NCBI RefSeq assembly: GCF_002970935.1
Contig: NZ_CP027194.1
Coordinates: forward strand, 558,001 to 622,000
DNA length: 64,000 nucleotides
Reading direction: 5' to 3'
Source of the DNA: Lactobacillus sp. CBA3606
GTDB lineage: Bacteria > Bacillota > Bacilli > Lactobacillales > Lactobacillaceae
Shown here: one piece after another, positions 1 to 64,000 of the stretch
How the letters are laid out: each line of letters starts with the position of its first letter
Numbering within the stretch: position 1 is the first letter of the stretch
Notes under the pieces: model-generated
What the model saw: the letters and a program-made list of their open reading frames with translations, nothing else
Told to the model about the DNA's origin: nothing
The model's database searches: none
Made by a program: the position numbers and the translations under genes

Positions 1-994
1 CAGCACCACCAGGAACTGCAATCGCTTTGACACAACCGCCATTTTCAAGCGCGCCGGTAAAGACTTTAAACTCACTATTAGCGACTACTTTGGACATATC
101 CTTTAATTCCATGCCAAAACGCACATCTGGCTTGTCAGAACCAAAGCGGTCCATTGCTGATTGCCAAGTAATCCGATCAAAAGGTGTTTTAATCTCGACC
201 CCTTTGACGTCATGCATGACTTTTTTGATTAAGCCTTCTGTATAACTTTGAATTTCTTCCGCCGTTAAGAATGATGTTTCCATATCAATCTGGGTGAATT
301 CTGGTTGCCGATCTCCCCGTAGATCTTCATCACGGAAACAACGCGCAATTTGATAGTACCGGTCGAAGCCAGCCCCCATCAATAATTGCTTAAATAACTG
401 TGGTGATTGTGGTAACGCATAGAAATGACCTTGATAAACCCGTGACGGTACCAAGTAATCCCGCGCACCTTCAGGCGTTGATTTCGTCAAGAATGGCGTT
501 TCAATGTCATAAAAGTCATTAGCATCAAAGTAACTGTGAACCGCACGCGTAATCCCATTACGAATCTTTAGGCCACGTTGCATTTCTGGCCGACGTAAGT
601 CTAAATACCGATACTTCAACCGTAATTCATCAGATACATTGATGTCATCTTGAATATAAAATGGTGGCGTCTTAGCTTGGTTTAAAATCTTAGCCGTTTG
701 AATTTCGACTTCCACTTTACCCGTCTTCATCCGTGGATTGATGGCAGCATCACTACGACTAACGACCTTACCTTGAACTTCAATCACGTATTCATTCCGT
801 AATTGATCAGCAATCGCTAATGCATCCGTTGAAAATTCTTGGCTAAATACCAACTGAACGATGCCTTCACGATCTCGTAAATCAATAAAGATTAAGCCAC
901 CTAAATCCCGGCGTTTTTGTACCCAACCTTGTAACGTCACGGCTTGACCCAAAAATTCTTCGTTAACTAGACCAGCATAAGTTGTTCGTTTCAT
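1..994 (-). CDS. aspS: Aspartyl-tRNA synthetase (3' end beyond window)
   Basis: Charges tRNA-Asp with aspartate in the cytosol. The N-terminal ~331 residues are visible and the 3' end lies outside the window. The protein opens [17 protein letters not shown], followed by the OB-fold anticodon-binding domain with [18 protein letters not shown], then the start of the class II catalytic core with the motif 2 stretch [21 protein letters not shown] strong GGAGG sits just upstream of the ATG. Only 19 bp separate it from the hisS stop, so the two are one operon controlled by the T-box upstream of hisS. Family identity is secure; whether the enzyme is discriminating cannot be read from this fragment. 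Confidence 0.96.
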
Positions 995-1013
995 TAAAGT
1001 AGGACCTCCTTAA

Positions 1014-2297
1014 TTATTGTGCAGTTAAAACTTGCTTCACATTGGCGTAAATGTCAGTCATGCTAACTTGAGTTTCAATCCCAGTCGCCATGGCTTTGAC
1101 ATTCACAACGCCAGCTTCAATTTCACTCTCACCGACGGTCATTGTATAACGTGCATGCAACCGATCAGCACTCTTAAATTGCGCTTTAGGCTTACGATCC
1201 AAGTAATCCCGTTCGGCGGTTAAGCCTGCCTCCCGGACCGCTTGTACCAACTTCAAGGTCGTGGCGCTAGCTGCATCACCAATACCAACGACATAGACGT
1301 CTAACCCATCATCAGTTGGGAAAGCACTCTGTTCAGCGTCCATCAATACTAATAGCCGTTCAACACCGAGACCAAAACCAACCCCGGACGTTTCTGGACC
1401 ACCGAGTTCTTTGACTAACCCATTGTAGCGTCCCCCAGCACAGATTGTGGTGTAACCTTGACCCAACGCTTTTGACTTGGTCATGATTTCAAAAATAGTA
1501 TGGTTATAATAATCCAACCCACGAACCATCGTGGCATCAATTTCAAACGGAATCGCTAGCGCAGTTAAAAACTGCTGAGCCTGGTCAAAGTGAGTCTTCG
1601 CTGTTGGGGTTAAGTAATCTAAAATCGATGGTGCGGCGGCAACAAACTTTTGATCTTCAGGGGCCTTACTATCGAGCACCCGCAATGGATTCTTGTGTAA
1701 CCGAGCCTTAGAATCATCACTCAACTCTTCAAAATGAGGTTCCAAATAGTCAATCAACGCTTGTCGATAAGCATCACGTGTGGCCTGATCACCTAAAGTA
1801 TTAATCACCAACTTCAAGTCATTCAAACCAAATTTTTTCAACAGATTAAAGCCCATGGCAATGACTTCGACATCTAAAGCTGCACTTTCACTCCCAAAAG
1901 CTTCCACCCCAAGTTGATGAAACTCACGAAGCCGACCAGATTGTGGCCGTTCATAACGATACATTGGTCCCATGTAATAAACCTTATAAGGCTTCAAAAT
2001 TTGTGGCCCATATAATTTATTTTCAACAAAGGCCCGCACGACCCCGGCAGTTCCTTCTGGCCGTAAGGTAATGTGACGATCTCCTTTATCATGAAAATCA
2101 TACATTTCCTTAGTCACAATATCTGAAGTGTCTCCCGCTGAACGTGAGAAAACTTCAAAATTTTCAAAAATTGGCGTCCGAATTTCTTTGAACTGGTAAG
2201 TCTTAAACACTTGTCGCGCTGTTGCTTCAACATATTGCCACTTTTCACTATCACCGGGCAAAATATCGGCTGTCCCTTTAGGCCGTTGATATCTCAT
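1014..2297 (-). CDS. hisS: Histidyl-tRNA synthetase
   Basis: Class II synthetase that charges tRNA-His. The 427-residue length is normal. Visible motifs are the N-terminal [10 protein letters not shown], motif 2 ([18 protein letters not shown]), the histidine-binding signature [12 protein letters not shown] and motif 3 GFGLGVERL, followed by the C-terminal anticodon-binding domain (YVVGIGDAA and onward). GGAGG lies 8 nt before the ATG. It is the first gene of the hisS-aspS operon and is preceded by a T-box leader, so expression should rise when uncharged tRNA accumulates. Confidence 0.97.
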
Positions 2298-2322
2298 TTT
2301 ATTTTCCTCCTTCAGTAAATCG

Positions 2323-2363
2323 ACAAAAAAAGCGCCCTTGATTGTTTATCCAAGGGCGCTTTT
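2323..2363 (-). terminator. T-box intrinsic terminator of hisS
   Basis: On the minus strand a 13-bp perfect GC-rich stem with loop GATAAACAAT is followed by seven T residues. It is the terminator half of the T-box switch. Confidence 0.9.
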
Positions 2364-2545
2364 ATGCGCGGTACCACCTTTATGAGCACTGACTGATAAC
2401 GTCTGTTCAACACAGGCGGAACTTTACGTTCACCTCAAAAGTGTCTCCTCATTAGGATGCTTTCCGGAATTCTCAGCACTACCGGTCTCTGGTTAAAGCG
2501 TTGCCTGATGCTCTGGCTTTCTCTGCGGTCGATTTATTAACTTAT
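2323..2545 (-). promoter_or_regulatory. T-box riboswitch leader of hisS-aspS
   Basis: The minus-strand leader contains the T-box core AAGGTGGTACCGCG (2368-2381) that pairs with the NCCA end of uncharged tRNA. A terminator of AAAAGCGCCCTTG pairing with CAAGGGCGCTTTT and a U-run (2323-2363) follows directly. A stem I-like hairpin with CCGG arms and a GCTGAGAA apical region lies upstream. The candidate specifier is in GGAGACAC at 2441-2448 (reading right to left), where Asp GAC and His CAC overlap. Uncharged tRNA is expected to stabilise the antiterminator. Confidence 0.93.
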
Positions 2546-2550
2546 GATTA

Positions 2551-2579
2551 AAGTTACACGAAATACTAGCAAAAGTCAA
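2551..2579 (-). promoter_or_regulatory. Promoter of hisS-aspS
   Basis: TTGACT (2574-2579), a 17-nt spacer and TAACTT (2551-2556) on the minus strand form a good vegetative promoter at the expected distance upstream of the T-box leader. Confidence 0.7.
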
Positions 2580-2632
2580 CTATTGCCAGTAAAATTATCC
2601 GGAATAATCCGTTACAAGGGGTCCTTTTTTGG

Positions 2633-2638
2633 TATACT
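2633..2638 (+). promoter_or_regulatory. -10 element for the amidase gene
   Basis: TATACT lies 50 bp upstream of the ATG. A weak -35 (GTTACA, 2611-2616) sits 16 nt upstream. It is divergent to the hisS promoter. Confidence 0.45.
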
Positions 2639-2687
2639 ACTTTGGTACTAAAAAAAGCAGTCATTATTTAACTAGTTGGTGAAACTC

Positions 2688-3536
2688 ATGCAAGTATTAA
2701 AACGCTTTTGGCGGCAAATTACCGTCACGCTAATTTTTATTGGTTTAGTCGCGGGCTTTACCTTTCTGCTCGCCACACACAATACCGCCGTTGTTAACAT
2801 CGCCAACGTTAACATCCGGCAAGGACCTGGAATGAGTTATGCCATCACGGACGCAACCACCAAGGGCACAAAAGTTCACATTGTGCGGCGTAAAAACAAC
2901 TGGCTGTACGTGCGCTATGCGGACCATAAATTTGGTTGGATTGCAAGTTGGCTCGTTAACGAAAACAACAGTCAACTCACCAGAACGACTAAGATTTCTG
3001 AGGCCACTATCGTGATTGATCCCGGCCATGGCGGCTCCGATTCCGGGGCCCTCTCCAGTAAAGGTAAAATGGAAAAGACCTATACGCTCCGTGTTGCTAA
3101 AGTCGTCGCAAAACGGTTACGCGCTGCGGGCGCTCACGTTGTCTTAACACGTGATACTGATAAATGGGTCAGTCTAACTAATCGGCCTGCCGTCGCCAAT
3201 AAATTACACGCTGATGCGTTTATCAGCTTCCATTTTGACAGCACTGCCGAGAAGAATCAGGCCTCTGGCATTACCACTTACTACTATCACAAGTCGACGT
3301 CATTAGGGCTAGCCAATGCCCTAAGTAGCGATGTGGATGCGTTACCCATTAGAAATAAAGGGACTGAATTTGGTGATTTCTTAGTCATTCGGGATAATCA
3401 AGTTCCAGCTGTGTTAATGGAACTCGGTTATATCAATGATAAATCTGATTTTAAAACCATCAGTTCTAAGAAATACCCCAACGAAGTCGCCCACGCCGTT
3501 TACGCTGGTTTATCAACCTACTTTGCCAATCAATAA
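2688..3536 (+). CDS. SH3-domain N-acetylmuramoyl-L-alanine amidase
   Basis: Predicted to hydrolyse the bond between MurNAc and L-Ala in peptidoglycan at the outer face of the membrane. A single N-terminal membrane segment or uncleaved signal (about residues 10-30) is followed by an SH3b domain (NVNIRQGPGMSYAITD to FGWIASWLV) and an Amidase_3 domain. The zinc ligands of that domain are seen as DPGHGG, the Glu of KGKMEKTYTLRVAK and the His of FISFHFDS, with catalytic Glu in VLMELGYI. I chose the ATG at 2688 because GGTGA lies 5 nt before it; longer TTG/GTG starts at 2676/2679 would overlap this ribosome-binding site. It stands alone and ends at a bidirectional terminator. Confidence 0.9.
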   Translation: MQVLKRFWRQITVTLIFIGLVAGFTFLLATHNTAVVNIANVNIRQGPGMSYAITDATTKGTKVHIVRRKNNWLYVRYADHKFGWIASWLVNENNSQLTRTTKISEATIVIDPGHGGSDSGALSSKGKMEKTYTLRVAKVVAKRLRAAGAHVVLTRDTDKWVSLTNRPAVANKLHADAFISFHFDSTAEKNQASGITTYYYHKSTSLGLANALSSDVDALPIRNKGTEFGDFLVIRDNQVPAVLMELGYINDKSDFKTISSKKYPNEVAHAVYAGLSTYFANQ

Positions 3537-3542
3537 GCCCTA

Positions 3543-3594
3543 CAGTAAAATCCCAGTTACCGCCGCATCTTTGCCGGTAACTGGGATTTTACTG
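3543..3594. terminator. Bidirectional terminator
   Basis: A perfect 20-bp inverted repeat (3543-3562 with 3575-3594) whose outer part is TTTTACTG/CAGTAAAA. It sits between the convergent amidase and HAD genes and can serve both strands. Confidence 0.85.
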
Positions 3595-3605
3595 TGTCAC
3601 TGACC

Positions 3606-4229
3606 CTACTTAATCCGAGGTAATAAAGCCGTCAACTGATCGACCTGCAGTTCTGGATGACTAGTCACGGTAATTAGATGATCGACATCAAATAAATACC
3701 CAGCTATCTTAGCGTTGTGCCCGGCGTCAATATCTAAATTGCGATCGCCAACCATCACTGCCTGCGACCGGTCTACTTGATGTTTCGTTAACAGATAGTT
3801 CAACGCAGCCGGGTCTGGCTTGCGTGGGAAAGGCTGGGCGGCCGTGACAAAATCAGTAAAATAAGTGGTCAAGTGAGCCCGCTGTAAATAGGTTAACGCA
3901 CTCGTTCCACGATGTGTCATCAAATAATTATGACCACCAACTGCTTGCACCTTTGCTAAGACCTGCTCAGCACCAGCAAACGCGTTTGGGGCGACTTGTA
4001 AGGTTGGTTCAACTTGCTGATAACCGGCCCGAATCGCCTGCCAATCCCAGCCATAACGTTCAGCCAGCGTTCGTTCCGCCATACCAACCGAGTGTTGGCG
4101 CATCAGTTGATAGGTTTCATCAGCACTCACTTGCCCCCCTAGTACTCGCACAGCTTGCTGAAAAGCAGCTACCATTGCTGGATAAGTGTTCAATAAGGTC
4201 CCATCTAAATCCCAAATAAAATCATGCAT
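3606..4229 (-). CDS. HAD-superfamily phosphatase (PGP-like)
   Basis: A 207-residue haloacid-dehalogenase hydrolase, probably acting on a small phosphorylated metabolite in the cytosol. Motif I is FIWDLDGTLLNTYP with both aspartates, followed by a helical cap (residues ~15-85), motif II as MTHRGTSALTY, motif III Lys in FPRKPDPAALNYLL, and motif IV VMVGDRNLDIDAGHNA. Motif II has Thr at the usual Ser/Thr position. The nearest families are phosphoglycolate phosphatase-like proteins. The substrate cannot be told from sequence. It lies about 90 bp downstream of dtd on the same strand, with a terminator between them. Confidence 0.85.
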   Translation of the reverse strand: MHDFIWDLDGTLLNTYPAMVAAFQQAVRVLGGQVSADETYQLMRQHSVGMAERTLAERYGWDWQAIRAGYQQVEPTLQVAPNAFAGAEQVLAKVQAVGGHNYLMTHRGTSALTYLQRAHLTTYFTDFVTAAQPFPRKPDPAALNYLLTKHQVDRSQAVMVGDRNLDIDAGHNAKIAGYLFDVDHLITVTSHPELQVDQLTALLPRIK

Positions 4230-4264
4230 CGTCTGTCAACTCCTTAACCTGTTTGTTGGTATTC

Positions 4265-4313
4265 ACAAAAACGTGGGCCCCAATCGGTCATCACTCACCT
4301 TGGTCCCACGTTT
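4265..4313 (-). terminator. Terminator after dtd
   Basis: On the minus strand AAACGTGGG (4305-4313) pairs with CCCACGTTT (4269-4277) and is followed by T residues. It separates the relA-dtd unit from the HAD gene. Confidence 0.75.
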
Positions 4314-4317
4314 AATC

Positions 4318-4764
4318 TTATTTATTTTCAGTATCGTAACAAATAGTCACTGGCCCATCGTTCACCAAAGCCACTTGCATATCAGCACCAAATTCACCAG
4401 TCGCCACTTTAAGCCCCGTTGCTGCTAGCTGTTCATTAAATGTATGATACAACTGATTAGCCCTAACTGGGGCACCGGCAGCGGTGAAACTAGGCCGATT
4501 GCCATGTTGGGTCTCCGCATAGAGGGTAAATTGTGAAATTGATAAAATAGCCCCACCAACTTGCTGGATATTCAAGTTCATTTTTCCTTGGTCATCACTA
4601 AAAACACGTAAGTTTAAAATCTTATGCGTTAAATAATCCAATTCTGGTTGACCATCGCCATCACGAAACCCGACGAGTAACACATAACCAGCTTGAATGG
4701 CCCCATGAACTTGACCAGCAATCGTTACTTGGGCTTTTTGAACCCGTTGTAAGACAACTCGCAC
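4318..4764 (-). CDS. dtd: D-aminoacyl-tRNA deacylase
   Basis: Removes D-amino acids (and glycine mischarged on tRNA-Ala) from tRNAs. The 148 residues match the family length and show the GTG-initiated [15 protein letters not shown] start, the catalytic-loop [11 protein letters not shown] (SQFTL) and NDGPVTI with the Gly-cisPro-like NxGPVT element. I place the start at the GTG of 4764, with AGGAGG 9 nt upstream; an upstream in-frame ATG would add a tail unlike the family. The ribosome-binding site overlaps the relA stop codon, so dtd is in the relA operon. Confidence 0.93.
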
Positions 4765-4777
4765 GTCCAAAAACCTC

Positions 4778-7042
4778 CTAGAATAGCTTCCGTTCAACAA
4801 CGTACACATCTTGAATATTCTTAAGACTCTCAATAATGCGTTGCAAATGCGCTAAGTTGCGAACACCTAACGAAACGCTAACAATCACCATCTTGTTATG
4901 GTCAACTTTCCCATTAACGTTCGTCAAAAACTTCGTATTATTGTTAACCACTTTGAGCACATCATTCAATAGTCCATTTCGGTTATAACCTTGAATTTCT
5001 AAATCAGAGTTATAGTTTGTCCGATCGCCTTCTGAATCTTCCCAAGCCACTTCAATCAACCGTTCACCCTGAGACTCAGCGTTCTTGACATTGGGACAGT
5101 CTACCCGGTGTACCGAGACACCACGACCTTTGGTGATATACCCCACGATTTCATCGCCAGGAATTGGCGAACAACAATGGCTCAATCGCACTAAGAGGTT
5201 GTCAACGCCTTGAATAATGACCCCACCAGATGATGACACTTTTTTGCGCTTGTCATCTTGTTTGTCCTTATCCTCATGCTGATCTTTAGCCTTTTTCTTA
5301 GGCGTCGCCTCATGATGTTCGGCCAGAATCTCTCGCTCACGTTCTCGCTGACGATCCGCTTCACGTTGTTTCCGTACATCACTCGTTAACCGATTAGCAA
5401 TCCCTACCGGCTGAATATCCCCAAATCCTAAAGCTGCATACAAATCATCATCACTTGCATAATGCATCTTTTTAGCAACTGCTTCAACCTTTTCTTTGGT
5501 CATGACTGTTTTCGGGTTGAAATCAAAATCACGTAATTGTCGATCTAGCAAGTCACGACCAGTGCTGATATTTCCCTCACGATCCGCATTACGGAAAAAC
5601 TGTTTGATTTTATTACGTGCCCGTCGCGTATAGACTAATTTTTGCCAATCCCGACTAGGCCCAGTTGAACTTGTGGACGTTAAAATATCAACAATGTCCC
5701 CATTTTTAATCTGATAATCCAACGGCACGATTTTACCATTGACTTTAGCACCAGTCGTATGGTTGCCAACTTCAGTATGAATGGAGTAAGCCATATCCAG
5801 CGGACCAGCACCTTTCGGCAATTCCGTGACATCACCTTTAGGGGTAAAAGCATAGACGCGGTCGCTAAATAAATCGCCTTTAACGCCTTCCATAAAGTCA
5901 GCCGCGTCTTTACTTTCATCTTGTAATTCGATAATTTCCTTAACTAAGTTTAATTTATTACCAGAACGCGTCGTCTGAACTTGATCATGCACGCCTTCTT
6001 TGTAGGCCCAGTGCGCTGCAACCCCATATTCAGCCACCCGATGCATCTCATAAGTACGGATTTGAATCTCTAATGGCTTACCTTCAGGACCAACAACGGT
6101 CGTGTGTAAGGATTGATACATATTAGCTTTAGGCATGGCAATATAGTCTTTAAATCGCCCGGGCATCGGCTTCCATTGCGTATGAATTGCCCCTAAAACA
6201 GCATAACAATCTTTAATCGAGTCAACCACGACCCGAATAGCCAGCAAATCATAGAGTTGACTAAACTGCTTATGCTTATCACGCATTTTTTTGTAGATAG
6301 AATAAATGTGTTTCGGTCGCCCATAGATTTCAGCATCCGGTAAGTTAAGATCACGCAAAGCTTGATGAATGTCTTGGATGGCAATTTCGATATACTTTTC
6401 CCGATCTTCACGTCGCGAATTCATCAAATGCACAATCCGATAGTATTGCTGTGGATTTAAATAGTGAAGTGAAATATCTTCTAGTTCCCATTTAATCGTG
6501 CTAATCCCTAATCGGTCTGCAATTGGCGCATAAATTTCCAACGTTTCATTGGCAATCCGGCGTTGCTTATCCGGCCGCAAATGCTGTAAGGTTCGCATAT
6601 TATGTAACCGATCCGCTAACTTCACAATCATCACGCGAATGTCCTTTGACATTGCTAACAACAATTTACGATGATTTTCAGCTAGTTGTTCCTTGTTGGA
6701 TTTATAGCGAATCTTACCCAATTTCGTCACACCGTCGACAATGACGGCCACGTCTTTACCAAAGACTTCTTCAACATCACCCAAAGTGACGCCAGTATCT
6801 TCAACCACATCATGCAAAAAACCAGACGCTACTGTTTCCGGATCCATTTTAAGTTCCGCCAAAATACCAGCGACCTGAATAGGATGCATAATATAAGGTT
6901 CACCAGACTGTCGCGACTGATTTTTATGCACATACGTCGCAAAATCACAGGCCCGTTTGACCAACGCAACATGTTCCGCATTCATATATTTTTGAACCGC
7001 ATCAAGCACATCTTGCGCAGTCCAGGTAGGTTGTTTAGACAT
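4778..7042 (-). CDS. relA: Bifunctional (p)ppGpp synthetase/hydrolase
   Basis: Long RSH enzyme (754 aa) that makes and degrades the stringent-response alarmone. The N-terminal hydrolase domain has [16 protein letters not shown] and the metal-binding HD in [11 protein letters not shown] (residues 77-78), so hydrolysis should be active. The synthetase domain (about 220-380) carries [20 protein letters not shown] and [20 protein letters not shown] domain (about 400-465), a charged linker (RQREREREI to [10 protein letters not shown], about 565-600) and a C-terminal ACT domain follow. The extended Lys/Asp/Glu linker is probably strain-variable. It is followed by dtd in the same operon. Confidence 0.96.
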
Positions 7043-7077
7043 TCTATCACCACGATTTCAAAAGATTCAAATTTTAT

Positions 7078-7110
7078 AAAAAGACACGTTAGCTTGTCAC
7101 CACGTGTCTT
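7078..7110 (-). terminator. Terminator before relA
   Basis: On the minus strand AAGACACG (7103-7110) pairs with CGTGTCTT (7081-7088), followed by TTT. It ends transcription from the small membrane-protein gene, so relA probably has its own promoter in the remaining ~40 bp. Confidence 0.7.
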
Positions 7111-7135
7111 ATCGCTCACTTATTACATTTATGGA

Positions 7136-7459
7136 CTACCGTGGGCGACTCATACCGTAACCCAAATACGAAATCCCCAAGTCCACTAAAGCCAAGTAAT
7201 AAACGTACGAGGGGAAAAATAAATATAGACCCAGCAAACAGAACACTGGTAATAGCCAGACTAGCCAACCGGTTCGAGCCGTTCGTCGAATCTGCCAACC
7301 AATAATGGCGGCAACCAAAAAATCAAAAACAAATAACAGCCATACGATTTGATGAAAACGGCTAACGCTTAATAACTTTAATAGCCATGGCAAGCCAACG
7401 CCAACGATAATCGCAACTAACCAATATTGACCACTAAATTCACGAAATTTTTCCGTCAA
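7136..7459 (-). CDS. Small integral membrane protein of unknown function
   Basis: 107 residues with four predicted membrane segments: about 12-30 (LVAIIVGVGLPWLLKLL), 37-55 (IVWLLFVFDFLVAAIIGW), 66-84 and 86-100. A short basic loop (QIRRTARTG) lies between TM2 and TM3. I do not recognise a family. It stands alone between the rsmE terminus and relA and is closed by the hairpin at 7081-7110. Confidence 0.7.
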   Translation of the reverse strand: MTEKFREFSGQYWLVAIIVGVGLPWLLKLLSVSRFHQIVWLLFVFDFLVAAIIGWQIRRTARTGWLVWLLPVFCLLGLYLFFPSYVYYLALVDLGISYLGYGMSRPR

Positions 7460-7528
7460 ACTAATCCCTCGCTTACGATAAATTGCTTACTAATTATAAT
7501 AATTTATTGTACACCATCAACTGGCAAA

Positions 7529-8281
7529 TTACACTAATTCCTGCCAAAAAGAAACCGCACTAAGGAGGTACATTGGCGCCGTTTCAGCCCGCATTATTCG
7601 CGGACCTAATCCCGCCGCAACAACGCCCATCGTTGCCAAATCGGCCACTTCGGTCGTCGTTAACCCACCTTCAGGACCAAAAATAGCTAATAAACGCTGT
7701 TTAGCTTGTAATTTGGTCAACGTTTTTACTAACTGGCCCCGCTCACCGTGCTTCGCCGATTCTTCCCAGGCAACGACACCTGCATCATGCGGCACTTGAG
7801 CAACCAACGTCGTTAAGTTAGACTGATAGCTCACCGTTGGAACCACCGTCCGATGGGATTGTTCCGCTGCCGACTGTGCAATTTTTGCTAACCGTGCGAG
7901 TTTGCGTTCACGTTTATTAGGTGCCCATTTAGCCACAGCATATTGACTATCAAAGAAAACAAAGTTAGCTGCCCCTAGCTCAGTACCTCGTTGCACAATT
8001 TGTTCGGTTTTATCCCCCTTAGAAACCCCGCAAGCAATCGTCACATTAAGTGCCAGTTCCACTTGTGGCATGGTGACAGTCATAACCTCAACTTGAACTG
8101 TTTCAGCTGTAACCGTAGCGAGCTGCCCGATAACGACTTGCTGGCTAGGGGTCACGAATTCAGCTTGGTCACCTACTTGAGCCCGCATGACTTTAAGCCA
8201 ATGATGGACTGGATCACCAGTTAAGGCAAACCGACTGCCAATTTGCGTCGCAATTGCCGTTGTCAAAAAATAACGTTGCAT
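7529..8281 (-). CDS. rsmE: 16S rRNA (uracil-1498-N3)-methyltransferase
   Basis: SPOUT-class RNA methyltransferase for U1498 in the 30S decoding region. It has an N-terminal PUA-like region (MQRYFLTTAIA onward) and a C-terminal knotted SAM-binding fold with LAIFGPEGGLTTTEV and LGPRIMRAETAPMYLLSAV. I chose the ATG at 8281 (250 aa): GGAGG at 8291-8295 is 9 nt away, whereas the in-frame ATG at 8290 touches the Shine-Dalgarno. It lies 15 bp downstream of prmA in a translation-related operon. Confidence 0.94.
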   Translation of the reverse strand: MQRYFLTTAIATQIGSRFALTGDPVHHWLKVMRAQVGDQAEFVTPSQQVVIGQLATVTAETVQVEVMTVTMPQVELALNVTIACGVSKGDKTEQIVQRGTELGAANFVFFDSQYAVAKWAPNKRERKLARLAKIAQSAAEQSHRTVVPTVSYQSNLTTLVAQVPHDAGVVAWEESAKHGERGQLVKTLTKLQAKQRLLAIFGPEGGLTTTEVADLATMGVVAAGLGPRIMRAETAPMYLLSAVSFWQELV

Positions 8282-8296
8282 CGTCGTCATCCTCCA

Positions 8297-9247
8297 CTAA
8301 TCTGTCGCCGTTGGTAAATAGGCCACGATACTATGCCAATCACCCATTTGCGTATGTTGCTTAATTTGGAACCCAGCCGTCGTTAAGGCCGTTAAAACAA
8401 CTTGGAACTTATCATCAATGATGCCAGAGGTGATAAAATAACCCCCACGTTTCAAGTTGGCCTTAGCTTGCGGCACTAAGGGGACAATAATTTCAGCCAA
8501 AATATTGGCGACAATAATATCTGCCTGGGTCTGAATGCCAGTCAATAAATCATTGGCAGCCACCTGAACATCCGCTGCAACTGGATTCAAGTCCAAGTTA
8601 GCCTGAGCCGCAGTGACTGCCACTTCATCTAAATCATAAGCTTCCACTTGACCCACACCCATCGCTTTAGCCGCAATGCTTAACACTCCTGACCCGGTCC
8701 CAACATCAATTAAGTGTTCGCCACCATTGATCACCGTTTCTAACGCTTGCAACGATAATTTAGTCGTGGGATGCGTCCCAGTCCCAAAAGCCATGCCAGG
8801 ATCTAACTTTAAGACCAATTCACCTGGTTGCACCGGTTGATAGCTTTCCCAGCTGGGAACAATCGTTAAGTACCGCGTGACCCGGACCGGATGATAATAC
8901 TTTTTCCAAGCAGTCGCCCAAGCCTCATCCGACAGATTCACCATACTGACCTCATTTGGTGCAGGATTTAAGCCGAATTTAGCAAGTTCGGCCACACGTT
9001 GTTTAATCGTGGGCAAAATTTCTGGTACAAACACAGTTTCAGGATAATATGCCGAAATCAACGCGCCACTAGTCACGTGCGGAATCGTATCTAAATCAAT
9101 AATTTCACCATATCGATTAGGTTGCAAATTCTGATAGTCCAAGGCATCATCAATCTTAACGCCACTCGCACCTGCTTCCATCAAGATATTCGAAACAGCC
9201 TCGACAGCTTCATTTGAGGTACTTACGGTTACTTCTGTCCATTTCAT
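8297..9247 (-). CDS. prmA: Ribosomal protein L11 methyltransferase
   Basis: SAM-dependent enzyme that trimethylates ribosomal protein L11. The 316-residue product starts [17 protein letters not shown]. The Rossmann fold shows [17 protein letters not shown] motif [16 protein letters not shown], and VANILAEII near the catalytic pocket. The start at 9247 has GGAGGCG 5 nt upstream; the frame stays open for another 55 codons but that extension is read inside the upstream glycosylase gene. The unit is mpg-prmA-rsmE. Confidence 0.95.
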
Positions 9248-9260
9248 AATATCGCCTCCA

Positions 9261-9899
9261 TTAATTTTTAAGGGGTTGCCAGCCTGCATTGACCGTGTCA
9301 ATATCTCGTTTACGCATTTGCGAAACAAACGGATTACCAGCAACATAGTAACGTAACGGGACGGTCGACCAATCACCCTTGTTGACAATTCCAATCCGGG
9401 CACTACTCGCAATCGTCTGGGGTCGCCGTTGCATTTTCAAACTCAGATTCAACGTCTGGGAACTCAGTGGTTGCCCATTTAACTCATGCTTCAACCCCAA
9501 CGCTTGCATTAATTTACCCGGACCATTCGTTAAATTAGCCAATGGGACCGGCCGATTACGTTGCATCTGATCTAGGCCAGTTACTGGTTCAATTCCTCGA
9601 ATCAGGACACTTTGTGGGGTCCCAACCGCTTGCGTCACAAAATTCAATAAGAATTGTGCCCGCATCTGATAAATGTAAATGGTTCCCGGTGCCAACCATA
9701 AGGCTTGATTACGAGGAGTACGATGGTTTTTAAAGGCATGCGCCCCAGCGTCCCGTTCGCCTAAATAAGCTTCAGTCTCAGTAATCCAAGCGGTCAGTGG
9801 ACCAGCAACAGTTGTTAATTGTAATTGTTTACCTAACAAGTCAGCAGCGATGGTTGTCGTGGGCCGCCCCGTTAGAAAGTCTGTAAGTTCTGTCATCAT
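9261..9899 (-). CDS. 3-methyladenine DNA glycosylase (AAG/MPG family)
   Basis: Removes alkylated purines to start base-excision repair. The 212 residues show the mammalian-type AAG fold: [28 protein letters not shown] (with the Glu/Asp/His cluster of the active site), [40 protein letters not shown] and [10 protein letters not shown]. It is the first gene ahead of prmA-rsmE with a 13-bp gap. Start is ATG 9899 or the adjacent ATG 9896, after GGTGACGG. Confidence 0.92.
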
Positions 9900-9929
9900 C
9901 CGTCACCTACCTACATAATAAAAAAGCGA

Positions 9930-10214
9930 CTATTCAGCCGTCTTTTTTGTTAAATGTTTATTTAAATACTTGACCAGATCCGCTTCGTGTTTGAAAATTC
10001 GAGGATGCTTTTGCTTATGCAACCGCAAGGCAATCTCATTAATCTTCACGCGCCCCGTCCAAGTATGGCTATACTTTACGACCACGCGATTATTTCGATG
10101 GTCCTTACCGAATTTCAACACGTAAACGCTGTCGGGAACCATAAGCGGTCTGATATATGTCTTATCGTATTCATAATGTATCGATCGCAGGAACTGTTTC
10201 GTGCGTTTTAACAT
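9930..10214 (-). CDS. Small basic protein of unknown function
   Basis: 94 residues, strongly basic and soluble, opening MLKRTKQFLRSIHYEYDKTY and ending KYLNKHLTKKTAE. I see no known domain. It has a good ribosome-binding site (AAGGAGAG) upstream. A terminator-like hairpin lies inside its 5' leader at 10259-10280, so it may be attenuated. It is 30 bp upstream of the glycosylase gene on the same strand. Confidence 0.7.
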   Translation of the reverse strand: MLKRTKQFLRSIHYEYDKTYIRPLMVPDSVYVLKFGKDHRNNRVVVKYSHTWTGRVKINEIALRLHKQKHPRIFKHEADLVKYLNKHLTKKTAE

Positions 10215-10254
10215 GTCGGTTATCTCTCCTTCACAACGTGAAATTGATTTTACA

Positions 10255-10280
10255 AAAAGAACTTCAATTTAACGAAGTTC
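10255..10280 (-). terminator. Terminator-like hairpin in the leader of the 9930-10214 gene
   Basis: On the minus strand GAACTTC (10274-10280) and GAAGTTC (10259-10265) enclose an AT loop and are followed by TTTTTGT. It lies upstream of the gene start with no minus-strand gene before it, so it is either an attenuator or the end of a short transcript. Confidence 0.5.
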
Positions 10281-10472
10281 GCTTCAGTCATATCTTAAAA
10301 TATTATAACAGATTTTAAACAGTTATTGTATCAATTCACAACCGGTTACGCAAGAAATTGCTGGCAAAGTTTGCTTATTTACTAAAGTTAAACGCAATTA
10401 ACCGAACCGGAAAAATAACTATGTTAAACTAAAGTGAATTAGGGGTTTATTATTTTTAGGGGGATATCACAC

Positions 10473-10766
10473 ATGATTTTAGTTGAAAAAATTTATCACC
10501 GTGGTCACGCGCAACTAACCAATGTGACACAAATCGAAAGCTTTCAAACTAATGATGGTTACATTACAACCAATCAAGTTTTAGCACGTGAGATTGGCGC
10601 TGACAATGAAAATTGTTTTTACAAAGATCCGACTACTGGCAAACGTAAAAAAGTGGTTGCGACTAAAACTGATCAAGGTCAATGGCAATTAAAGACTATT
10701 GGTAACACTGACCCAACCACGGATGGCTTATTGCAACTACCATTGATGGACAACGCTTGGGGTTAA
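10473..10766 (+). CDS. Small conserved protein, possibly DUF3892-like
   Basis: 97 residues, soluble, with no signal or membrane segment. MILVEKIYHRGHAQLTNVTQ is followed by FQTNDGYITTNQVLAREI and a YKDPTTGKRKKVV strand region. The pattern resembles the small DUF3892 proteins of lactobacilli, but this is from memory and weak. AGGGGG precedes the ATG. It is the only plus-strand gene here and has its own terminator. Confidence 0.7.
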   Translation: MILVEKIYHRGHAQLTNVTQIESFQTNDGYITTNQVLAREIGADNENCFYKDPTTGKRKKVVATKTDQGQWQLKTIGNTDPTTDGLLQLPLMDNAWG

Positions 10767-10847
10767 TTGTCAACTACAATTAGACTGATTCATTAAATTT
10801 GTCACTAACAAGATCTGATTAATAGTGCCTTTAGTGCTAAATAAAAG

Positions 10848-10895
10848 AACTTGCTTTCAACAGGCTACTCAGCCAGCGAAAGCAAGTTTTTTTAA
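10848..10895 (+). terminator. Terminator after the 10473-10766 gene
   Basis: AACTTGCTTTC (10848-10858) pairs with GAAAGCAAGTT (10878-10888), followed by T7. Upstream A residues allow it to act weakly on the converging permease transcript. Confidence 0.8.
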
Positions 10896-10898
10896 TTG

Positions 10899-12341
10899 TT
10901 ATTTTTTAGTATGTTGCTGTCCTAAATAAGAATGCCGAATACCATAACCAAAGTAAATGATTAATCCTAAGATGAACCAAATTCCAGCATACAATTTAGC
11001 TTGAATATCCAAGCCCCAGAAAACAAACAAGGCCCCTAAAAAGGCAATTGCAGGTAAAACTGGATAAAACGGCATTTTAAATGCTGGTACTGGCAAATCA
11101 TGCCCTTCACGCCGCCGTAACCCGTAAATACCTAGCGAGACAAACATAAATGCAATTAGAGTCCCGGCCGAAATCAATTGTGCCAAAAAAGCAAATGGAC
11201 AAAATGCGCCAATAATAATAGCGACAATCGTTAAGGCCAGCAACGCATTGTTTGGCAGCTTATTCTTATTCAGCTTACCAAGCCAACTTGGCAACATACC
11301 ATCACGACCAAAGGAATAAATTAACCGTGACCCCGCCAACGTCATCCCAATGAGTGCGGTAAACATCCCAATCACCGCGATACCCTGAATCACACTAGCA
11401 ACAATCGGATGACCAGCATGGCGTAAAGCCCAACCAACAGGTTCAGCATTGTTCGCATACGACGTATATTTAAACATCCCGACTAACACCAGTGCTACTG
11501 CAACAAACAACACAACGGCAATTGCTAAGGAACCTAGAATCCCTCGTGGCATCGTTTTGCCTGGATTTTTAGCTTCCGCTGAATTAGCTGCAATGGAATC
11601 AAAACCAATATAAGATAAGAAAATCATTGAAACACCGGCATAAATACCTTGCCAACCGCCAAAGGCAGTCCCATCAGCGTTTAGCTGGTATTTAGGAATG
11701 AACGGCACGTAGTTATTAACATGTAGTGCTGTCGCCCCAACAATAATGAAAATTAAAATGGCAATTACTTTTAAAATCACTAACACATTTTCAACGCGAG
11801 CAGCTTCACGGACACCATGGGCTAACAACCAAGATACTAAGGCAATCACGACCACTGCCACAATATCAACGACGCCCCCATCGGTCCCAAAGGTATTCGC
11901 TAACGCCTTGGGAAAGGTCACACCTAATGGCGTTAATAGCCCCCGGAAGTTAGCCGAAAGCCCTGAACCAACAAAGGCCAGCGCAATGAAATACTCGGCT
12001 AACAAGGCCCAACCGGCAATCCAGCCAAAGAATTCACCAAACATTACATTAATCCAAGAATAAGCTGAACCAGCAAATGGCATGGCCGCTGACATTTCGG
12101 CATATGCAAAGGCAACCAGTCCCGCCACAATCGCAGCCACTAAAAATGAGAACACCACCGCTGGGCCGGCATGCTCAGCAGCGACTACGCCTGGTAGCGT
12201 AAAAATCGAAGTGGACACAATTGTCCCCACCCCTAGTGCTAAGAAATCTTTGACCGTCAGAACCCGTTTAAGATGGGCGTCTTTATCTTCATAGATGCTT
12301 GGATCTTCTTTTAAAGTCAATCGTTTCAAAAAATTATGCAT
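10899..12341 (-). CDS. APC-family amino-acid permease
   Basis: A 480-residue transporter with about 12-13 membrane segments. After a charged N-terminus (KEDPSIYEDKDAHLKRVL) comes the first TM with the APC signature GVGTIVSTSIFTLPG. ISMIFLSYIGFDSIAANSAEAKNPGKTMPRGI-type features (helix 6 GFDS and the loop after it) place it with cationic/YfnA-like amino-acid transporters. Its start lies 15 bp from the isoleucine epimerase-like gene, so both are probably co-transcribed and may share a substrate, most likely a branched-chain or D-amino acid. The actual substrate is inference. Confidence 0.9.
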   Translation of the reverse strand: MHNFLKRLTLKEDPSIYEDKDAHLKRVLTVKDFLALGVGTIVSTSIFTLPGVVAAEHAGPAVVFSFLVAAIVAGLVAFAYAEMSAAMPFAGSAYSWINVMFGEFFGWIAGWALLAEYFIALAFVGSGLSANFRGLLTPLGVTFPKALANTFGTDGGVVDIVAVVVIALVSWLLAHGVREAARVENVLVILKVIAILIFIIVGATALHVNNYVPFIPKYQLNADGTAFGGWQGIYAGVSMIFLSYIGFDSIAANSAEAKNPGKTMPRGILGSLAIAVVLFVAVALVLVGMFKYTSYANNAEPVGWALRHAGHPIVASVIQGIAVIGMFTALIGMTLAGSRLIYSFGRDGMLPSWLGKLNKNKLPNNALLALTIVAIIIGAFCPFAFLAQLISAGTLIAFMFVSLGIYGLRRREGHDLPVPAFKMPFYPVLPAIAFLGALFVFWGLDIQAKLYAGIWFILGLIIYFGYGIRHSYLGQQHTKK

Positions 12342-12356
12342 TTAACTACCTCCTAG

Positions 12357-13712
12357 TTACCAGCCAATTTTACCAGCTGGGAGTGTCACGTCATCATTTT
12401 TGGCTGCAGTAAAGGCCGCATCCAACACGGTCAGTGCCGTATCCAATTGGGCCCGGGTGATTACTAACGGTGGCTGAAACCGTAAAATATTGCCTTTTAG
12501 CGTAATTATGACCACTCCATGCTGAAAAGCGGCATAGATAACACGACTCGCAAATTCTGGGTCCGGCGTTTTGGACACTGCGTCTTTAACGATTTCAATC
12601 CCACCGTCCAAACCATACATCCGCACATCACCAATTTTAGGATGTCGTTGTTGTAATTTCAAAAACTGCCGCCGCACATAGTCACCATCTGCTAATGACT
12701 TAGCTAATAATTGTTCAGTATTTAAAACATCAAGTGTCGCTAACGAGGCCGCACAACAGATTGGGTTTGCACCAGTTGTAAAGGTATGGGCTGGTGCCGC
12801 TAAGCTCTCCATAATATCTCGTCGACCAATTACAGCGCTTAATGGCATCCCCGAGGCTAACGACTTCCCAACGGACATCAAATCTGGAATCACGTGTTCA
12901 AACCGTTCAACGCTCCACATTTTTCCGGTCCGACCCATTCCCTGATTAACTTCATCGACCGCAAACAAAATACCGTGTGCGTGACAAAAATTATAAACAA
13001 GCTGCAAATATTCAGCGGGAGCCTGCCGAATACCGCCATCGCCTTGAATCGGTTCAATCAAAACGGCCGCCGTTTCATCGGCCGGTAAATAAGACTCAAA
13101 TGGCGCTTTAAATGCGGAAAAATATCGCATGGAGACCGCATGTTCACTTTCATGTGGTAACCGCCGATATAAATCAGGATATGGCACATGGATCACTCCT
13201 GGTAACAATGGTCCCATTTTACGTGTCATGTTCAAGCTAACGCCAGATAATGTCATGGCCCCATACGTTGAGCCATGATACGCATCCATGTAAGACACTA
13301 TGTATTGTCGCCCAGTATAGGCACGAGCAAATTTGATAATGGCTTCATTGGCATCTGAACCAGAATTGCCAAAAACCACTTCACGGTCATCGCCAGGTGC
13401 CAATGCCGCTAACCGTTCCGCCAACTGTTGTTCAGGCTGATGATGAAAATAAGATGGTGTATAGTGAATCAACTTTTCCGCTTGTTGCTGAATAGCCCGC
13501 ACCACTTTGGGATGCGTATGACCAACATTGACCGCAGAAGCACTCGCCAATAAATCAATATAGTCATTCCCATCCACATCCGTCAAAATTGCCCCCTGCG
13601 CATGATCAATAACTAAATCATAATAATTAATGCGTGCCGCCGAAGCTAAAAAATGATTTTCTCGTTGTACTAATCGTTGTCCCATTTGATGTTTAGCATC
13701 TACCATTAGCAT
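12357..13712 (-). CDS. PLP enzyme, probable isoleucine 2-epimerase
   Basis: Fold-type I, class III aminotransferase-like protein of 451 residues. The PLP lysine is K283 in MSVGKSLASGMP, with the cofactor aspartate in LFAVDEVNQGMGRTGKMW and the phosphate loop GNSGSDANEA. The whole chain, from ARINYYDLVIDHAQGA through NVGHTHPKVV to the GKIGW C-terminus, closely resembles my recollection of the Lactobacillus buchneri isoleucine 2-epimerase, which racemises branched-chain amino acids rather than transaminating. AGGAGG is 5 nt before the ATG. If right, it makes D-allo-isoleucine/D-leucine. A GABA or ornithine aminotransferase is the fallback. Confidence 0.8.
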   Translation of the reverse strand: MLMVDAKHQMGQRLVQRENHFLASAARINYYDLVIDHAQGAILTDVDGNDYIDLLASASAVNVGHTHPKVVRAIQQQAEKLIHYTPSYFHHQPEQQLAERLAALAPGDDREVVFGNSGSDANEAIIKFARAYTGRQYIVSYMDAYHGSTYGAMTLSGVSLNMTRKMGPLLPGVIHVPYPDLYRRLPHESEHAVSMRYFSAFKAPFESYLPADETAAVLIEPIQGDGGIRQAPAEYLQLVYNFCHAHGILFAVDEVNQGMGRTGKMWSVERFEHVIPDLMSVGKSLASGMPLSAVIGRRDIMESLAAPAHTFTTGANPICCAASLATLDVLNTEQLLAKSLADGDYVRRQFLKLQQRHPKIGDVRMYGLDGGIEIVKDAVSKTPDPEFASRVIYAAFQHGVVIITLKGNILRFQPPLVITRAQLDTALTVLDAAFTAAKNDDVTLPAGKIGW

Positions 13713-14235
13713 CGTGACCTCCTCTAATTAACGATTAGCAACATTCTAATGTTGTTTTAATAATTAATCAAGTCTAATTTTAAAAAAATTATGGTTAAAA
13801 AAGAGACTATTCCAGTCATAGCAAGCCAAATAAATCCTTTTTAAATTTGTTACTAAGTATCCTTAACTGGTGGCAGTTCTTTAATTATTAATAATTTGGT
13901 GTTAAAAGTGACTCTTTGATCAATATTAATTATCGTTTTATTTAAATAATATGATAGGACCAATCGATATCGACTTTTATACAGTTCCATCCTTTCAAAT
14001 GATTAGTTATATTTCCGTTAGCAATTCTCTCTTCAAATCGGTAAAAATGCCTTGTGAGTGAACCCGTAATGGGTAACTCACATCTTATTTTTTTAATTCT
14101 GATAAAAATCGCGTACTTTGTCTTCCTCAACTGGAGTATCGTAGCTAACACTTTGTCCTTACCGACTTCAGCCATAATTTTAGCGATGGTATGGACTAAC
14201 GTTTTTTACGTCAGGAGCCACTTGACAATACAATA
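13713..14235. other. AT-rich intergenic stretch with decayed coding traces
   Basis: About 520 bp of low-GC sequence between the epimerase start and the IS200-like element. A minus-strand frame (13942-14175, beginning MAEVGKDKVLATILQ) and an overlapping frame ending TPVEEDKVRDFYQN look like pieces of one decayed gene whose frame breaks near 14115. No ribosome-binding site supports either. GTGAGTGAACCC/GGGTAACTCAC (14053-14080) can form a hairpin. No intact gene is supported. Confidence 0.4.
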
Positions 14236-14369
14236 AAGAGCAGTTTTATACCATCCTCAGGGCAAATAACTACCCGTAAAACGGGTAGTTTGCTCCAGGG
14301 CTATAAGCCCTATGTACTTGCCAGCGTCTCAAGGCGCTGGCTTTTGTGTATCAAAGCCAAACTGCTCTT
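14236..14369 (-). repeat. Structured 3' end of the IS200-like element
   Basis: A perfect 11-bp inverted repeat, AAGAGCAGTTT (14236-14246) and AAACTGCTCTT (14359-14369), encloses three further hairpins (14269-14289, 14297-14311, 14320-14341). Together they could fold as a multi-branched RNA of about 134 nt. The inner hairpins probably include the right-end recognition structure for the transposase. Confidence 0.6.
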
Positions 14370-14403
14370 GTCACTTTTGCCACCGCTTTAAGCGGTGTTC
14401 GTA

Positions 14404-14868
14404 TTACTTACCTTGACCCTTAAAAGGGTCCTCATATTCCCGAACACTCAAGCGATCTTCCGCTTGATCATGTTTCTCCTGATCACGGATATACTTCTTG
14501 ATGGTTGCCTCATTCAACCCAACTGTGCTGACATAATAACCAACTGACCAGAAATGTCGATTTCCAAATTTATATTTTAAATTCGCATGCTGGTCAAACA
14601 TCATCAATGCTGATTTACCTTTCAAATACCCCATGAAACTTGATACACTCAGCTTCGGTGGAATACTTACCAATAAATGCACATGGTCCGGCATCATATG
14701 GCCTTCCAAAATTTTTACGCCTTTGTATTGGCATAGTAATCGAATATCTTCTTGCAAATCACGTCGATATTGATTATAAATTATTTTTCTCCTATACTTT
14801 GGAGTGAATACAATATGGTACTTGCACAGCCATTTGGTATGCGCAAGACTATTTCGCTTATTCGCCAT
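14404..14868 (-). CDS. tnpA: IS200/IS605 Y1 HUH transposase
   Basis: 154-residue single-strand transposase. KYHIVFTPKYRRKIIYN is the family N-terminus, PDHVHLLVSIPP holds the HUH metal motif and the tyrosine nucleophile is in IKKYIRDQEKHD near the C-terminus. I start at ATG 14868 (MANKRNSLAHTKW), with AGGGG about 10 nt upstream; the frame is open 14 codons further upstream. All catalytic residues are present, so it should be functional. Confidence 0.92.
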   Translation of the reverse strand: MANKRNSLAHTKWLCKYHIVFTPKYRRKIIYNQYRRDLQEDIRLLCQYKGVKILEGHMMPDHVHLLVSIPPKLSVSSFMGYLKGKSALMMFDQHANLKYKFGNRHFWSVGYYVSTVGLNEATIKKYIRDQEKHDQAEDRLSVREYEDPFKGQGK

Positions 14869-15031
14869 TTCTGACGTCCCCTTTCGATTTTGAATGTTTG
14901 GCTCTGACACCTACATTCTAAATCTGATGGGGGCGTTTTGGTTTAACCATTTTGCCATCCGCCCGCATAGCGGGTGGTTTTTTGTTTCGCACGCTTTAGC
15001 GCGCTCAACTAGGCCTAAAGGCATAATAAAA

Positions 15032-15051
15032 AAGACGATCCTAGTCGTCTT
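15032..15051 (-). terminator. Terminator after the 15055-15309 ORF
   Basis: On the minus strand AAGACGA and TCGTCTT pair around CTAGGA, followed by TTTTTATT. It lies just outside the IS200 end. Confidence 0.7.
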
Positions 15052-15054
15052 ACA

Positions 15055-15309
15055 TCATGAATACATTTTCCAAATTAAATCATCAAGTTTTAACCCTTTC
15101 GGAGTTAATGGCTCATCCCCCGGCAGATAGGATTCATCTATGATTTCTCCAGTTATCATATCGTTCACCTTTTCTTCAACTTCATCTGGCACAACGAAGG
15201 GATACTTGAAATCATTATTAGAGTAACAAGAGAGAATTTTAAATATGTCAGGAAAATTCTTTTTAATAAAATCGACATCATTAGAATCCATGCGAAATTT
15301 CATACTCAT
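15055..15309 (-). CDS. Small acidic protein of unknown function
   Basis: 84 residues, acidic and soluble, starting MSMKFRMDSNDVDFIKKNFP and ending LDDLIWKMYS. I do not recognise a family. GGAAAGGAG precedes the ATG, and the ATG overlaps the stop of the upstream frame as ATGA. That coupling, the acidity and the broken upstream partner would fit an immunity protein left behind after loss of its toxin, but nothing in the sequence proves it. Base composition is AT-rich compared with the core genes. Confidence 0.55.
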   Translation of the reverse strand: MSMKFRMDSNDVDFIKKNFPDIFKILSCYSNNDFKYPFVVPDEVEEKVNDMITGEIIDESYLPGDEPLTPKGLKLDDLIWKMYS

Positions 15310-15531
15310 TTTTTCTTTCTCCTTTCCTTAGGAACAACTATAATTGCATGACCTTTGGGGTCTTTGTACACACCAATGAATCGAGAAATTAAGCGATAAA
15401 GTTCATTACTAATCACATAGTTGCTGCTACTATCCCACTGATGGAATTCAAGCAACCCTCTTTTGTGCCATTACTGGACGACCGTAATGGATATACTTAG
15501 TCAGCTCGTCAACCACGGCGTAATTTACTAT
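15306..15531 (-). pseudogene. Fragmented C-terminal remnant of an unknown protein
   Basis: Two minus-strand frames join after a single-base shift near 15450. The first reads VNYAVVDELTKYIHYGRPVM and the second reads EFHQWDSSSNYVISNELY, continuing to GHAIIVVPKERRKKK and a TGA at 15306-15308. No start codon with a ribosome-binding site is seen and the 5' part is missing. The stop overlaps the next ORF's ATG. I read it as the tail of a larger gene; a toxin C-terminus is a guess from the arrangement only. Confidence 0.45.
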
Positions 15532-16063
15532 CTATCTTTTAATTAACAGCCAACCCATCACCGCCACAATTACAGTCCATATTACTTTTAACTTTCCATT
15601 ATTCACTTTACTAGAAAAATCATTTTTATCAGTAAGCCAGTCTCAAAGGGTTTTTAATAACCATCTCAAACAGTCAATTATAATGAACGTAACAATAAAA
15701 CAATAGATTAGGATAAAAGTTACATTACCTTGAGTGGTCAATAGTTTTGTAGTCACAGCTAATAATACTGAAGCAGAAATAACTATTATTACAAAAAATG
15801 CAGCGACATAATTCAACATTCTTTTAGTCGTTGGATTTCTTAACGTATCAAGCATAATTGCTAAACTGAACAATGAAGGGACCACCAGCATTATAACAGA
15901 TACAGCTTCAACCATTTGCCGCATTTCATATTGAAGGTTAATTATAGGCTGACCTTTATACACACCTGATCCATGTGTTGCATAATATACAATTACCAGC
16001 CATATCATTTTTCTTACACCATTTTGTAGCTATTAGATATTTTTTATGAATCTTATTTTCCAT
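15532..16063 (-). pseudogene. Broken membrane-protein gene (frameshift and internal stop)
   Basis: An ATG at 16063 with GGAGGGG 7 nt upstream starts MENKIHKKYLIATKWCKK, then the frame is lost at a T5 run (A5 on the coding strand, 16008-16012). Removing one base joins it to the 121-residue frame 15643-16008 (MIWLVIVYYATHGSGVYK onward) with three membrane segments. That frame stops at TGA (15643-15645) but continues in phase for 36 codons (DWLTDKNDFSSKVNNGKLK and a final membrane helix ending WLLIKR) to a TAG at 15532. The parent would be a four-helix protein of about 175 residues. Function unknown. Confidence 0.6.
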
Positions 16064-16084
16064 AGAATTTCCCCTCCAAACTAA

Positions 16085-16246
16085 TCTATCTATACAACAA
16101 CTCCCACTAATTTATCCCCTGTCCTTCTCAATGTTGGCAAAATGTTGGCAAACGGCCAAAATAAAAAGGACCCTACCAAAGTAGAATCCCTTAACACCGC
16201 CATTATGACGGATTTTCTTCCTCATCAGTTTTCAAAACTGCCATGA
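16085..16246 (+). pseudogene. Possible integrase C-terminal fossil
   Basis: A plus-strand frame of 53 codons without a start reads SIYTTTPTNLSPVLLNVGKM, followed by LANGQNKKDPTKV, and runs antisense into the end of lepA. NVGKMLAN-like tails are what I recall from tyrosine recombinases of lactobacillar phages, and the frame includes the tandem TTGGCAAAATGTTGGCAAA. Evidence is thin: no catalytic residues lie in this piece. Confidence 0.2.
16163..16189 (-). terminator. lepA terminator
   Basis: On the minus strand GGATTCTAC (16181-16189) pairs with GTAGGGTCC (16168-16176), including two G-U pairs, around TTTG and is followed by TTTTT. Confidence 0.75.
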
Positions 16247-18038
16247 ACGCTTCTTGTGGGATTTCGACCCGCCCAACGGCCTTCATCCGTTTCTTACCAA
16301 CTTTTTGTTTTTCGAGTAACTTCATCCGCCGCGTCCGATCACCACCATACAGATGGGCCGTAACATCTTTACGATAAGCCTTAATATTCGTCCGCGCAAT
16401 AATTTTAGCACCGATTGTCGCCTGGACTGGAATTTCAAAGTTTTGTCGGGGGATGATATTCTTCAACTTAGCCGTAATTTCACGCCCACGGGCCGCAGCA
16501 AAGTCTTGATGCGCAATAAAGCTCAAAGCATCAACCTTATCCCCATTTAATAAGATATCAATCTTAACTAAATTGCTAGGCCGATAACCTTCAATATCAT
16601 AATCCAATGACGCATAACCGCGTGTATTGGATTTTAATTTATCAAAGAAATCAAAGATAATTTCAGATAGCGGAATATGATAGACCACGTTTACCCGATT
16701 ATTATCCAAGTAAGCCATCGTATCAAATTCGCCACGCTTCCGTTGTGCTAGCTCCATAACTGCGCCAACGTAATCATTAGGAACCATAATCTGAGCCTTA
16801 ACGTATGGTTCACGAATTTCTTTTAAAGCTGACGCTTCAGGCATGTCAGCTGGATTTTCAACAGCTTTCTCCGTCCCATCCGTTAACTTAACATGGTAAG
16901 TCACTGATGGCGCCGTCGTAATCAACTCTAAATTAAATTCGCGTTCCAATCGCTCTTGCACCACATCCATGTGCAACAGGCCTAAGAACCCACATCGGAA
17001 TCCAAAGCCTAACGCTTGTGAAGATTCTGCTTCAAATTCAAGGGCGGCATCATTGAGTTTCAGCTTTTCTAATGCTTCCCGTAAATCGGTAAACTTCGCA
17101 TTATCAGTTGGATAAATCCCGGCATACACCATTGGATTCATTTCCCGATAACCTGCCAACGCTTTTTCAGTCGGATGCGCCGCATTCGTAACCGTATCAC
17201 CTACTCGCGTATCTTGAATATCTTTGATGCTGGCCGTAATATAACCAACATCACCCGCCATTAGAAAATCACGCGCAATTGGTTTAGGTGAATTGACCCC
17301 TACTTCGGTTACTTCATATTCACTACCACTGTTCATAAGCCGAATCTTATCGCCAGGGCGAACGACCCCTTCATGAACCCGAATACTTAAAACAACCCCA
17401 CGATAATCATCATAGACGGAATCAAAGACTAATGCTTTTAAGGGCGCTTCAATGTCGCCAGTTGGCGCTGGAATCTTATGCACAACTTGTTCTAGCAATT
17501 CTTCAATCCCAATGCCAGCTTTAGCAGAAGCCAAGACCGCATCATCAGCCTCAATTCCGATATCATCCTCAATTTCTTGACGAACTTTTTCCGGTTCGGC
17601 TGATGGCAAATCAATTTTATTAATTACTGGAACGATTTCTAAGTCATCATCAATCGCTAGATACACGTTCGCCAAGGTCTGGGCTTCAACCCCTTGCGCA
17701 GCATCAACGACCAAGACAGCCCCTTCACACGCCGCTAAGCTCCGTGATACTTCATACGTGAAGTCCACGTGACCGGGGGTATCAATTAAATGAAAAATAT
17801 AAGTTTCGCCATTTTTGGCAGTATAATGTAATTCCACGGCGTTCAACTTAATGGTAATCCCACGTTCACGTTCCAAATCCATTGAGTCGAGCACTTGATC
17901 TTGCATCTCACGCTTAGAAATCGTATCCGTTAATTCGAGAATTCGATCGGCCAACGTTGATTTACCATGATCAATATGGGCGACGATTGAAAAATTACGG
18001 ATATGTTTTTGTCGATCCTGCATTGTCGCTTTATCCAT
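16203..18038 (-). CDS. lepA: Elongation factor 4 (back-translocase GTPase)
   Basis: Ribosome-binding GTPase of 611 residues. G1 is [14 protein letters not shown]3 is [10 protein letters not shown]4 is INKIDLPSA, and the EF4-specific C-terminal domain ends [26 protein letters not shown] start at ATG 18038 ([10 protein letters not shown]), which has GTAGGA 5-6 nt upstream; an upstream extension to 18077 lacks a ribosome-binding site. Monocistronic, with its own terminator. Confidence 0.96.
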
Positions 18039-18137
18039 GTATGTTCCTACTTTCTTACTAATTCCTAGTCTTAGCAATTATACCAACTAACCTCAACAAG
18101 CACAATTGTTCCGGCCATTCTAACCCGTTAGCCGCCA

Positions 18138-18170
18138 AAAAAGATCTAATCGCTTGGATTAGATCTTTTT
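18138..18170 (-). terminator. Terminator of the dlt operon
   Basis: A perfect 14-bp stem, AAAAAGATCTAATC with its complement, with a 5-nt loop and a T-run on the minus strand just after dltD. Confidence 0.88.
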
Positions 18171-18177
18171 GGTCACA

Positions 18178-19464
18178 CTATTGTTGTTCAAAAGCACTAA
18201 TAGCGTTCGGATTTAATTGTTGCCACTGCTTTGTGTAGAAAGCATCATTGATCTGATAACTTGGAGTGGTTGTCGTTGATTTGCTTAAGAATGGATCTAA
18301 CTTCTGATCCACTGCTAACCAGCCGCGCCAACCCAAGTGAATGGTATCAGTCATGAAGTAATTTTCTTGACCATCTTTTGATAAGTCAATAATGTTATTA
18401 AATCCTTGACTGGTCAATTGGTAACGAATCTTTTTATCAAAAGCTGTCATCATTTTCATCGATAACCCCGTATAGTTCGCCCATTTTTGATTAATCGGCG
18501 GAATAATAAAGGCAACGTCAGTATGATTTTTAGCAAATTGATTCAAGACCAATTGAAAATCCGCAAATTCTGGTGACTTCGTATAATCTAAAGTCGTTTG
18601 ACTACCTTTAAGGCGTTTGTAATGTCGCTTTAACTGCGTCTGCCAAAAGGTATTACTGATTTCTAAATTATTTGAAGTGGTGGCTTGCTGACCAAGCTTA
18701 CCAGCCAATGCATCTAGGTTCGTATAATTATAAGTCGCCGGTAATTGTTTTTCCTGCGTCGCAACTTTATTCAAGTTTTTACCAGAAACACCAAATTTAG
18801 AGAAGAATTCATCTTCGCTACCCAAAACGCGCGCTTTATAATTAATGTAAGCCCGTTGTGCACTAGTTGGCTCTAAGCCTGCCGCTACCCGAGCCAATGC
18901 GCCCGATAAGACGCGGTCCGAAGAACCTGACGGCATTTGCAATAACCGCTTAGCCGCATAACGATCCATGGCAGTATTTTGTTCCGTCTGTAACCAATCG
19001 GTCGTTTGTAAAGGTGAGTAATAATACCCAAAAGCATCCTTTCGCGTTCCTTTTGGGACAAACCATTGTGGCGAAATTACAAAGACAGCTTTCTTATTAG
19101 TTAACTGCTTTTTTACCGATTGCATCACGAAGTATTGGGTCAACGACTGTGTCCCCCGCGCCCCCAGTAAAAATGGCCGATAATTACGCTGGTACTTGTC
19201 TGCCAATACAGATGGATGCATCGGATCAAATCGTGACCATTCTGAAGAACCGAAGAACGGCACATAGCCATCATCTAGCGCTTGTCGTTTAACTAAGCGA
19301 CCCTTCAAAATGTTTGGTGATAATGAAACAGCCGCTTTTTTTTCGGTCGTTTTAGACACATGATTTAATCCGAATGAAAATGGTGAAAGCAGAACGGCCA
19401 ATAATAAGATTGCTGCCAAAATAATTGGCCCAAAAATCTTAAAAAGGCGTTTTGGAACACTCAT
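18178..19464 (-). CDS. dltD: Teichoic acid D-alanylation protein DltD
   Basis: Final step in moving D-alanine onto lipoteichoic acid outside the cell. The protein (428 aa) has one N-terminal membrane anchor (about 9-30) and an SGNH-like hydrolase domain. The nucleophile region is [18 protein letters not shown] (residues ~69-84) and the catalytic Asp/His pair sits in [12 protein letters not shown]. It overlaps dltC by 4 nt (ATGA), so translation is coupled. Confidence 0.96.
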
Positions 19465-19697
19465 TGCATGCTCTCGACCTTAGCAACGATTTTTTCGGGG
19501 GTATCCCATTCACTACGTTCAAATTCAGAAACTGGGACTTCAATACCCAATTGACTTTGTAATTCCAATAATAACTGAACTGAGCCCATTGAATCTAAAA
19601 TGCCTTCATCAAATAAGTTCGTGTCCATGTGTCCAGAAACATCTTCACCCGTTAAATCTTGTAAAATTGATAATACTGTTGATTTTGTGTCATCCAT
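19461..19697 (-). CDS. dltC: D-alanyl carrier protein
   Basis: 78-residue acyl-carrier-like protein that holds D-Ala on a 4'-phosphopantetheine arm. The attachment serine is in [13 protein letters not shown]. DltA loads it and DltB uses it at the membrane. It overlaps dltD at the 3' end and lies 32 bp after dltB. Confidence 0.96.
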
Positions 19698-19729
19698 TGT
19701 TATTACGCCCCTAATATTAATTTATTTTT

Positions 19730-20950
19730 TTAATGCCGTGGAACAAAGAACAAAGTGTTTAAAAAGCCTGAGAACAATAAGAAACTTAAACAAACAACGT
19801 TAAACGTTAAGAAAATTGCGAAGCCTTCCGTAAACTTATTATGTGGAATTTGTTCGCGGTGCTTTTTCTTAAAACGCAACCAAGCATCATTGGCAACCAT
19901 CGCCAAGCCATGGAATAACCCATATGCAATGTAGTACCACGTCTCACCATGCCAGAACCCCATGATTAACATGTTGATCACGTAGCAGACATTAGCCGTC
20001 GTAATTCGGCTCTTAAAGACTTTATGTTTCATGAAGAAGAAGACCATCCGCATATAGATAAAGTCACGGAACCAAAATGACAGCGTCATATGCCAACGAT
20101 TCCAAAAATCTTTAATATTCTTTGACCGGAACGGTTGGTTAAAGTTCATTGGGGTTTCGACCCCCATTAAATAACTCACCCCAACCGCAAACAAACTGTA
20201 TCCGGCAAAGTCAAAGAATAGATCCATACTGTACACGTACATGTAACCCAGTAAGGCCCATGAAATACCATGTGCTTGTAAGGCCGCATGCCCCACCGTT
20301 GGTAACATTAACGTGCCAAAAATATAAGCCAGTAAAAACTTATACAAGAATCCCAAGAAAATGTAACGGACCCCTTTTTCCACTAAATCTAAATACTTCA
20401 CGCGCGTTGGCACACTATCATAATCTTTAACAAAGCGACGATAACGGTCAATCGGTCCTGAAGAAATTGTTGGGAAAAATAGTAAAAACTGTCCGAATAA
20501 GATCGGATGGAACTCTTTAATCGTCCCATCTCGAGTTTCCATAATGGTTTGGACCACTTTGAAGGTCAAATAGGAAATACCTAAAAACCCAATAATGGAA
20601 CTAGCGCCCTTTGAAACGGCCGGCGTGATTTTTACCACAGCCAACGGAATAATCGCTAAAATGACGCTAACCACAAATATCCAGCCTTTATTCGACGAAT
20701 CGGCGCGTTGCCGGTACCGCGAATACAACCAAACTAGACAGATCTGGTAAACCAAGTAAATTACCAATGCAATCCCAGTGTGCCACTTCACGCCACCAAA
20801 AGTCAGCAATAAGAATACAAAGGAAATAATTGATTCGTAAATATGCGAGCGGTGACCATAAAGTAACCCAATCATCAATGGTAATAACGCAACGAAAAGT
20901 AAGATGAAATAGGTGGGATTACCATATGGATCAAACGTAAAGGACATCAT
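19730..20950 (-). CDS. dltB: D-alanyl transfer protein DltB (MBOAT)
   Basis: Membrane-bound O-acyltransferase (406 aa, about 11 membrane segments) that passes D-Ala from DltC across the membrane. MBOAT landmarks are NFNQPFRSKNIKDFWNRWH with the conserved Trp-His region and the catalytic histidine in MGFWHGETWYYIAYG. The ATG overlaps the dltA stop (ATGA). A second ATG at 20947 is an alternative start. Confidence 0.96.
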   Translation of the reverse strand: MMSFTFDPYGNPTYFILLFVALLPLMIGLLYGHRSHIYESIISFVFLLLTFGGVKWHTGIALVIYLVYQICLVWLYSRYRQRADSSNKGWIFVVSVILAIIPLAVVKITPAVSKGASSIIGFLGISYLTFKVVQTIMETRDGTIKEFHPILFGQFLLFFPTISSGPIDRYRRFVKDYDSVPTRVKYLDLVEKGVRYIFLGFLYKFLLAYIFGTLMLPTVGHAALQAHGISWALLGYMYVYSMDLFFDFAGYSLFAVGVSYLMGVETPMNFNQPFRSKNIKDFWNRWHMTLSFWFRDFIYMRMVFFFMKHKVFKSRITTANVCYVINMLIMGFWHGETWYYIAYGLFHGLAMVANDAWLRFKKKHREQIPHNKFTEGFAIFLTFNVVCLSFLLFSGFLNTLFFVPRH

Positions 20951-22473
20951 TCGGGGTTAACCTCTTTAATGATCGACTTAACATCAATTTTACCGTTCGG
21001 CGTAAGTGGCAAGCTGGTTTGATAAACAAACCGTTGCGGAATCATGTATTCCATCATCATTCCTTGTAAGTCTTTCTTAATAGCAGTCGTTAGGGCAAAG
21101 TCACTGGCAAAATCATTAGCCTTAGGCACAACATACGCGATCATCTGTGTGACTTTGTGGTCCTTATTATACTTAGGCACTGCGACTGCTTGCTTAATAT
21201 GCTGTTGTTGGCCGAGAAAATGATCGACCTCTTCTAGTTCGATACGGTAGCCATTCATTTTAATCTGAAAGTCTACCCGACCACAGTAACGGAATAAACC
21301 ATCCGCATCCATCGTCCCAATATCACCAGTATGATAGGCACGTTGTCCAGCTAAGGTGAAAAAGGCCTTCGCCGTTTTGGCCGGATTATTCAAATAGCCT
21401 TTAGACACACTAGGTCCGGCAATCACTAATTCACCTTCAACCCCAGCAGCAACCGGTTGATTCGCCTCATCAACGACCAGCATTTGTGTATCAGCTTTTG
21501 CATAACCAATTGGCAAGCGCGGATACTTTTCAAGCGCCGCAGTCGTAATTTCAATCTGCGTCACTGCCACACAAGTTTCCGTCGGACCATACGTATTAAA
21601 AATCCGGGCTGCAGGAAAACGCGCTTTGAGCGTTGCGGCCGTCTTATGTGTCAGTTCCTCACCACAAAACAGAAAATGCGTTAGGTTAGGTAAATGACTG
21701 GCATCAAATTTAGGTTCTAACAAGCAAATATCCATAAATGAGGGCGTTGAAACCCAAACATTAATCGGTAAGGTTGGTAAAACCGCAAACAGTTGTTTGA
21801 AGTCATCCGTCACCGCTTTCGGTAAGGCATACAGGGTTCCCCCGCTAGCCAAGGTTGGATACACATCCATAACCGATAAATCAAATGAATACGGTGGTTG
21901 TGACAACGCCTTAGGTTGCTCAGGTAAGCCAAAATCATCACCTAACATCCAATTGACATAGCTCAATAGATTGGTGTGACTAATTTCAACCCCTTTAGGC
22001 TGCCCCGTTGTCCCTGACGTAAAGATGATGTAATAATCCTCATCACCACTGACCGCATGCTGCGGCTGGTACTGCACGGGCGTTGCAAAAATTGCCTTTA
22101 ATTGATCTGGAATGATAACAGGTGTCGTCCCCACACCAGTCGGCAAATCGGCAACCGCAATTACTGCCGCGGGCTTGGCAATCGCATTAATCATCGTTAA
22201 ACGTTCATTTGGTGAATGCGTATCAATCGGAATGTAGGCGCGTCCCGCTTTAACCACCCCTAAGAAAGTGGCAATCATTTCAAAAGTTTGCCCACCGAAA
22301 ACAATAATTGGTGCCTTTGGTGTTAAAGCTAGTGTCTCGAGGTGAGCTGCTAACGCATCTGAATAAGCTTTTAATTCAGCGTACGTGTGCGTCACGCCCT
22401 GGACATCATAAACCACTTTTTCAGGTTGCGTCCGTGCATAATCATCAATGGTACTGATTATATTTTTGATCAT
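20947..22473 (-). CDS. dltA: D-alanine--D-alanyl carrier protein ligase
   Basis: Adenylation enzyme (508 aa) that activates D-alanine with ATP and loads DltC. ANL-superfamily motifs are YYIIFTSGTTGQPKGVEISH, FNTYGPTETCVAVT, YHTGDIGTMDADGLFRYCGR and NGYRIELEEVD, and the C-terminal catalytic lysine is in LTPNGKIDVKSI. It is third in the operon, after dltE and dltX. Confidence 0.97.
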   Translation of the reverse strand: MIKNIISTIDDYARTQPEKVVYDVQGVTHTYAELKAYSDALAAHLETLALTPKAPIIVFGGQTFEMIATFLGVVKAGRAYIPIDTHSPNERLTMINAIAKPAAVIAVADLPTGVGTTPVIIPDQLKAIFATPVQYQPQHAVSGDEDYYIIFTSGTTGQPKGVEISHTNLLSYVNWMLGDDFGLPEQPKALSQPPYSFDLSVMDVYPTLASGGTLYALPKAVTDDFKQLFAVLPTLPINVWVSTPSFMDICLLEPKFDASHLPNLTHFLFCGEELTHKTAATLKARFPAARIFNTYGPTETCVAVTQIEITTAALEKYPRLPIGYAKADTQMLVVDEANQPVAAGVEGELVIAGPSVSKGYLNNPAKTAKAFFTLAGQRAYHTGDIGTMDADGLFRYCGRVDFQIKMNGYRIELEEVDHFLGQQQHIKQAVAVPKYNKDHKVTQMIAYVVPKANDFASDFALTTAIKKDLQGMMMEYMIPQRFVYQTSLPLTPNGKIDVKSIIKEVNPE

Positions 22474-22511
22474 TAGTAATCTCCCCCAAAAACAAATTAA
22501 TCCGTTCTCAA

Positions 22512-22661
22512 TTAGAATTCATTGTAGATAAACTTGGCCTGATTAATACCGCTATACCCGTACAAATAAACCAGGGCAAGCATGACAGCAAAATAGAATA
22601 CTGTAAGCACAATGAATTGAACAACTGGACGTTGGAACCAGAGTTTCAATTTTGCGAACAT
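22512..22661 (-). CDS. dltX: Teichoic acid D-Ala incorporation small protein DltX
   Basis: 49-residue single-pass membrane protein, MFAKLKLWFQRPVVQF followed by a helix (about 17-36) and the conserved C-terminal tail ending KFIYNEF. In this family the C-terminal peptide acts as an acyl carrier or intermediary between DltB and DltD. AGGAGG is 7 nt before the ATG. The gene is short and easily missed; it fills the gap between dltE and dltA. Confidence 0.93.
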   Translation of the reverse strand: MFAKLKLWFQRPVVQFIVLTVFYFAVMLALVYLYGYSGINQAKFIYNEF

Positions 22662-22695
22662 GCCTTCACCTCCTCAAAATAAGTCAATCAACCGG

Positions 22696-23892
22696 TCACT
22701 TCAAATTACCGCTCATCATTTCCTGATAGATTTTATTCATCGCTGTTAATAATGTATCGGTCGATCGATAATAGTTGGATAATAACACGACGCCGTTTTT
22801 GCCATCTTTAGATAAGCGGATGCCAGATTCATAGCCATAACCAACCCCGTGTGACCGTAATGCAGTTGGTTGATCATTATAAACGCCGCCGCCGTATGTT
22901 CCTGTGGCGGTACGCTTATGCAAAATTGCCACGTTCTTAGGCGTTAACAATTTGCCATCCACAATCGCTCGTTCCGTTTTGAATAAATCGCCGGCACTCA
23001 TATAAACTTGACCGGTTCCAAGTTCATTTGCCATTTGCGCGGTCGTTTCAGGGGCTTCGGTCGCATAAGTAGGCGTCGTTTGCCCCGTCACTGCTTGATA
23101 ACCAGTCGTTGCACCTTTGCCTTGACCATTAATCACGAAACCAGTTTGGTGCAAATCTAGCTTTTTAATAATCTGTTGGTTGAAAAATGTCTTATAAGAT
23201 TGCCCCGTAATTTGACGGATAATCCCCGCTAATAATAGAAAGTTTACGGAAGAATAGTTGAAGGTCCCTAATTTTTCCGGGGTAAATGTTAAGTGTTTAA
23301 CGGCGTAATCAACGACTTGTTGTTCAGTTAAAGGATCGGTTGCCCCATCTTTCAATCGAAAACCGGTGGTCATATCCAATAATTGCCGGATGGTCGTTGT
23401 GCCACCTTTAATGGTTGGATAATATTTATTGACCGGATCGCTTAGCTTCAACTTACCAGCTTGAACTAACCGCATAATACCCACGGCAGTGATTGATTTT
23501 TGAATCGACAATATTTGATATTTTGACGTCGGTCCATTCAATGTTTGCTGCGCCTTATTAGCGTAACCAAAACCCTTTTGATAAATCACCTGGTTATTTT
23601 TAACAACTAAGGCGGTCCCCACGAACTGACTTGTCTTCAAAATTTCTGTAATCTGTGCATTAGAGCTTTTAGTCTTTGAAAACGTCGCGGCTTTAATCTT
23701 TTTTGCAAGTGCCCGTTGCTTTTGCGCTGTTCGGCGTGCTTGTCTCTTTTTGGCAGCAATTTTTTGCTGCTGCACTTGTTCAACCCGTTTGGTATGGTAA
23801 TGATAAGCACCAAAACCGCCACCAATCACACCAATTCCCAATATAATCAATAAACCTAGTTTTAATCGTTTCAAAGTTATTAACTTCCCCAT
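22696..23892 (-). CDS. dltE: Serine hydrolase DltE/PbpX2
   Basis: Membrane-anchored beta-lactamase-fold protein (398 aa). One membrane segment (about 11-30) and a long Lys/Arg/Gln helix (about 37-70) lead to the catalytic domain. The nucleophile motif is S129-I-Q-K132, the second motif Y213-S-S and the third-strand region LRSHGVGYGYESG. In L. plantarum this gene was named pbpX2 and later shown to be a D-Ala esterase for lipoteichoic acid (dltE). It is first in the dlt operon, so the same transcript encodes D-alanylation and its reversal. Confidence 0.9.
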   Translation of the reverse strand: MGKLITLKRLKLGLLIILGIGVIGGGFGAYHYHTKRVEQVQQQKIAAKKRQARRTAQKQRALAKKIKAATFSKTKSSNAQITEILKTSQFVGTALVVKNNQVIYQKGFGYANKAQQTLNGPTSKYQILSIQKSITAVGIMRLVQAGKLKLSDPVNKYYPTIKGGTTTIRQLLDMTTGFRLKDGATDPLTEQQVVDYAVKHLTFTPEKLGTFNYSSVNFLLLAGIIRQITGQSYKTFFNQQIIKKLDLHQTGFVINGQGKGATTGYQAVTGQTTPTYATEAPETTAQMANELGTGQVYMSAGDLFKTERAIVDGKLLTPKNVAILHKRTATGTYGGGVYNDQPTALRSHGVGYGYESGIRLSKDGKNGVVLLSNYYRSTDTLLTAMNKIYQEMMSGNLK

Positions 23893-24043
23893 CCGTTAAT
23901 TTATGATGAACCCTAGCCAACGATTACACTTAGCCTTAATCCTGATTCATCAAGTTCAATAGTACTAGTTTAACAGGCTAGCTGAATTGAACCCATTTTG
24001 CACTTGAAAAGGATAAAAACTTGCCTGTCCGTCTAATCAAAGG

Positions 24044-24109
24044 TCAGTTTTGTAACGGTTTTGTAACATTACCGTCAGTTTTAGCGGCAACCCTTTGAAA
24101 AGTGGCCAT
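24044..24109 (-). CDS. Candidate 21-residue small ORF upstream of dltE
   Basis: AAGGAGGTGA lies at ideal spacing (7 nt after AGGAGG) before ATG GCC, giving MATFQRVAAKTDGNVTKPLQ plus a final Asn, then TGA. The peptide is soluble and matches no family I know. It sits about 150 bp upstream of dltE and could be a leader peptide, a small protein or the head of a deleted gene. Confidence 0.4.
   Translation of the reverse strand: MATFQRVAAKTDGNVTKPLQN
24051..24067. promoter_or_regulatory. WalR/PhoP-type direct repeat
   Basis: TGTAAC-N5-TGTAAC on the plus strand exactly matches the WalR consensus form TGTWAH-N5-TGTWAH. It lies upstream of the cell-wall gene dltE, but inside the candidate 21-codon ORF, so coincidence is possible. 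Confidence 0.35.
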
Positions 24110-24240
24110 TGATTCACCTCCTTGATTAATTCTAGCACCCTTAAATCAGGCACCTGTAATATATCGAAACCGTTTATTGAAAAATCAGGTGCCAGGAAGG
24201 TTAGTTAATAAACAAGCGTCTTTGCTTTACGCCACAACTC

Positions 24241-24248
24241 ATTTTTTG
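24241..24248. repeat. Left 8-bp target duplication of the ISL3 element
   Basis: ATTTTTTG directly abuts the left inverted repeat and is identical to 25737-25744 at the other side. Confidence 0.9.
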
Positions 24249-24284
24249 GGTTCTCTGTCAACTGTTGTTGGTAATCTTTTTATT

Positions 24285-24320
24285 GGTGCTTAGCCGCGCA
24301 ACGGCTAAGCACCTTTTTTT
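24285..24320 (+). terminator. Outward-guarding terminator at the transposase 3' end
   Basis: GGTGCTTAGCCG and CGGCTAAGCACC form a 12-bp stem with a 5-nt loop and T7 on the plus strand, antisense to the last transposase codons. It would stop outside transcripts reading into the element; on the minus strand it lacks a strong U-tract. Confidence 0.7.
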
Positions 24321-25561
24321 AATGCGAACATTAAATGTATACGCAATCTGAAATTATTGAAATTTCCAAAACCATAGGCGGTATGTTTTAAAACTTTGAT
24401 TTTGTTATTTGTCCCTTCCAAAGGACCATTTGAATATTGATATCTAAGTGCGTTCTCAATCGACTCTTGGCTATCTCGTAGTTTCAAAAAATGTTTCTCC
24501 ATTTCCTCTGGAAATTGATTACTAGCAGCCAGAACCTGTCTTAAACGGGGTAAATCTCGATATTTGACGGCGCTTCTGAGTGTATGCAAGGCGTCATAGG
24601 CTCGTTTTAAATCTGGATCAAATTCCAGCATCTCTTCAACAATTTGATTTTGGGTATGGCGTCCGGCAATAAAGGAATAGTGCCTATAGTTCTTGATATC
24701 AAGTTTCTCGTTAGGTTTTAAGAGTAGTTTCCAATATCTCTTTAGTGCTTTATATTTAATATTTGATTTAGCAAATTGTTTCATGACGCGAATACGAGTT
24801 TGATTAAAGCCTACCACCGCCGATTTCACGATGTGAAACCGGTCAGTAACGATTATGGCCTCTGGAAATACTGACACTAGCTCAGGGTACGTATAATTCA
24901 TATCCGTTACAATAACTTTGACACCCATTCGGGCTGCTTTCGTATAACGGTTAAAGTATTTTTCAAGACTAGCAAGTGTTCTCGATTCTAAGATATCTAT
25001 AAATTGATGAGTTTCTCCATCCATAAAGACGAAACTCATCGAACCGTTGGCATCTTTGGTTGACTTGATTTCATCCATGCAAATGACACTTGGCAACCAA
25101 TCATAATGGGTCAACAAATCACGTTCGTAGGTCTTTAACATTGAGACAACTGTACTACTTGAAATATTCAATTCGTGAGCAATGTGTGTCATGGTCACCG
25201 GTTCACTTAGCTTCTCTAAGCAAGCGATGCGAACATTATTAGAGATTGTATGATTCCGTTGCGTTAGCGTAGTTGCTGCTAAAAAATAGCTGTTGCACAC
25301 TTTACACTTAAAGTTCCGTTTCTTTAGATGCAGTAAAACGTCTCGCTCACTGCTCCTAAGTAGCTTAACTTTTACTTGCCGCCAGCCATAACGAATGATA
25401 CTTTTTCTGTTGAGCACGCCGCACTTTGGACACGCTTTTGGACGATAGTCCAAAACTGCTTGAACCTCGATTGGTCCTTTTTCTTGAATGTTATTGATAA
25501 TAGTTACTTTTTTGATGTTTTGGTCTTTAATTCCCAATAAAAATTTAGTATCCTTATTCAT
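24305..25561 (-). CDS. ISL3-family transposase
   Basis: 418 residues from the ATG at 25561. An N-terminal zinc finger is seen as CPKC with a second pair CKVC, then a helix-turn-helix (TMTHIAHELNISSSTVVS), then the DDE domain with catalytic Asp in ICMDEIKS, Asp in VIVTDMNYTY and Glu in SNGPLEGTNNKIKVLK. No strong Shine-Dalgarno precedes 25561; the frame is open upstream to a GTG at 25642. The gene looks intact. Confidence 0.93.
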   Translation of the reverse strand: MNKDTKFLLGIKDQNIKKVTIINNIQEKGPIEVQAVLDYRPKACPKCGVLNRKSIIRYGWRQVKVKLLRSSERDVLLHLKKRNFKCKVCNSYFLAATTLTQRNHTISNNVRIACLEKLSEPVTMTHIAHELNISSSTVVSMLKTYERDLLTHYDWLPSVICMDEIKSTKDANGSMSFVFMDGETHQFIDILESRTLASLEKYFNRYTKAARMGVKVIVTDMNYTYPELVSVFPEAIIVTDRFHIVKSAVVGFNQTRIRVMKQFAKSNIKYKALKRYWKLLLKPNEKLDIKNYRHYSFIAGRHTQNQIVEEMLEFDPDLKRAYDALHTLRSAVKYRDLPRLRQVLAASNQFPEEMEKHFLKLRDSQESIENALRYQYSNGPLEGTNNKIKVLKHTAYGFGNFNNFRLRIHLMFALKKGA

Positions 25562-25736
25562 AGGGGTATAGTCGCTTCTTTCTCTTGAAATGTGGTAGTG
25601 GATAGATATATAAGTCTGCCGACTATATCTCTTTTTCTGCACTTTTTTAATATACTACAAATAAAATACATACAAAAATATCCGCTGCCAGTAATCAAGT
25701 TTTCACTTAATTACCAACAACAGATATTTTAGAACC

Positions 25737-25744
25737 ATTTTTTG
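25737..25744. repeat. Right 8-bp target duplication of the ISL3 element
   Basis: ATTTTTTG, identical to 24241-24248. Confidence 0.9.
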
Positions 25745-25748
25745 ACAC

Positions 25749-25790
25749 AAAAAAAGTTGAACGCTTGCCCCGAAGACAAGCATTCAACTT
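25749..25790 (-). terminator. dnaJ terminator
   Basis: AAGTTGAATGCTTG pairs with CAAGCGTTCAACTT (one G-U) on the minus strand, followed by T-runs into which the ISL3 element inserted. Confidence 0.85.
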
Positions 25791-25808
25791 GGTTTTTAAT
25801 CATTTAAG

Positions 25809-26960
25809 CTACACGCCACGTAATTTATCAAATAGTGAACTTTTGCCATTACCGGCAACCGTTTTACCACTAGCCTTGGCAAACGTCTTTAAGGCTTCTT
25901 TTTGACCCTTATTGAGTTTGGTTGGCGTTTGAATCATAATCGTAACCCGTTCATCACCAGTCCCGTTACCACGTAAGCGTGGTGCACCCTTGCCACGTAA
26001 ACGGAACGTGGTGCCAGTCTGCGTACCAGCAGGGATCTTCATCTTAACATCCCCGTGGACCGTCTTAACTTGCACTTCGTCACCTAACGCCGCTTGGACG
26101 AAATCAATTGGCAACTTAAAGTAAATCGTAGCGCCATCCCGTTCGAACTCATCGCTGGGTTCAACTCGGAAGATAATAAACAAATCACCATAAGGACCAC
26201 CGTTAACCCCGGATTCCCCTTGATTTTGTAACCGCATCTGTTGGCCTTCTTCAACCCCAGCTGGTACCGTTACTTTAATAGAATGACTTTGTTCAGTATG
26301 ACCTGCGCCACCACAAGTTGCACATTTATCTTTGATTTCTTTACCAGTTCCATGACAAACATCACAAACTTGTTGACTCATCATGCGGCCAAGTGGCGTA
26401 TTCGTTTGCACTTGAATATAGCCACTCCCTTGACACTTCGAACAGGTCACTGGTGATGTCCCAGGCTTAGCCCCAGAACCACCACAAGTTTCACATTGTT
26501 CTTCACGATTATAGGTAATATTAGTTTGTTTCCCAAAAATGGCATCTTCAAACTTCAACGTCATTTCATATTGTAAGTCACGACCTTGTTGTGGTGCAGT
26601 CGGGTTTGGCCGCCGACTACCGCCACCGGCATTGCCACCGAAGAATGAACTAAAGATATCTTCGAAACCGCCGCCACCGCCGCCGAAGCCACCGTAACTT
26701 TGACCGTTGAAGCCACCAGCGCCACCAAAACCGCCTTGTTGACCGCCTGTTGAGCCATATTGATCATACTGGGTCCGTTTTTGTGGATCACCTAATGTCT
26801 CATAAGCCTCATTGACAGCCTTAAACTTGTCCTCAGCGCCCGCTTCATGATTTAAATCAGGATGATACTTTTTTGAAAGCTTTCGATAAGCTTTCTTAAT
26901 TTCGTCCTGACTTGCATCTTTCGCAACACCCAGAACCTTATATAAATCTTGTTCTGCCAT
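25809..26960 (-). CDS. dnaJ: Chaperone DnaJ
   Basis: Hsp40 co-chaperone (383 aa) that stimulates DnaK ATPase. The J domain has HPD in [12 protein letters not shown], then a Gly/Phe-rich linker (about 75-115), four CxxCxGxG zinc repeats beginning [12 protein letters not shown], and the C-terminal substrate-binding domain. It is last in the hrcA-grpE-dnaK-dnaJ cluster, behind an internal hairpin. Confidence 0.97.
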
Positions 26961-27014
26961 TGTAACCTCCTAATGATCCTTGATAAAGTCCCATTAATAT
27001 TAGCATATCTGACA

Positions 27015-27048
27015 CAAAAAGCCAAAGCCGCGCGGCCTTGGCTTTTTG
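27015..27048 (-). terminator. dnaK-dnaJ intergenic terminator
   Basis: CAAAAAGCCAAGGCCG pairs with CGGCTTTGGCTTTTTG on the minus strand (one G-U pair). It probably lowers dnaJ relative to dnaK. Confidence 0.75.
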
Positions 27049-27064
27049 TTGCAACCGGTAATGG

Positions 27065-28924
27065 TTACTTCTTATCCTTATCTTTATCTAAGTCTTCGAA
27101 GTCACCGTCAACAGTGTTATCATCACCGTTTTCCTTGCTTTGATCAGCGGTATCAGCAGCACCGTTATCATCGCCTTGGGCTTGTTGCGTTTGTTGATAT
27201 AACTTGACTGATAAGTCTTGAACAATCTTGTTCAATTCGTCCTTCTTAGTCTTCATTTCATCAACATTATTGTCATCTTGGGCTTTCTTCAAAGCATCAC
27301 GCGCATCTTGAGCTTGTTTAACTTCATCGTCAGAAACTTTGCCCTTGAGTTCTTTGAGCGTCTTGTCAGTCGTAAAGATTAATTGATCAACTTCGTTCTT
27401 CAAATCAACTTCTTCTTTACGCTTCTTGTCAGCATCTTCGTTTTCTTTGGCTTCCTTGACCATTTGATCAATTTCTTCGTCTGAAAGACCCGATGAACTC
27501 TTGATGGTAATCTTTTGTTCCTTATTAGTTCCCATATCCTTAGCGGAAACATTAACGATCCCGTTCTTATCAATATCGAACTTAACTTCGATTTGAGGCA
27601 CGCCACGTGGGGCTGCAGGGATATCAGTCAATTGGAACCGACCTAAGGTTTTATTATCAGCAGCCATTGGCCGTTCACCTTGCAAGACATGAATGTCAAC
27701 AGCCGGTTGATTATCAGCAGCCGTTGAGAAGACTTGTGACTTGCTAGTTGGAATGGTGGTATTCCGTTCAATTAATTGTGTGAAGACCCCACCCATGGTT
27801 TCAATTCCAAGTGACAATGGCGTAACGTCAAGTAAGACCACGTCTTTAACATCACCGGTAATGACCCCACCTTGAACAGCGGCACCTAAAGCAACCGCTT
27901 CGTCAGGGTTAATTGAATGGTTTGATTCTTTGCCCGTCCACTTTTCAACGGCATCTTGAACAGCTGGAATCCGAGTTGAACCACCGTTTAAGATCACAAC
28001 GTCCAAATCAGAAGCTGTCAAGTTAGCGTCTTTCAAAGCATTTTCAACTGGGATGCGCGTCTTTTCAACTAAGTCAGCAGTCAATTCGTTGAACTTAGCC
28101 CGTGTTAAGGTTTGTTCCAAATGTAAGGGACCACTAGCACCGGCTGAGATAAATGGTAAACTGATTTGAGCTTCAGAAACACCAGAAAGGTCCTTCTTAG
28201 CCTTTTCAGCAGCATCCTTTAACCGTTGTAAGGCCATCTTGTCTTGAGCTAAATCAACGCCGTTATCAGCCTTGAAACTAGCTACTAACCAATCAATGAT
28301 CTTTTGGTCAAAGTCATCCCCACCAAGTTGGGTATCCCCATTGGTTGATAAGACTTCAAACACACCATCGCCTAATTCCAAGATGGAAACATCAAAGGTC
28401 CCACCACCAAGGTCATAAACTAAGATTTTTTCATCTTTATCAGTTTTGTCTAAGCCGTAAGCTAAAGCCGCTGCAGTTGGTTCATTGATAATCCGTTCGA
28501 TATCTAAACCAGCAATTTTACCAGCATCTTTAGTTGCTTGTCGTTGTGCATCATTAAAGTAGGCAGGTACCGTTACAACCGCTTTTTCAACGGTGTCGCC
28601 TAAGTAATCTTCAGCAAAACCTTTAATGTATTGTAAAATCATTGCTGAAATTTGTTGTGGTGTATAATCTTTACCTTCAACGTTTACTTTGTACCCAGCT
28701 TCACCCATGTGACGCTTGATTGAAGCAACCGTGTTAGGGTTAGTGATTGCTTGCCGCTTGGCAACTTCACCAACTTGAGTTTCGCCATCTTTAAATGCAA
28801 CAACTGATGGGACCGTCCGGCCGCCTTCAGGTGTTGTGATAATTTTTGGTTCGCTACCTTCAAGAACTGCGACTGCAGAGTTCGTTGTCCCAAGGTCGAT
28901 ACCGATAATTTTATTACTTGCCAT
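27065..28924 (-). CDS. dnaK: Chaperone DnaK (Hsp70)
   Basis: ATP-dependent chaperone of 619 residues. Nucleotide-binding signatures are [34 protein letters not shown] and [14 protein letters not shown]. The substrate domain (about 390-500) and a C-terminal lid with a Gln/Asp-rich tail ([15 protein letters not shown]) follow. Works with DnaJ and GrpE in protein folding; transcription is under HrcA/CIRCE. Confidence 0.98.
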
Positions 28925-28964
28925 AAATTAACAAACCTCTTTTAAATAGTTTTTTATTTTAATA

Positions 28965-29561
28965 TTATTGCGCCACAACAACCATCGCTGGTCGTAAGGT
29001 GCGGTCTTTAAACATGTACCCTTTTTGCAACACTTTAACCACCGTTTCAGCTGGTTGGTCATCCGTTGCAGGTACCGTTTGAACAGCTTGATGAATAGTC
29101 GGATCAAACGTTGCCCCATCAGCTGAGACTTCAGTAACGTTATTTTTCTTCAAGGCTTCTTGTAAATGACCATAAACCATTTCGACACCCTTCTTCAACT
29201 GTTGTGCAGTCTCATCCGTAGCGTCCGTGGCTAAAGCCCGTTCCAAGTTATCAAGCACTGGTAACACATCTTTAGCTAAGGTTTGACCATCATACTTAAT
29301 AATCGATGCTTGTTCTTTCTTAAACCGATTTTGCATGTTCACAATTTCAGCTTGCGTCCGTAATAATTGGTCATCCTTTTGATCTAATTCTTGCTGCAAA
29401 GCTGCGAGTTTCGCATCTTTAGGATCAACTGGTGCGGTCGCCGTATCGGTTTGTGCATTTGTTTGATCATCAGTTGGTGCGGTTTGATCAGCTGCGGACT
29501 TTGCCGTTTGGCTAGCCGTCTGCTCATCAGCTTGCTCGCTAGTAGTTGGTTTTTTTGCCAA
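28965..29561 (-). CDS. grpE: Nucleotide exchange factor GrpE
   Basis: Releases ADP from DnaK. About 198 residues with a long Gln/Thr/Asp-rich disordered N-terminus, a coiled coil ([20 protein letters not shown]) and the beta-domain ending [11 protein letters not shown] favour the TTG at 29561 ([10 protein letters not shown]), 9 nt after GGGAG; ATG 29570 abuts that site and a GTG at 29585 overlaps the hrcA stop. Confidence 0.93.
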
Positions 29562-29581
29562 TGATTTCATCTCCCTGTCCG

Positions 29582-30625
29582 TCACTCATCAAAGTACCGG
29601 TAATATTCTAACAGTTTGCGGGCCAGTTCACGCTGGAACGCGCCCATTAAGCCAATCATCCGTGAGTATGGCATGGCGGTCGGTCCTAGCAAGGCAATCA
29701 TGCCTTGCCCGTGCCGATCAACATCATACGTTGCGGTAATTAAACTATAGTCTTTCAGCAAATCATTGGTAATTTCGTTACCAATTCGTACTTGAATATG
29801 CTGACCAGGCGACCCAATCACATTTGCGAGACTGTCGGTCTGATCAAGCAACGAGTACAATGACTGCATTTCCTTAGGATTCTGCATGGTCGTATAATTA
29901 AATAAATTTAACTTGCCACCCACATAAAATCGTTCAGAAGCTGCCTTGGACAATACACTGCCAAAGATATCCAAGAACCCGTTGGGATTTTGCAAGTACT
30001 GCGATAATTTCAACGGAATTTCTTGCTGTAGCTTTGACAAGACGTCTTGTAACGGCAGGCCAATCAATTGGTCATAAATGAAACGAACAACTGGTTCCAG
30101 CTCATCGCCAGTTAAGTCATTCGGAATTGTAAACGTTTGGTTCTCGACATCACCGTTATTCGTCACTAAGATAGCCATCACCTGATGATTACCTAGTGGG
30201 ACTAACCGGAAGCCACTTAACCGACTGTTCTTTAATTCCGGTCGCAGTGTAAACGTCGTATAACTTGTCAATTGTGACAAAATATCCGCCGATTGTGCGA
30301 CAATCTCATCAATTTTATGAAATTCACCACCCAATGAATGTTGGATGACCTTCAAATCGTTGCCGTCAACTTTTTCAGGCTTCAAGATATGATCAACATA
30401 ATAACGATAGCCTTTAATTGACGGAATCCGACCAGAAGATAGATGCGTTTTGACGATTAGACCTAAATCTTCAAGTTGGGCCATTTCATTACGAATGGTG
30501 GCCGAGCTAACCTTCATGGGCAGCTCTTGGACTAAAGATTTAGACCCGACTGGGTTACCGCCTTCGGTATAGTCACGGACAATAGCCTTCAAAATTAGGC
30601 TTTGTCGTTCAGTTAACGTGATCAT
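29582..30625 (-). CDS. hrcA: Heat-inducible repressor HrcA
   Basis: 347-residue winged-helix repressor that binds CIRCE and needs GroE for activity. The N-terminal DNA-binding domain is [20 protein letters not shown] with [16 protein letters not shown]. It is first in its operon, 10 bp downstream of a CIRCE element, so it represses itself. Start is ATG 30625; GTG 30628 touches the ribosome-binding site. Confidence 0.96.
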
Positions 30626-30634
30626 CACCTCTTT

Positions 30635-30661
30635 TTAGCACTTAACTTAATAGAGTGCTAA
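30635..30661. promoter_or_regulatory. CIRCE operator
   Basis: TTAGCACTT-N9-GAGTGCTAA, one mismatch from the canonical 9-9-9 palindrome, lying between the promoter and the hrcA start. Confidence 0.95.
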
Positions 30662-30671
30662 CACAGTTACT

Positions 30672-30700
30672 AATATAACAACCTCTTAGGTTAAAGTCAA
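30672..30700 (-). promoter_or_regulatory. Promoter of hrcA-grpE-dnaK-dnaJ
   Basis: TTGACT (30695-30700), 17-nt spacer, TATATT (30672-30677), with CIRCE immediately downstream. Confidence 0.85.
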
Positions 30701-30770
30701 GGAAAGACAAAGTTTTTTAGCAAAATAATTGTTCGACTGCTAATTTAGCCTAACCGATCACTGAGACCGC

Positions 30771-30798
30771 AAAAAACCTCAGACCACGGTCCAAGGTT
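30771..30798 (-). terminator. Terminator after budA
   Basis: AACCTTGGACC and GGTCTGAGGTT pair on the minus strand with a 2-bp internal mismatch, followed by TTTT. Confidence 0.7.
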
Positions 30799-30816
30799 AA
30801 TGGCAATAATTTGAAT

Positions 30817-31530
30817 TTAGCGTTCGGCACGATTGATAGCCGCATCAATCACTTGATTATCGAACGGTTCTTGTAGATAAGCCGGATTATCAATTGGCAA
30901 ATGCACCTTGAAGTCTGCAAAACGTTGAATTTTAACCGTTGCTTGGTCGATTTCAAACCCCAAGACGTGCCCGCCCAACTGATGGTCGTGACTTAAGAAG
31001 TGCAAGTGAAATCCACCGACTGTTGCACCTTGAAAAAGTTGGGGGGCAAAGTAGCCAATAATCGTACCATCGACAGCTTGCCCTTCAAATTCTGGTTGCT
31101 GAGCCGTAGCCGCTACCAATGGCTGATAAGGTGGCTGCTGCCGTGGTGCGACCCGCGTCTTGATGTGTTTAAAACGACCATCCACTCGGACCGCTGCAAA
31201 AACATTCATTAATTGATAGTCCTTTAATAGCTGCTTTTCAAACGCTGCTTGTGTTAGCGCGGCAACGGGGCTACTCTTCACTGGCTTTTCAAAATGAACG
31301 GAAGCAAATGGCAACGTTTCGGTCGCCGCAATCTCACGAATCTGGCCGTCTTCGCGGGCTTGATAAGCAGTGCCATTTAAAATAATGACCTCCCCATCTA
31401 GCCCATCTAAAGTCCCAATTCCAGTATCACCATGTTTTAACAATTCGCCAGCAGTAATCGTCCCTGTATATAACCCTGGCACCAATAAGCCTAACGTCCC
31501 ATGTTGAAAAATCGTATCTGTTGCTACCAT
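30817..31530 (-). CDS. budA: Alpha-acetolactate decarboxylase
   Basis: Converts alpha-acetolactate to acetoin, diverting pyruvate from acid formation. The 237 residues include the zinc-binding GGFHLHFLSHDHQLGGHVL (HxH plus a third His) and the N-terminal FQHGTLGLLVPGLYTG. Only 3 bp separate it from ribF, so it is probably translated from the truB-ribF-budA transcript, an unusual place for an acetoin gene. Confidence 0.94.
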   Translation of the reverse strand: MVATDTIFQHGTLGLLVPGLYTGTITAGELLKHGDTGIGTLDGLDGEVIILNGTAYQAREDGQIREIAATETLPFASVHFEKPVKSSPVAALTQAAFEKQLLKDYQLMNVFAAVRVDGRFKHIKTRVAPRQQPPYQPLVAATAQQPEFEGQAVDGTIIGYFAPQLFQGATVGGFHLHFLSHDHQLGGHVLGFEIDQATVKIQRFADFKVHLPIDNPAYLQEPFDNQVIDAAINRAER

Positions 31531-31533
31531 TTG

Positions 31534-32538
31534 CTAGTCCTCCTCATCGTTCGCTTTTGCTGTACTCGCCGACCATAATCGCGGTTTGGCCTGGAACGGG
31601 TGGGCCATATAATAGGCCCGGGTCGCTTGTTCATCACTTTTTAGTTGTGTGACTAAATCGGCCGCTGCTGCAAACTTTACTTCACCACGCATCCGATGAC
31701 CCCAGCGAATCACTAAAGTTTGACCATAAATATCACCCGTAAAATCTAATAAATAGATTTCAACGGTAATCGGTCGATCTTGACCAAAAGTAACATTACG
31801 CCCAACTGAAGCCATGCCTTGCACCCACTTTGAGCCAACTTGAACCATCGTGGCATAAATACCAATTCCAGGTACTCGGGTATTGGTATTATGCGCAACA
31901 TTTGCCGTTGGAAAGCCTAACGTTCGCCCACGAGCTTCACCGTGGACAACCACCCCCGTCGTTTCATATTGATAACCTAATAGCTCATTAGCCTCATCAA
32001 TTTGGCCTAAGTCTAGTGCCGTTCGAATCCGAGTTGAACTAATTTTAGCTTGTGCATCAAGTTTTTTAGGCACCTCAATAATGTCAAAACGGCCCTGCGC
32101 ATACGTCCCTAAAAGCGGCATATTTGCAATCGTTGCGGGTCCATAAGTATAGTCAAAACCAGCAACCACCGTCTGCGCATGCAAGCCGACAATTAATTGA
32201 TCGACAAAGACTTGGGGCGGTAAAGCGCCAACGATTGCATCAAAATGTAAAACGTACAATAAATCAACGTCTAATTCGGTCATCAAAGCGGCCTTTTGCT
32301 CGATAGTCGTCAAATAGCGGACTTGTTGTGGGTCTGTTTTTTGAAAAACAACGGAGGGATGTTGATCAAACGTCATCACTGCCAGTCGGGCACCTTGAGC
32401 TCGGGCTACTTTTCGTGCCGTTGCCACCACTTGCTGATGGCCCCGATGTACGCCGTCAAAAAAACCGAGTGCCAAAACAACTGGCCCAGCCGGAATTTGA
32501 CTAGTGACATCAGGATAAGTTAAGTTAATCACCTGCAT
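31534..32538 (-). CDS. ribF: Bifunctional riboflavin kinase/FAD synthetase
   Basis: Makes FMN and FAD. The N-terminal nucleotidyltransferase domain has LGFFDGVHRGHQQVV and ISSTRIRTAL, and the C-terminal flavokinase domain has RTLGFPTANVA and VEIYLLDFTGDIYG. At 334 residues it is slightly longer than usual, with a charged C-terminal tail. It follows truB by 14 bp. Confidence 0.96.
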   Translation of the reverse strand: MQVINLTYPDVTSQIPAGPVVLALGFFDGVHRGHQQVVATARKVARAQGARLAVMTFDQHPSVVFQKTDPQQVRYLTTIEQKAALMTELDVDLLYVLHFDAIVGALPPQVFVDQLIVGLHAQTVVAGFDYTYGPATIANMPLLGTYAQGRFDIIEVPKKLDAQAKISSTRIRTALDLGQIDEANELLGYQYETTGVVVHGEARGRTLGFPTANVAHNTNTRVPGIGIYATMVQVGSKWVQGMASVGRNVTFGQDRPITVEIYLLDFTGDIYGQTLVIRWGHRMRGEVKFAAAADLVTQLKSDEQATRAYYMAHPFQAKPRLWSASTAKANDEED

Positions 32539-32552
32539 GTCAAAAAAACTCC

Positions 32553-33476
32553 TTAATTTACCGAAAACATTTTAAATGGTTTATAACGTTGTTCGGCTTC
32601 ACGATAACCATATAAACATTTTAGACTGCCTTGATAGGTCAATGCAACCAACGTGTCTGCATTAGGCGCTTTTTGTTGGCCTTCGTCAGCCGTTAAAAAG
32701 GCCCCGTTTCGGACACGTTCCCATTGCGCAGCCGTAAGCGCCACTTGGGGATACTGGGTTAAAGCTTGATCGATCGGGGCTAATAAATCGTCAGCGGTCC
32801 CAGCTTCAACTTGAGCCGCAATTTCTTCAAAGGTAACCGTTTGATCCAAGGTAAAGCCGCCGCTCTTTAAGCGCGTTAAATCACTCATCACAGCGGGGAC
32901 GCCTAGCTTTTTACCAACATCAACCGCCAAAGTTCGGACATAAGTCCCCTTGCTACAAGCCACCGTGAAGTAAACCGTCTGTGTTTGCGTGGCATCATCA
33001 TAAGTTGCAGCTTGACGTTGTTTGAAGCTAGCGATTTCAATCTGCCGTTCTGGCCGTGCGACTGTCTCTCCATGCCGTGCATAGTCATATAATCGCCGAC
33101 CATTCACTTTCACCGCTGAAAACATTGGTGGAATTTGGGTAATGGTACCCGTCATTTGGGCTAAAGCCGCATCAATTTCGGTCGCCGTAAACGGCTTGGT
33201 AATTGGCGTTCTTGCAACTTCTTCACCATCTAAATCTTCCGTTGTTGTCGCAAACCCAAAGGTAATACTCCCTTGATATTCTTTGCCAGAAGCGACTAAG
33301 AACTGCACAACTTTGGTCGCATTACCGATACAAATTGGCAACACACCATCGACACTCGGATCGAGGGTGCCAGAATGGCCCACTTTTCTAGTTTGATATA
33401 ATCTACGAATTTTGGCAACGCAGTCAAAACTAGTTAGACCGCGGGGTTTATATAATGGTAAAATTCCATTTGGCAT
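32553..33476 (-). CDS. truB: tRNA pseudouridine-55 synthase
   Basis: Makes psi-55 in the T-loop of tRNAs. The catalytic aspartate is in GHSGTLDPSVDGVLP; KVNGRRLYDYARHG and CSKGTYVRTLAVD are further family motifs. 307 residues is normal. A terminator separates it from rbfA and a TATACT element upstream suggests its own promoter. Confidence 0.96.
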   Translation of the reverse strand: MPNGILPLYKPRGLTSFDCVAKIRRLYQTRKVGHSGTLDPSVDGVLPICIGNATKVVQFLVASGKEYQGSITFGFATTTEDLDGEEVARTPITKPFTATEIDAALAQMTGTITQIPPMFSAVKVNGRRLYDYARHGETVARPERQIEIASFKQRQAATYDDATQTQTVYFTVACSKGTYVRTLAVDVGKKLGVPAVMSDLTRLKSGGFTLDQTVTFEEIAAQVEAGTADDLLAPIDQALTQYPQVALTAAQWERVRNGAFLTADEGQQKAPNADTLVALTYQGSLKCLYGYREAEQRYKPFKMFSVN

Positions 33477-33506
33477 TATTTTTGCTCCTTAAAATTAACT
33501 CTGTTC

Positions 33507-33512
33507 AGTATA
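33507..33512 (-). promoter_or_regulatory. -10 element for truB-ribF-budA
   Basis: TATACT preceded by TGG (extended -10 form) about 30 bp before the truB ATG and just after the rbfA terminator. No clear -35. Confidence 0.5.
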
Positions 33513-33531
33513 CCACACCACTTGGCCGCCA

Positions 33532-33572
33532 AAAAAGCGTCGCCAATCCAAATGGATTGGGCGACGCTTTTT
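33532..33572 (-). terminator. Terminator after rbfA
   Basis: A long stem of AAAAAGCGTCGCC and GGCGACGCTTTTT flanking ATTGG pairings, with T-runs, closing the rimP-rbfA operon. Confidence 0.85.
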
Positions 33573-33588
33573 AAGGTTAACGTCTTGC

Positions 33589-33942
33589 TTAATCTTGACG
33601 TTTCAAGTTGTTAATCAACTGATCAATGTGACTCCCATATTGGACGGAATGATCCCGCTCAAAAGTAAGTTCAGGCGTCTTATAAATACTGAGACGTGAT
33701 CCTAATTCACTCCGAATCAAGCCCTTCGCTTTTTCAAGCCCGGCAGCCGTCTTCGCATCATCTGATGCTTTATCAGATAAAATACTGTAGTAAATCGTTG
33801 CTTGCTGTAAATCGCCCGTTACCGTTACGCCGGTAATCGTCAATCCAGCCACGCGTGGATCACGAACTCGTTTCAATAAAATGTCATCGACTTCGCGTTG
33901 AATCTCTTGCTCTAGTCGACCGACTCGATAATGTTGTGCCAT
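33589..33942 (-). CDS. rbfA: Ribosome-binding factor A
   Basis: 117-residue KH-fold protein for 16S 5'-end maturation and cold adaptation. It shows YRVGRLEQEIQREVDDILL, RDPRVAGLTITGV and LTFERDHSVQYGSHID. It lies 27 bp after infB. Confidence 0.96.
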   Translation of the reverse strand: MAQHYRVGRLEQEIQREVDDILLKRVRDPRVAGLTITGVTVTGDLQQATIYYSILSDKASDDAKTAAGLEKAKGLIRSELGSRLSIYKTPELTFERDHSVQYGSHIDQLINNLKRQD

Positions 33943-33969
33943 CGCTAATGCACCTCCGTTGGCGTCCGT

Positions 33970-36627
33970 TTATTCAACCGGAACTTCCTTCATGACATAA
34001 GCTTCGATAACATCGTTAACACGAATATCGTTATAATCTTCAATCCGTAAACCTAATTCAAAGCCTTGCTTAACTTCCTTAACGTCATCTTTGAAACGTC
34101 GTAAGCTGGCTAACTTGCCATCATAAATAACGACACTATCACGGATAACACGAACACCGGAGTCCCGATGGATCACCCCATCAGTGACCATCCCACCACC
34201 GATTGTACCAATCTTAGAAACCTTATAGATTTCACGGATTTCGGCTTGACCAGTGATTTTTTCTTCGTAAGTTGGTTCGAGCATCCCCTTCATCGCACTT
34301 TCGATTTCGTCGATTGCATTATAAATAACTTGATGCAACCGAATATCAACATCGTCCGTGTCAGCTTGGGACTTGGCTTGTGGCGTTGGCCGCACATTGA
34401 ACCCAATAATGATGGCATTACTTGCTTCTGCTAAAGCGACATCACTTTCGTTAATGGCCCCAACTGCGGTATGGATAATATTGACCCGCACGCCTTCAAC
34501 TTCAATCTTCCGTAAACTACCAGCTAAGGCTTCCACGGAACCTTGAACATCCGCCTTAATAATGACGTCAACTTCTTTAATTTCACCTTGTTTCATTGAA
34601 TCAAACAAGTTATCCAAAGTAACGTGTGCAGTTTGCTTCCGTTCATCCATTAAAGCTTGCTTAGCCCGTTGTTCACCAGCATCACGCGCTGTCTTTTCGT
34701 CATCGAAGACTACGAAACGATCACCAGCTTCAGGAACATCACTTAATCCAGTGATTTCAATTGGCGTTGATGGAATGGCTTCTTTCAGGCGTCGGCCTTG
34801 ATCATTGGTCATCGTCCGTACACGACCATAGGTATTCCCAACAACAACTGGGTCCCCAACATGCATCGTCCCTTGTTGAACCAACAAGGTTGCTGTTGAG
34901 CCTTTACCACGATCTAAACTAGCTTCTAGTACTGAACCAGCCGCATTTTGTTTTGGATTGGCCTTTAATTCTAAGACTTCTGCTTGTAATAAGATCATGT
35001 CCAATAATTCATCCAAGTTCTTACCGAATTTAGCTGAAATTTGAACAAAAATCGTATCGCCACCCCAGTCTTCAGAAATTAACCCATATTCAGTTAATTG
35101 TTCCATGACATGGTTCGGGTTAGCACCTGGCTTGTCAATCTTGTTAACCGCCACAATAATTGGGACCTTGGCAGCTTTCGCATGATTAATCGCTTCGATT
35201 GTTTGTGGCATAACACCATCATCGGCTGCCACAACCAAGACCGTAATATCGGTAATATCAGCACCACGCGCCCGCATTTCTGTAAAGGCCGCATGCCCAG
35301 GTGTATCCAAGAACGTAATCGGTTTACCGGCATGCTTGACCTGGTAAGCCCCAATCGCTTGGGTAATCCCACCAGCTTCACCAGCAGTAACGTGTGTATG
35401 CCGTAACTTATCAAGCAACGTCGTCTTACCATGATCAACGTGACCCATGACTGTAACAACTGGTGCCCGCGTTTCCAAGTTTTCGGTATTGTTGTTTTCA
35501 TCATCGAAGAACTTATCTAAGTCGGTAACATCCACTTGGACTTTTTCTTGAGCATTGATGCCGTAATCAGCTGCTAGAACTTCAATCGTATCCTTATCTA
35601 AGGATTGATTTTGGTTGACCGCCACGCCTAACATAAATAACTTCTTGATAATTTCAGCTGGTTCGCGATGTAAAATTTTACCCAAATCTTGGGCGTTCAT
35701 CCCGATGGTATAAATCAACGTTTCTGGCAATGGCCGGTCTTTACGTACTGAAACCGGCTTGTTGCTAACTTGACGAATCCGTTGATTCTTGCGGCTTTGT
35801 TTCTTATTGCGACGACGGTTGTTATTCCCGCCACGATAACGACTATTACTATTGTTTAAACCGCCACCAAAGCGGCCACTACCATTGCGGCTACTGTTAT
35901 TGTTGTTGCTGCCGCTAGTGGTTCGATTGCTGTTACTGGTCCGATTAGCACTCGTTGTTGACCGGTTACTACTCGTATTTGATCGGTTACTACTGGTGTT
36001 AGAACGATTTGAACTGGTAGTTGACCGGTTTGAACTAGTCGTTGATCGGTTCGTATTGTTGCTAGTACGACTTGAGTTATTCGATGAATTCCGCGAGCCA
36101 GTCGTGTTATTTGAGCGGTTAGCTGAGTTGCCATTACTCCGGCTACTATTGTTACTCGTCCGGTTGTTAGTCGTATTAGAACGACTAGTATTGCCGTTAC
36201 TCCGGTTACTATTAGTCGTATTTGACCGTGAGCTTGATGGTCGTGAATTAGTTGAACTAGTCCGACTACTATTGTTGCTACTCCGGTTTTGGCTACTACT
36301 GTTGCTACTGCTATTATTAGTTTTGTTATTATTTCGATTATTATTCAAAGAATCACCACTCTGTTGATGACGCGAGTTGGATTGCTGCTGGTTAGCAGTT
36401 CGTGTCACACTTTTGGCTTCAGTTTTTGAAGCCGGACTGGTTGCCCCAGTCGTTGTAGATTTCGGATTGGTAACAGTGCGAGCGCCCTTTAACTGCCGCG
36501 CTTCATTGTCACCGAGTGTCGACATATGATTTTTGACGGAGAATCCCAACTGTTGTGCTTGCGCAATCAACTGTTTACTTGGAATATCTAGCTCCTTCGC
36601 TAATTCATAAATTCGCTTTTTCCCCAT
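33970..36627 (-). CDS. infB: Translation initiation factor IF-2
   Basis: Initiation GTPase of 885 residues. The C-terminal ~580 residues are conventional: G1 [15 protein letters not shown]3 [13 protein letters not shown]4 VNKIDKPGA and the fMet-tRNA-binding domain. The N-terminus has the IF2-N helix ([18 protein letters not shown]), then about 200 residues of Asn/Ser/Thr/Arg low complexity (units like RSNTSSN) and a basic [13 protein letters not shown] block. The repeat region is likely disordered and length-variable. Confidence 0.97.
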
Positions 36628-36641
36628 ATCTTCACCCTCCT

Positions 36642-36947
36642 TTAACTAGTCATGATCGCTACCATCTTCCGCGCAAATCCGCGATCGGTAATCGCATAAA
36701 CGGTGCGTTGATTACCGGTTGCCGTGTTCATTTCCGCTTTTGTAAACGTATCGATCACTGGTACATCATAAAATTGGGCCTTGTCATGAAACTTCTTAGC
36801 AGTCGTGGGACCGGCATCACTGGCAATAAAGACCAATTTTGCCGATTGGTTACGAATTGCAGCTAGGGTTAACCCTTCGCCCGCAATTTGTTTTCTGGCA
36901 CGCCTTGAAAGGCCCAGTAGGTTTAAACAAGCTTGATTAGGCGTCAT
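36642..36947 (-). CDS. ylxQ: L7Ae-family RNA-binding protein YlxQ
   Basis: 101-residue L7Ae/L30e-fold protein, [20 protein letters not shown] with [15 protein letters not shown]. Probably binds K-turn RNA; the role in Firmicutes is unclear. The ATG at 36947 overlaps the ylxR stop by 11 nt. Fixed position between ylxR and infB. Confidence 0.9.
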
Positions 36948-37236
36948 CACCGAACAATTCCTTTCGGGCCTGTTGATGATCAACATATGCCACTAAATCA
37001 TCATAGAATGCGGCGTCCACTTTAATCCCAAAAGCCTTATCAAAAGTCTTTTGCTTTTTGGCCTGCGCCGCAATCTTAACATCTAATGCGATATAAGCGC
37101 CACGACCTGGATTTTTACCCGTTGGATCAACGGACACTTCATCTTGCTTGTTTTTAACAACCCGGACTAAGTCTTTCTTGGGATGCATCTCACCCGTTAC
37201 AATATCTTTACGTAACGGCACTTTTCTTTTTTTCAT
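36937..37236 (-). CDS. ylxR: YlxR/RnpM family nucleic-acid-binding protein
   Basis: 99-residue basic protein with KKDLVRVVKNKQDEVSVDPT and the GRGAYI signature. Members have been described as RNase P modulators. It lies in the conserved nusA-ylxR-ylxQ-infB order. Confidence 0.92.
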   Translation of the reverse strand: MKKRKVPLRKDIVTGEMHPKKDLVRVVKNKQDEVSVDPTGKNPGRGAYIALDVKIAAQAKKQKTFDKAFGIKVDAAFYDDLVAYVDHQQARKELFGDDA

Positions 37237-37254
37237 ATCCCGGACCTCCTCTAA

Positions 37255-38469
37255 TTACGCCTCATCACTCGCTGAAGGATGCGACTCATCAGCTACCGTT
37301 GCGGTAACATCTAAGTCATCATCGTCAGCACTTGATGGTTCATCTGGCGCAACACTGTCAGCAACCACATCGACTTCCGGTGCATCGGGGGTTGATTCAG
37401 GTGCTACTTCAGCTGGCTTTTCATCCATTATATCAGAAGCTTCGGTTTCAGATTTAATATCGATCTTAAATCCAGTTAATTTTGCAGCTAAGCGGGCATT
37501 TTGTCCCCGTTTACCGATTGCCAATGATAATTGATAATCTGGCACAATTACTGTACAGCCACGTTCATTTTCAGGATCAAAGATAACATCCAAAACTTCA
37601 GCTGGGTTTAAGGCATTGGCAATAAAGACAGCCGTATCATCCGTCCATTCCACAATGTCCATATTTTCGCCGTGCAGCTCATTAACGATGGTTTGGACCC
37701 GTTGGCCTTTAGGACCGACACAAGTCCCCACAGGGTCAACGTTAGGGTTATTAGAACGAACCGCAACCTTCGCCCGATCGCCAGCTTCACGAGCAATCGA
37801 AACAATCTCAACAATCCCATCAAAAATTTCAGGGACTTCTTGTTCAAATAATCGTTTCAATAAATCTGGCGCAGTCCGTGAAACGAAGACTTGCGGCCCT
37901 TTAGCAGCATTCTCAACCTTCGAAACATAAACCTTAATCCGGTCATGAATCCGATAAGTCTCGCCAGGTAATTGATCCGCCCGGCTCATAACAGCTTCGA
38001 CTTTACCTAAGCTAACATAAACAAACCGATTATCTTGGCGTTCAACTTCACCAGTCACGATTTCATTCTCGTATTGGCTGTATTCATCAAAGATTATCCC
38101 ACGTTCAGCTTCGCGTACCCGTTGCATAATAACTTGTTTAGCGGTTTGGGCCGCAATCCGACCAAAGTTTTTAGGCGTGACTTCAAACCGAATATCATCG
38201 CCTAATTCGTAGGCTCGATTAATTGCTAGGGCATCTTGCAAACTAACTTCCAAACGGGAATCAAACACATCTTCCACGACTTCTTTAACCGCATAAACAT
38301 GAATATTACCTTTAATTTGATCAAAGTCAACTTCCACGTTTTGGGCTTGGCCGTAATTGCGCTTATAAGCTGAAACTAACGCCGCTTCTAAGGCTTCAAT
38401 GACGACTTCTTTTTTGATGCCTTTTTCTGATTCAAGGGTGTCTAACGCCCCTAATAATTCCTTACTCAT
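37255..38469 (-). CDS. nusA: Transcription factor NusA
   Basis: Pausing, termination and antitermination factor (404 aa). It has an N-terminal RNAP-binding domain, an S1 domain (VTGEVERQDNRFVYVSLG) and two KH domains (VGTCVGPKGQRVQTI and SLAIGKRGQNARLAAKL), ending in an acidic tail (DDDDLDVTA and on) that lacks the extra AR repeats of E. coli. Confidence 0.97.
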   Translation of the reverse strand: MSKELLGALDTLESEKGIKKEVVIEALEAALVSAYKRNYGQAQNVEVDFDQIKGNIHVYAVKEVVEDVFDSRLEVSLQDALAINRAYELGDDIRFEVTPKNFGRIAAQTAKQVIMQRVREAERGIIFDEYSQYENEIVTGEVERQDNRFVYVSLGKVEAVMSRADQLPGETYRIHDRIKVYVSKVENAAKGPQVFVSRTAPDLLKRLFEQEVPEIFDGIVEIVSIAREAGDRAKVAVRSNNPNVDPVGTCVGPKGQRVQTIVNELHGENMDIVEWTDDTAVFIANALNPAEVLDVIFDPENERGCTVIVPDYQLSLAIGKRGQNARLAAKLTGFKIDIKSETEASDIMDEKPAEVAPESTPDAPEVDVVADSVAPDEPSSADDDDLDVTATVADESHPSASDEA

Positions 38470-38488
38470 GTGTAAACTCCTTTGCTAA

Positions 38489-38965
38489 CTAGAACTTAAC
38501 CGCTAATCGGGCTTGTGCAATTTGTTGCCGATCAATGGTAATCGTCTTGTGCCGCGTTTTATCTAAGTAATCAATGGTCAAAGTGGTTGGGGTAACTGCT
38601 TTTAAGTCGCCTTCAAAGATTTTCTTACCATCTAATTTTTGATATAAGCCAACGTGGACGTATTGTCCAATCGCCATTTCGTAATCGGCTTCTTTTTTCA
38701 AAGGCCGTTCAGCACCCGGTGAGGATACCTCCAAGAAATAGGCTTGTGGAATTGGGTCTGGATCCATTGTATCTAATTTTTCACTTAATTCATCACTGAC
38801 CATTGCACATTCTTCAATGTTAATGCCACCTGGTTTATCGATATAGATTCGCAAGTACCAACTTTGGCTCTCACGAACAAATTCAACATCGACTAATTCA
38901 AACTGATGGGCAGTCACAATCGTTTGTGCCAAAGGTTGAATGGTCTCAACAACAGTATTGCTCAC
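38489..38965 (-). CDS. rimP: Ribosome maturation factor RimP
   Basis: 30S assembly factor (158 aa) with [19 protein letters not shown] and [15 protein letters not shown]. The start is GTG 38965 ([11 protein letters not shown]), 7 nt after AGGAGG; an upstream ATG would use a sequence overlapping the polC terminator region. First gene of the nusA-infB operon. Confidence 0.95.
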
Positions 38966-38995
38966 GTCTACGCCTCCTATCCAGATTAGTCCAAT

Positions 38996-39022
38996 AAAAA
39001 GAGTGAGCATCGCTGCTCACTC
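38996..39022 (-). terminator. polC terminator
   Basis: GAGTGAGCA and TGCTCACTC around GCGA, followed by TTTTTATT on the minus strand. Confidence 0.85.
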
Positions 39023-39101
39023 GTTAACGAGTTTTAAAATACACTCATATATTATCATAATTGGACTAAATCCGCAACTCTACGCTGTTTTAACGTCGCA
39101 A

Positions 39102-42100
39102 TTAGAATAGTGAAAGTTGGTTTTCATCAGGCAAGCCTTCTAAAACCCCATTTTCAGTCATAAAGTCAATTAATGTCTTGGAAACTTTGCCTCGTTTAGA
39201 CAAGTCTTCCTTTGATAAAAACGGCTTATCCGCCCGAGCCGCCACAATTTGTTTAGCGACGTTCAGCCCCAAACCAGGCACGGAGCGGAATGGCGCAATC
39301 AATGTTTTACCATCAATTAACCAATCAGACGCATCCGACTTGTCTAAATCAACCATCGAAAAATTGAACCCCCGTTCAAGCATTTCATTGGCTAATTCCA
39401 ACACGGTCAGCAGATTTTTCTCCTTCGTCGACGCATCCATACCTTTATCAGTAATTGTCTTCATTGCGGCTTTCACGGCTTCTTTACCATGGGCCATTGC
39501 AACTAAGTCAAAATCATCGGCTCGAACTGAGAAGTAGGCTGTGTAGTAAATCAGTGGGAAATAAACCTTGAAATACGCCACCCGCAACGCCATCAAAATA
39601 TACGCCGCGGCATGGGCCCGCGGGAACATATACTTAATCTTCAAACAAGATTCAATGTACCAATCAGGAACATCGGCATCTTTCATCGCTTGTTGCCAAT
39701 CATCAGGAATCCCACGCCCTTTTCGCACGTGCTCCATAATCTGAAATGACATATCTGATTCCATCCCATAATGAATCAAGTCGGTCATGATATTATCCCG
39801 ACAACCAATAACCTCGGCCAAAGTGACGGTGCCATCTTTAATCAATTCTTCGGCATTTCCCAACCAAACATCTGTCCCATGGGAAAGACCGGAGATCTGT
39901 AATAGTTCATTAAAGGTCGACGGATGGGTCTCTTCCAGCATCCCACGGACAAATCGCGTCCCAAATTCTGGAATTCCTAAGGTCCCGGTTTTGGAGAAAA
40001 TCTGTTCCGCAGTCACCCCAAGCACTTCTGGACTCGAAAAAATCTTCATCACATTGGGATCAACTGGTGGAATACTTTCCGGATTAACCCCTGATAAATC
40101 TTGGAGCATCCGAATCATAGTTGGATCATCATGACCCAAAATATCAATTTTTAAAATATTATCATGAATCGAATGGAAATCAAAATGGGTCGTTTGCCAA
40201 GCCGCACTCTGATCATCCGCGGGATACTGAACTGGCGTAAAATCATAAATATCCATGTAATCCGGCACAACAATAATACCAGCCGGATGTTGCCCAGTCG
40301 TTCGTTTAACCCCGGTCGTCCCTTTCGCTAACCGATCAATCTCAGCATTTCGCAACGTCTGATTGGTATCCCGTTCATACGCTTTAACGTAGCCATAACC
40401 CGTTTTGTCTGCCACCGTCCCAATCGTCCCAGCTCGATAAACATTCTTCTCACCGAACAAGACTTTCGTATAATTGTGGGCAATTGGCTGATAATCGCCT
40501 GAAAAGTTCAAATCAATATCAGGGACTTTATTCCCGTAAAAGCCTAAGAACGTTTCGAAAGGAATATTATGGCCATCTCGCACTAAGTTAGTCCCACACT
40601 CAGGACAAGCCTTGGGCGGCAAATCATAACCGGAACCATATTCATTATTTGTATAAAAGTGCGAATATTGGCAGTTTGGACACCGATAATGCGGCGGCAT
40701 GGGGTTAACTTCAGTAATCCCCGACAAGGTAGCCACTAAACTAGAGCCCACTGACCCCCGCGAGCCAACTAAGTAACCATCTTTATTACTCTTAAATACC
40801 AAACGTTGCGCAATCAGATAAATCACTGAGAACCCATTGCCGACAATACTCTTTAATTCTTTATCGACACGCTTCTGTACAATTTCTGGTAATGGCTGAC
40901 CGTACCAAGCATGTGCCCGATCCATGGTTAACTTTTTAATTTCATCTTCGGCGCCGGCCATTCGTGGTGTATAAAGCTTATCCTTGACCGGCCGAACCAC
41001 TTCAAACTGAGCTGCAATTTGTTGCGGGGTCGTCACGACAAGCTCATGTGCTGTGGCTTCACCTAAGAAACTAAAATCTTTTAACATTTCCGTGGTCGTC
41101 CGAAAATGGACATCCGGGCGCTCTGTCCGATTCAACGGATTGGCCCCACCTTGTGAATGAATCAAAATCTTCCGATATATTTTATCTTCCGGATTTAGAT
41201 AATGGACATCCCCAGTCGCAGCAACCGGAATCTTTAAATCATGGCCCAAATCAACCATATTTTTAATAATTTCTTCCAAATGCGCATTATCTGCAATTAA
41301 GCCACTTTCGATCAATGGCGCATACACTGGTTTTGGCTGGACTTCCAAAAAGTCATAGTAACTCGCTTTTTGTCGCGCTTCTGCCTGACCTTTTTGCATC
41401 ATTGCCGTAAAGACTTCGCCACTGGCGCATGCTGATCCTACTAAAATCCCATCGCGATATTTATTCAGCACACTACGCGGCACTCGCGGCACACGATAAT
41501 AATAGGCCACATTTGATAGTGAAATGATTCGGAATAAATTCTTAAGCCCGGCTTGCGTTTGCGCATATAAGGTTGCGTGAAAAGGCCGAGCATGTCGATA
41601 CGCCGCATTTTCATTCATATGATCATTTAGTTGGTCATGGAATTGAACGCCATAACGGTCTTCAGCATCTTTCAAAAACAAATGATTCAAGTGTCCGGTT
41701 GATTCTGCATCATAAATCGCCCGGTGATGATGTTCCAAAGCCACATTGAACTTTTTGGCTAGGGTATTCAACCGATAACTTTTAAAAGTTGGATATAGCC
41801 AACGCGCCAAAGTTAACGTATCAATAATTGGATTCTCAATTGGTCCCATCCCATGACGTGCATAACCTGTATTCATAAAGCCCACATCAAAAGTAACGTT
41901 ATGTCCAACAATAATGGCGTCACCGTAAAAATCACGAAAGTCTTTAAAGACCTCTTCTTCAGACTTAGAGCCACGAACCATATCATCCGTAATACTGGTT
42001 AAATTAGTCGTCGTTTCTGATAAATGAAATCCAGGATCAATAAATGCTTCAAATTGATCAACAACATTCCCTTTGACCATTTTAACCGCCGATAGTTCAA

Positions 42101-43418
42101 TGACCTTATCGTAAATCGCCGATAACCCCGTTGTTTCAACGTCAAAGATAACGTAAGTGGTCTCTTTCAAGTCCGTGTGGGCGTCATTATACGCAATCGG
42201 CACCCCATCATCGACCATGTTCGCTTCCACACCGTACAAAATCTTAATATGGTTCTTTTCACCGGCAGCAAAAGCTTCTGGAAAGGCCTGTGCTCCCGAA
42301 TGATCAGTAATTGCAATCGCTGGATGCCCCCATTTGGCCGCTTGCTTCACATAATCGCTCACACCATTAGTTGCATCCATCTGACTCATATTCGAGTGTA
42401 AGTGTAATTCCACTCGTTTTTCATCAGCAGGCGCCGTATCTTGCCGCGTCGCATGCGATGTTTCATTAATATCATACGCATTAATCGTCAAGTCTCGCAT
42501 GAAACTATCTTCTTGCACTGAGCCGCGGGCACGAACCCACATCCCAGGTTTTAAGGCCGCAAATTGCGCCTCATCTTCACTATTACGCGAGAACTTCTTA
42601 ATGACCATTGATGAACTGTAATCAGTCACTTTTAAAATTAAGAGTTGCCGTTGTGACCGTAAAACCCGGACTTCCATGTCAAAAACATAACCTTCAACAA
42701 TAACCGAACGTTCTTCTTCTGTGATTTGAACCATTTGTTTGGCCGGTTCAGCTGGATTAATTTGTTTTCCTAATTGAACTGGACCATCAATTTGAGCTGG
42801 TGCATCGGCTTGCTGCTGACGCTTTTCATTGGCTTTTTTTATCGCCACTGCGGCTTTTTTGGCTAACGCTTCATCAGATTTAGCCTTCTGCACATGAAAA
42901 GCATTGATTTTGGCTTGCGAGGCTGATTCATCAATCATCGTATGCACTGAAAACTTAGGAAATCCAAGTTGCTGATAGGTTGCTTCGATAGGACCAAGCG
43001 CCTGATTATTCAAAAAATTCTGAATCACTTCATTTTCAGCTAATAATAAGACACGACCATCTTCATACGTTGGCACATTGCTATTACACAATGATTGTAC
43101 TAAAGGCGATGAAATCCCACTATTTTGAACAATCCATTCCCAATAATCGGCCAACAACCGTTGATTAACTGCCTCGTCATCCGTGGTAATTCGTAGTTGA
43201 ACACCAGCAATGTCATGAAAAGCGGCACTTAGCTGGTTCTGAAATGTCATAAATTGCGTATATGGCAACACGTGTTGGAAATGAAGTTGGAATTCCCAGA
43301 CCTTTGACGTTTGATGCACGACTAACTTTTCAATCGTCGCATCGGTAAAGGCGGGATCCATCGCCATTCCAATCTGTTCAAGCAATTTCGTAAACATTTC
43401 TTGCTGATTTAAACTCAC
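39102..43418 (-). CDS. polC: DNA polymerase III PolC-type alpha subunit
   Basis: Main replicative polymerase of low-GC Gram-positives (1438 aa). In order: OB fold (about 225-320), PHP domain ([20 protein letters not shown]), inserted DEDD 3'-5' exonuclease ([18 protein letters not shown]), zinc finger ([10 protein letters not shown]), and the polymerase core with catalytic [13 protein letters not shown] start at GTG 43418 ([11 protein letters not shown]), 7 nt after AGGAGG. Monocistronic. Confidence 0.97.
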
Positions 43419-43450
43419 GCTGGTTCCTCCTTGGTTACAACTAACTAAAA

Positions 43451-43483
43451 TCACCTAGTTTCTAGGTTGCCGAAACTAGGTGA
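43451..43483 (-). terminator. proS terminator
   Basis: TCACCTAGTTTC and GAAACTAGGTGA form a 12-bp stem followed by TTTTAG on the minus strand. Confidence 0.8.
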
Positions 43484-43550
43484 CTTCTGCCTACATTATC
43501 ATTAAGTGTACGCATTTTTAGACTAACTTGCAACGATTGCACTGCAAAGC

Positions 43551-45260
<1,710 letters not shown>

Positions 45261-45300
45261 CTACAAATATTCTCCTTAATTGTTCTGATCTAAGTCAAGC

Positions 45301-46578
45301 TTAGAAAAAATAACGCTGAATATCATTCCAAGTCACTAAAACCATTAATAACATTAATAAGCCAAAACCAATTAATGTAATCACACTTTCAGTTTCAAGT
45401 CGTAGTGGTTTACCACGAATACCTTCAACGATGTTTAATAAAATTTTACCACCATCCAGGGCCGGAATGGGTAACAAATTAACAATCCCTAAATTAATCG
45501 ACAAGACTGCTAATAAATAAATCACCTGCCGCACCCCAGATTTGGCTGCTTGTGAGGTCGTTGCAAAAATTGCGACCGGCCCACCAAGGTCATTCAAACT
45601 AAAGCCATGAGTCACCATATGCCCTAATACTTGGAAAATTTGTTTCGTAATATTCCACGCACCAGTCACGCCATAGCCTAATTTTGCGCCTAAACTCGTA
45701 TCCGTGACCGTCGCCCATTTAACCCCAATTTGACCAACTCGATTACCTGCAACTTTTTTAGCTGCTGGCTTGACCGCAATTGTTTGGGTTTTCCCCGCTC
45801 GTTTAAGGGTTAACTGCAACCGTTTATTAGGATTATCTTGAATAAGTAACGAAATTGACTGCGCATCCGTCATTTTTTTGCCATTGACAGCAACGATTTG
45901 ATCATTTTTCTGAATGCCAGCTTGGCGCGCAACTGAATGGGCCGTCGTGCCAGCAACATGCGTGGTCACCGTTGTTACGCCACCTTGCATAAATGCTAAG
46001 ATAGCAAACGTAATGATGGCTAAAATGAAGTTATTCATTGGGCCCGCAAAATTAGTGAGCATTCGTTGCCACAACTTAGCTGATTGAAACTGGACATCTA
46101 CCGGTGCAATCTGAACTTCGGTCCCATCGTGCTCGACAATGGTCGCATCGTGTTGTACCTGGTAACGTTTAACCGCAGTTTCATCGCCATTTTCATAGCC
46201 TTCAATCCAAAGTTCTTTTTCTAAATCCGTGGCCGTAACCGACATGGGAATCCCATTAAATAAAGTTGTTTTCTTACTAGCATTAATGGAATGAACCAAC
46301 CCATCCGCGCCAATTTGTAAACTAACTGGCGTACCAGGCTTCAGTTCTTCATCCTCATCATCGGCGACGCCGGCCATCCGTACATAACCACCAATGGGTA
46401 ATAAACGTAACGTATAGGTAGTTGCATGCCGTCGCATGGCCACAATCTTAGGCCCCATGCCGACTGAGAATTCGCGCACTAAAATTCCGGCTCGTTTGGC
46501 AAAAAAGAAATGTCCAAACTCATGAACAATAACGAGAATCCCAAAAACGATGATGAACGTAATAATCGTAACTATCAA
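45301..46578 (-). CDS. rseP: Intramembrane site-2 zinc metalloprotease RseP/Eep
   Basis: Cleaves membrane-embedded peptides such as anti-sigma factors or pheromone precursors. HExxH is in VIVHEFGHFFFAKRAG (first TM), a PDZ domain follows (IQKNDQIVAVNGKKMTDAQ), and LPIPALDGGKILLN supplies the third ligand. I start at TTG 46578 (425 aa), 7 nt after AAGGAA; a GTG at 46599 would swallow this site. Confidence 0.95.
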   Translation of the reverse strand: MIVTIITFIIVFGILVIVHEFGHFFFAKRAGILVREFSVGMGPKIVAMRRHATTYTLRLLPIGGYVRMAGVADDEDEELKPGTPVSLQIGADGLVHSINASKKTTLFNGIPMSVTATDLEKELWIEGYENGDETAVKRYQVQHDATIVEHDGTEVQIAPVDVQFQSAKLWQRMLTNFAGPMNNFILAIITFAILAFMQGGVTTVTTHVAGTTAHSVARQAGIQKNDQIVAVNGKKMTDAQSISLLIQDNPNKRLQLTLKRAGKTQTIAVKPAAKKVAGNRVGQIGVKWATVTDTSLGAKLGYGVTGAWNITKQIFQVLGHMVTHGFSLNDLGGPVAIFATTSQAAKSGVRQVIYLLAVLSINLGIVNLLPIPALDGGKILLNIVEGIRGKPLRLETESVITLIGFGLLMLLMVLVTWNDIQRYFF

Positions 46579-46621
46579 ATTAACGTTCCTTTCTCCCACC
46601 TAATTCGGGGAACTGCCAGCC

Positions 46622-47407
46622 TTAAAAGAGACCAAATAAATGTGCAATTGGGAAAACTAATAACATACTATCAAACCGATCTAAAATCCCACCGTGTCCT
46701 GGTAAAATTTTACCAGAATCTTTCACACCATAGTAACGTTTCAACGCAGATTCGACGAGATCACCGAATTGACCCACAATTGATAAGATAATCGTGATTG
46801 CTAACATACTGAACCAGTTGGTATATCCCACTTGGAACCAGAGGGCAAAGGCCATCCCAATTACAACACCAATCACACTACCACCGATACAACCTTCCCA
46901 CGTTTTATTCGGGCTAATGGGGGTTACTTTATGTTGACCTAATTTCCGACCAACTGAGTACGCACCGCTATCAGTCGCCCAAACGATAAAGAGCAGATAG
47001 AGAAGCATTTCCACGTTAACACCACGGGCAGCGGTAAAGTAGTTAAAGCCCATCCCGATATAGAAAATACCTAAAGTTAACATCCCTGCATCATCAAATG
47101 AAAACCGATTACGTGACCAAACTGTCCGTAACAGTAATAAAATAATGAGGAAATAAACAACATAAGCTTTGTTTAATTGATCTGGCAGTCCATTAAACCA
47201 CTGATTAGGTGCAATCTCAATCATAACGGCCAGCATACTGATTAACGCTTCAAACGAAATCAATAGTTTTTTACGCATGATTAACAGCTCACCCATGGCA
47301 ATTACTCCTAAGACCATGGCAACAATGTCTAACGTAATGCCACCTATAAAAATCACCGGTATAAATAGAATTAACGCAATTACGGCCGTAATGACCCGTT
47401 GTCTCAT
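46622..47407 (-). CDS. cdsA: Phosphatidate cytidylyltransferase
   Basis: Makes CDP-diacylglycerol. 261 residues, about seven membrane segments, with the signature SPNKTWEGCIGG and FGDLVESALKRYYGVKDSGKILPGHGGILDRFD. It lies between uppS and rseP as in most Firmicutes. Confidence 0.96.
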   Translation of the reverse strand: MRQRVITAVIALILFIPVIFIGGITLDIVAMVLGVIAMGELLIMRKKLLISFEALISMLAVMIEIAPNQWFNGLPDQLNKAYVVYFLIILLLLRTVWSRNRFSFDDAGMLTLGIFYIGMGFNYFTAARGVNVEMLLYLLFIVWATDSGAYSVGRKLGQHKVTPISPNKTWEGCIGGSVIGVVIGMAFALWFQVGYTNWFSMLAITIILSIVGQFGDLVESALKRYYGVKDSGKILPGHGGILDRFDSMLLVFPIAHLFGLF

Positions 47408-47423
47408 AACTTAAAACCCCTTT

Positions 47424-48203
47424 TTATTTTTGATCCGACAACCCGCCAAATCGGCGATCCCGCCGTTGGAAATCAGCAATACAAGCCTGTAAGGTCGTCG
47501 CTGAAAAGTCTGGCCATTTTACATCCGTAAAGACCAGTTCACTGTAAGCAATCTGCCACAGCAAAAAGTTGGAAATTCGTTCTTCACCACTGGTCCGAAT
47601 CAATAAATCCGGATCATTATACGGTGCCAACTGAGCAGTCATTAGCGCTTGATCGACCGCCGTCTCATCAATCGCGTCAACTGCAAGATGCCCGTCAGCA
47701 ACTTGTTGAGCAAGTGCTTTGATTCCGGTGACAATTTCAGCCCGTGAACCATAGTTTAATGCAAAGTTCAGTACCATACCATCACAGGCTTGGGTATCCG
47801 CAATCGCTTTGTTAACCGCCTTTTGGGTTGCAGCCGGCAACTGATCCGTATAACCCATCACTTGCACCCGAACGTTATTCTTAACCAAATCGGGCACAAA
47901 GGTATCAAAGAAGTTCACCGGTAGCTGCATTAAATAATTAACCTCAGCCTGTGGTCGCTTCCAATTCTCGGTTGAAAAGGCATACAAGGTTAACACTTTG
48001 ACGCCAAGATCACTTGCCGCAATCGTGATTGTCTTAACTGTATTCATACCTTCTTTATGCCCAGCAATGCGCGGTAAATGCCGTGCTTTGGCCCAACGAC
48101 CATTACCATCCATGATAATTGCAACATGCGCCGGTATCCGCTTAGGATCAAGTTCCACCGTAGCTGCGGTTGTTGCATCATTCTTATTTAAAAAAGCGAA
48201 CAA
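47424..48203 (-). CDS. uppS: Undecaprenyl diphosphate synthase
   Basis: cis-Prenyltransferase that makes the C55 carrier for cell wall synthesis. AIIMDGNGRWAKARHLPRI contains the catalytic Asp; LTLYAFSTENWKRP and DLLIRTSGEERISNFLLWQ are conserved. 259 residues. The start is TTG 48203, 7 nt after GGAGG. Confidence 0.96.
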   Translation of the reverse strand: MFAFLNKNDATTAATVELDPKRIPAHVAIIMDGNGRWAKARHLPRIAGHKEGMNTVKTITIAASDLGVKVLTLYAFSTENWKRPQAEVNYLMQLPVNFFDTFVPDLVKNNVRVQVMGYTDQLPAATQKAVNKAIADTQACDGMVLNFALNYGSRAEIVTGIKALAQQVADGHLAVDAIDETAVDQALMTAQLAPYNDPDLLIRTSGEERISNFLLWQIAYSELVFTDVKWPDFSATTLQACIADFQRRDRRFGGLSDQK

Positions 48204-48279
48204 ATTGCACCTCCAAAAAAAGCTTAACCAAGCACTATTTTACCAAAAAAAGACCGATTAAACTATTAGTCAACAAAAA

Positions 48280-48303
48280 AAGGCTTGAATTTCTTCAAGC
48301 CTT
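48280..48303 (-). terminator. frr terminator
   Basis: AAGGCTTGAA and TTCAAGCCTT pair on the minus strand, followed by T6. Confidence 0.85.
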
Positions 48304-48322
48304 AATAAATAGACAAGCTTTA

Positions 48323-48886
48323 TTAGCCTTCAAGAATTTCTTTTTCCTTGTCAGCAACGATTGATTCGACTGCCTTACCAGCAGCATCTGTCAATTTTTG
48401 CGCTTGGTCTTCAAGTTCATGCAATTGATCATCCGTAAATTGGCCTGCTTTATGGCCGCGTTTTAAAGCATCCATCGCATCACGACGTGCATTTCGAACG
48501 GCAACCTTACCGCGTTCACCTTCGGCTTTAACATCTTTTGCCAATTCTTTACGACGTTCTTCAGTTAATTGTGGAATCACTAACCGAATTGCCGAACCAT
48601 CATTAGCAGGACTGATACCCAAGTCAGAAGCCAAAATAGCTTTTTCAATTTCTTTTAAAGCTGTTTTATCGAATGGCGTTACCATCAAGACCCGTGGTTC
48701 TGGGACAGTAATTGAAGCCATTTGATTTAATGGCGTTAAAGTCCCATAATAATCGGCTGAAACGCGGCTTAATAAGGATGCATTTGCGCGACCTGCACGA
48801 ATATTACCTAATTCACGTTGTAAGGCAACTTCAGCCTTCTTCATGTTGCTTTGTGCTTCTTTTAAGATTGGTTCTGTGACTGCCAT
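48323..48886 (-). CDS. frr: Ribosome recycling factor
   Basis: 187-residue factor that splits post-termination ribosomes with EF-G. It shows [17 protein letters not shown] and [16 protein letters not shown]. Start ATG 48886 with AGGGGG upstream, overlapping the end of pyrH closely (1 bp gap). Confidence 0.97.
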
Positions 48887-48887
48887 G

Positions 48888-49655
<768 letters not shown>

Positions 49656-49705
49656 TTAATAACCATTATAGCAAAGCCGTAATTAGCCGTTGATTTTGCT
49701 AAAAA

Positions 49706-49740
49706 GGGATCGCCACAAAACAATGTTTTGTCGCAATCCC
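49706..49740 (-). terminator. tsf terminator
   Basis: GGGATTGCGACAAAAC and GTTTTGTGGCGATCCC pair on the minus strand with small mismatches, followed by TTTTT. Confidence 0.8.
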
Positions 49741-49765
49741 CATTAGTAAAGTCGAAAATCGACAG

Positions 49766-50644
49766 TTAGTCTTTGATTTGGCTCATAACTTCATCAACGA
49801 AGCTACCAGTTTGTTTTTCGATGCCTTCGCCGACTTCAAAGCGAACAAAGGTATTAACCTTGCCACCCTTTGATTCAACGTAGTGGGCAACTGTTTGGTC
49901 AGAATCCTTAACGAATTCTTGATCGTCTAAGCTGATTTCTGAAAGCCATTTATTCAAGCGACCTTCAACCATCTTTTCGATGATTTTTTCAGGTTTGCCT
50001 TCATTTTGAGCTTCTTTAACCAAGACTTCTTTTTCATGTGCCAAGGTTTCGCTAGGAACTTCAGCCCGAGAAACGTATTCTGGGTTAATAGCAGCAACAT
50101 GCATTGCAACATCCTTAGCAGTTTCAGCATCGGCACCGTCTAAGACGACCAGAACCCCAATTTGGCCACCATTATGCAGGTAAGCGCCAAAGTTTTGGTC
50201 GGCACTCTTTTCGATCACTTTGAAACGACGTAAGCTGATCTTTTCACCAGTAACTTGACTCGTTTCGATGATTGCATCATTGATCGTGCCCTTAGTGGTC
50301 TTTAAGGTCAAAGCATCTTCAACAGATGCTGGTGCTTCTAAAGCAATTTGGTCAGCAACGATATCAACTAAGTCTTTGAATTGGTCGCTTGAGGCAACAA
50401 AGTCAGTTTCTGAGTTAACTTCCACGATGGCAGCGTGGTCATCATGAATTGCGACAACAGCCATGCCTTCAGCGGCAACGCGGCCACTCTTCTTTTCAGC
50501 TTTAGCAACGCCTTTTTCACGTAAAACATCAACGGCCTTTTGCATGTCGCCTTCAGTTTCAACTAATGCCTTTTTAGCATCCATCATACCAACACCCGTT
50601 TTGTCACGGAGTTCTTTAACTTGTGCTGCTGAAATCTTTGCCAT
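49766..50644 (-). CDS. tsf: Elongation factor Ts
   Basis: EF-Tu nucleotide exchange factor (292 aa). The N-terminal UBA region is [30 protein letters not shown] is the EF-Tu-contacting TDFV motif. Second gene after rpsB. Confidence 0.97.
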
Positions 50645-50680
50645 AGTTTACTCTCCTTTGAGTACGTTTGATTTTTTTAT

Positions 50681-50731
50681 AAAAGGCTGCCCACAAAATC
50701 AGGCCGATGAGGTCCGCGATTTTTTAGACAG
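50681..50731 (-). terminator. rpsB-tsf intergenic hairpin
   Basis: AGGCTG and CAGCCT close an imperfect stem that also pairs AATC with GATT, followed by TTTT on the minus strand. Probably a leaky terminator that sets the S2 to EF-Ts ratio. Confidence 0.6.
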
Positions 50732-50745
50732 CCTAATTATTTCAA

Positions 50746-51549
50746 TTATTTATTGTCAGACTTGGTGTTGTCACCTTCAACAGCTTCAACGATGTCTTCT
50801 AAAGAGTCAACTGACTTTTTAGCATCCTTGTCGCCCTTGAAAGAGGCTTCAGTAACGTCTTCGTCTTCACCTTGACGACCTTCAATAATGGCATCAGCCA
50901 CTTTAGAAGTAATCAAACGAACGGCACGAATAGCATCGTCATTTGAAGGGATGATAACATCAATATCGTCAGGATCAGTATTAGTATCAACCATCGCTAC
51001 GATTGGAATGTTCAATTTTTGAGCTTCCTTAACCGCAATTTGTTCCTTACGAGGGTCAACAATAAAGATAGCATCTGGAATCCGAGGCATATCTTCGATA
51101 CCGCCCAAGAACTTCTCAAGCTTTGCCCGTTGTTTCATTAATAATGAAACTTCCTTCTTAGGCAAACGATCAAAAGTACCGTCTTCTTCCATCTTCTTCA
51201 AAGATTTAAGACGCTTGATCCGAGTTTGGATGGTGTTCCAGTTAGTCAAAGTCCCACCTAACCAACGATGGTTAACGTAGTATTGACCAGCACGGGTAGC
51301 TTCTTCTTCGATTGAATCTTGGGCTTGCTTCTTAGTCCCAACAAACAAAATAACGCCATCGTCAGCAGCGGTATCTTTAACAAAGTTGTAAGCTGAATCA
51401 ATCATCTTAACCGTCTTTTGTAAGTCAATGATGTAGATTCCGTTACGTTCCGTAAAGATGTATGGTTTCATCTTTGGGTTCCAACGACGAGTTTGGTGAC
51501 CGAAATGGACACCGGCTTCAAGCAATTGTTTCATAGAAATAACAGCCAT
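50746..51549 (-). CDS. rpsB: 30S ribosomal protein S2
   Basis: 267 residues, with [29 protein letters not shown] and the S2 signature [17 protein letters not shown]; an acidic C-terminal tail follows. The start is ATG 51549 ([13 protein letters not shown]) after GGAGG at 11 nt. Confidence 0.97.
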
Positions 51550-51669
51550 AATATAATGTGCCTCCAAAAAATTAGTTTTGATCCTCCTCATAGCTCAACT
51601 GACCACGGGACTCAAAGAGCACTACCGGGTCATCACTACGAGTGTGAATTGGTTTTAACACCGAAAACT
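51550..51669 (-). promoter_or_regulatory. rpsB 5' leader, possible S2 autoregulatory RNA
   Basis: About 120 nt between the promoter and the ATG, with base-pairing potential (GTAGTGATGACCCGGTAGTG, then a second purine-rich AGGAGGATC). S2 leaders repress rpsB in many bacteria, but I could not fold this one against a reference. Confidence 0.3.
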
Positions 51670-51698
51670 AGTATACCGAAAATTTGCGATGCTTGCAA
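51670..51698 (-). promoter_or_regulatory. Promoter of rpsB-tsf
   Basis: TTGCAA (51693-51698), 17-nt spacer, TATACT (51670-51675). Confidence 0.75.
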
Positions 51699-51772
51699 TA
51701 ACTTTAATCAGTATTTGTTAATTTAAATTTATATGTTAGAATACTATTTCGCATAGGAGGCTCAATTATAAC

Positions 51773-52495
51773 ATGATCAAAGCCATTGTTTTTGACATAG
51801 ATGATACACTCTATGATCAAAAATCGCCATTTGGTATGGCTCTCACCAAGACACTTGAAACACCGGTGACGCCCACTGACCTGGCACAAATTTTTAACCG
51901 TTTTCGCGACTTTACTGATCGGACCTTTAATCAAGTCACGACTCATGATTTGACCCTTGAAGCTTGGCAAACAGCCCGTTTACGGCATGCGCTGGCTACC
52001 TTCACAACGGCAAAAATCAAAACTGACTGGGCTATCCAATTTGAAATAGCTTATCAACAAGCACTCAAGGAAATTCAATTTTTCCCGGAATTAGCACCAG
52101 CGCTTGAAAAACTAAGCCACTGTTTTCAAATTGGTATTATCGCTAATGGTCCGGCCAACACCCAACGGGCGAAGTTACACCAATTACAAATTGAACGTTA
52201 TGTTCATCCGGATAATATTTTTATTTCGGAAGAGCTCGGCATTGCTAAACCAGACCCTTCAATTTTTACAACTTGGGCCCACCAAGCCGGGATTAAAGCT
52301 AACCAAGCGGCCTACGTCGGTGACAATATCGCTTTAGATATGACTAGCGCTAAACACGCTGGTTGGCAGACGTTCTGGTTCAATCATCGCCTAAATTTAC
52401 AGATCCAACCTAATGTTATTCCTGACCAAATCATTCAAAGTCCGGCTGAACTCGCTGAGTTATTATTAGCGCTAGCACAAGCTGCGACAGTTTAA
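51773..52495 (+). CDS. HAD-superfamily hydrolase, YjjG-like
   Basis: 240-residue HAD phosphatase with a C1 helical cap. Motif I is VFDIDDTLYDQKSPF, motif II GIIANGPANTQRAK, motif III Lys in LGIAKPDPSIF and motif IV YVGDNIALDMTSAKHAG. The closest type is pyrimidine 5'-nucleotidase YjjG. It stands alone, divergent from rpsB. Confidence 0.87.
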   Translation: MIKAIVFDIDDTLYDQKSPFGMALTKTLETPVTPTDLAQIFNRFRDFTDRTFNQVTTHDLTLEAWQTARLRHALATFTTAKIKTDWAIQFEIAYQQALKEIQFFPELAPALEKLSHCFQIGIIANGPANTQRAKLHQLQIERYVHPDNIFISEELGIAKPDPSIFTTWAHQAGIKANQAAYVGDNIALDMTSAKHAGWQTFWFNHRLNLQIQPNVIPDQIIQSPAELAELLLALAQAATV

Positions 52496-52506
52496 ACACC
52501 CTACTC

Positions 52507-52539
52507 AGAGCCTTGGCGAATTTGCCAGGTTCTTTTTTT
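52507..52539 (+). terminator. Terminator of the HAD hydrolase gene
   Basis: AGAGCCTTGGC pairs with GCCAGGTTCT around GAATTT, followed by T7. Confidence 0.8.
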
Positions 52540-52578
52540 CGACCTATTCTATTAGACCAATTTCATGCTATGTACAAA

Positions 52579-52610
52579 AAAACGTCCGAATCAAAAGATT
52601 CGAACGTTTT
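52579..52610 (-). terminator. ldhD terminator
   Basis: AAAACGTTCGAATC and GATTCGGACGTTTT pair around a 4-nt loop on the minus strand, followed by TTT. Confidence 0.88.
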
Positions 52611-52625
52611 CATCTTCAAACGAGC

Positions 52626-53624
52626 TTAGTCAAACTTAACTTGCGTATCAGCTTTACCAGTTTCGATGAATTGTTTGTTGTTGTCCATTGAGATGTGCAC
52701 CATGTTATGAACAGCAGTTTCAGTATAGAAAGCTGTATGTGGTGTAATCAAAACGTTGTCGCGGTTGAACAAGTTCATGAAGACCTTGTCATCAATCGTT
52801 TGACCTTCAAGGTCTTTGTTAAAGATCTTAGTTTCGTATTCATAAGTGTCAAGGGCAGCACCGGCAACTTTGCCACTGTCTAAAGCCTTGATCAAATCTT
52901 CTGAATCGATAAGAGTCCCACGAGCAAAGTTTAAGATGTAAGTCCCATCTTTCATCTTACCGAAGGCATCAGCATTTAACATGTGATAGTTATCCTTCAA
53001 AGCTGGAACATGTAACGTAATAACATCAGCTTGGGCGTATAATTCGTCTAAGGTGTCAACGTACATTCCTTCTTTGTCAAGTTCAGCATTACGATAAACA
53101 TCGTAACCGATAACCTTGGCACCGAAGCCTTTAAAGATGTCAATTGCGGCGCGGCCAATCCGGCCAGTACCGATAACCCCAACAGTCAAGGTGTTTAATT
53201 CCTTGCTGATGTTTGGTGCCCAACGGAAGTCTTGGTTAGCTAACTTCTTGTTGAACTTAGGGGTTTGACGTAGTAATTGCATCAATTGGGTAACTGATAA
53301 TTCAGCAATGGCACTTGGTGAATATGCAGGTACGTTAGAGATGTTCAAGCCACGTTCCTTAACAGTTGGGACGTCGACATTGTCAACCCCAACGTTACGA
53401 AGTGAGATGTTCTTAACACCTTCGTCAGCTAACTTAGTTAAAACAGCAGCGGTGTAATCCTTTTGTTGGTATACATCGGCGCCATCAAAGCCCTTAGCCA
53501 ATTCGGCAGTCTTTTCGTCAAGTAAGTCTGGGACTAACTTAACTTCAACATCGGGATGTTCTTCCATCCAAGTCTTAAAGAATGGACGTTCGTCATCACG
53601 TACAGCATATGCAATAATTTTCAT
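52626..53624 (-). CDS. ldhD: D-lactate dehydrogenase
   Basis: Reduces pyruvate to D-lactate with NADH. 332 residues, as in lactobacilli. NAD site VGVIGTGRIGRAAIDIF; catalytic Arg in LNFARGTLID, Glu in the GAALDTYEYET region and His in VLITPHTAFYTE. Start ATG 53624 with AGGAGG 10 nt upstream; a good -10 (TATAAT, 53660-53665) lies just before. Monocistronic. Confidence 0.96.
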   Translation of the reverse strand: MKIIAYAVRDDERPFFKTWMEEHPDVEVKLVPDLLDEKTAELAKGFDGADVYQQKDYTAAVLTKLADEGVKNISLRNVGVDNVDVPTVKERGLNISNVPAYSPSAIAELSVTQLMQLLRQTPKFNKKLANQDFRWAPNISKELNTLTVGVIGTGRIGRAAIDIFKGFGAKVIGYDVYRNAELDKEGMYVDTLDELYAQADVITLHVPALKDNYHMLNADAFGKMKDGTYILNFARGTLIDSEDLIKALDSGKVAGAALDTYEYETKIFNKDLEGQTIDDKVFMNLFNRDNVLITPHTAFYTETAVHNMVHISMDNNKQFIETGKADTQVKFD

Positions 53625-53708
53625 TACAAAAATTCCTCCTATATATTGATACATTAAATATTATAACAGTAAATGTCAGAAATAGAATGACTATTTATGA
53701 AAACTTTG

Positions 53709-53981
53709 TTAAATTTCCACACCATGTGCTGCTAAATACCGTAGTTTAGCCATTCTAGGTTGATGTTTAAACGCATATTCGGCCTTTAAAGCTGACGACT
53801 TATCTGCAAAACACTCGTGATAGATCATTTTTAAGGGGCGGCGTGTTTTAGGCCGAGTGTATTTAGCCCCTTTGCCGGCGTTATGCGTTGCTAACCGGCG
53901 CTCCAAATCATCAGTAAAACCCCCGTACAACGTTTGATCTGCACACAACAACACATAAAAATAGTACGCTTTAGTCGCCAT
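53709..53981 (-). CDS. GIY-YIG domain protein (YhbQ/YazA type)
   Basis: 90 residues from ATG 53981: [20 protein letters not shown] (GIY-YIG core as FYV and YGG), then [19 protein letters not shown] and Glu in LKAEYAFK. These small nucleases have no settled role. It overlaps the end of the tRNA methyltransferase by 11 nt, a conserved pairing in Firmicutes. Confidence 0.9.
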
Positions 53982-54723
53982 AAAGTAACTGTCGCACCTC
54001 TTTTCCATATGTGCCATCTGCTTGATAAACAACGACTGGTGGTAGAATTCGGACCCCATTTGAACGCCCATCCTTAATCATCTCAACTAACACCATGTTA
54101 GCTTCACGATCAGCCTTGGGATGAACAAAGCGAATCCGTTTCGGCGCTAATCGGTGCTGCGCCATTGCTTGGAATAACTCATCCAACCGATCCGGTCGAT
54201 GCACAAAATACGCTTTGCCAGTCATTTTAAGTAAGTCACTAGTTACCGTTAAAATTTGAGCCAAATTAGCTGAAATTTCATGGCGGGCAATTGCTAAATG
54301 TGGATTAGGGTTCTTTTGACTTTGAGGCTGATCTTTAAAATAAGGCGGATTGCATAACACCACATCAACCGAATCTTTGGCAATTTTTGTCGTCACTGTC
54401 AATAAATCCTGATTCAACACTGTCATGCGCTCAGTAAGTTGGTTTAGTTCAATACTCCGTTGCGCCATATCCGCAAGCCGCGGTTGTAATTCAACTTCAA
54501 TAATTGCGCTATTGGTTTGTTGACTCGCAAATAACCCCACGGCACCATTGCCAGCGCACAGGTCAACTGTCAGCGTTTTAGCACTACGCGGAACCTGTGC
54601 AAAAGCTCCCAGCAAAACCGCGTCTAATGAAAAAGAAAACACTTGTGAACTTTGAATAATCTGAATATCTTTACTATATAATTGATCAATGCGCTCATCG
54701 GCGCGTAATGGGACCGTCGTCAT
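53971..54723 (-). CDS. tRNA1(Val) A37-N6 methyltransferase family protein
   Basis: SAM-dependent N6-adenine methyltransferase of the TrmN6/YfiC (YabB) family, 250 aa. SAM motif [17 protein letters not shown]; catalytic NPPY in [12 protein letters not shown]. Upstream of and overlapping the GIY-YIG gene. Confidence 0.88.
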
Positions 54724-54774
54724 CCAAATAGCCTACTTTCAAAAAAATATCAGTGTCAGCATACCATAATTTGC

Positions 54775-54803
54775 TTGCAGAAATTAAGATTATTCGTCAT
54801 ACT
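54775..54803 (+). promoter_or_regulatory. Promoter of plsC
   Basis: TTGCAG, 17-nt spacer, CATACT, ending 32 bp before the ATG. Confidence 0.6.
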
Positions 54804-54835
54804 ATGACCAATAACCAATCGAAAGGAAGTTTGCG

Positions 54836-55471
54836 ATGTTTTATTCATTTATGCGGGGACTGGTACGGGGGTTAGTTGCTATCATTAATGGCAATACCCA
54901 CTATCAAGGTCGCGAAAACTTACCGCAAGGCGCCTATATTCTAGTGGGCCCTCACCGCTCATGGTTTGACCCGTTGTTATACGCACTAGCGGGTAGCCCC
55001 ATGCAATTTAGCTTCATGGCTAAAGAAGAACTTTTCAAAAATCCGATTTTACGTACCATTTTAACTAAGGCCAATGCTTTCCCGGTCAATCGCCAACATC
55101 CAGGCCCTTCAGCGATTAAAACGCCAGTCAAATTTCTCCGTAGCGGTCAACTATCGCTAATCATGTTTCCATCCGGAACTCGGCATTCCCAGGAACTAAA
55201 AGGTGGCGCAACCGTCATTGCTAAAATGGCTGGCGTCCCCCTTGTTCCCACAGTCTACCAAGGACCATTAACTTTTGGCCGTTTGTTTAGTCGCCGTCGC
55301 ATCACGGTCCGTTTTGGTAAGCCTATCTATGTTGATCGTAAGTTAAAGCTCGATGAAGCTGGTCAAAAGAGCATCGAAACGCAAATGCTTACTGCTTTTG
55401 ATGACCTCGATAAAAAAATTGATCCGAATTTTCATTACGTTGATCCAGCCGAAAAAAAACACGCCAACTAA
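54836..55471 (+). CDS. plsC: 1-acyl-sn-glycerol-3-phosphate acyltransferase
   Basis: 211-residue acyltransferase making phosphatidic acid. Motif I is a HX4D variant, VGPHRSWFDPLLYA; motif II KANAFPVNRQ; motif III MFPSGTRHSQ with Ser where Glu is usual in FPEGTRS; motif IV VPLVPTVYQG. AAAGGAAG precedes the ATG. The FPSGTR variant occurs in lactobacillar PlsC. Confidence 0.9.
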   Translation: MFYSFMRGLVRGLVAIINGNTHYQGRENLPQGAYILVGPHRSWFDPLLYALAGSPMQFSFMAKEELFKNPILRTILTKANAFPVNRQHPGPSAIKTPVKFLRSGQLSLIMFPSGTRHSQELKGGATVIAKMAGVPLVPTVYQGPLTFGRLFSRRRITVRFGKPIYVDRKLKLDEAGQKSIETQMLTAFDDLDKKIDPNFHYVDPAEKKHAN

Positions 55472-55483
55472 GGCGTGTTTTTT
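55452..55483 (+). terminator. plsC terminator
   Basis: AAAACACGCC and GGCGTGTTTT pair around AACTAA, followed by TTATT. Also usable by the converging gene. Confidence 0.85.
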
Positions 55484-55491
55484 ATTAGCAC

Positions 55492-55728
55492 TTATTTGCT
55501 GTCATTTTTAGCCGAAGCCTTCATTGAGTTAAGCATTTGATGCAATTTCTTTTCGGATGGGCGTTGACCCATTTGCATCATCATGCTGCGCAACATTTCT
55601 TCACTAATTGGTGGATTTTGTTTTAAGTAGTTTTGCATATAGTGTCGCGCACCAAAGAAACCACCAGTAATCCCAACTAACACACCAACAAGCACGATTA
55701 AGATCCAAATACCAGTAGACACAGTCAT
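55492..55728 (-). CDS. UPF0154 (YneF-like) membrane protein
   Basis: 78 residues: one N-terminal membrane helix with glycine-rich face ([20 protein letters not shown]) and a soluble tail with [20 protein letters not shown], the family signature. Function unknown. Confidence 0.9.
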
Positions 55729-55788
55729 TCCCCTCCTTTATTACCGTATTCATTAAACTAGTCTACACAAATTACTTATAAAAGAAAA

Positions 55789-55816
55789 GGAAAATTTGTC
55801 AATTGACAAATCTTCC
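55789..55816 (-). terminator. Terminator after the DUF896 gene
   Basis: GGAAGATTTGTCAA and TTGACAAATTTTCC pair on the minus strand, followed by TTTTCTTTT. Confidence 0.8.
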
Positions 55817-55825
55817 TTGAAACGC

Positions 55826-56065
55826 TTAATCATCGCGTAAGCCACGGTCACGTTGAACCTGACGAACCTTTTCAGGTGTCACTTCTTGACCATCTTTATC
55901 ATAAACTTGTAACATTTCAACTTGTTGCCGGAATCCGGCCCGAAATTCTTTTAAATATTTTTCACGTAATTCTTGGCGTTCAGCCGCTTCCAGCTCAGTT
56001 AACCCTTCTGCCTTGGCCTTGTGTGCCAATTCATTAATCCGGGCAAGTAGCTCTTTTGAAATCAA
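55826..56065 (-). CDS. DUF896 (YnzC-like) small helical protein
   Basis: 79 residues from TTG 56065 (MISKELLARINELAHKAKAE), with the family LTELEAAERQELREKYLKEF and a RDRGLRDD tail. AAAGGAG is 8 nt upstream. In B. subtilis the relative sits next to lexA and is SOS-regulated; here it is divergent from lexA across an SOS box. Confidence 0.9.
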   Translation of the reverse strand: MISKELLARINELAHKAKAEGLTELEAAERQELREKYLKEFRAGFRQQVEMLQVYDKDGQEVTPEKVRQVQRDRGLRDD

Positions 56066-56140
56066 TCCACTCACTCCTTTCAAAAGCAAGAATAGAATAC
56101 ACGATTTTTGACCTTAAATCAATTCTCAGGGTTTGTCAAC

Positions 56141-56154
56141 CGAACATTTGTTTG
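56141..56154. promoter_or_regulatory. SOS box (LexA operator)
   Basis: CGAACATTTGTTTG fits the Gram-positive consensus CGAAC-N4-GTTYG. It overlaps the -35 of lexA and lies in the shared region with the divergent DUF896 gene. Confidence 0.93.
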
Positions 56155-56180
56155 AAAGCCGTAAAAAGCTATGCTACAAT
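56152..56180 (+). promoter_or_regulatory. Promoter of lexA
   Basis: TTGAAA, 17-nt spacer, TACAAT; the -35 overlaps the SOS box. Confidence 0.75.
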
Positions 56181-56219
56181 TGAAATAATAATTATGAAAT
56201 AAAAAAATGAGGTGCCAAG

Positions 56220-56852
56220 ATGAGTAAAACATCAGAAAGCAAACAAATGGCCGTTCTACGTTTTATTTATGAACGCGTCAATGAAAAAGGTTATCCGCCA
56301 ACCGTCCGTGAAATCGGCGAAGCCGTCTCACTATCTTCAACATCAACGGTCCATGGTCATATTTCTAGATTGGAAAAAAAGGGCTTAATCGAAAAAGACC
56401 CTACCAAGCCACGGGCTATCGAAGTGACAGCGGCTGGTTTTGAAGCTTTAGGCGTCGAAACGACTCCCCATCAAATTCCAATGCTCGGCACGGTAGCCGC
56501 TGGGCAACCGATTTTGGCGGTACAAGAAGCTACTGACTATTTCCCAATTCCAAAAGATTTGGAAACTTTCGGTGGCGATTTATTCATGCTCACCATTCGT
56601 GGTGAAAGTATGATTAACATCGGCATCTTAAACGGCGACCAAGTTATCGTGCGCCGGCAAACAGCTGCCGACAATGGGGATATTATCATTGCAATGACTG
56701 ACGAAAATGAAGCTACTTGCAAACGATTCTTTAAAGAAGCTGATCATTATCGGCTACAACCAGAAAATGATGCGATGGCACCAATTATTCTAACCAACGT
56801 TGCTGTCTTAGGCAAAGTGGTTGGGTTATATCGCGATATGCTCTATCAATAG
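56220..56852 (+). CDS. lexA: SOS repressor LexA
   Basis: 210-residue repressor: winged helix ([22 protein letters not shown]), Ala94-Gly95 cleavage site in [10 protein letters not shown], catalytic Ser130 in [10 protein letters not shown] and Lys168 in EATCKRFF. Autoregulated through the SOS box upstream; cleaved with RecA after DNA damage. Confidence 0.97.
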
Positions 56853-56861
56853 TGGTTCATC

Positions 56862-56891
56862 GACCGGTGACGTTGGTTACCGGTCTTTTTT
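56862..56891 (+). terminator. lexA terminator
   Basis: GACCGGT and ACCGGTC pair, followed by T6. It overlaps the 3' end of the convergent alkylation-repair gene. Confidence 0.8.
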
Positions 56892-57529
56892 ATTGGTTAA
56901 ATATTTACTGCCTTCACGCATTGCTAGTGGTGATAATACATGTGACGCAATAAATTGCGTCACCCAAGCTGGATTAGTTTTGCTATAATCTCGTAATGCC
57001 CGACCAATCGCTTTTTGAATAAAAAATTCATCATCAGTTCGATTGGTTAGAATCGCCGTCGTCAAATAGGCCTGATCAGTCATTTGCCGGCGGCCCAACT
57101 GTAAGATAATGCCAACCCGCCGAAGCCAAAAATCTGATGCTTGTATATATGCTGGCCCCAATTCTGACAATGCTGCTGTTGCTCAATGTAAGTCGCCAAC
57201 AGTTTACGCCAGCTATCAACGCTATCCCACCAGGCATTATGTGTCACCTGTTGCCGACACCACTCATACTGACTTGGTGTTAAGCGACGTACATTTGCTA
57301 AGGCCAAATCAATCGCAACATAGTGATACTCTCGAAATGGTTGCCCATAATAAAACACTAGCCAATCCTGTAGCTCAGTTGACGTCAACGTTTGACTAGT
57401 TTTAAGATATGGCTGCGTTAATTGCCGTCGTTCACCCGCTCGCACACCTAAAAATTTGAATTGATGTCGCATATAGGCGACCATCGCTGCTTGATTAGCC
57501 GGTTGCACCGGTAAAAATAAATCTGGCAT
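56877..57529 (-). pseudogene. DNA alkylation-repair (AlkD-like) gene with frameshift
   Basis: Two frames cover one HEAT-repeat DNA glycosylase-like protein. Frame one (57080-57529, MPDLFLPVQPANQAAMV to QQHCQNWG) has LTSTELQDWLVFYYGQPFRE and VTHNAWWDSVDSW, typical of AlkD-like proteins. The rest is read in another frame (56877-57170: PAYIQASDFWLRRVGI, DEFFIQKAIGRALRDYSKTN). Adding one G to the G4 run (57156-57159) restores NWGPAYIQ and about 217 residues. This is a recent mutation or a homopolymer sequencing error. Confidence 0.85.
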
Positions 57530-57628
57530 GCTATCTCCCCCTCAAGTTGCTTACTAACTTATTTAATATTAATGCTGCTTTTTTTCTCAGCTGATCTATT
57601 CTTAATGAGTTGAACGCTGGTTGAATGG

Positions 57629-57634
57629 TATAAT
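57629..57634 (+). promoter_or_regulatory. -10 element for the 57668 gene
   Basis: TATAAT preceded by TGG (extended -10 form), 33 bp before the ATG. Confidence 0.6.
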
Positions 57635-57667
57635 GGTTACACTAATTTTATACAGGGAGTTGTTGAC

Positions 57668-58273
57668 ATGTTATTTCTAGCCATTATTGGCTTACTAGTT
57701 TTCACAATGGCCATCTTTTCAATCTTTGCCGCTCGTCAAACTGGCGGTGGGTGGAAAACCTTTGCAATCATTGCCGTAATTAGTGCTCTCACAATTGGTT
57801 ATGCTGTTTATAAGCTACCATTTTGGTCCCATAATCAAGCTACCGCCGCACGATCAAATTCGTCAGCTCGTCAGAGTTCAGCAAAACTTAGTTCGTCACA
57901 TACCGTTTTTAATGAAGACACCACTAAAAAAGCGGCGGCTACGATTAAACTAAAAGAAAACAACATCCTCAAACAATTAAAATCAAATTATCATACGATT
58001 GGTACTGTCACTTTAGATCGAACAACAAAAACCTTTACTGTCAACCCGACAAATAAGGACTATGTTCAGTCATTAAAAACAATTCAAAAATATCCGGATA
58101 AAAACCAAAAAGCTCGGACAACGATTACGACAAATTTTCAAACACTCTCGAGTTCAATTCAAAAAAACTTAGCAGTAGGTTATACCATTCGTCTCATGCA
58201 ACCGGAACAACCTGATAATACCCTATTGAGTGTTAAAGACGGTAAAATCATTATTAATCAATTACAAAAATAA
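57668..58273 (+). CDS. Membrane-anchored extracytoplasmic protein of unknown function
   Basis: 201 residues. Two N-terminal membrane segments (about 2-22 and 31-48) precede a Ser/Ala-rich spacer (AARSNSSARQSSAKLSSSH) and a Lys/Thr-rich domain of about 120 residues that probably faces outside. No cysteine lipobox. I do not recognise the family. It has its own promoter and terminator. Confidence 0.8.
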   Translation: MLFLAIIGLLVFTMAIFSIFAARQTGGGWKTFAIIAVISALTIGYAVYKLPFWSHNQATAARSNSSARQSSAKLSSSHTVFNEDTTKKAAATIKLKENNILKQLKSNYHTIGTVTLDRTTKTFTVNPTNKDYVQSLKTIQKYPDKNQKARTTITTNFQTLSSSIQKNLAVGYTIRLMQPEQPDNTLLSVKDGKIIINQLQK

Positions 58274-58276
58274 GTA

Positions 58277-58320
58277 AAAACATCATTGTAGCCAGTTATT
58301 GCTAACTACAATGATGTTTT
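58277..58320. terminator. Bidirectional terminator between the 57668 gene and mvaS
   Basis: AAAACATCATTGTAG and CTACAATGATGTTTT form a 15-bp stem with a T-run on either strand. Confidence 0.85.
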
Positions 58321-58321
58321 T

Positions 58322-59491
58322 TTACCCCCGTTGATCACGATATTGTCGCTGTTCTTGCTTCTGACCGGTTAAGACAAAGCGATGTGGATCAGTCGCATAA
58401 TCAATAGTCTGATCCGCAGCTTGCCATTGCAATTGATGTGTAAACAGGTCCTCATAAGTGGCAATATCAATTCGTTGTCGCCGAGCTAATCGCTGAGGGA
58501 GTCCCAGGTCCACGCCGTGTTGATAATTAGCTTGTAACCGCCCAGTATAGAATTCACCCTCAGCACCTGAACCATAACTAAAGAGCCCAATTAAGTCATC
58601 CGCTTGCAAATTGGCATCTGATACTAACAAAGACAATAAACTTAGATATAGTGATCCGGTATACAGATTACCCACCTGTCGATTTAAAGCTCGCGCAGCT
58701 TCAAAATGGGTTAATAAGGCGGCTTGTTGCGTCGTATCCGCCAAAGGCAACACTGACCGCAACGCCTTGAGACCCATTTTTGTATATGGCAAATGAAATG
58801 TTAATGCCTTAAAATCAGCCAAAGTTCGTTGCTGTTCTGTTAGATGCGTTTTAAAGACATCTTGAAAATAATCAATGTAAATATTTGAGGAATATTTACC
58901 ATCAACTAATGCCTCGGTATGATACAGTGGCCGCCAAAAGTCCATGACATCTTGGCTCAAGACAACCGCGTCATCATTCAAGGCCAACACTTGCGGATTA
59001 GCACTGATCAACATTGTAACCGCGCCGCCACCTTGTGTCGGCTCGCCAGCTGTATGTAAGCCATAGCGGGCCACATCCGTGCCGATTACTAATGCTTTCT
59101 TATCTGGATGCACCTGCACATGATCTCGTGCAAATTGAACACCAGCAGTGGCGGCATAACATGCTTCCTTTAATTCAATCGTGCGCACCCGCCTTTTAAG
59201 TCCCAACAACTGTGCCACATAAATTGCCGCCGCTTTAGAATTGTCTACTCCCGATTCAGTCGCAACAATTAGTAAATCAATCGCATCAATGTCAGCGGCT
59301 GTCAACATCGGATAAGCCGCATTAGCTGCCAAGGTAACCGCATCCTGACTTGGCGGAATAACCGCCATCTTGGCCTGTCCAATTCCTATCAAATATTTAT
59401 CAGGAGCTTCATTACGAGCGGTCGCTAATTCGGCCATATCTACATACAAGTGTGACGTTGCAAAATGCAACTTATCAATTCCAATTTTCAT
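58322..59491 (-). CDS. mvaS: Hydroxymethylglutaryl-CoA synthase
   Basis: Condenses acetyl-CoA and acetoacetyl-CoA in the mevalonate route to isoprenoids, including the precursor for UppS. Catalytic Cys111 in ELKEACYAATAGVQ; general-base Glu in VATESGVDNS; His in LTFHLPYTKMG. 389 residues. Good ribosome-binding site AAGGAGG. Confidence 0.96.
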   Translation of the reverse strand: MKIGIDKLHFATSHLYVDMAELATARNEAPDKYLIGIGQAKMAVIPPSQDAVTLAANAAYPMLTAADIDAIDLLIVATESGVDNSKAAAIYVAQLLGLKRRVRTIELKEACYAATAGVQFARDHVQVHPDKKALVIGTDVARYGLHTAGEPTQGGGAVTMLISANPQVLALNDDAVVLSQDVMDFWRPLYHTEALVDGKYSSNIYIDYFQDVFKTHLTEQQRTLADFKALTFHLPYTKMGLKALRSVLPLADTTQQAALLTHFEAARALNRQVGNLYTGSLYLSLLSLLVSDANLQADDLIGLFSYGSGAEGEFYTGRLQANYQHGVDLGLPQRLARRQRIDIATYEDLFTHQLQWQAADQTIDYATDPHRFVLTGQKQEQRQYRDQRG

Positions 59492-59536
59492 GTTATTCCT
59501 CCTTTTTGTTAGTTACAATCTTCAGGGGTTGATTAC

Positions 59537-59911
59537 TTATCCAAGTCGTTTAAAATCTGGATTACTACCGTTTTTGTAACATGCAAATGCTTGGTCCGAT
59601 TCGTGGTGAAACGTAACTAAAATTGCTGGCGTCGCCCAAGTTGAAGCTACCCAAAAAACAGTATCATCAAAATCGCGGTTATCATTGGGATATCGATAAT
59701 AGCCTTGCTGTTCATCCCAAATTGTGCCGTGCGTATTGAGCCAATCTTCGGCCAAGCCTGCTTGTACTACTGCCATGACATCATGATTATCACGAATTAG
59801 TGCCGCTAATCGCTGCCAGTCTAACTGCCAATGATGCCGTTTAGGTAGCTGATAACGAGTCCCTAACGGCGTATGCTGTAAGTTAATCGTGGCTAATTCA
59901 ACAAAATCCAT
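59537..59911 (-). CDS. Conserved hypothetical protein
   Basis: 124-residue soluble protein, Trp- and Tyr-rich (WLNTHGTIWDEQQGYYRYPN, then WVASTWATPAILVTFH). I recognise no family or motif. It lies 45 bp upstream of mvaS on the same strand and could be co-transcribed. Confidence 0.7.
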   Translation of the reverse strand: MDFVELATINLQHTPLGTRYQLPKRHHWQLDWQRLAALIRDNHDVMAVVQAGLAEDWLNTHGTIWDEQQGYYRYPNDNRDFDDTVFWVASTWATPAILVTFHHESDQAFACYKNGSNPDFKRLG

Positions 59912-59974
59912 GCGCTCACCTACTCATGCTTCCATTTTACTCGAAAACAGGTTGATTTGAAATAACTGGAACAT

Positions 59975-60075
59975 AAAAAAAGACACCCCAGTAAACCGGG
60001 ATGTCTTCTTGGAGAAGCTGAACCATCAGCTTCTGGATTAAAACGAGATACGTGACTACCTCTTCATTAGAATAC
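59975..60075 (-). ncRNA. String of three hairpins, possible structured 3' UTR or small RNA
   Basis: On the minus strand, after the TMEM175-like gene: GAGGTA-GTCACG-TATCTC, then AGAAGCTGA-TGGT-TCAGCTTCT (60013-60034), then a terminator AAGACATCCC/GGGGTGTCTT with T7 (59980-60007). The terminator is secure. Whether the upstream hairpins belong to an independent RNA is not known. Confidence 0.4.
59978..60007 (-). terminator. Terminator after the TMEM175-like gene
   Basis: AAGACATCCCGGTTTACTGG region folds with GGGTGTCTT and is followed by T7 on the minus strand. Confidence 0.8.
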
Positions 60076-60084
60076 CACACTTAC

Positions 60085-60645
60085 TTACGCTTTACCATGG
60101 AGTTTAACCCACATTAGCGAATTAATAATCGTTGAGATCAAGGCAAATGGCGGCCAAAACCATAAAATCACCAAATTAATCACATTATTCACTAACGACC
60201 AACGGTTAATTTTACGATTGTCAGCCGCTGCGCGGATTAATACAGTATTTTCTGCATTGGCGCGTACTAAGGTTGCCGTTAAAATAATAAATGAGATATT
60301 AAATAGTGCAATAACAATCGAATACAGGAACGCTGCTGGCACCGAAAATAGATCTGTCCCAAACCAAGCCGTGGTCGCTGGTACTAACGAAATCCACAAC
60401 AACATATTCATACTAGCCCACAAAACTCGATTATCAATTTTTTTAACGGCTTGAAATAACCGATGATGATTGACCCAAATATTAGCTAGCAAAATAAAAC
60501 TAATCAGATACGCTAAAAAAGCCGGCCCCATTTGGGCGATGCCATGCCAACTATGTTGCGCTGGTAATTTAAGTTCTAATACTAAAATCGTGATTACAAT
60601 TGCAATCACAGCGTCAAAAAAAGCTTCTAAACGATTCTTTGTCAT
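60085..60645 (-). CDS. TMEM175-family (DUF1211) membrane protein
   Basis: 186 residues, six membrane segments. The N-terminal RLEAFFDAVIAIVITILVLE is the hallmark of bacterial TMEM175-like channels, which conduct K+; the usual FSD triplet reads FFDAV here. A function as a potassium channel is inferred from the family. Confidence 0.88.
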   Translation of the reverse strand: MTKNRLEAFFDAVIAIVITILVLELKLPAQHSWHGIAQMGPAFLAYLISFILLANIWVNHHRLFQAVKKIDNRVLWASMNMLLWISLVPATTAWFGTDLFSVPAAFLYSIVIALFNISFIILTATLVRANAENTVLIRAAADNRKINRWSLVNNVINLVILWFWPPFALISTIINSLMWVKLHGKA

Positions 60646-60815
60646 CTCACACCTCTAAAATTAAATGGTTAACTCAGCGCATACTAGACCTCAAGCGGTT
60701 AACTTAAACTGCCAGTATTAATGCCCTTATTCTCTATAGCATACCATGTTAACTTTATCAGTAACAAAATAACTTAGCTTGGAATCAAAAGTTGGTTACA
60801 GTTAATCCCCCTTTT

Positions 60816-61376
60816 TTAAGCTTCTAGGGATTTAATTACCTTAGCCGGTACGCCAGCAACGATAACATTATCTGGCACATCCTTAGTCACGACAGCCCCC
60901 GCAGCGAGTACCACATTATTGCCAATTGTCACCCCTGGCAAAATTGTCACGCTACCGCCCATCCAGACATCATTACCAATCGTAATCGGACTAGCTTGCG
61001 CTAGATATTGCCGACGACCGGCCGCAGTTAACGGATGATTGACTGTATAAATACCAACGTTAGGCCCAATCATAACATTATTGCCAATCGTAACTGGTGC
61101 CATATCCAAAACTGTTAAATTATAATTGCTTAAGAAATCATGTCCTACTCGAATATTTTTTCCATAATCACAATTAAATGGCGCTTGCACCGACAAATGG
61201 TCACCATAAGAACCCAAAATAGCCTGTATCTTTTGCACTTGTTTAGCCGGTTCCGTTGCAGAGATCGCATTAAATTCCTGACATAATTTGGCAGCTCTGG
61301 CTTTACGTGCCGCAACTTCTGAATCAGAAAAATCATACCATTCCCCTGCTTTAAGTTTCTCAAGTTCACTTTTCAT
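60816..61376 (-). CDS. Maltose/galactoside O-acetyltransferase family protein
   Basis: Left-handed beta-helix acetyltransferase of 186 residues: N-terminal mac domain (KAGEWYDFSDSEVAARKARA), hexapeptide repeats such as VTIGNNVMIGPNVGI, with catalytic His in YTVNHPLTAAGRR. Acetylates sugar hydroxyls using acetyl-CoA. Good AAAGGA site. Monocistronic. Confidence 0.92.
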   Translation of the reverse strand: MKSELEKLKAGEWYDFSDSEVAARKARAAKLCQEFNAISATEPAKQVQKIQAILGSYGDHLSVQAPFNCDYGKNIRVGHDFLSNYNLTVLDMAPVTIGNNVMIGPNVGIYTVNHPLTAAGRRQYLAQASPITIGNDVWMGGSVTILPGVTIGNNVVLAAGAVVTKDVPDNVIVAGVPAKVIKSLEA

Positions 61377-61493
61377 ATAATCAGTCCTTTCATAACTAGG
61401 ATAACTCTTACAGTTAGGTCTAAGTCAAATAACTTATCGTTGCTCGTAACGGTTAAGCGTTTGTACGTCTTGCAAAGCTATCATTTCCATAGA

Positions 61494-62150
61494 TCAGAAA
61501 GCTGCTAAATCAATAATTTGGTCACTAATTTGTTCAAAATAATGATCATGTGAAACGACCACAACTGTCTTACCTTGTTCACGCAATTTTACGAGTAACT
61601 GGCCTAAAATCTCCCGATTCTCTGAATCTAAGGCACCAGTTGGTTCGTCAGCTAAAATTAAGTCTGCTGGCTTCAAGAGTAGCCGTGCCACGGCCACTCG
61701 TTGTTGTTCACCACCAGAAAGTGTATAAATTTTGGTTTTAAGATGACAATTCAGTTGAACATCCTGCAAAGCCTGCACCTTAAGTTTTCTTTTTTCCGCT
61801 CGACTCACCTTGACATAAGCTAGGCCAATATCCAAGTTCTGACTAACTGTGCCATCATCAATCAAGCCAAAATTCTGGAAAAGATAACTGATTTTAGTTC
61901 GACGTAATCGTAATGCGGCTGTTGACCGGCTGCTAGGCGCTACTTGACCAAACAACTTTAATTGTCCAGCATCCACTGATTCCAACAGGCCAATCATATT
62001 CAAAATCGTTGACTTACCGGCACCGCTTTTACCAAAAATAGTTGTCAATTCATGGGAATTAATTGACAAGTCCAAGTCGTCGAAGAGCACCCGCTCTCGA
62101 TAATGCTTATTAACGTGCATCATTTCAACTGCGATTGGTTTATTTGTCAT
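61494..62150 (-). CDS. ABC transporter ATP-binding protein (MacB/LolD type)
   Basis: 218 residues with Walker A FGKSGAGKSTIL, Q-loop YLFQNFGLI, signature LSGGEQQRVAVA, Walker B LILADEPTGALDSEN and the H-loop VVVSHDHYF. The start overlaps the permease stop by 11 nt, so the pair is coupled. Such pairs export or resist peptides such as bacteriocins. Confidence 0.93.
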   Translation of the reverse strand: MTNKPIAVEMMHVNKHYRERVLFDDLDLSINSHELTTIFGKSGAGKSTILNMIGLLESVDAGQLKLFGQVAPSSRSTAALRLRRTKISYLFQNFGLIDDGTVSQNLDIGLAYVKVSRAEKRKLKVQALQDVQLNCHLKTKIYTLSGGEQQRVAVARLLLKPADLILADEPTGALDSENREILGQLLVKLREQGKTVVVVSHDHYFEQISDQIIDLAAF

Positions 62151-64000
62151 TTAAAAGCTCCTTCATATTCTGACGCTCTAATCTTTTAACTGTTAAACAA
62201 ACGATGCCAAACTCAATAATTGTTATCAAACCGGTTAGCGCCCAATAATAGAAATTATTTTGATGCTGGCTAACTGTTAGATAACTCATTACACCTGCCT
62301 GGGTCATTAGCATTACCATTAAGGGATGATATGTTTTAAACAAACTATAGCCGTTGACGCGTTTAATTGTCAGCGAATTTTTATTAACTTTGAAATAGAG
62401 TAATGTGATATAGCCAGTTAGAAAGAACGTAACAATCGCACTAATCGTCACTGCCACGCTGTTGTGAAGCAGGTTACCAACAGCCATCTTTAAGTCTTCC
62501 ATCGGTAAATCATTCAACTTAACCAGCTGTGGATAGTTATCCAAATAATTATTTTTAACCAAAATCGGCCTAAGAGACATATAGGTTTTACGTACATTAC
62601 CTTTAACCGGTACTTTTAAACCATCCCTAGCACCTTGACCGTTCATCACAGAACGATAGGCACTGCCAGTATTATTTTGTGTGCTAATTAACATCGGCCA
62701 TGCTTTGATTGTTTTGCCATTGGTTAAATCAACCAATGCTTGGTTAGCAGGATAATAAACGACCTTTACAACGGGCCGATATCCGAAATCATAAACAAAA
62801 TTTGTTTTGATACTGGCAACCATTTTTGTTGTCAATGGCTTAGCTGTAGTTGGCATCAACATCCAAATTGAAGACGTGTTTTCGGCGATGGTAATTCGCT
62901 GACCTGACGTGTCATAAAGTGGATATTGGCGCAAATAATTAGGATTAACTGATAGATACTGATAGCGCTTAAGGATTGCTTGATAAATGCTGTCATCATT
63001 AAAAAATAGGCCACCTCGTTTATTAATAGCAGTGTACATTGTCGTATCCAATTGATTTAATTCTGCCCAGGTGATATTACCCGCAACAAAATCATTGCCA
63101 GTGACATGGGGATAAAAGACTGCATACTGGTTTCCTACTATTGAAGCCTCCGTATGCCCTTTAAGAACATTATAGGAACCAGTAGCAACTTGTAATAATG
63201 GAATTAGACCTAAAAACATGTACACAATAAAAAATGCTTTGACCACATATAGCCCTAAAAAGGTCCAACGATTATAATTTCGGCGTCGCACTTGATTCGT
63301 TAGAGATAAAGACGTCATCCCCCAGATAGTTAACCAGGAAATAATCAGTATCGGTACTAATCCAAGTAATAACGTACCCATTTCTATAATTGAAATTTTC
63401 CAACCAATTAACATCGTTATCACGAATTCAACACCCAATATGGCAATCGTAACCATAATTATTTTGCTAAAAAAACTAGTAAAAATCTTAAAAACAGTAA
63501 ATCCATTTAAGCGATAAGCCGCAATTATTTGACTACTATCAAGTAGTAAAATAACGATAAAGATGCCTAGGAAACACAATATTGTAACTTGATACCCCGC
63601 TAAATCAGTTGCTTCAAGTACTAGCAGTACAGCTTTATCCTGTTTGCTTGGCCTGAACTCTTTACTAGTGGTTTGCTCGTGAGTTTCTTGATTTAAATAG
63701 TAGGCGCTCAGCTTTAAGAAGCGATGATACGTCTTTGAATCTGAGCTTTCTAAGTAATAGTCTCCTTCACGTTGATCTTGTCGAACACTCTGCTCGATTG
63801 GTTCCATGGTCAGTTTGAAACCTAGGCGTGGCTTTTTTAGCAGGTAACGACGGCTTGTAACCCTTGCATGCGGTTGGTTGCCATTAGACAAAATCGTCGT
63901 TGGCTTGACCCCTGCAATCTGAAAAGTGACTCGTGTTAGCGACTGGCTATAATTAACTTGCTGGTTTTTGATCGCCCATCCGTATTTAATTTGTCTTTTG
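62140..64000 (-). CDS. DUF1430-type (bacteriocin-associated) ABC permease, 5' end beyond window
   Basis: The frame is open to the right edge, so the gene starts outside the window; a TTG at 63891 is not the start, since sense coding (KRQIKYGWAIKNQQVNYSQ) continues upstream. The layout is a TM near 63,600, a cluster of three more, a large extracytoplasmic domain (about 250 residues, with NDFVAGNITWAELNQLDTTM) and three C-terminal helices. This matches the seven-TM DUF1430 permeases found with an ABC ATPase in bacteriocin loci. The substrate is unknown. Confidence 0.85.
   Translation of the reverse strand, partial: KRQIKYGWAIKNQQVNYSQSLTRVTFQIAGVKPTTILSNGNQPHARVTSRRYLLKKPRLGFKLTMEPIEQSVRQDQREGDYYLESSDSKTYHRFLKLSAYYLNQETHEQTTSKEFRPSKQDKAVLLVLEATDLAGYQVTILCFLGIFIVILLLDSSQIIAAYRLNGFTVFKIFTSFFSKIIMVTIAILGVEFVITMLIGWKISIIEMGTLLLGLVPILIISWLTIWGMTSLSLTNQVRRRNYNRWTFLGLYVVKAFFIVYMFLGLIPLLQVATGSYNVLKGHTEASIVGNQYAVFYPHVTGNDFVAGNITWAELNQLDTTMYTAINKRGGLFFNDDSIYQAILKRYQYLSVNPNYLRQYPLYDTSGQRITIAENTSSIWMLMPTTAKPLTTKMVASIKTNFVYDFGYRPVVKVVYYPANQALVDLTNGKTIKAWPMLISTQNNTGSAYRSVMNGQGARDGLKVPVKGNVRKTYMSLRPILVKNNYLDNYPQLVKLNDLPMEDLKMAVGNLLHNSVAVTISAIVTFFLTGYITLLYFKVNKNSLTIKRVNGYSLFKTYHPLMVMLMTQAGVMSYLTVSQHQNNFYYWALTGLITIIEFGIVCLTVKRLERQNMKELLNDK

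Follow-up and report, generated by a model that had tools for sequence, protein, structure and literature searches.

A conserved many-hairpin right end in a TnpA-only IS200 element and insertion of its clade behind intrinsic terminators

The folded stretch at about 14266–14397 of the window (the whole 64,000 nt of Lactobacillus sp. CBA3606 DNA analysed here) forms the right end of an IS200 element that encodes TnpA alone and lies on the minus strand; this end is conserved and contains many hairpins. The clade to which this element belongs inserts directly 3′ of intrinsic terminators, and its members are mostly located there. A tentative explanation, to which we give slightly less than an even chance, is that this widespread Bacillota clade chooses its target by structure, such that the terminator (a hairpin and a T-rich tail of ~8 nt ending in ATT) would act as a surrogate right end, with the elaborate right end of the element as its counterpart.

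The element and its boundaries

The whole element occupies 14266–15024 on the minus strand, with its left end at ~15024 and its right end at ~14266, each to within about 3 nt. The right end was set by alignment of the copies present in the same genome, and the left end was placed by analogy with the empty sites of relatives; for the window copy itself, a search of 21 genomes of the genus gave no empty site, and neither did a search of plasmids with one of its flanks. Between the two ends, the sole long open reading frame is tnpA (14404–14868, minus strand), with no tnpB inside the element in the window. Its 154 aa product is a Y1 transposase (Pfam PF01797, E-value 2.2e-39), the HUH-type TnpA by which the IS200 group is recognised. 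The domain match and the alignment of copies bear out the earlier note, which had placed the fold at the 3′ end of an IS200 element with TnpA only. Features shared with the IS200 group are the Y1 TnpA, the lone tnpA, the end hairpins and insertion 3′ of a short target; the hairpins near the ends are hp3 on the left and D on the right (both described below), and insertion 3′ of a short target is seen in the empty sites of three relatives.

The 2.56 Mb genome carries three full copies of the element, one decayed copy and one that is internally deleted. This last copy, seen at loci L006 and L151, keeps hairpins A to C of the right end, with most of D gone. At the right tip, the window copy (14260–14275) and locus L270 are without the usual GATT, and may on that account be poor at transposition. 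Upstream of tnpA, at 14874–14936, ACGCCCC is accompanied by GGGGACGT, and similar inverted repeats are visible in relatives; pairing between the two might hide the ribosome site in read-through transcripts.

Six covarying helices at the right end

On the minus strand, the right end begins with hairpin A (14381–14397), which lies directly after the tnpA stop codon, is the first of the covarying helices, and falls beyond the coordinates of the earlier note. Helix P then closes a three-way junction, with its 5′ strand at 14364–14366 and its 3′ strand, included in the covariation count and positioned from the alignment, at 14319–14321. All three of its pairs change on both sides, and it is 3 bp long in most relatives and 2 bp in the window copy. 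Within the junction are hairpin A′ (14339–14358), where both sides change in 3/5 pairs, and hairpin B (14323–14338), which is also covarying and has an extended form that would compete with P and A′. These are followed by hairpin C (14297–14311), with a TTATA loop and changes to both sides of four of its five pairs, and by the terminal hairpin D (14266–14292), a covarying structure with arms like those of hp3 at the left end, and the probable recognition hairpin for TnpA.

The relatives comprise at least 80 TnpA loci from named genomes, in which the sequences align between the tnpA stop codon and the end of the element; the taxa concerned include Lactobacillaceae, Tetragenococcus, Enterococcus, Streptococcus, Staphylococcus, Bacillus, Veillonella and many Clostridia. 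Hairpin D was recognised in 97 of 111 TnpA-bearing loci, and 54 representatives of <93 % identity were chosen, leaving out sequences with N as well as L019 and L045. Alignment A1 contains 47 of the 54, the other seven being excluded because they are over-long, have long insertions in loops or carry a deletion; one of its members, L021, lacks most of hairpin A.

Mutual information reveals pairs that are missing from the minimum-energy fold, including columns 51–113 and 52–112, which close the three-way junction. With the six-helix structure, 91.5 % of cells across the 47 sequences are paired, and both sides change in 20 of the 35 pairs. The covariation score is 0.236, compared with 0.097 for shuffled alignments (0/500 as high) and 0.03–0.08 for slid controls. 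As the structure was read from the same alignment, these figures are partly circular, although the shuffles and slides lie far away. Six covarying helices thus bear out the impression, given in the earlier note, of more conserved structure than a single recognition hairpin needs.

A competing fold exists, in that columns 91–93 can pair with columns 110–112 as an extended form of B. The GCC between A′ and B has two possible partners, A′ and the far side of B (A1 columns 60–66, 89–93 and 110–112), and the two arrangements are mutually exclusive. Where column 112 changes, column 52 of helix P follows (GC in 33 sequences, AU in 10 and GU in 2), whereas column 91 gives G–T instead (9/47). This behaviour favours P over extended B, with a switch between the two still conceivable. 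Elsewhere in hairpin B, the pair 98–105 is mainly C–A versus T–G, with A–T and G–C in one relative each. The loop of A′ carries an extra long hairpin in some relatives (L062, L068, L091, L093 and L111), and hp2 of the left end is also extended in L062, L093 and L111.

The left end and its likeness to the right

Alignment of left ends defines three hairpins on the minus strand: hp1 (15013–15022; GCC-TTTA-GGC), hp2 (14984–15009) and hp3 (14959–14977), the last preceded by an A-tract. It is hp3 whose arms are like those of D, the 5′ arm reading CCACCCG or CCACCTG in 48/53 left ends, and that of D reading CCACCCG or CCACCCT in 49/54 right ends. Further resemblances are apparent by eye. Hairpin hp1 has a CTTTAG loop, as do A and B; the inner loop of hp2, TTGA...GAAA, is as in A′ of most relatives, the window copy being an exception; and C before D is mirrored by a small TTATA-type hairpin after hp3.

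Subfamilies with TnpA of ~48–63 % identity are, as judged by eye, mostly without hp1 and hp2 on the left and without A′ on the right. L158 and L168 are exceptions, with hp1 and hp2 present and no clear A′. Element by element, the left and right modules do not co-vary (again by eye). On the plus strand of the window, at 14954–14978, a T-run follows hp3, producing an arrangement that is terminator-like for transcripts opposing tnpA.

Insertion directly behind intrinsic terminators

The window copy stands behind a terminator-like sequence at 15025–15051 (minus strand; a hairpin, a T-tract and ATT), which is itself downstream of an open reading frame at 15055–15309. This intrinsic terminator of the host is directly 5′ of the element, and is its probable insertion target. 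The same arrangement recurs in the left flanks of other loci, where a hairpin and T-run come directly before the element, and where terminator and element have the same direction. With regard to the sample, 96 of the 111 loci have enough upstream DNA, and a left-end hairpin was recognised in 77 of them, the other 19 being unscored; the 77 yielded 68 distinct flanks with enough upstream DNA, from which four mis-called examples were dropped to leave 64. On a simple terminator score, 58 of these 64 left flanks pass, compared with 59/1726 random windows from the same loci (3.4 %). For right flanks, the corresponding figures are 2/59 in the sense direction and 4/59 in antisense. When the controls are limited to sites with TTTTN(1-2)TT, a hairpin is found in front of 59/64 insertions versus 187/764 control sites. 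Distant subfamilies, together with some further loci, were scored as a set of 23, of which 20 pass versus 20/306 controls. These 23 were chosen from 27 loci, the others being L169, which has no recognisable left end, and L136, L140 and L161, which fail the score (20/26 pass if they are counted).

Plasmids provide a closer view of the junction. Six plasmid insertions also lie behind terminators, as judged by eye, and for three of these six, which have insertion-free records, the junction immediately follows the ATT that closes a terminator tail, with the right junction off by one T in the comparison of L270 with L274. For two further plasmid insertions, no empty-site record covering 80 % of the query was found. 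Filled sites have ATT at each end and empty ones have it a single time, a pattern expected equally from an element that terminates in GATT and from a 3-bp duplication; the former is the rule in the IS200 family.

Between the last G/C of the terminator stem and the junction there are 7–11 nt in 45/59 cases, with a mode of 8–9. In the element's own right end, the core stem of D (CGGGTGG, followed by TTATGATT) is 8 nt from the junction, or 3 nt separate stem and cleavage when D is taken with its outer pairs (to column 172). The geometry of the terminators resembles that of the element's own right end, making them possible surrogate ends for TnpA. In target choice, the terminator hairpin and T-tract would stand in for the right end, and TnpA would be the protein that reads them. 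Survival bias on its own is unlikely to account for a position so narrowly defined, to a few bases and to one strand.

DNA end structure or transcribed RNA

With regard to what the right end does, we consider the chances roughly even that it is a DNA end structure acting mainly as single-stranded DNA in transposition, and a DNA end structure for the transposase is more likely than a guide RNA. The tnpA-sense strand would be exposed during transposition, with the right-end folds forming in single-stranded DNA. Hairpin D, ~8 nt from the cleavage point, would be the hairpin bound by TnpA and hp3 its left-end partner, whilst A, the P/A′/B junction and C may together form a longer end by which TnpA is recruited or positioned. 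Support for this reading comes from the copy-derived ends and the three empty sites of relatives, as well as from the covarying helices and the 26/36 loci with TnpA beside the domain. The similar hairpins of the left end count in its favour too, as does the spacing of 7–11 nt behind most terminator stems, set beside 8 nt behind the core stem of D. Against it are the exceptions L158 and L168, modules that do not co-vary, the 3-nt spacing obtained when D is taken with its outer pairs, and the fact that the right end is also the 3′UTR of tnpA. Furthermore, one hairpin of 20–25 nt per end suffices for published TnpA of this group, according to the portion of PMC6006769 available, which leaves the inner helices unexplained.

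The strongest competitor, less probable than a DNA end yet to be taken seriously, is a structured RNA in the 3′UTR of tnpA, either acting on the stability or translation of the mRNA or giving rise, by processing, to a small RNA encoded by the element. The domain is in sense orientation, directly after the tnpA stop codon, and its six covarying helices have conserved loops. The presence of two competing folds (P with A′, and extended B) would also suit an RNA switch. Moreover, Salmonella IS200 makes a structured RNA, though this comes from the 5′ end of tnpA (PMC12594629, in the portion available). Pointing the other way is the left end, which is upstream of tnpA and yet has similar hairpins; this likeness favours the DNA reading.

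Wobble pairing lends the 3′UTR RNA some support, without separating it from a DNA end. Using RNAalifold pairs, the right end has G–T and A–C cells in a ratio of 50:15, against 36:2 in the left end and 26:2 in a SAM-riboswitch control (an alignment of 30 sequences with similar identity). In the same terms, the right end is thus not poorer in wobble than the RNA control, and the left end, argued to be DNA, is also in excess. The right-end excess is mostly in hairpin A, which holds 34 of the 50 G–T cells, with nine in pair 91–112 (extended B) and seven elsewhere; outside hairpin A the ratio is 16:11, a small excess that counts against an RNA. On the six-helix structure of this study the ratios are 7:6 for P, A′ and C together, 3:12 for D, 9:40 for B (mostly from one pair) and 24:14 for A. 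The wobble picture is similar in 93 sequences aligned by covariance model, these being the distinct ones among the best 96 of 141 rows.

It is improbable that the right end serves as a transcription terminator, either for tnpA or for transcripts entering from outside. Its hairpins are GC-rich, and on the plus strand there are T-runs after B and after hp3 of the left end, as a terminator would have. On the sense strand, however, the right end of the window copy has no terminator-like site, the sequence after D in most relatives is TTATGATT or similar, and covariation across six helices is unneeded for termination. The strong terminator that the earlier note had offered as one option is not supported in the case of tnpA; a sense terminator was rejected for the window copy, which has no hairpin with a T-run on that strand of its right end.

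Distribution and the question of TnpB

Matches to the right-end DNA are present in 43/301 genomes of the family, and covariance model matches in 44/250 Bacilli genomes, the element's own genome being counted in both cases. By tblastn, TnpA is matched at 26 of 36 right-end loci; the 10 without a match include three at contig ends, with decayed or TnpA-less copies making up the rest. Amongst further, weaker matches, TnpA is found in 12/20 loci, and in 14/20 of another set, with the TnpA-less loci of both sets being contig ends, decayed copies or solo right ends. No multi-copy TnpA-less element, of a kind that would reveal the right-end parts required in cis, was found, just decayed or deleted single copies (L219 and L215). 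L219 had been considered as a TnpA-less family, and was set aside because its inner sequence also matches tnpA-bearing copies. Matches of 84–90 nt (G302, G350 and G528) are at contig ends where read, and were not counted as short variants. Hairpin D occurs solo, without the rest of the element, at L170, L173, L227 and L231, that of L170 being near a terminator; solo D copies look like decay.

Omega-RNAs are found at the right end of an element, with host flank directly 3′. The domain described here has the same position and the same 3′ neighbour, and nine PF07282 loci are present in its own genome, from which TnpB might serve it in trans, with the flank as guide. An omega-RNA-like guide RNA of this kind is nonetheless very unlikely. 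In a TnpB survey of 80 genomes (44 carriers, together with 36 of 206 non-carriers taken in list order), PF07282 was found in 14/44 carriers versus 18/36 non-carriers. TnpB is therefore absent from 30/44 carriers, making an omega-RNA role unlikely, yet it is present in half of the non-carriers surveyed. Rfam gave no match for the window at gathering scores, and none for the right ends of 13 relatives at E-values of up to 1. The earlier note had drawn a comparison with omega-RNAs, which these results do not favour, and had suggested checking whether a TnpB relative has the same 3′ region; the right-end covariance model, R1, matches 0/9 of the PF07282 loci in its own genome. Nor was TnpB seen, on reading by eye, among the open reading frames of the TnpA-less loci from the 36 and from the weaker matches. 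One carrier copy, in G391, is near a TnpB in the listed positions, and this TnpB sits in a separate element. The latter (L277, 632–2204) is a TnpA/TnpB element ~0.7 kb from the IS200 copy, with its own, different TnpA.

The outer 11-bp helix

The region 14236–14369 was originally described as a multi-branched fold closed by a perfect 11-bp repeat. The three hairpins and the repeat are indeed where the earlier note placed them, but its coordinates do not bound one unit. Sequence common to the copies stops at ~14266, and the 134-nt segment thus straddles the border of the element. The inner arm of the repeat (14359–14369, minus strand) is inside the element and overlaps helix P, and the outer arm (14236–14246, minus strand) is in host flank, ~20 nt past the element end; the conserved domain runs the opposite way from this outer arm, up to hairpin A.

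Compared with shuffled sequences, the 134-nt segment has a z of −7.7 on the plus strand and −5.8 on the minus strand, with 0/200 shuffles as good in each case; of the two, the minus-strand fold has the sense of the transcript, that being the strand of tnpA. The right end folded on its own, with the flank removed, again surpasses its shuffles (z of −5.7 as RNA and −7.2 as DNA). The outer arm is missing beside other copies of the element. A complement of at least 11 bp between element and flank occurs in 3/93 loci with 100 nt of flank (L001, L008 and L057), a sample that is not wholly independent, as some genomes are present twice and L001 and L008 are both the window insertion. In L057, the flank bears a partial second right end. 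When flanks are swapped between loci, such complements arise in 0.6 % of 3684 pairings. Their rarity among the 93 loci and in swapped flanks means that the outer helix is best read as chance. As a family feature it does not hold, since one arm lies outside the element and is not kept in other insertions, the outcome that the earlier note itself had named as refuting it. Compensatory change, proposed there as the test of the outer helix, is seen in the inner helices, whilst the 11-bp helix is not a feature of the family. That the whole multi-branched fold closed by this helix is one functional RNA can be dismissed almost outright, despite the perfect repeat and a z of −7.7, as the outer arm lies beyond the element and is not conserved in other insertions, and the inner arm overlaps conserved helix P.

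Relation to known systems and implications

The element shares with the IS200 group (IS200/IS605 family) a Y1_Tnp domain, hairpins near both ends and insertion 3′ of a short T-rich sequence. It differs in lying mostly directly behind intrinsic terminators, and in having a covarying six-helix right end, whereas TnpA of the IS200 group binds hairpins of ~20–25 nt, one per end (PMC6006769, in the portion available). A 132-nt right end with three potential hairpins is reported for IS605 elements of Halanaerobium, and is similar in that respect; those elements, however, bear tnpB, their hairpins overlap, and no covariation is described in the accessible part of the report (PMC7290912). The 5′tnpA RNA of Salmonella IS200 is likewise a structured IS200 stretch, as the present domain could be if transcribed, but it is located at the 5′ end of tnpA rather than the 3′ end (PMC12594629, of which a portion was available). 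Omega-RNAs (OMEGA) have in common with this domain a structured right-end stretch with host flank directly 3′, and differ in that here there is no TnpB in the element or in 30/44 carriers, and no Rfam match. REP elements with TnpA-REP are palindromes handled by a related Y1 protein, of which the solo D hairpins are reminiscent; here, however, the palindromes are the ends of an element with its own tnpA, and the solo copies are decay-like. Group IIC introns insert behind terminators, and may be set alongside this clade as having the intrinsic terminator for a target, although theirs is a retroelement ribozyme and here there is a DNA transposase.

Neither a six-helix right end nor terminator targeting by IS200 appears in the titles and abstract openings found, which come mostly from the open literature, with most subscription papers outside the search; priority is not claimed for either. 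The portion of PMC9208149 available has nothing on terminator targeting or on a right-end domain.

If the proposed reading is true, one transposase family would have an end architecture far richer than published single-hairpin models. A target rule derived from folded single-stranded DNA would steer insertions to safe places behind genes. Both points would be testable in lactic acid bacteria, and the rule would be usable for designed insertion at terminators. The case also serves as a warning that structured right ends of IS200/IS605 elements are not always guide RNAs.
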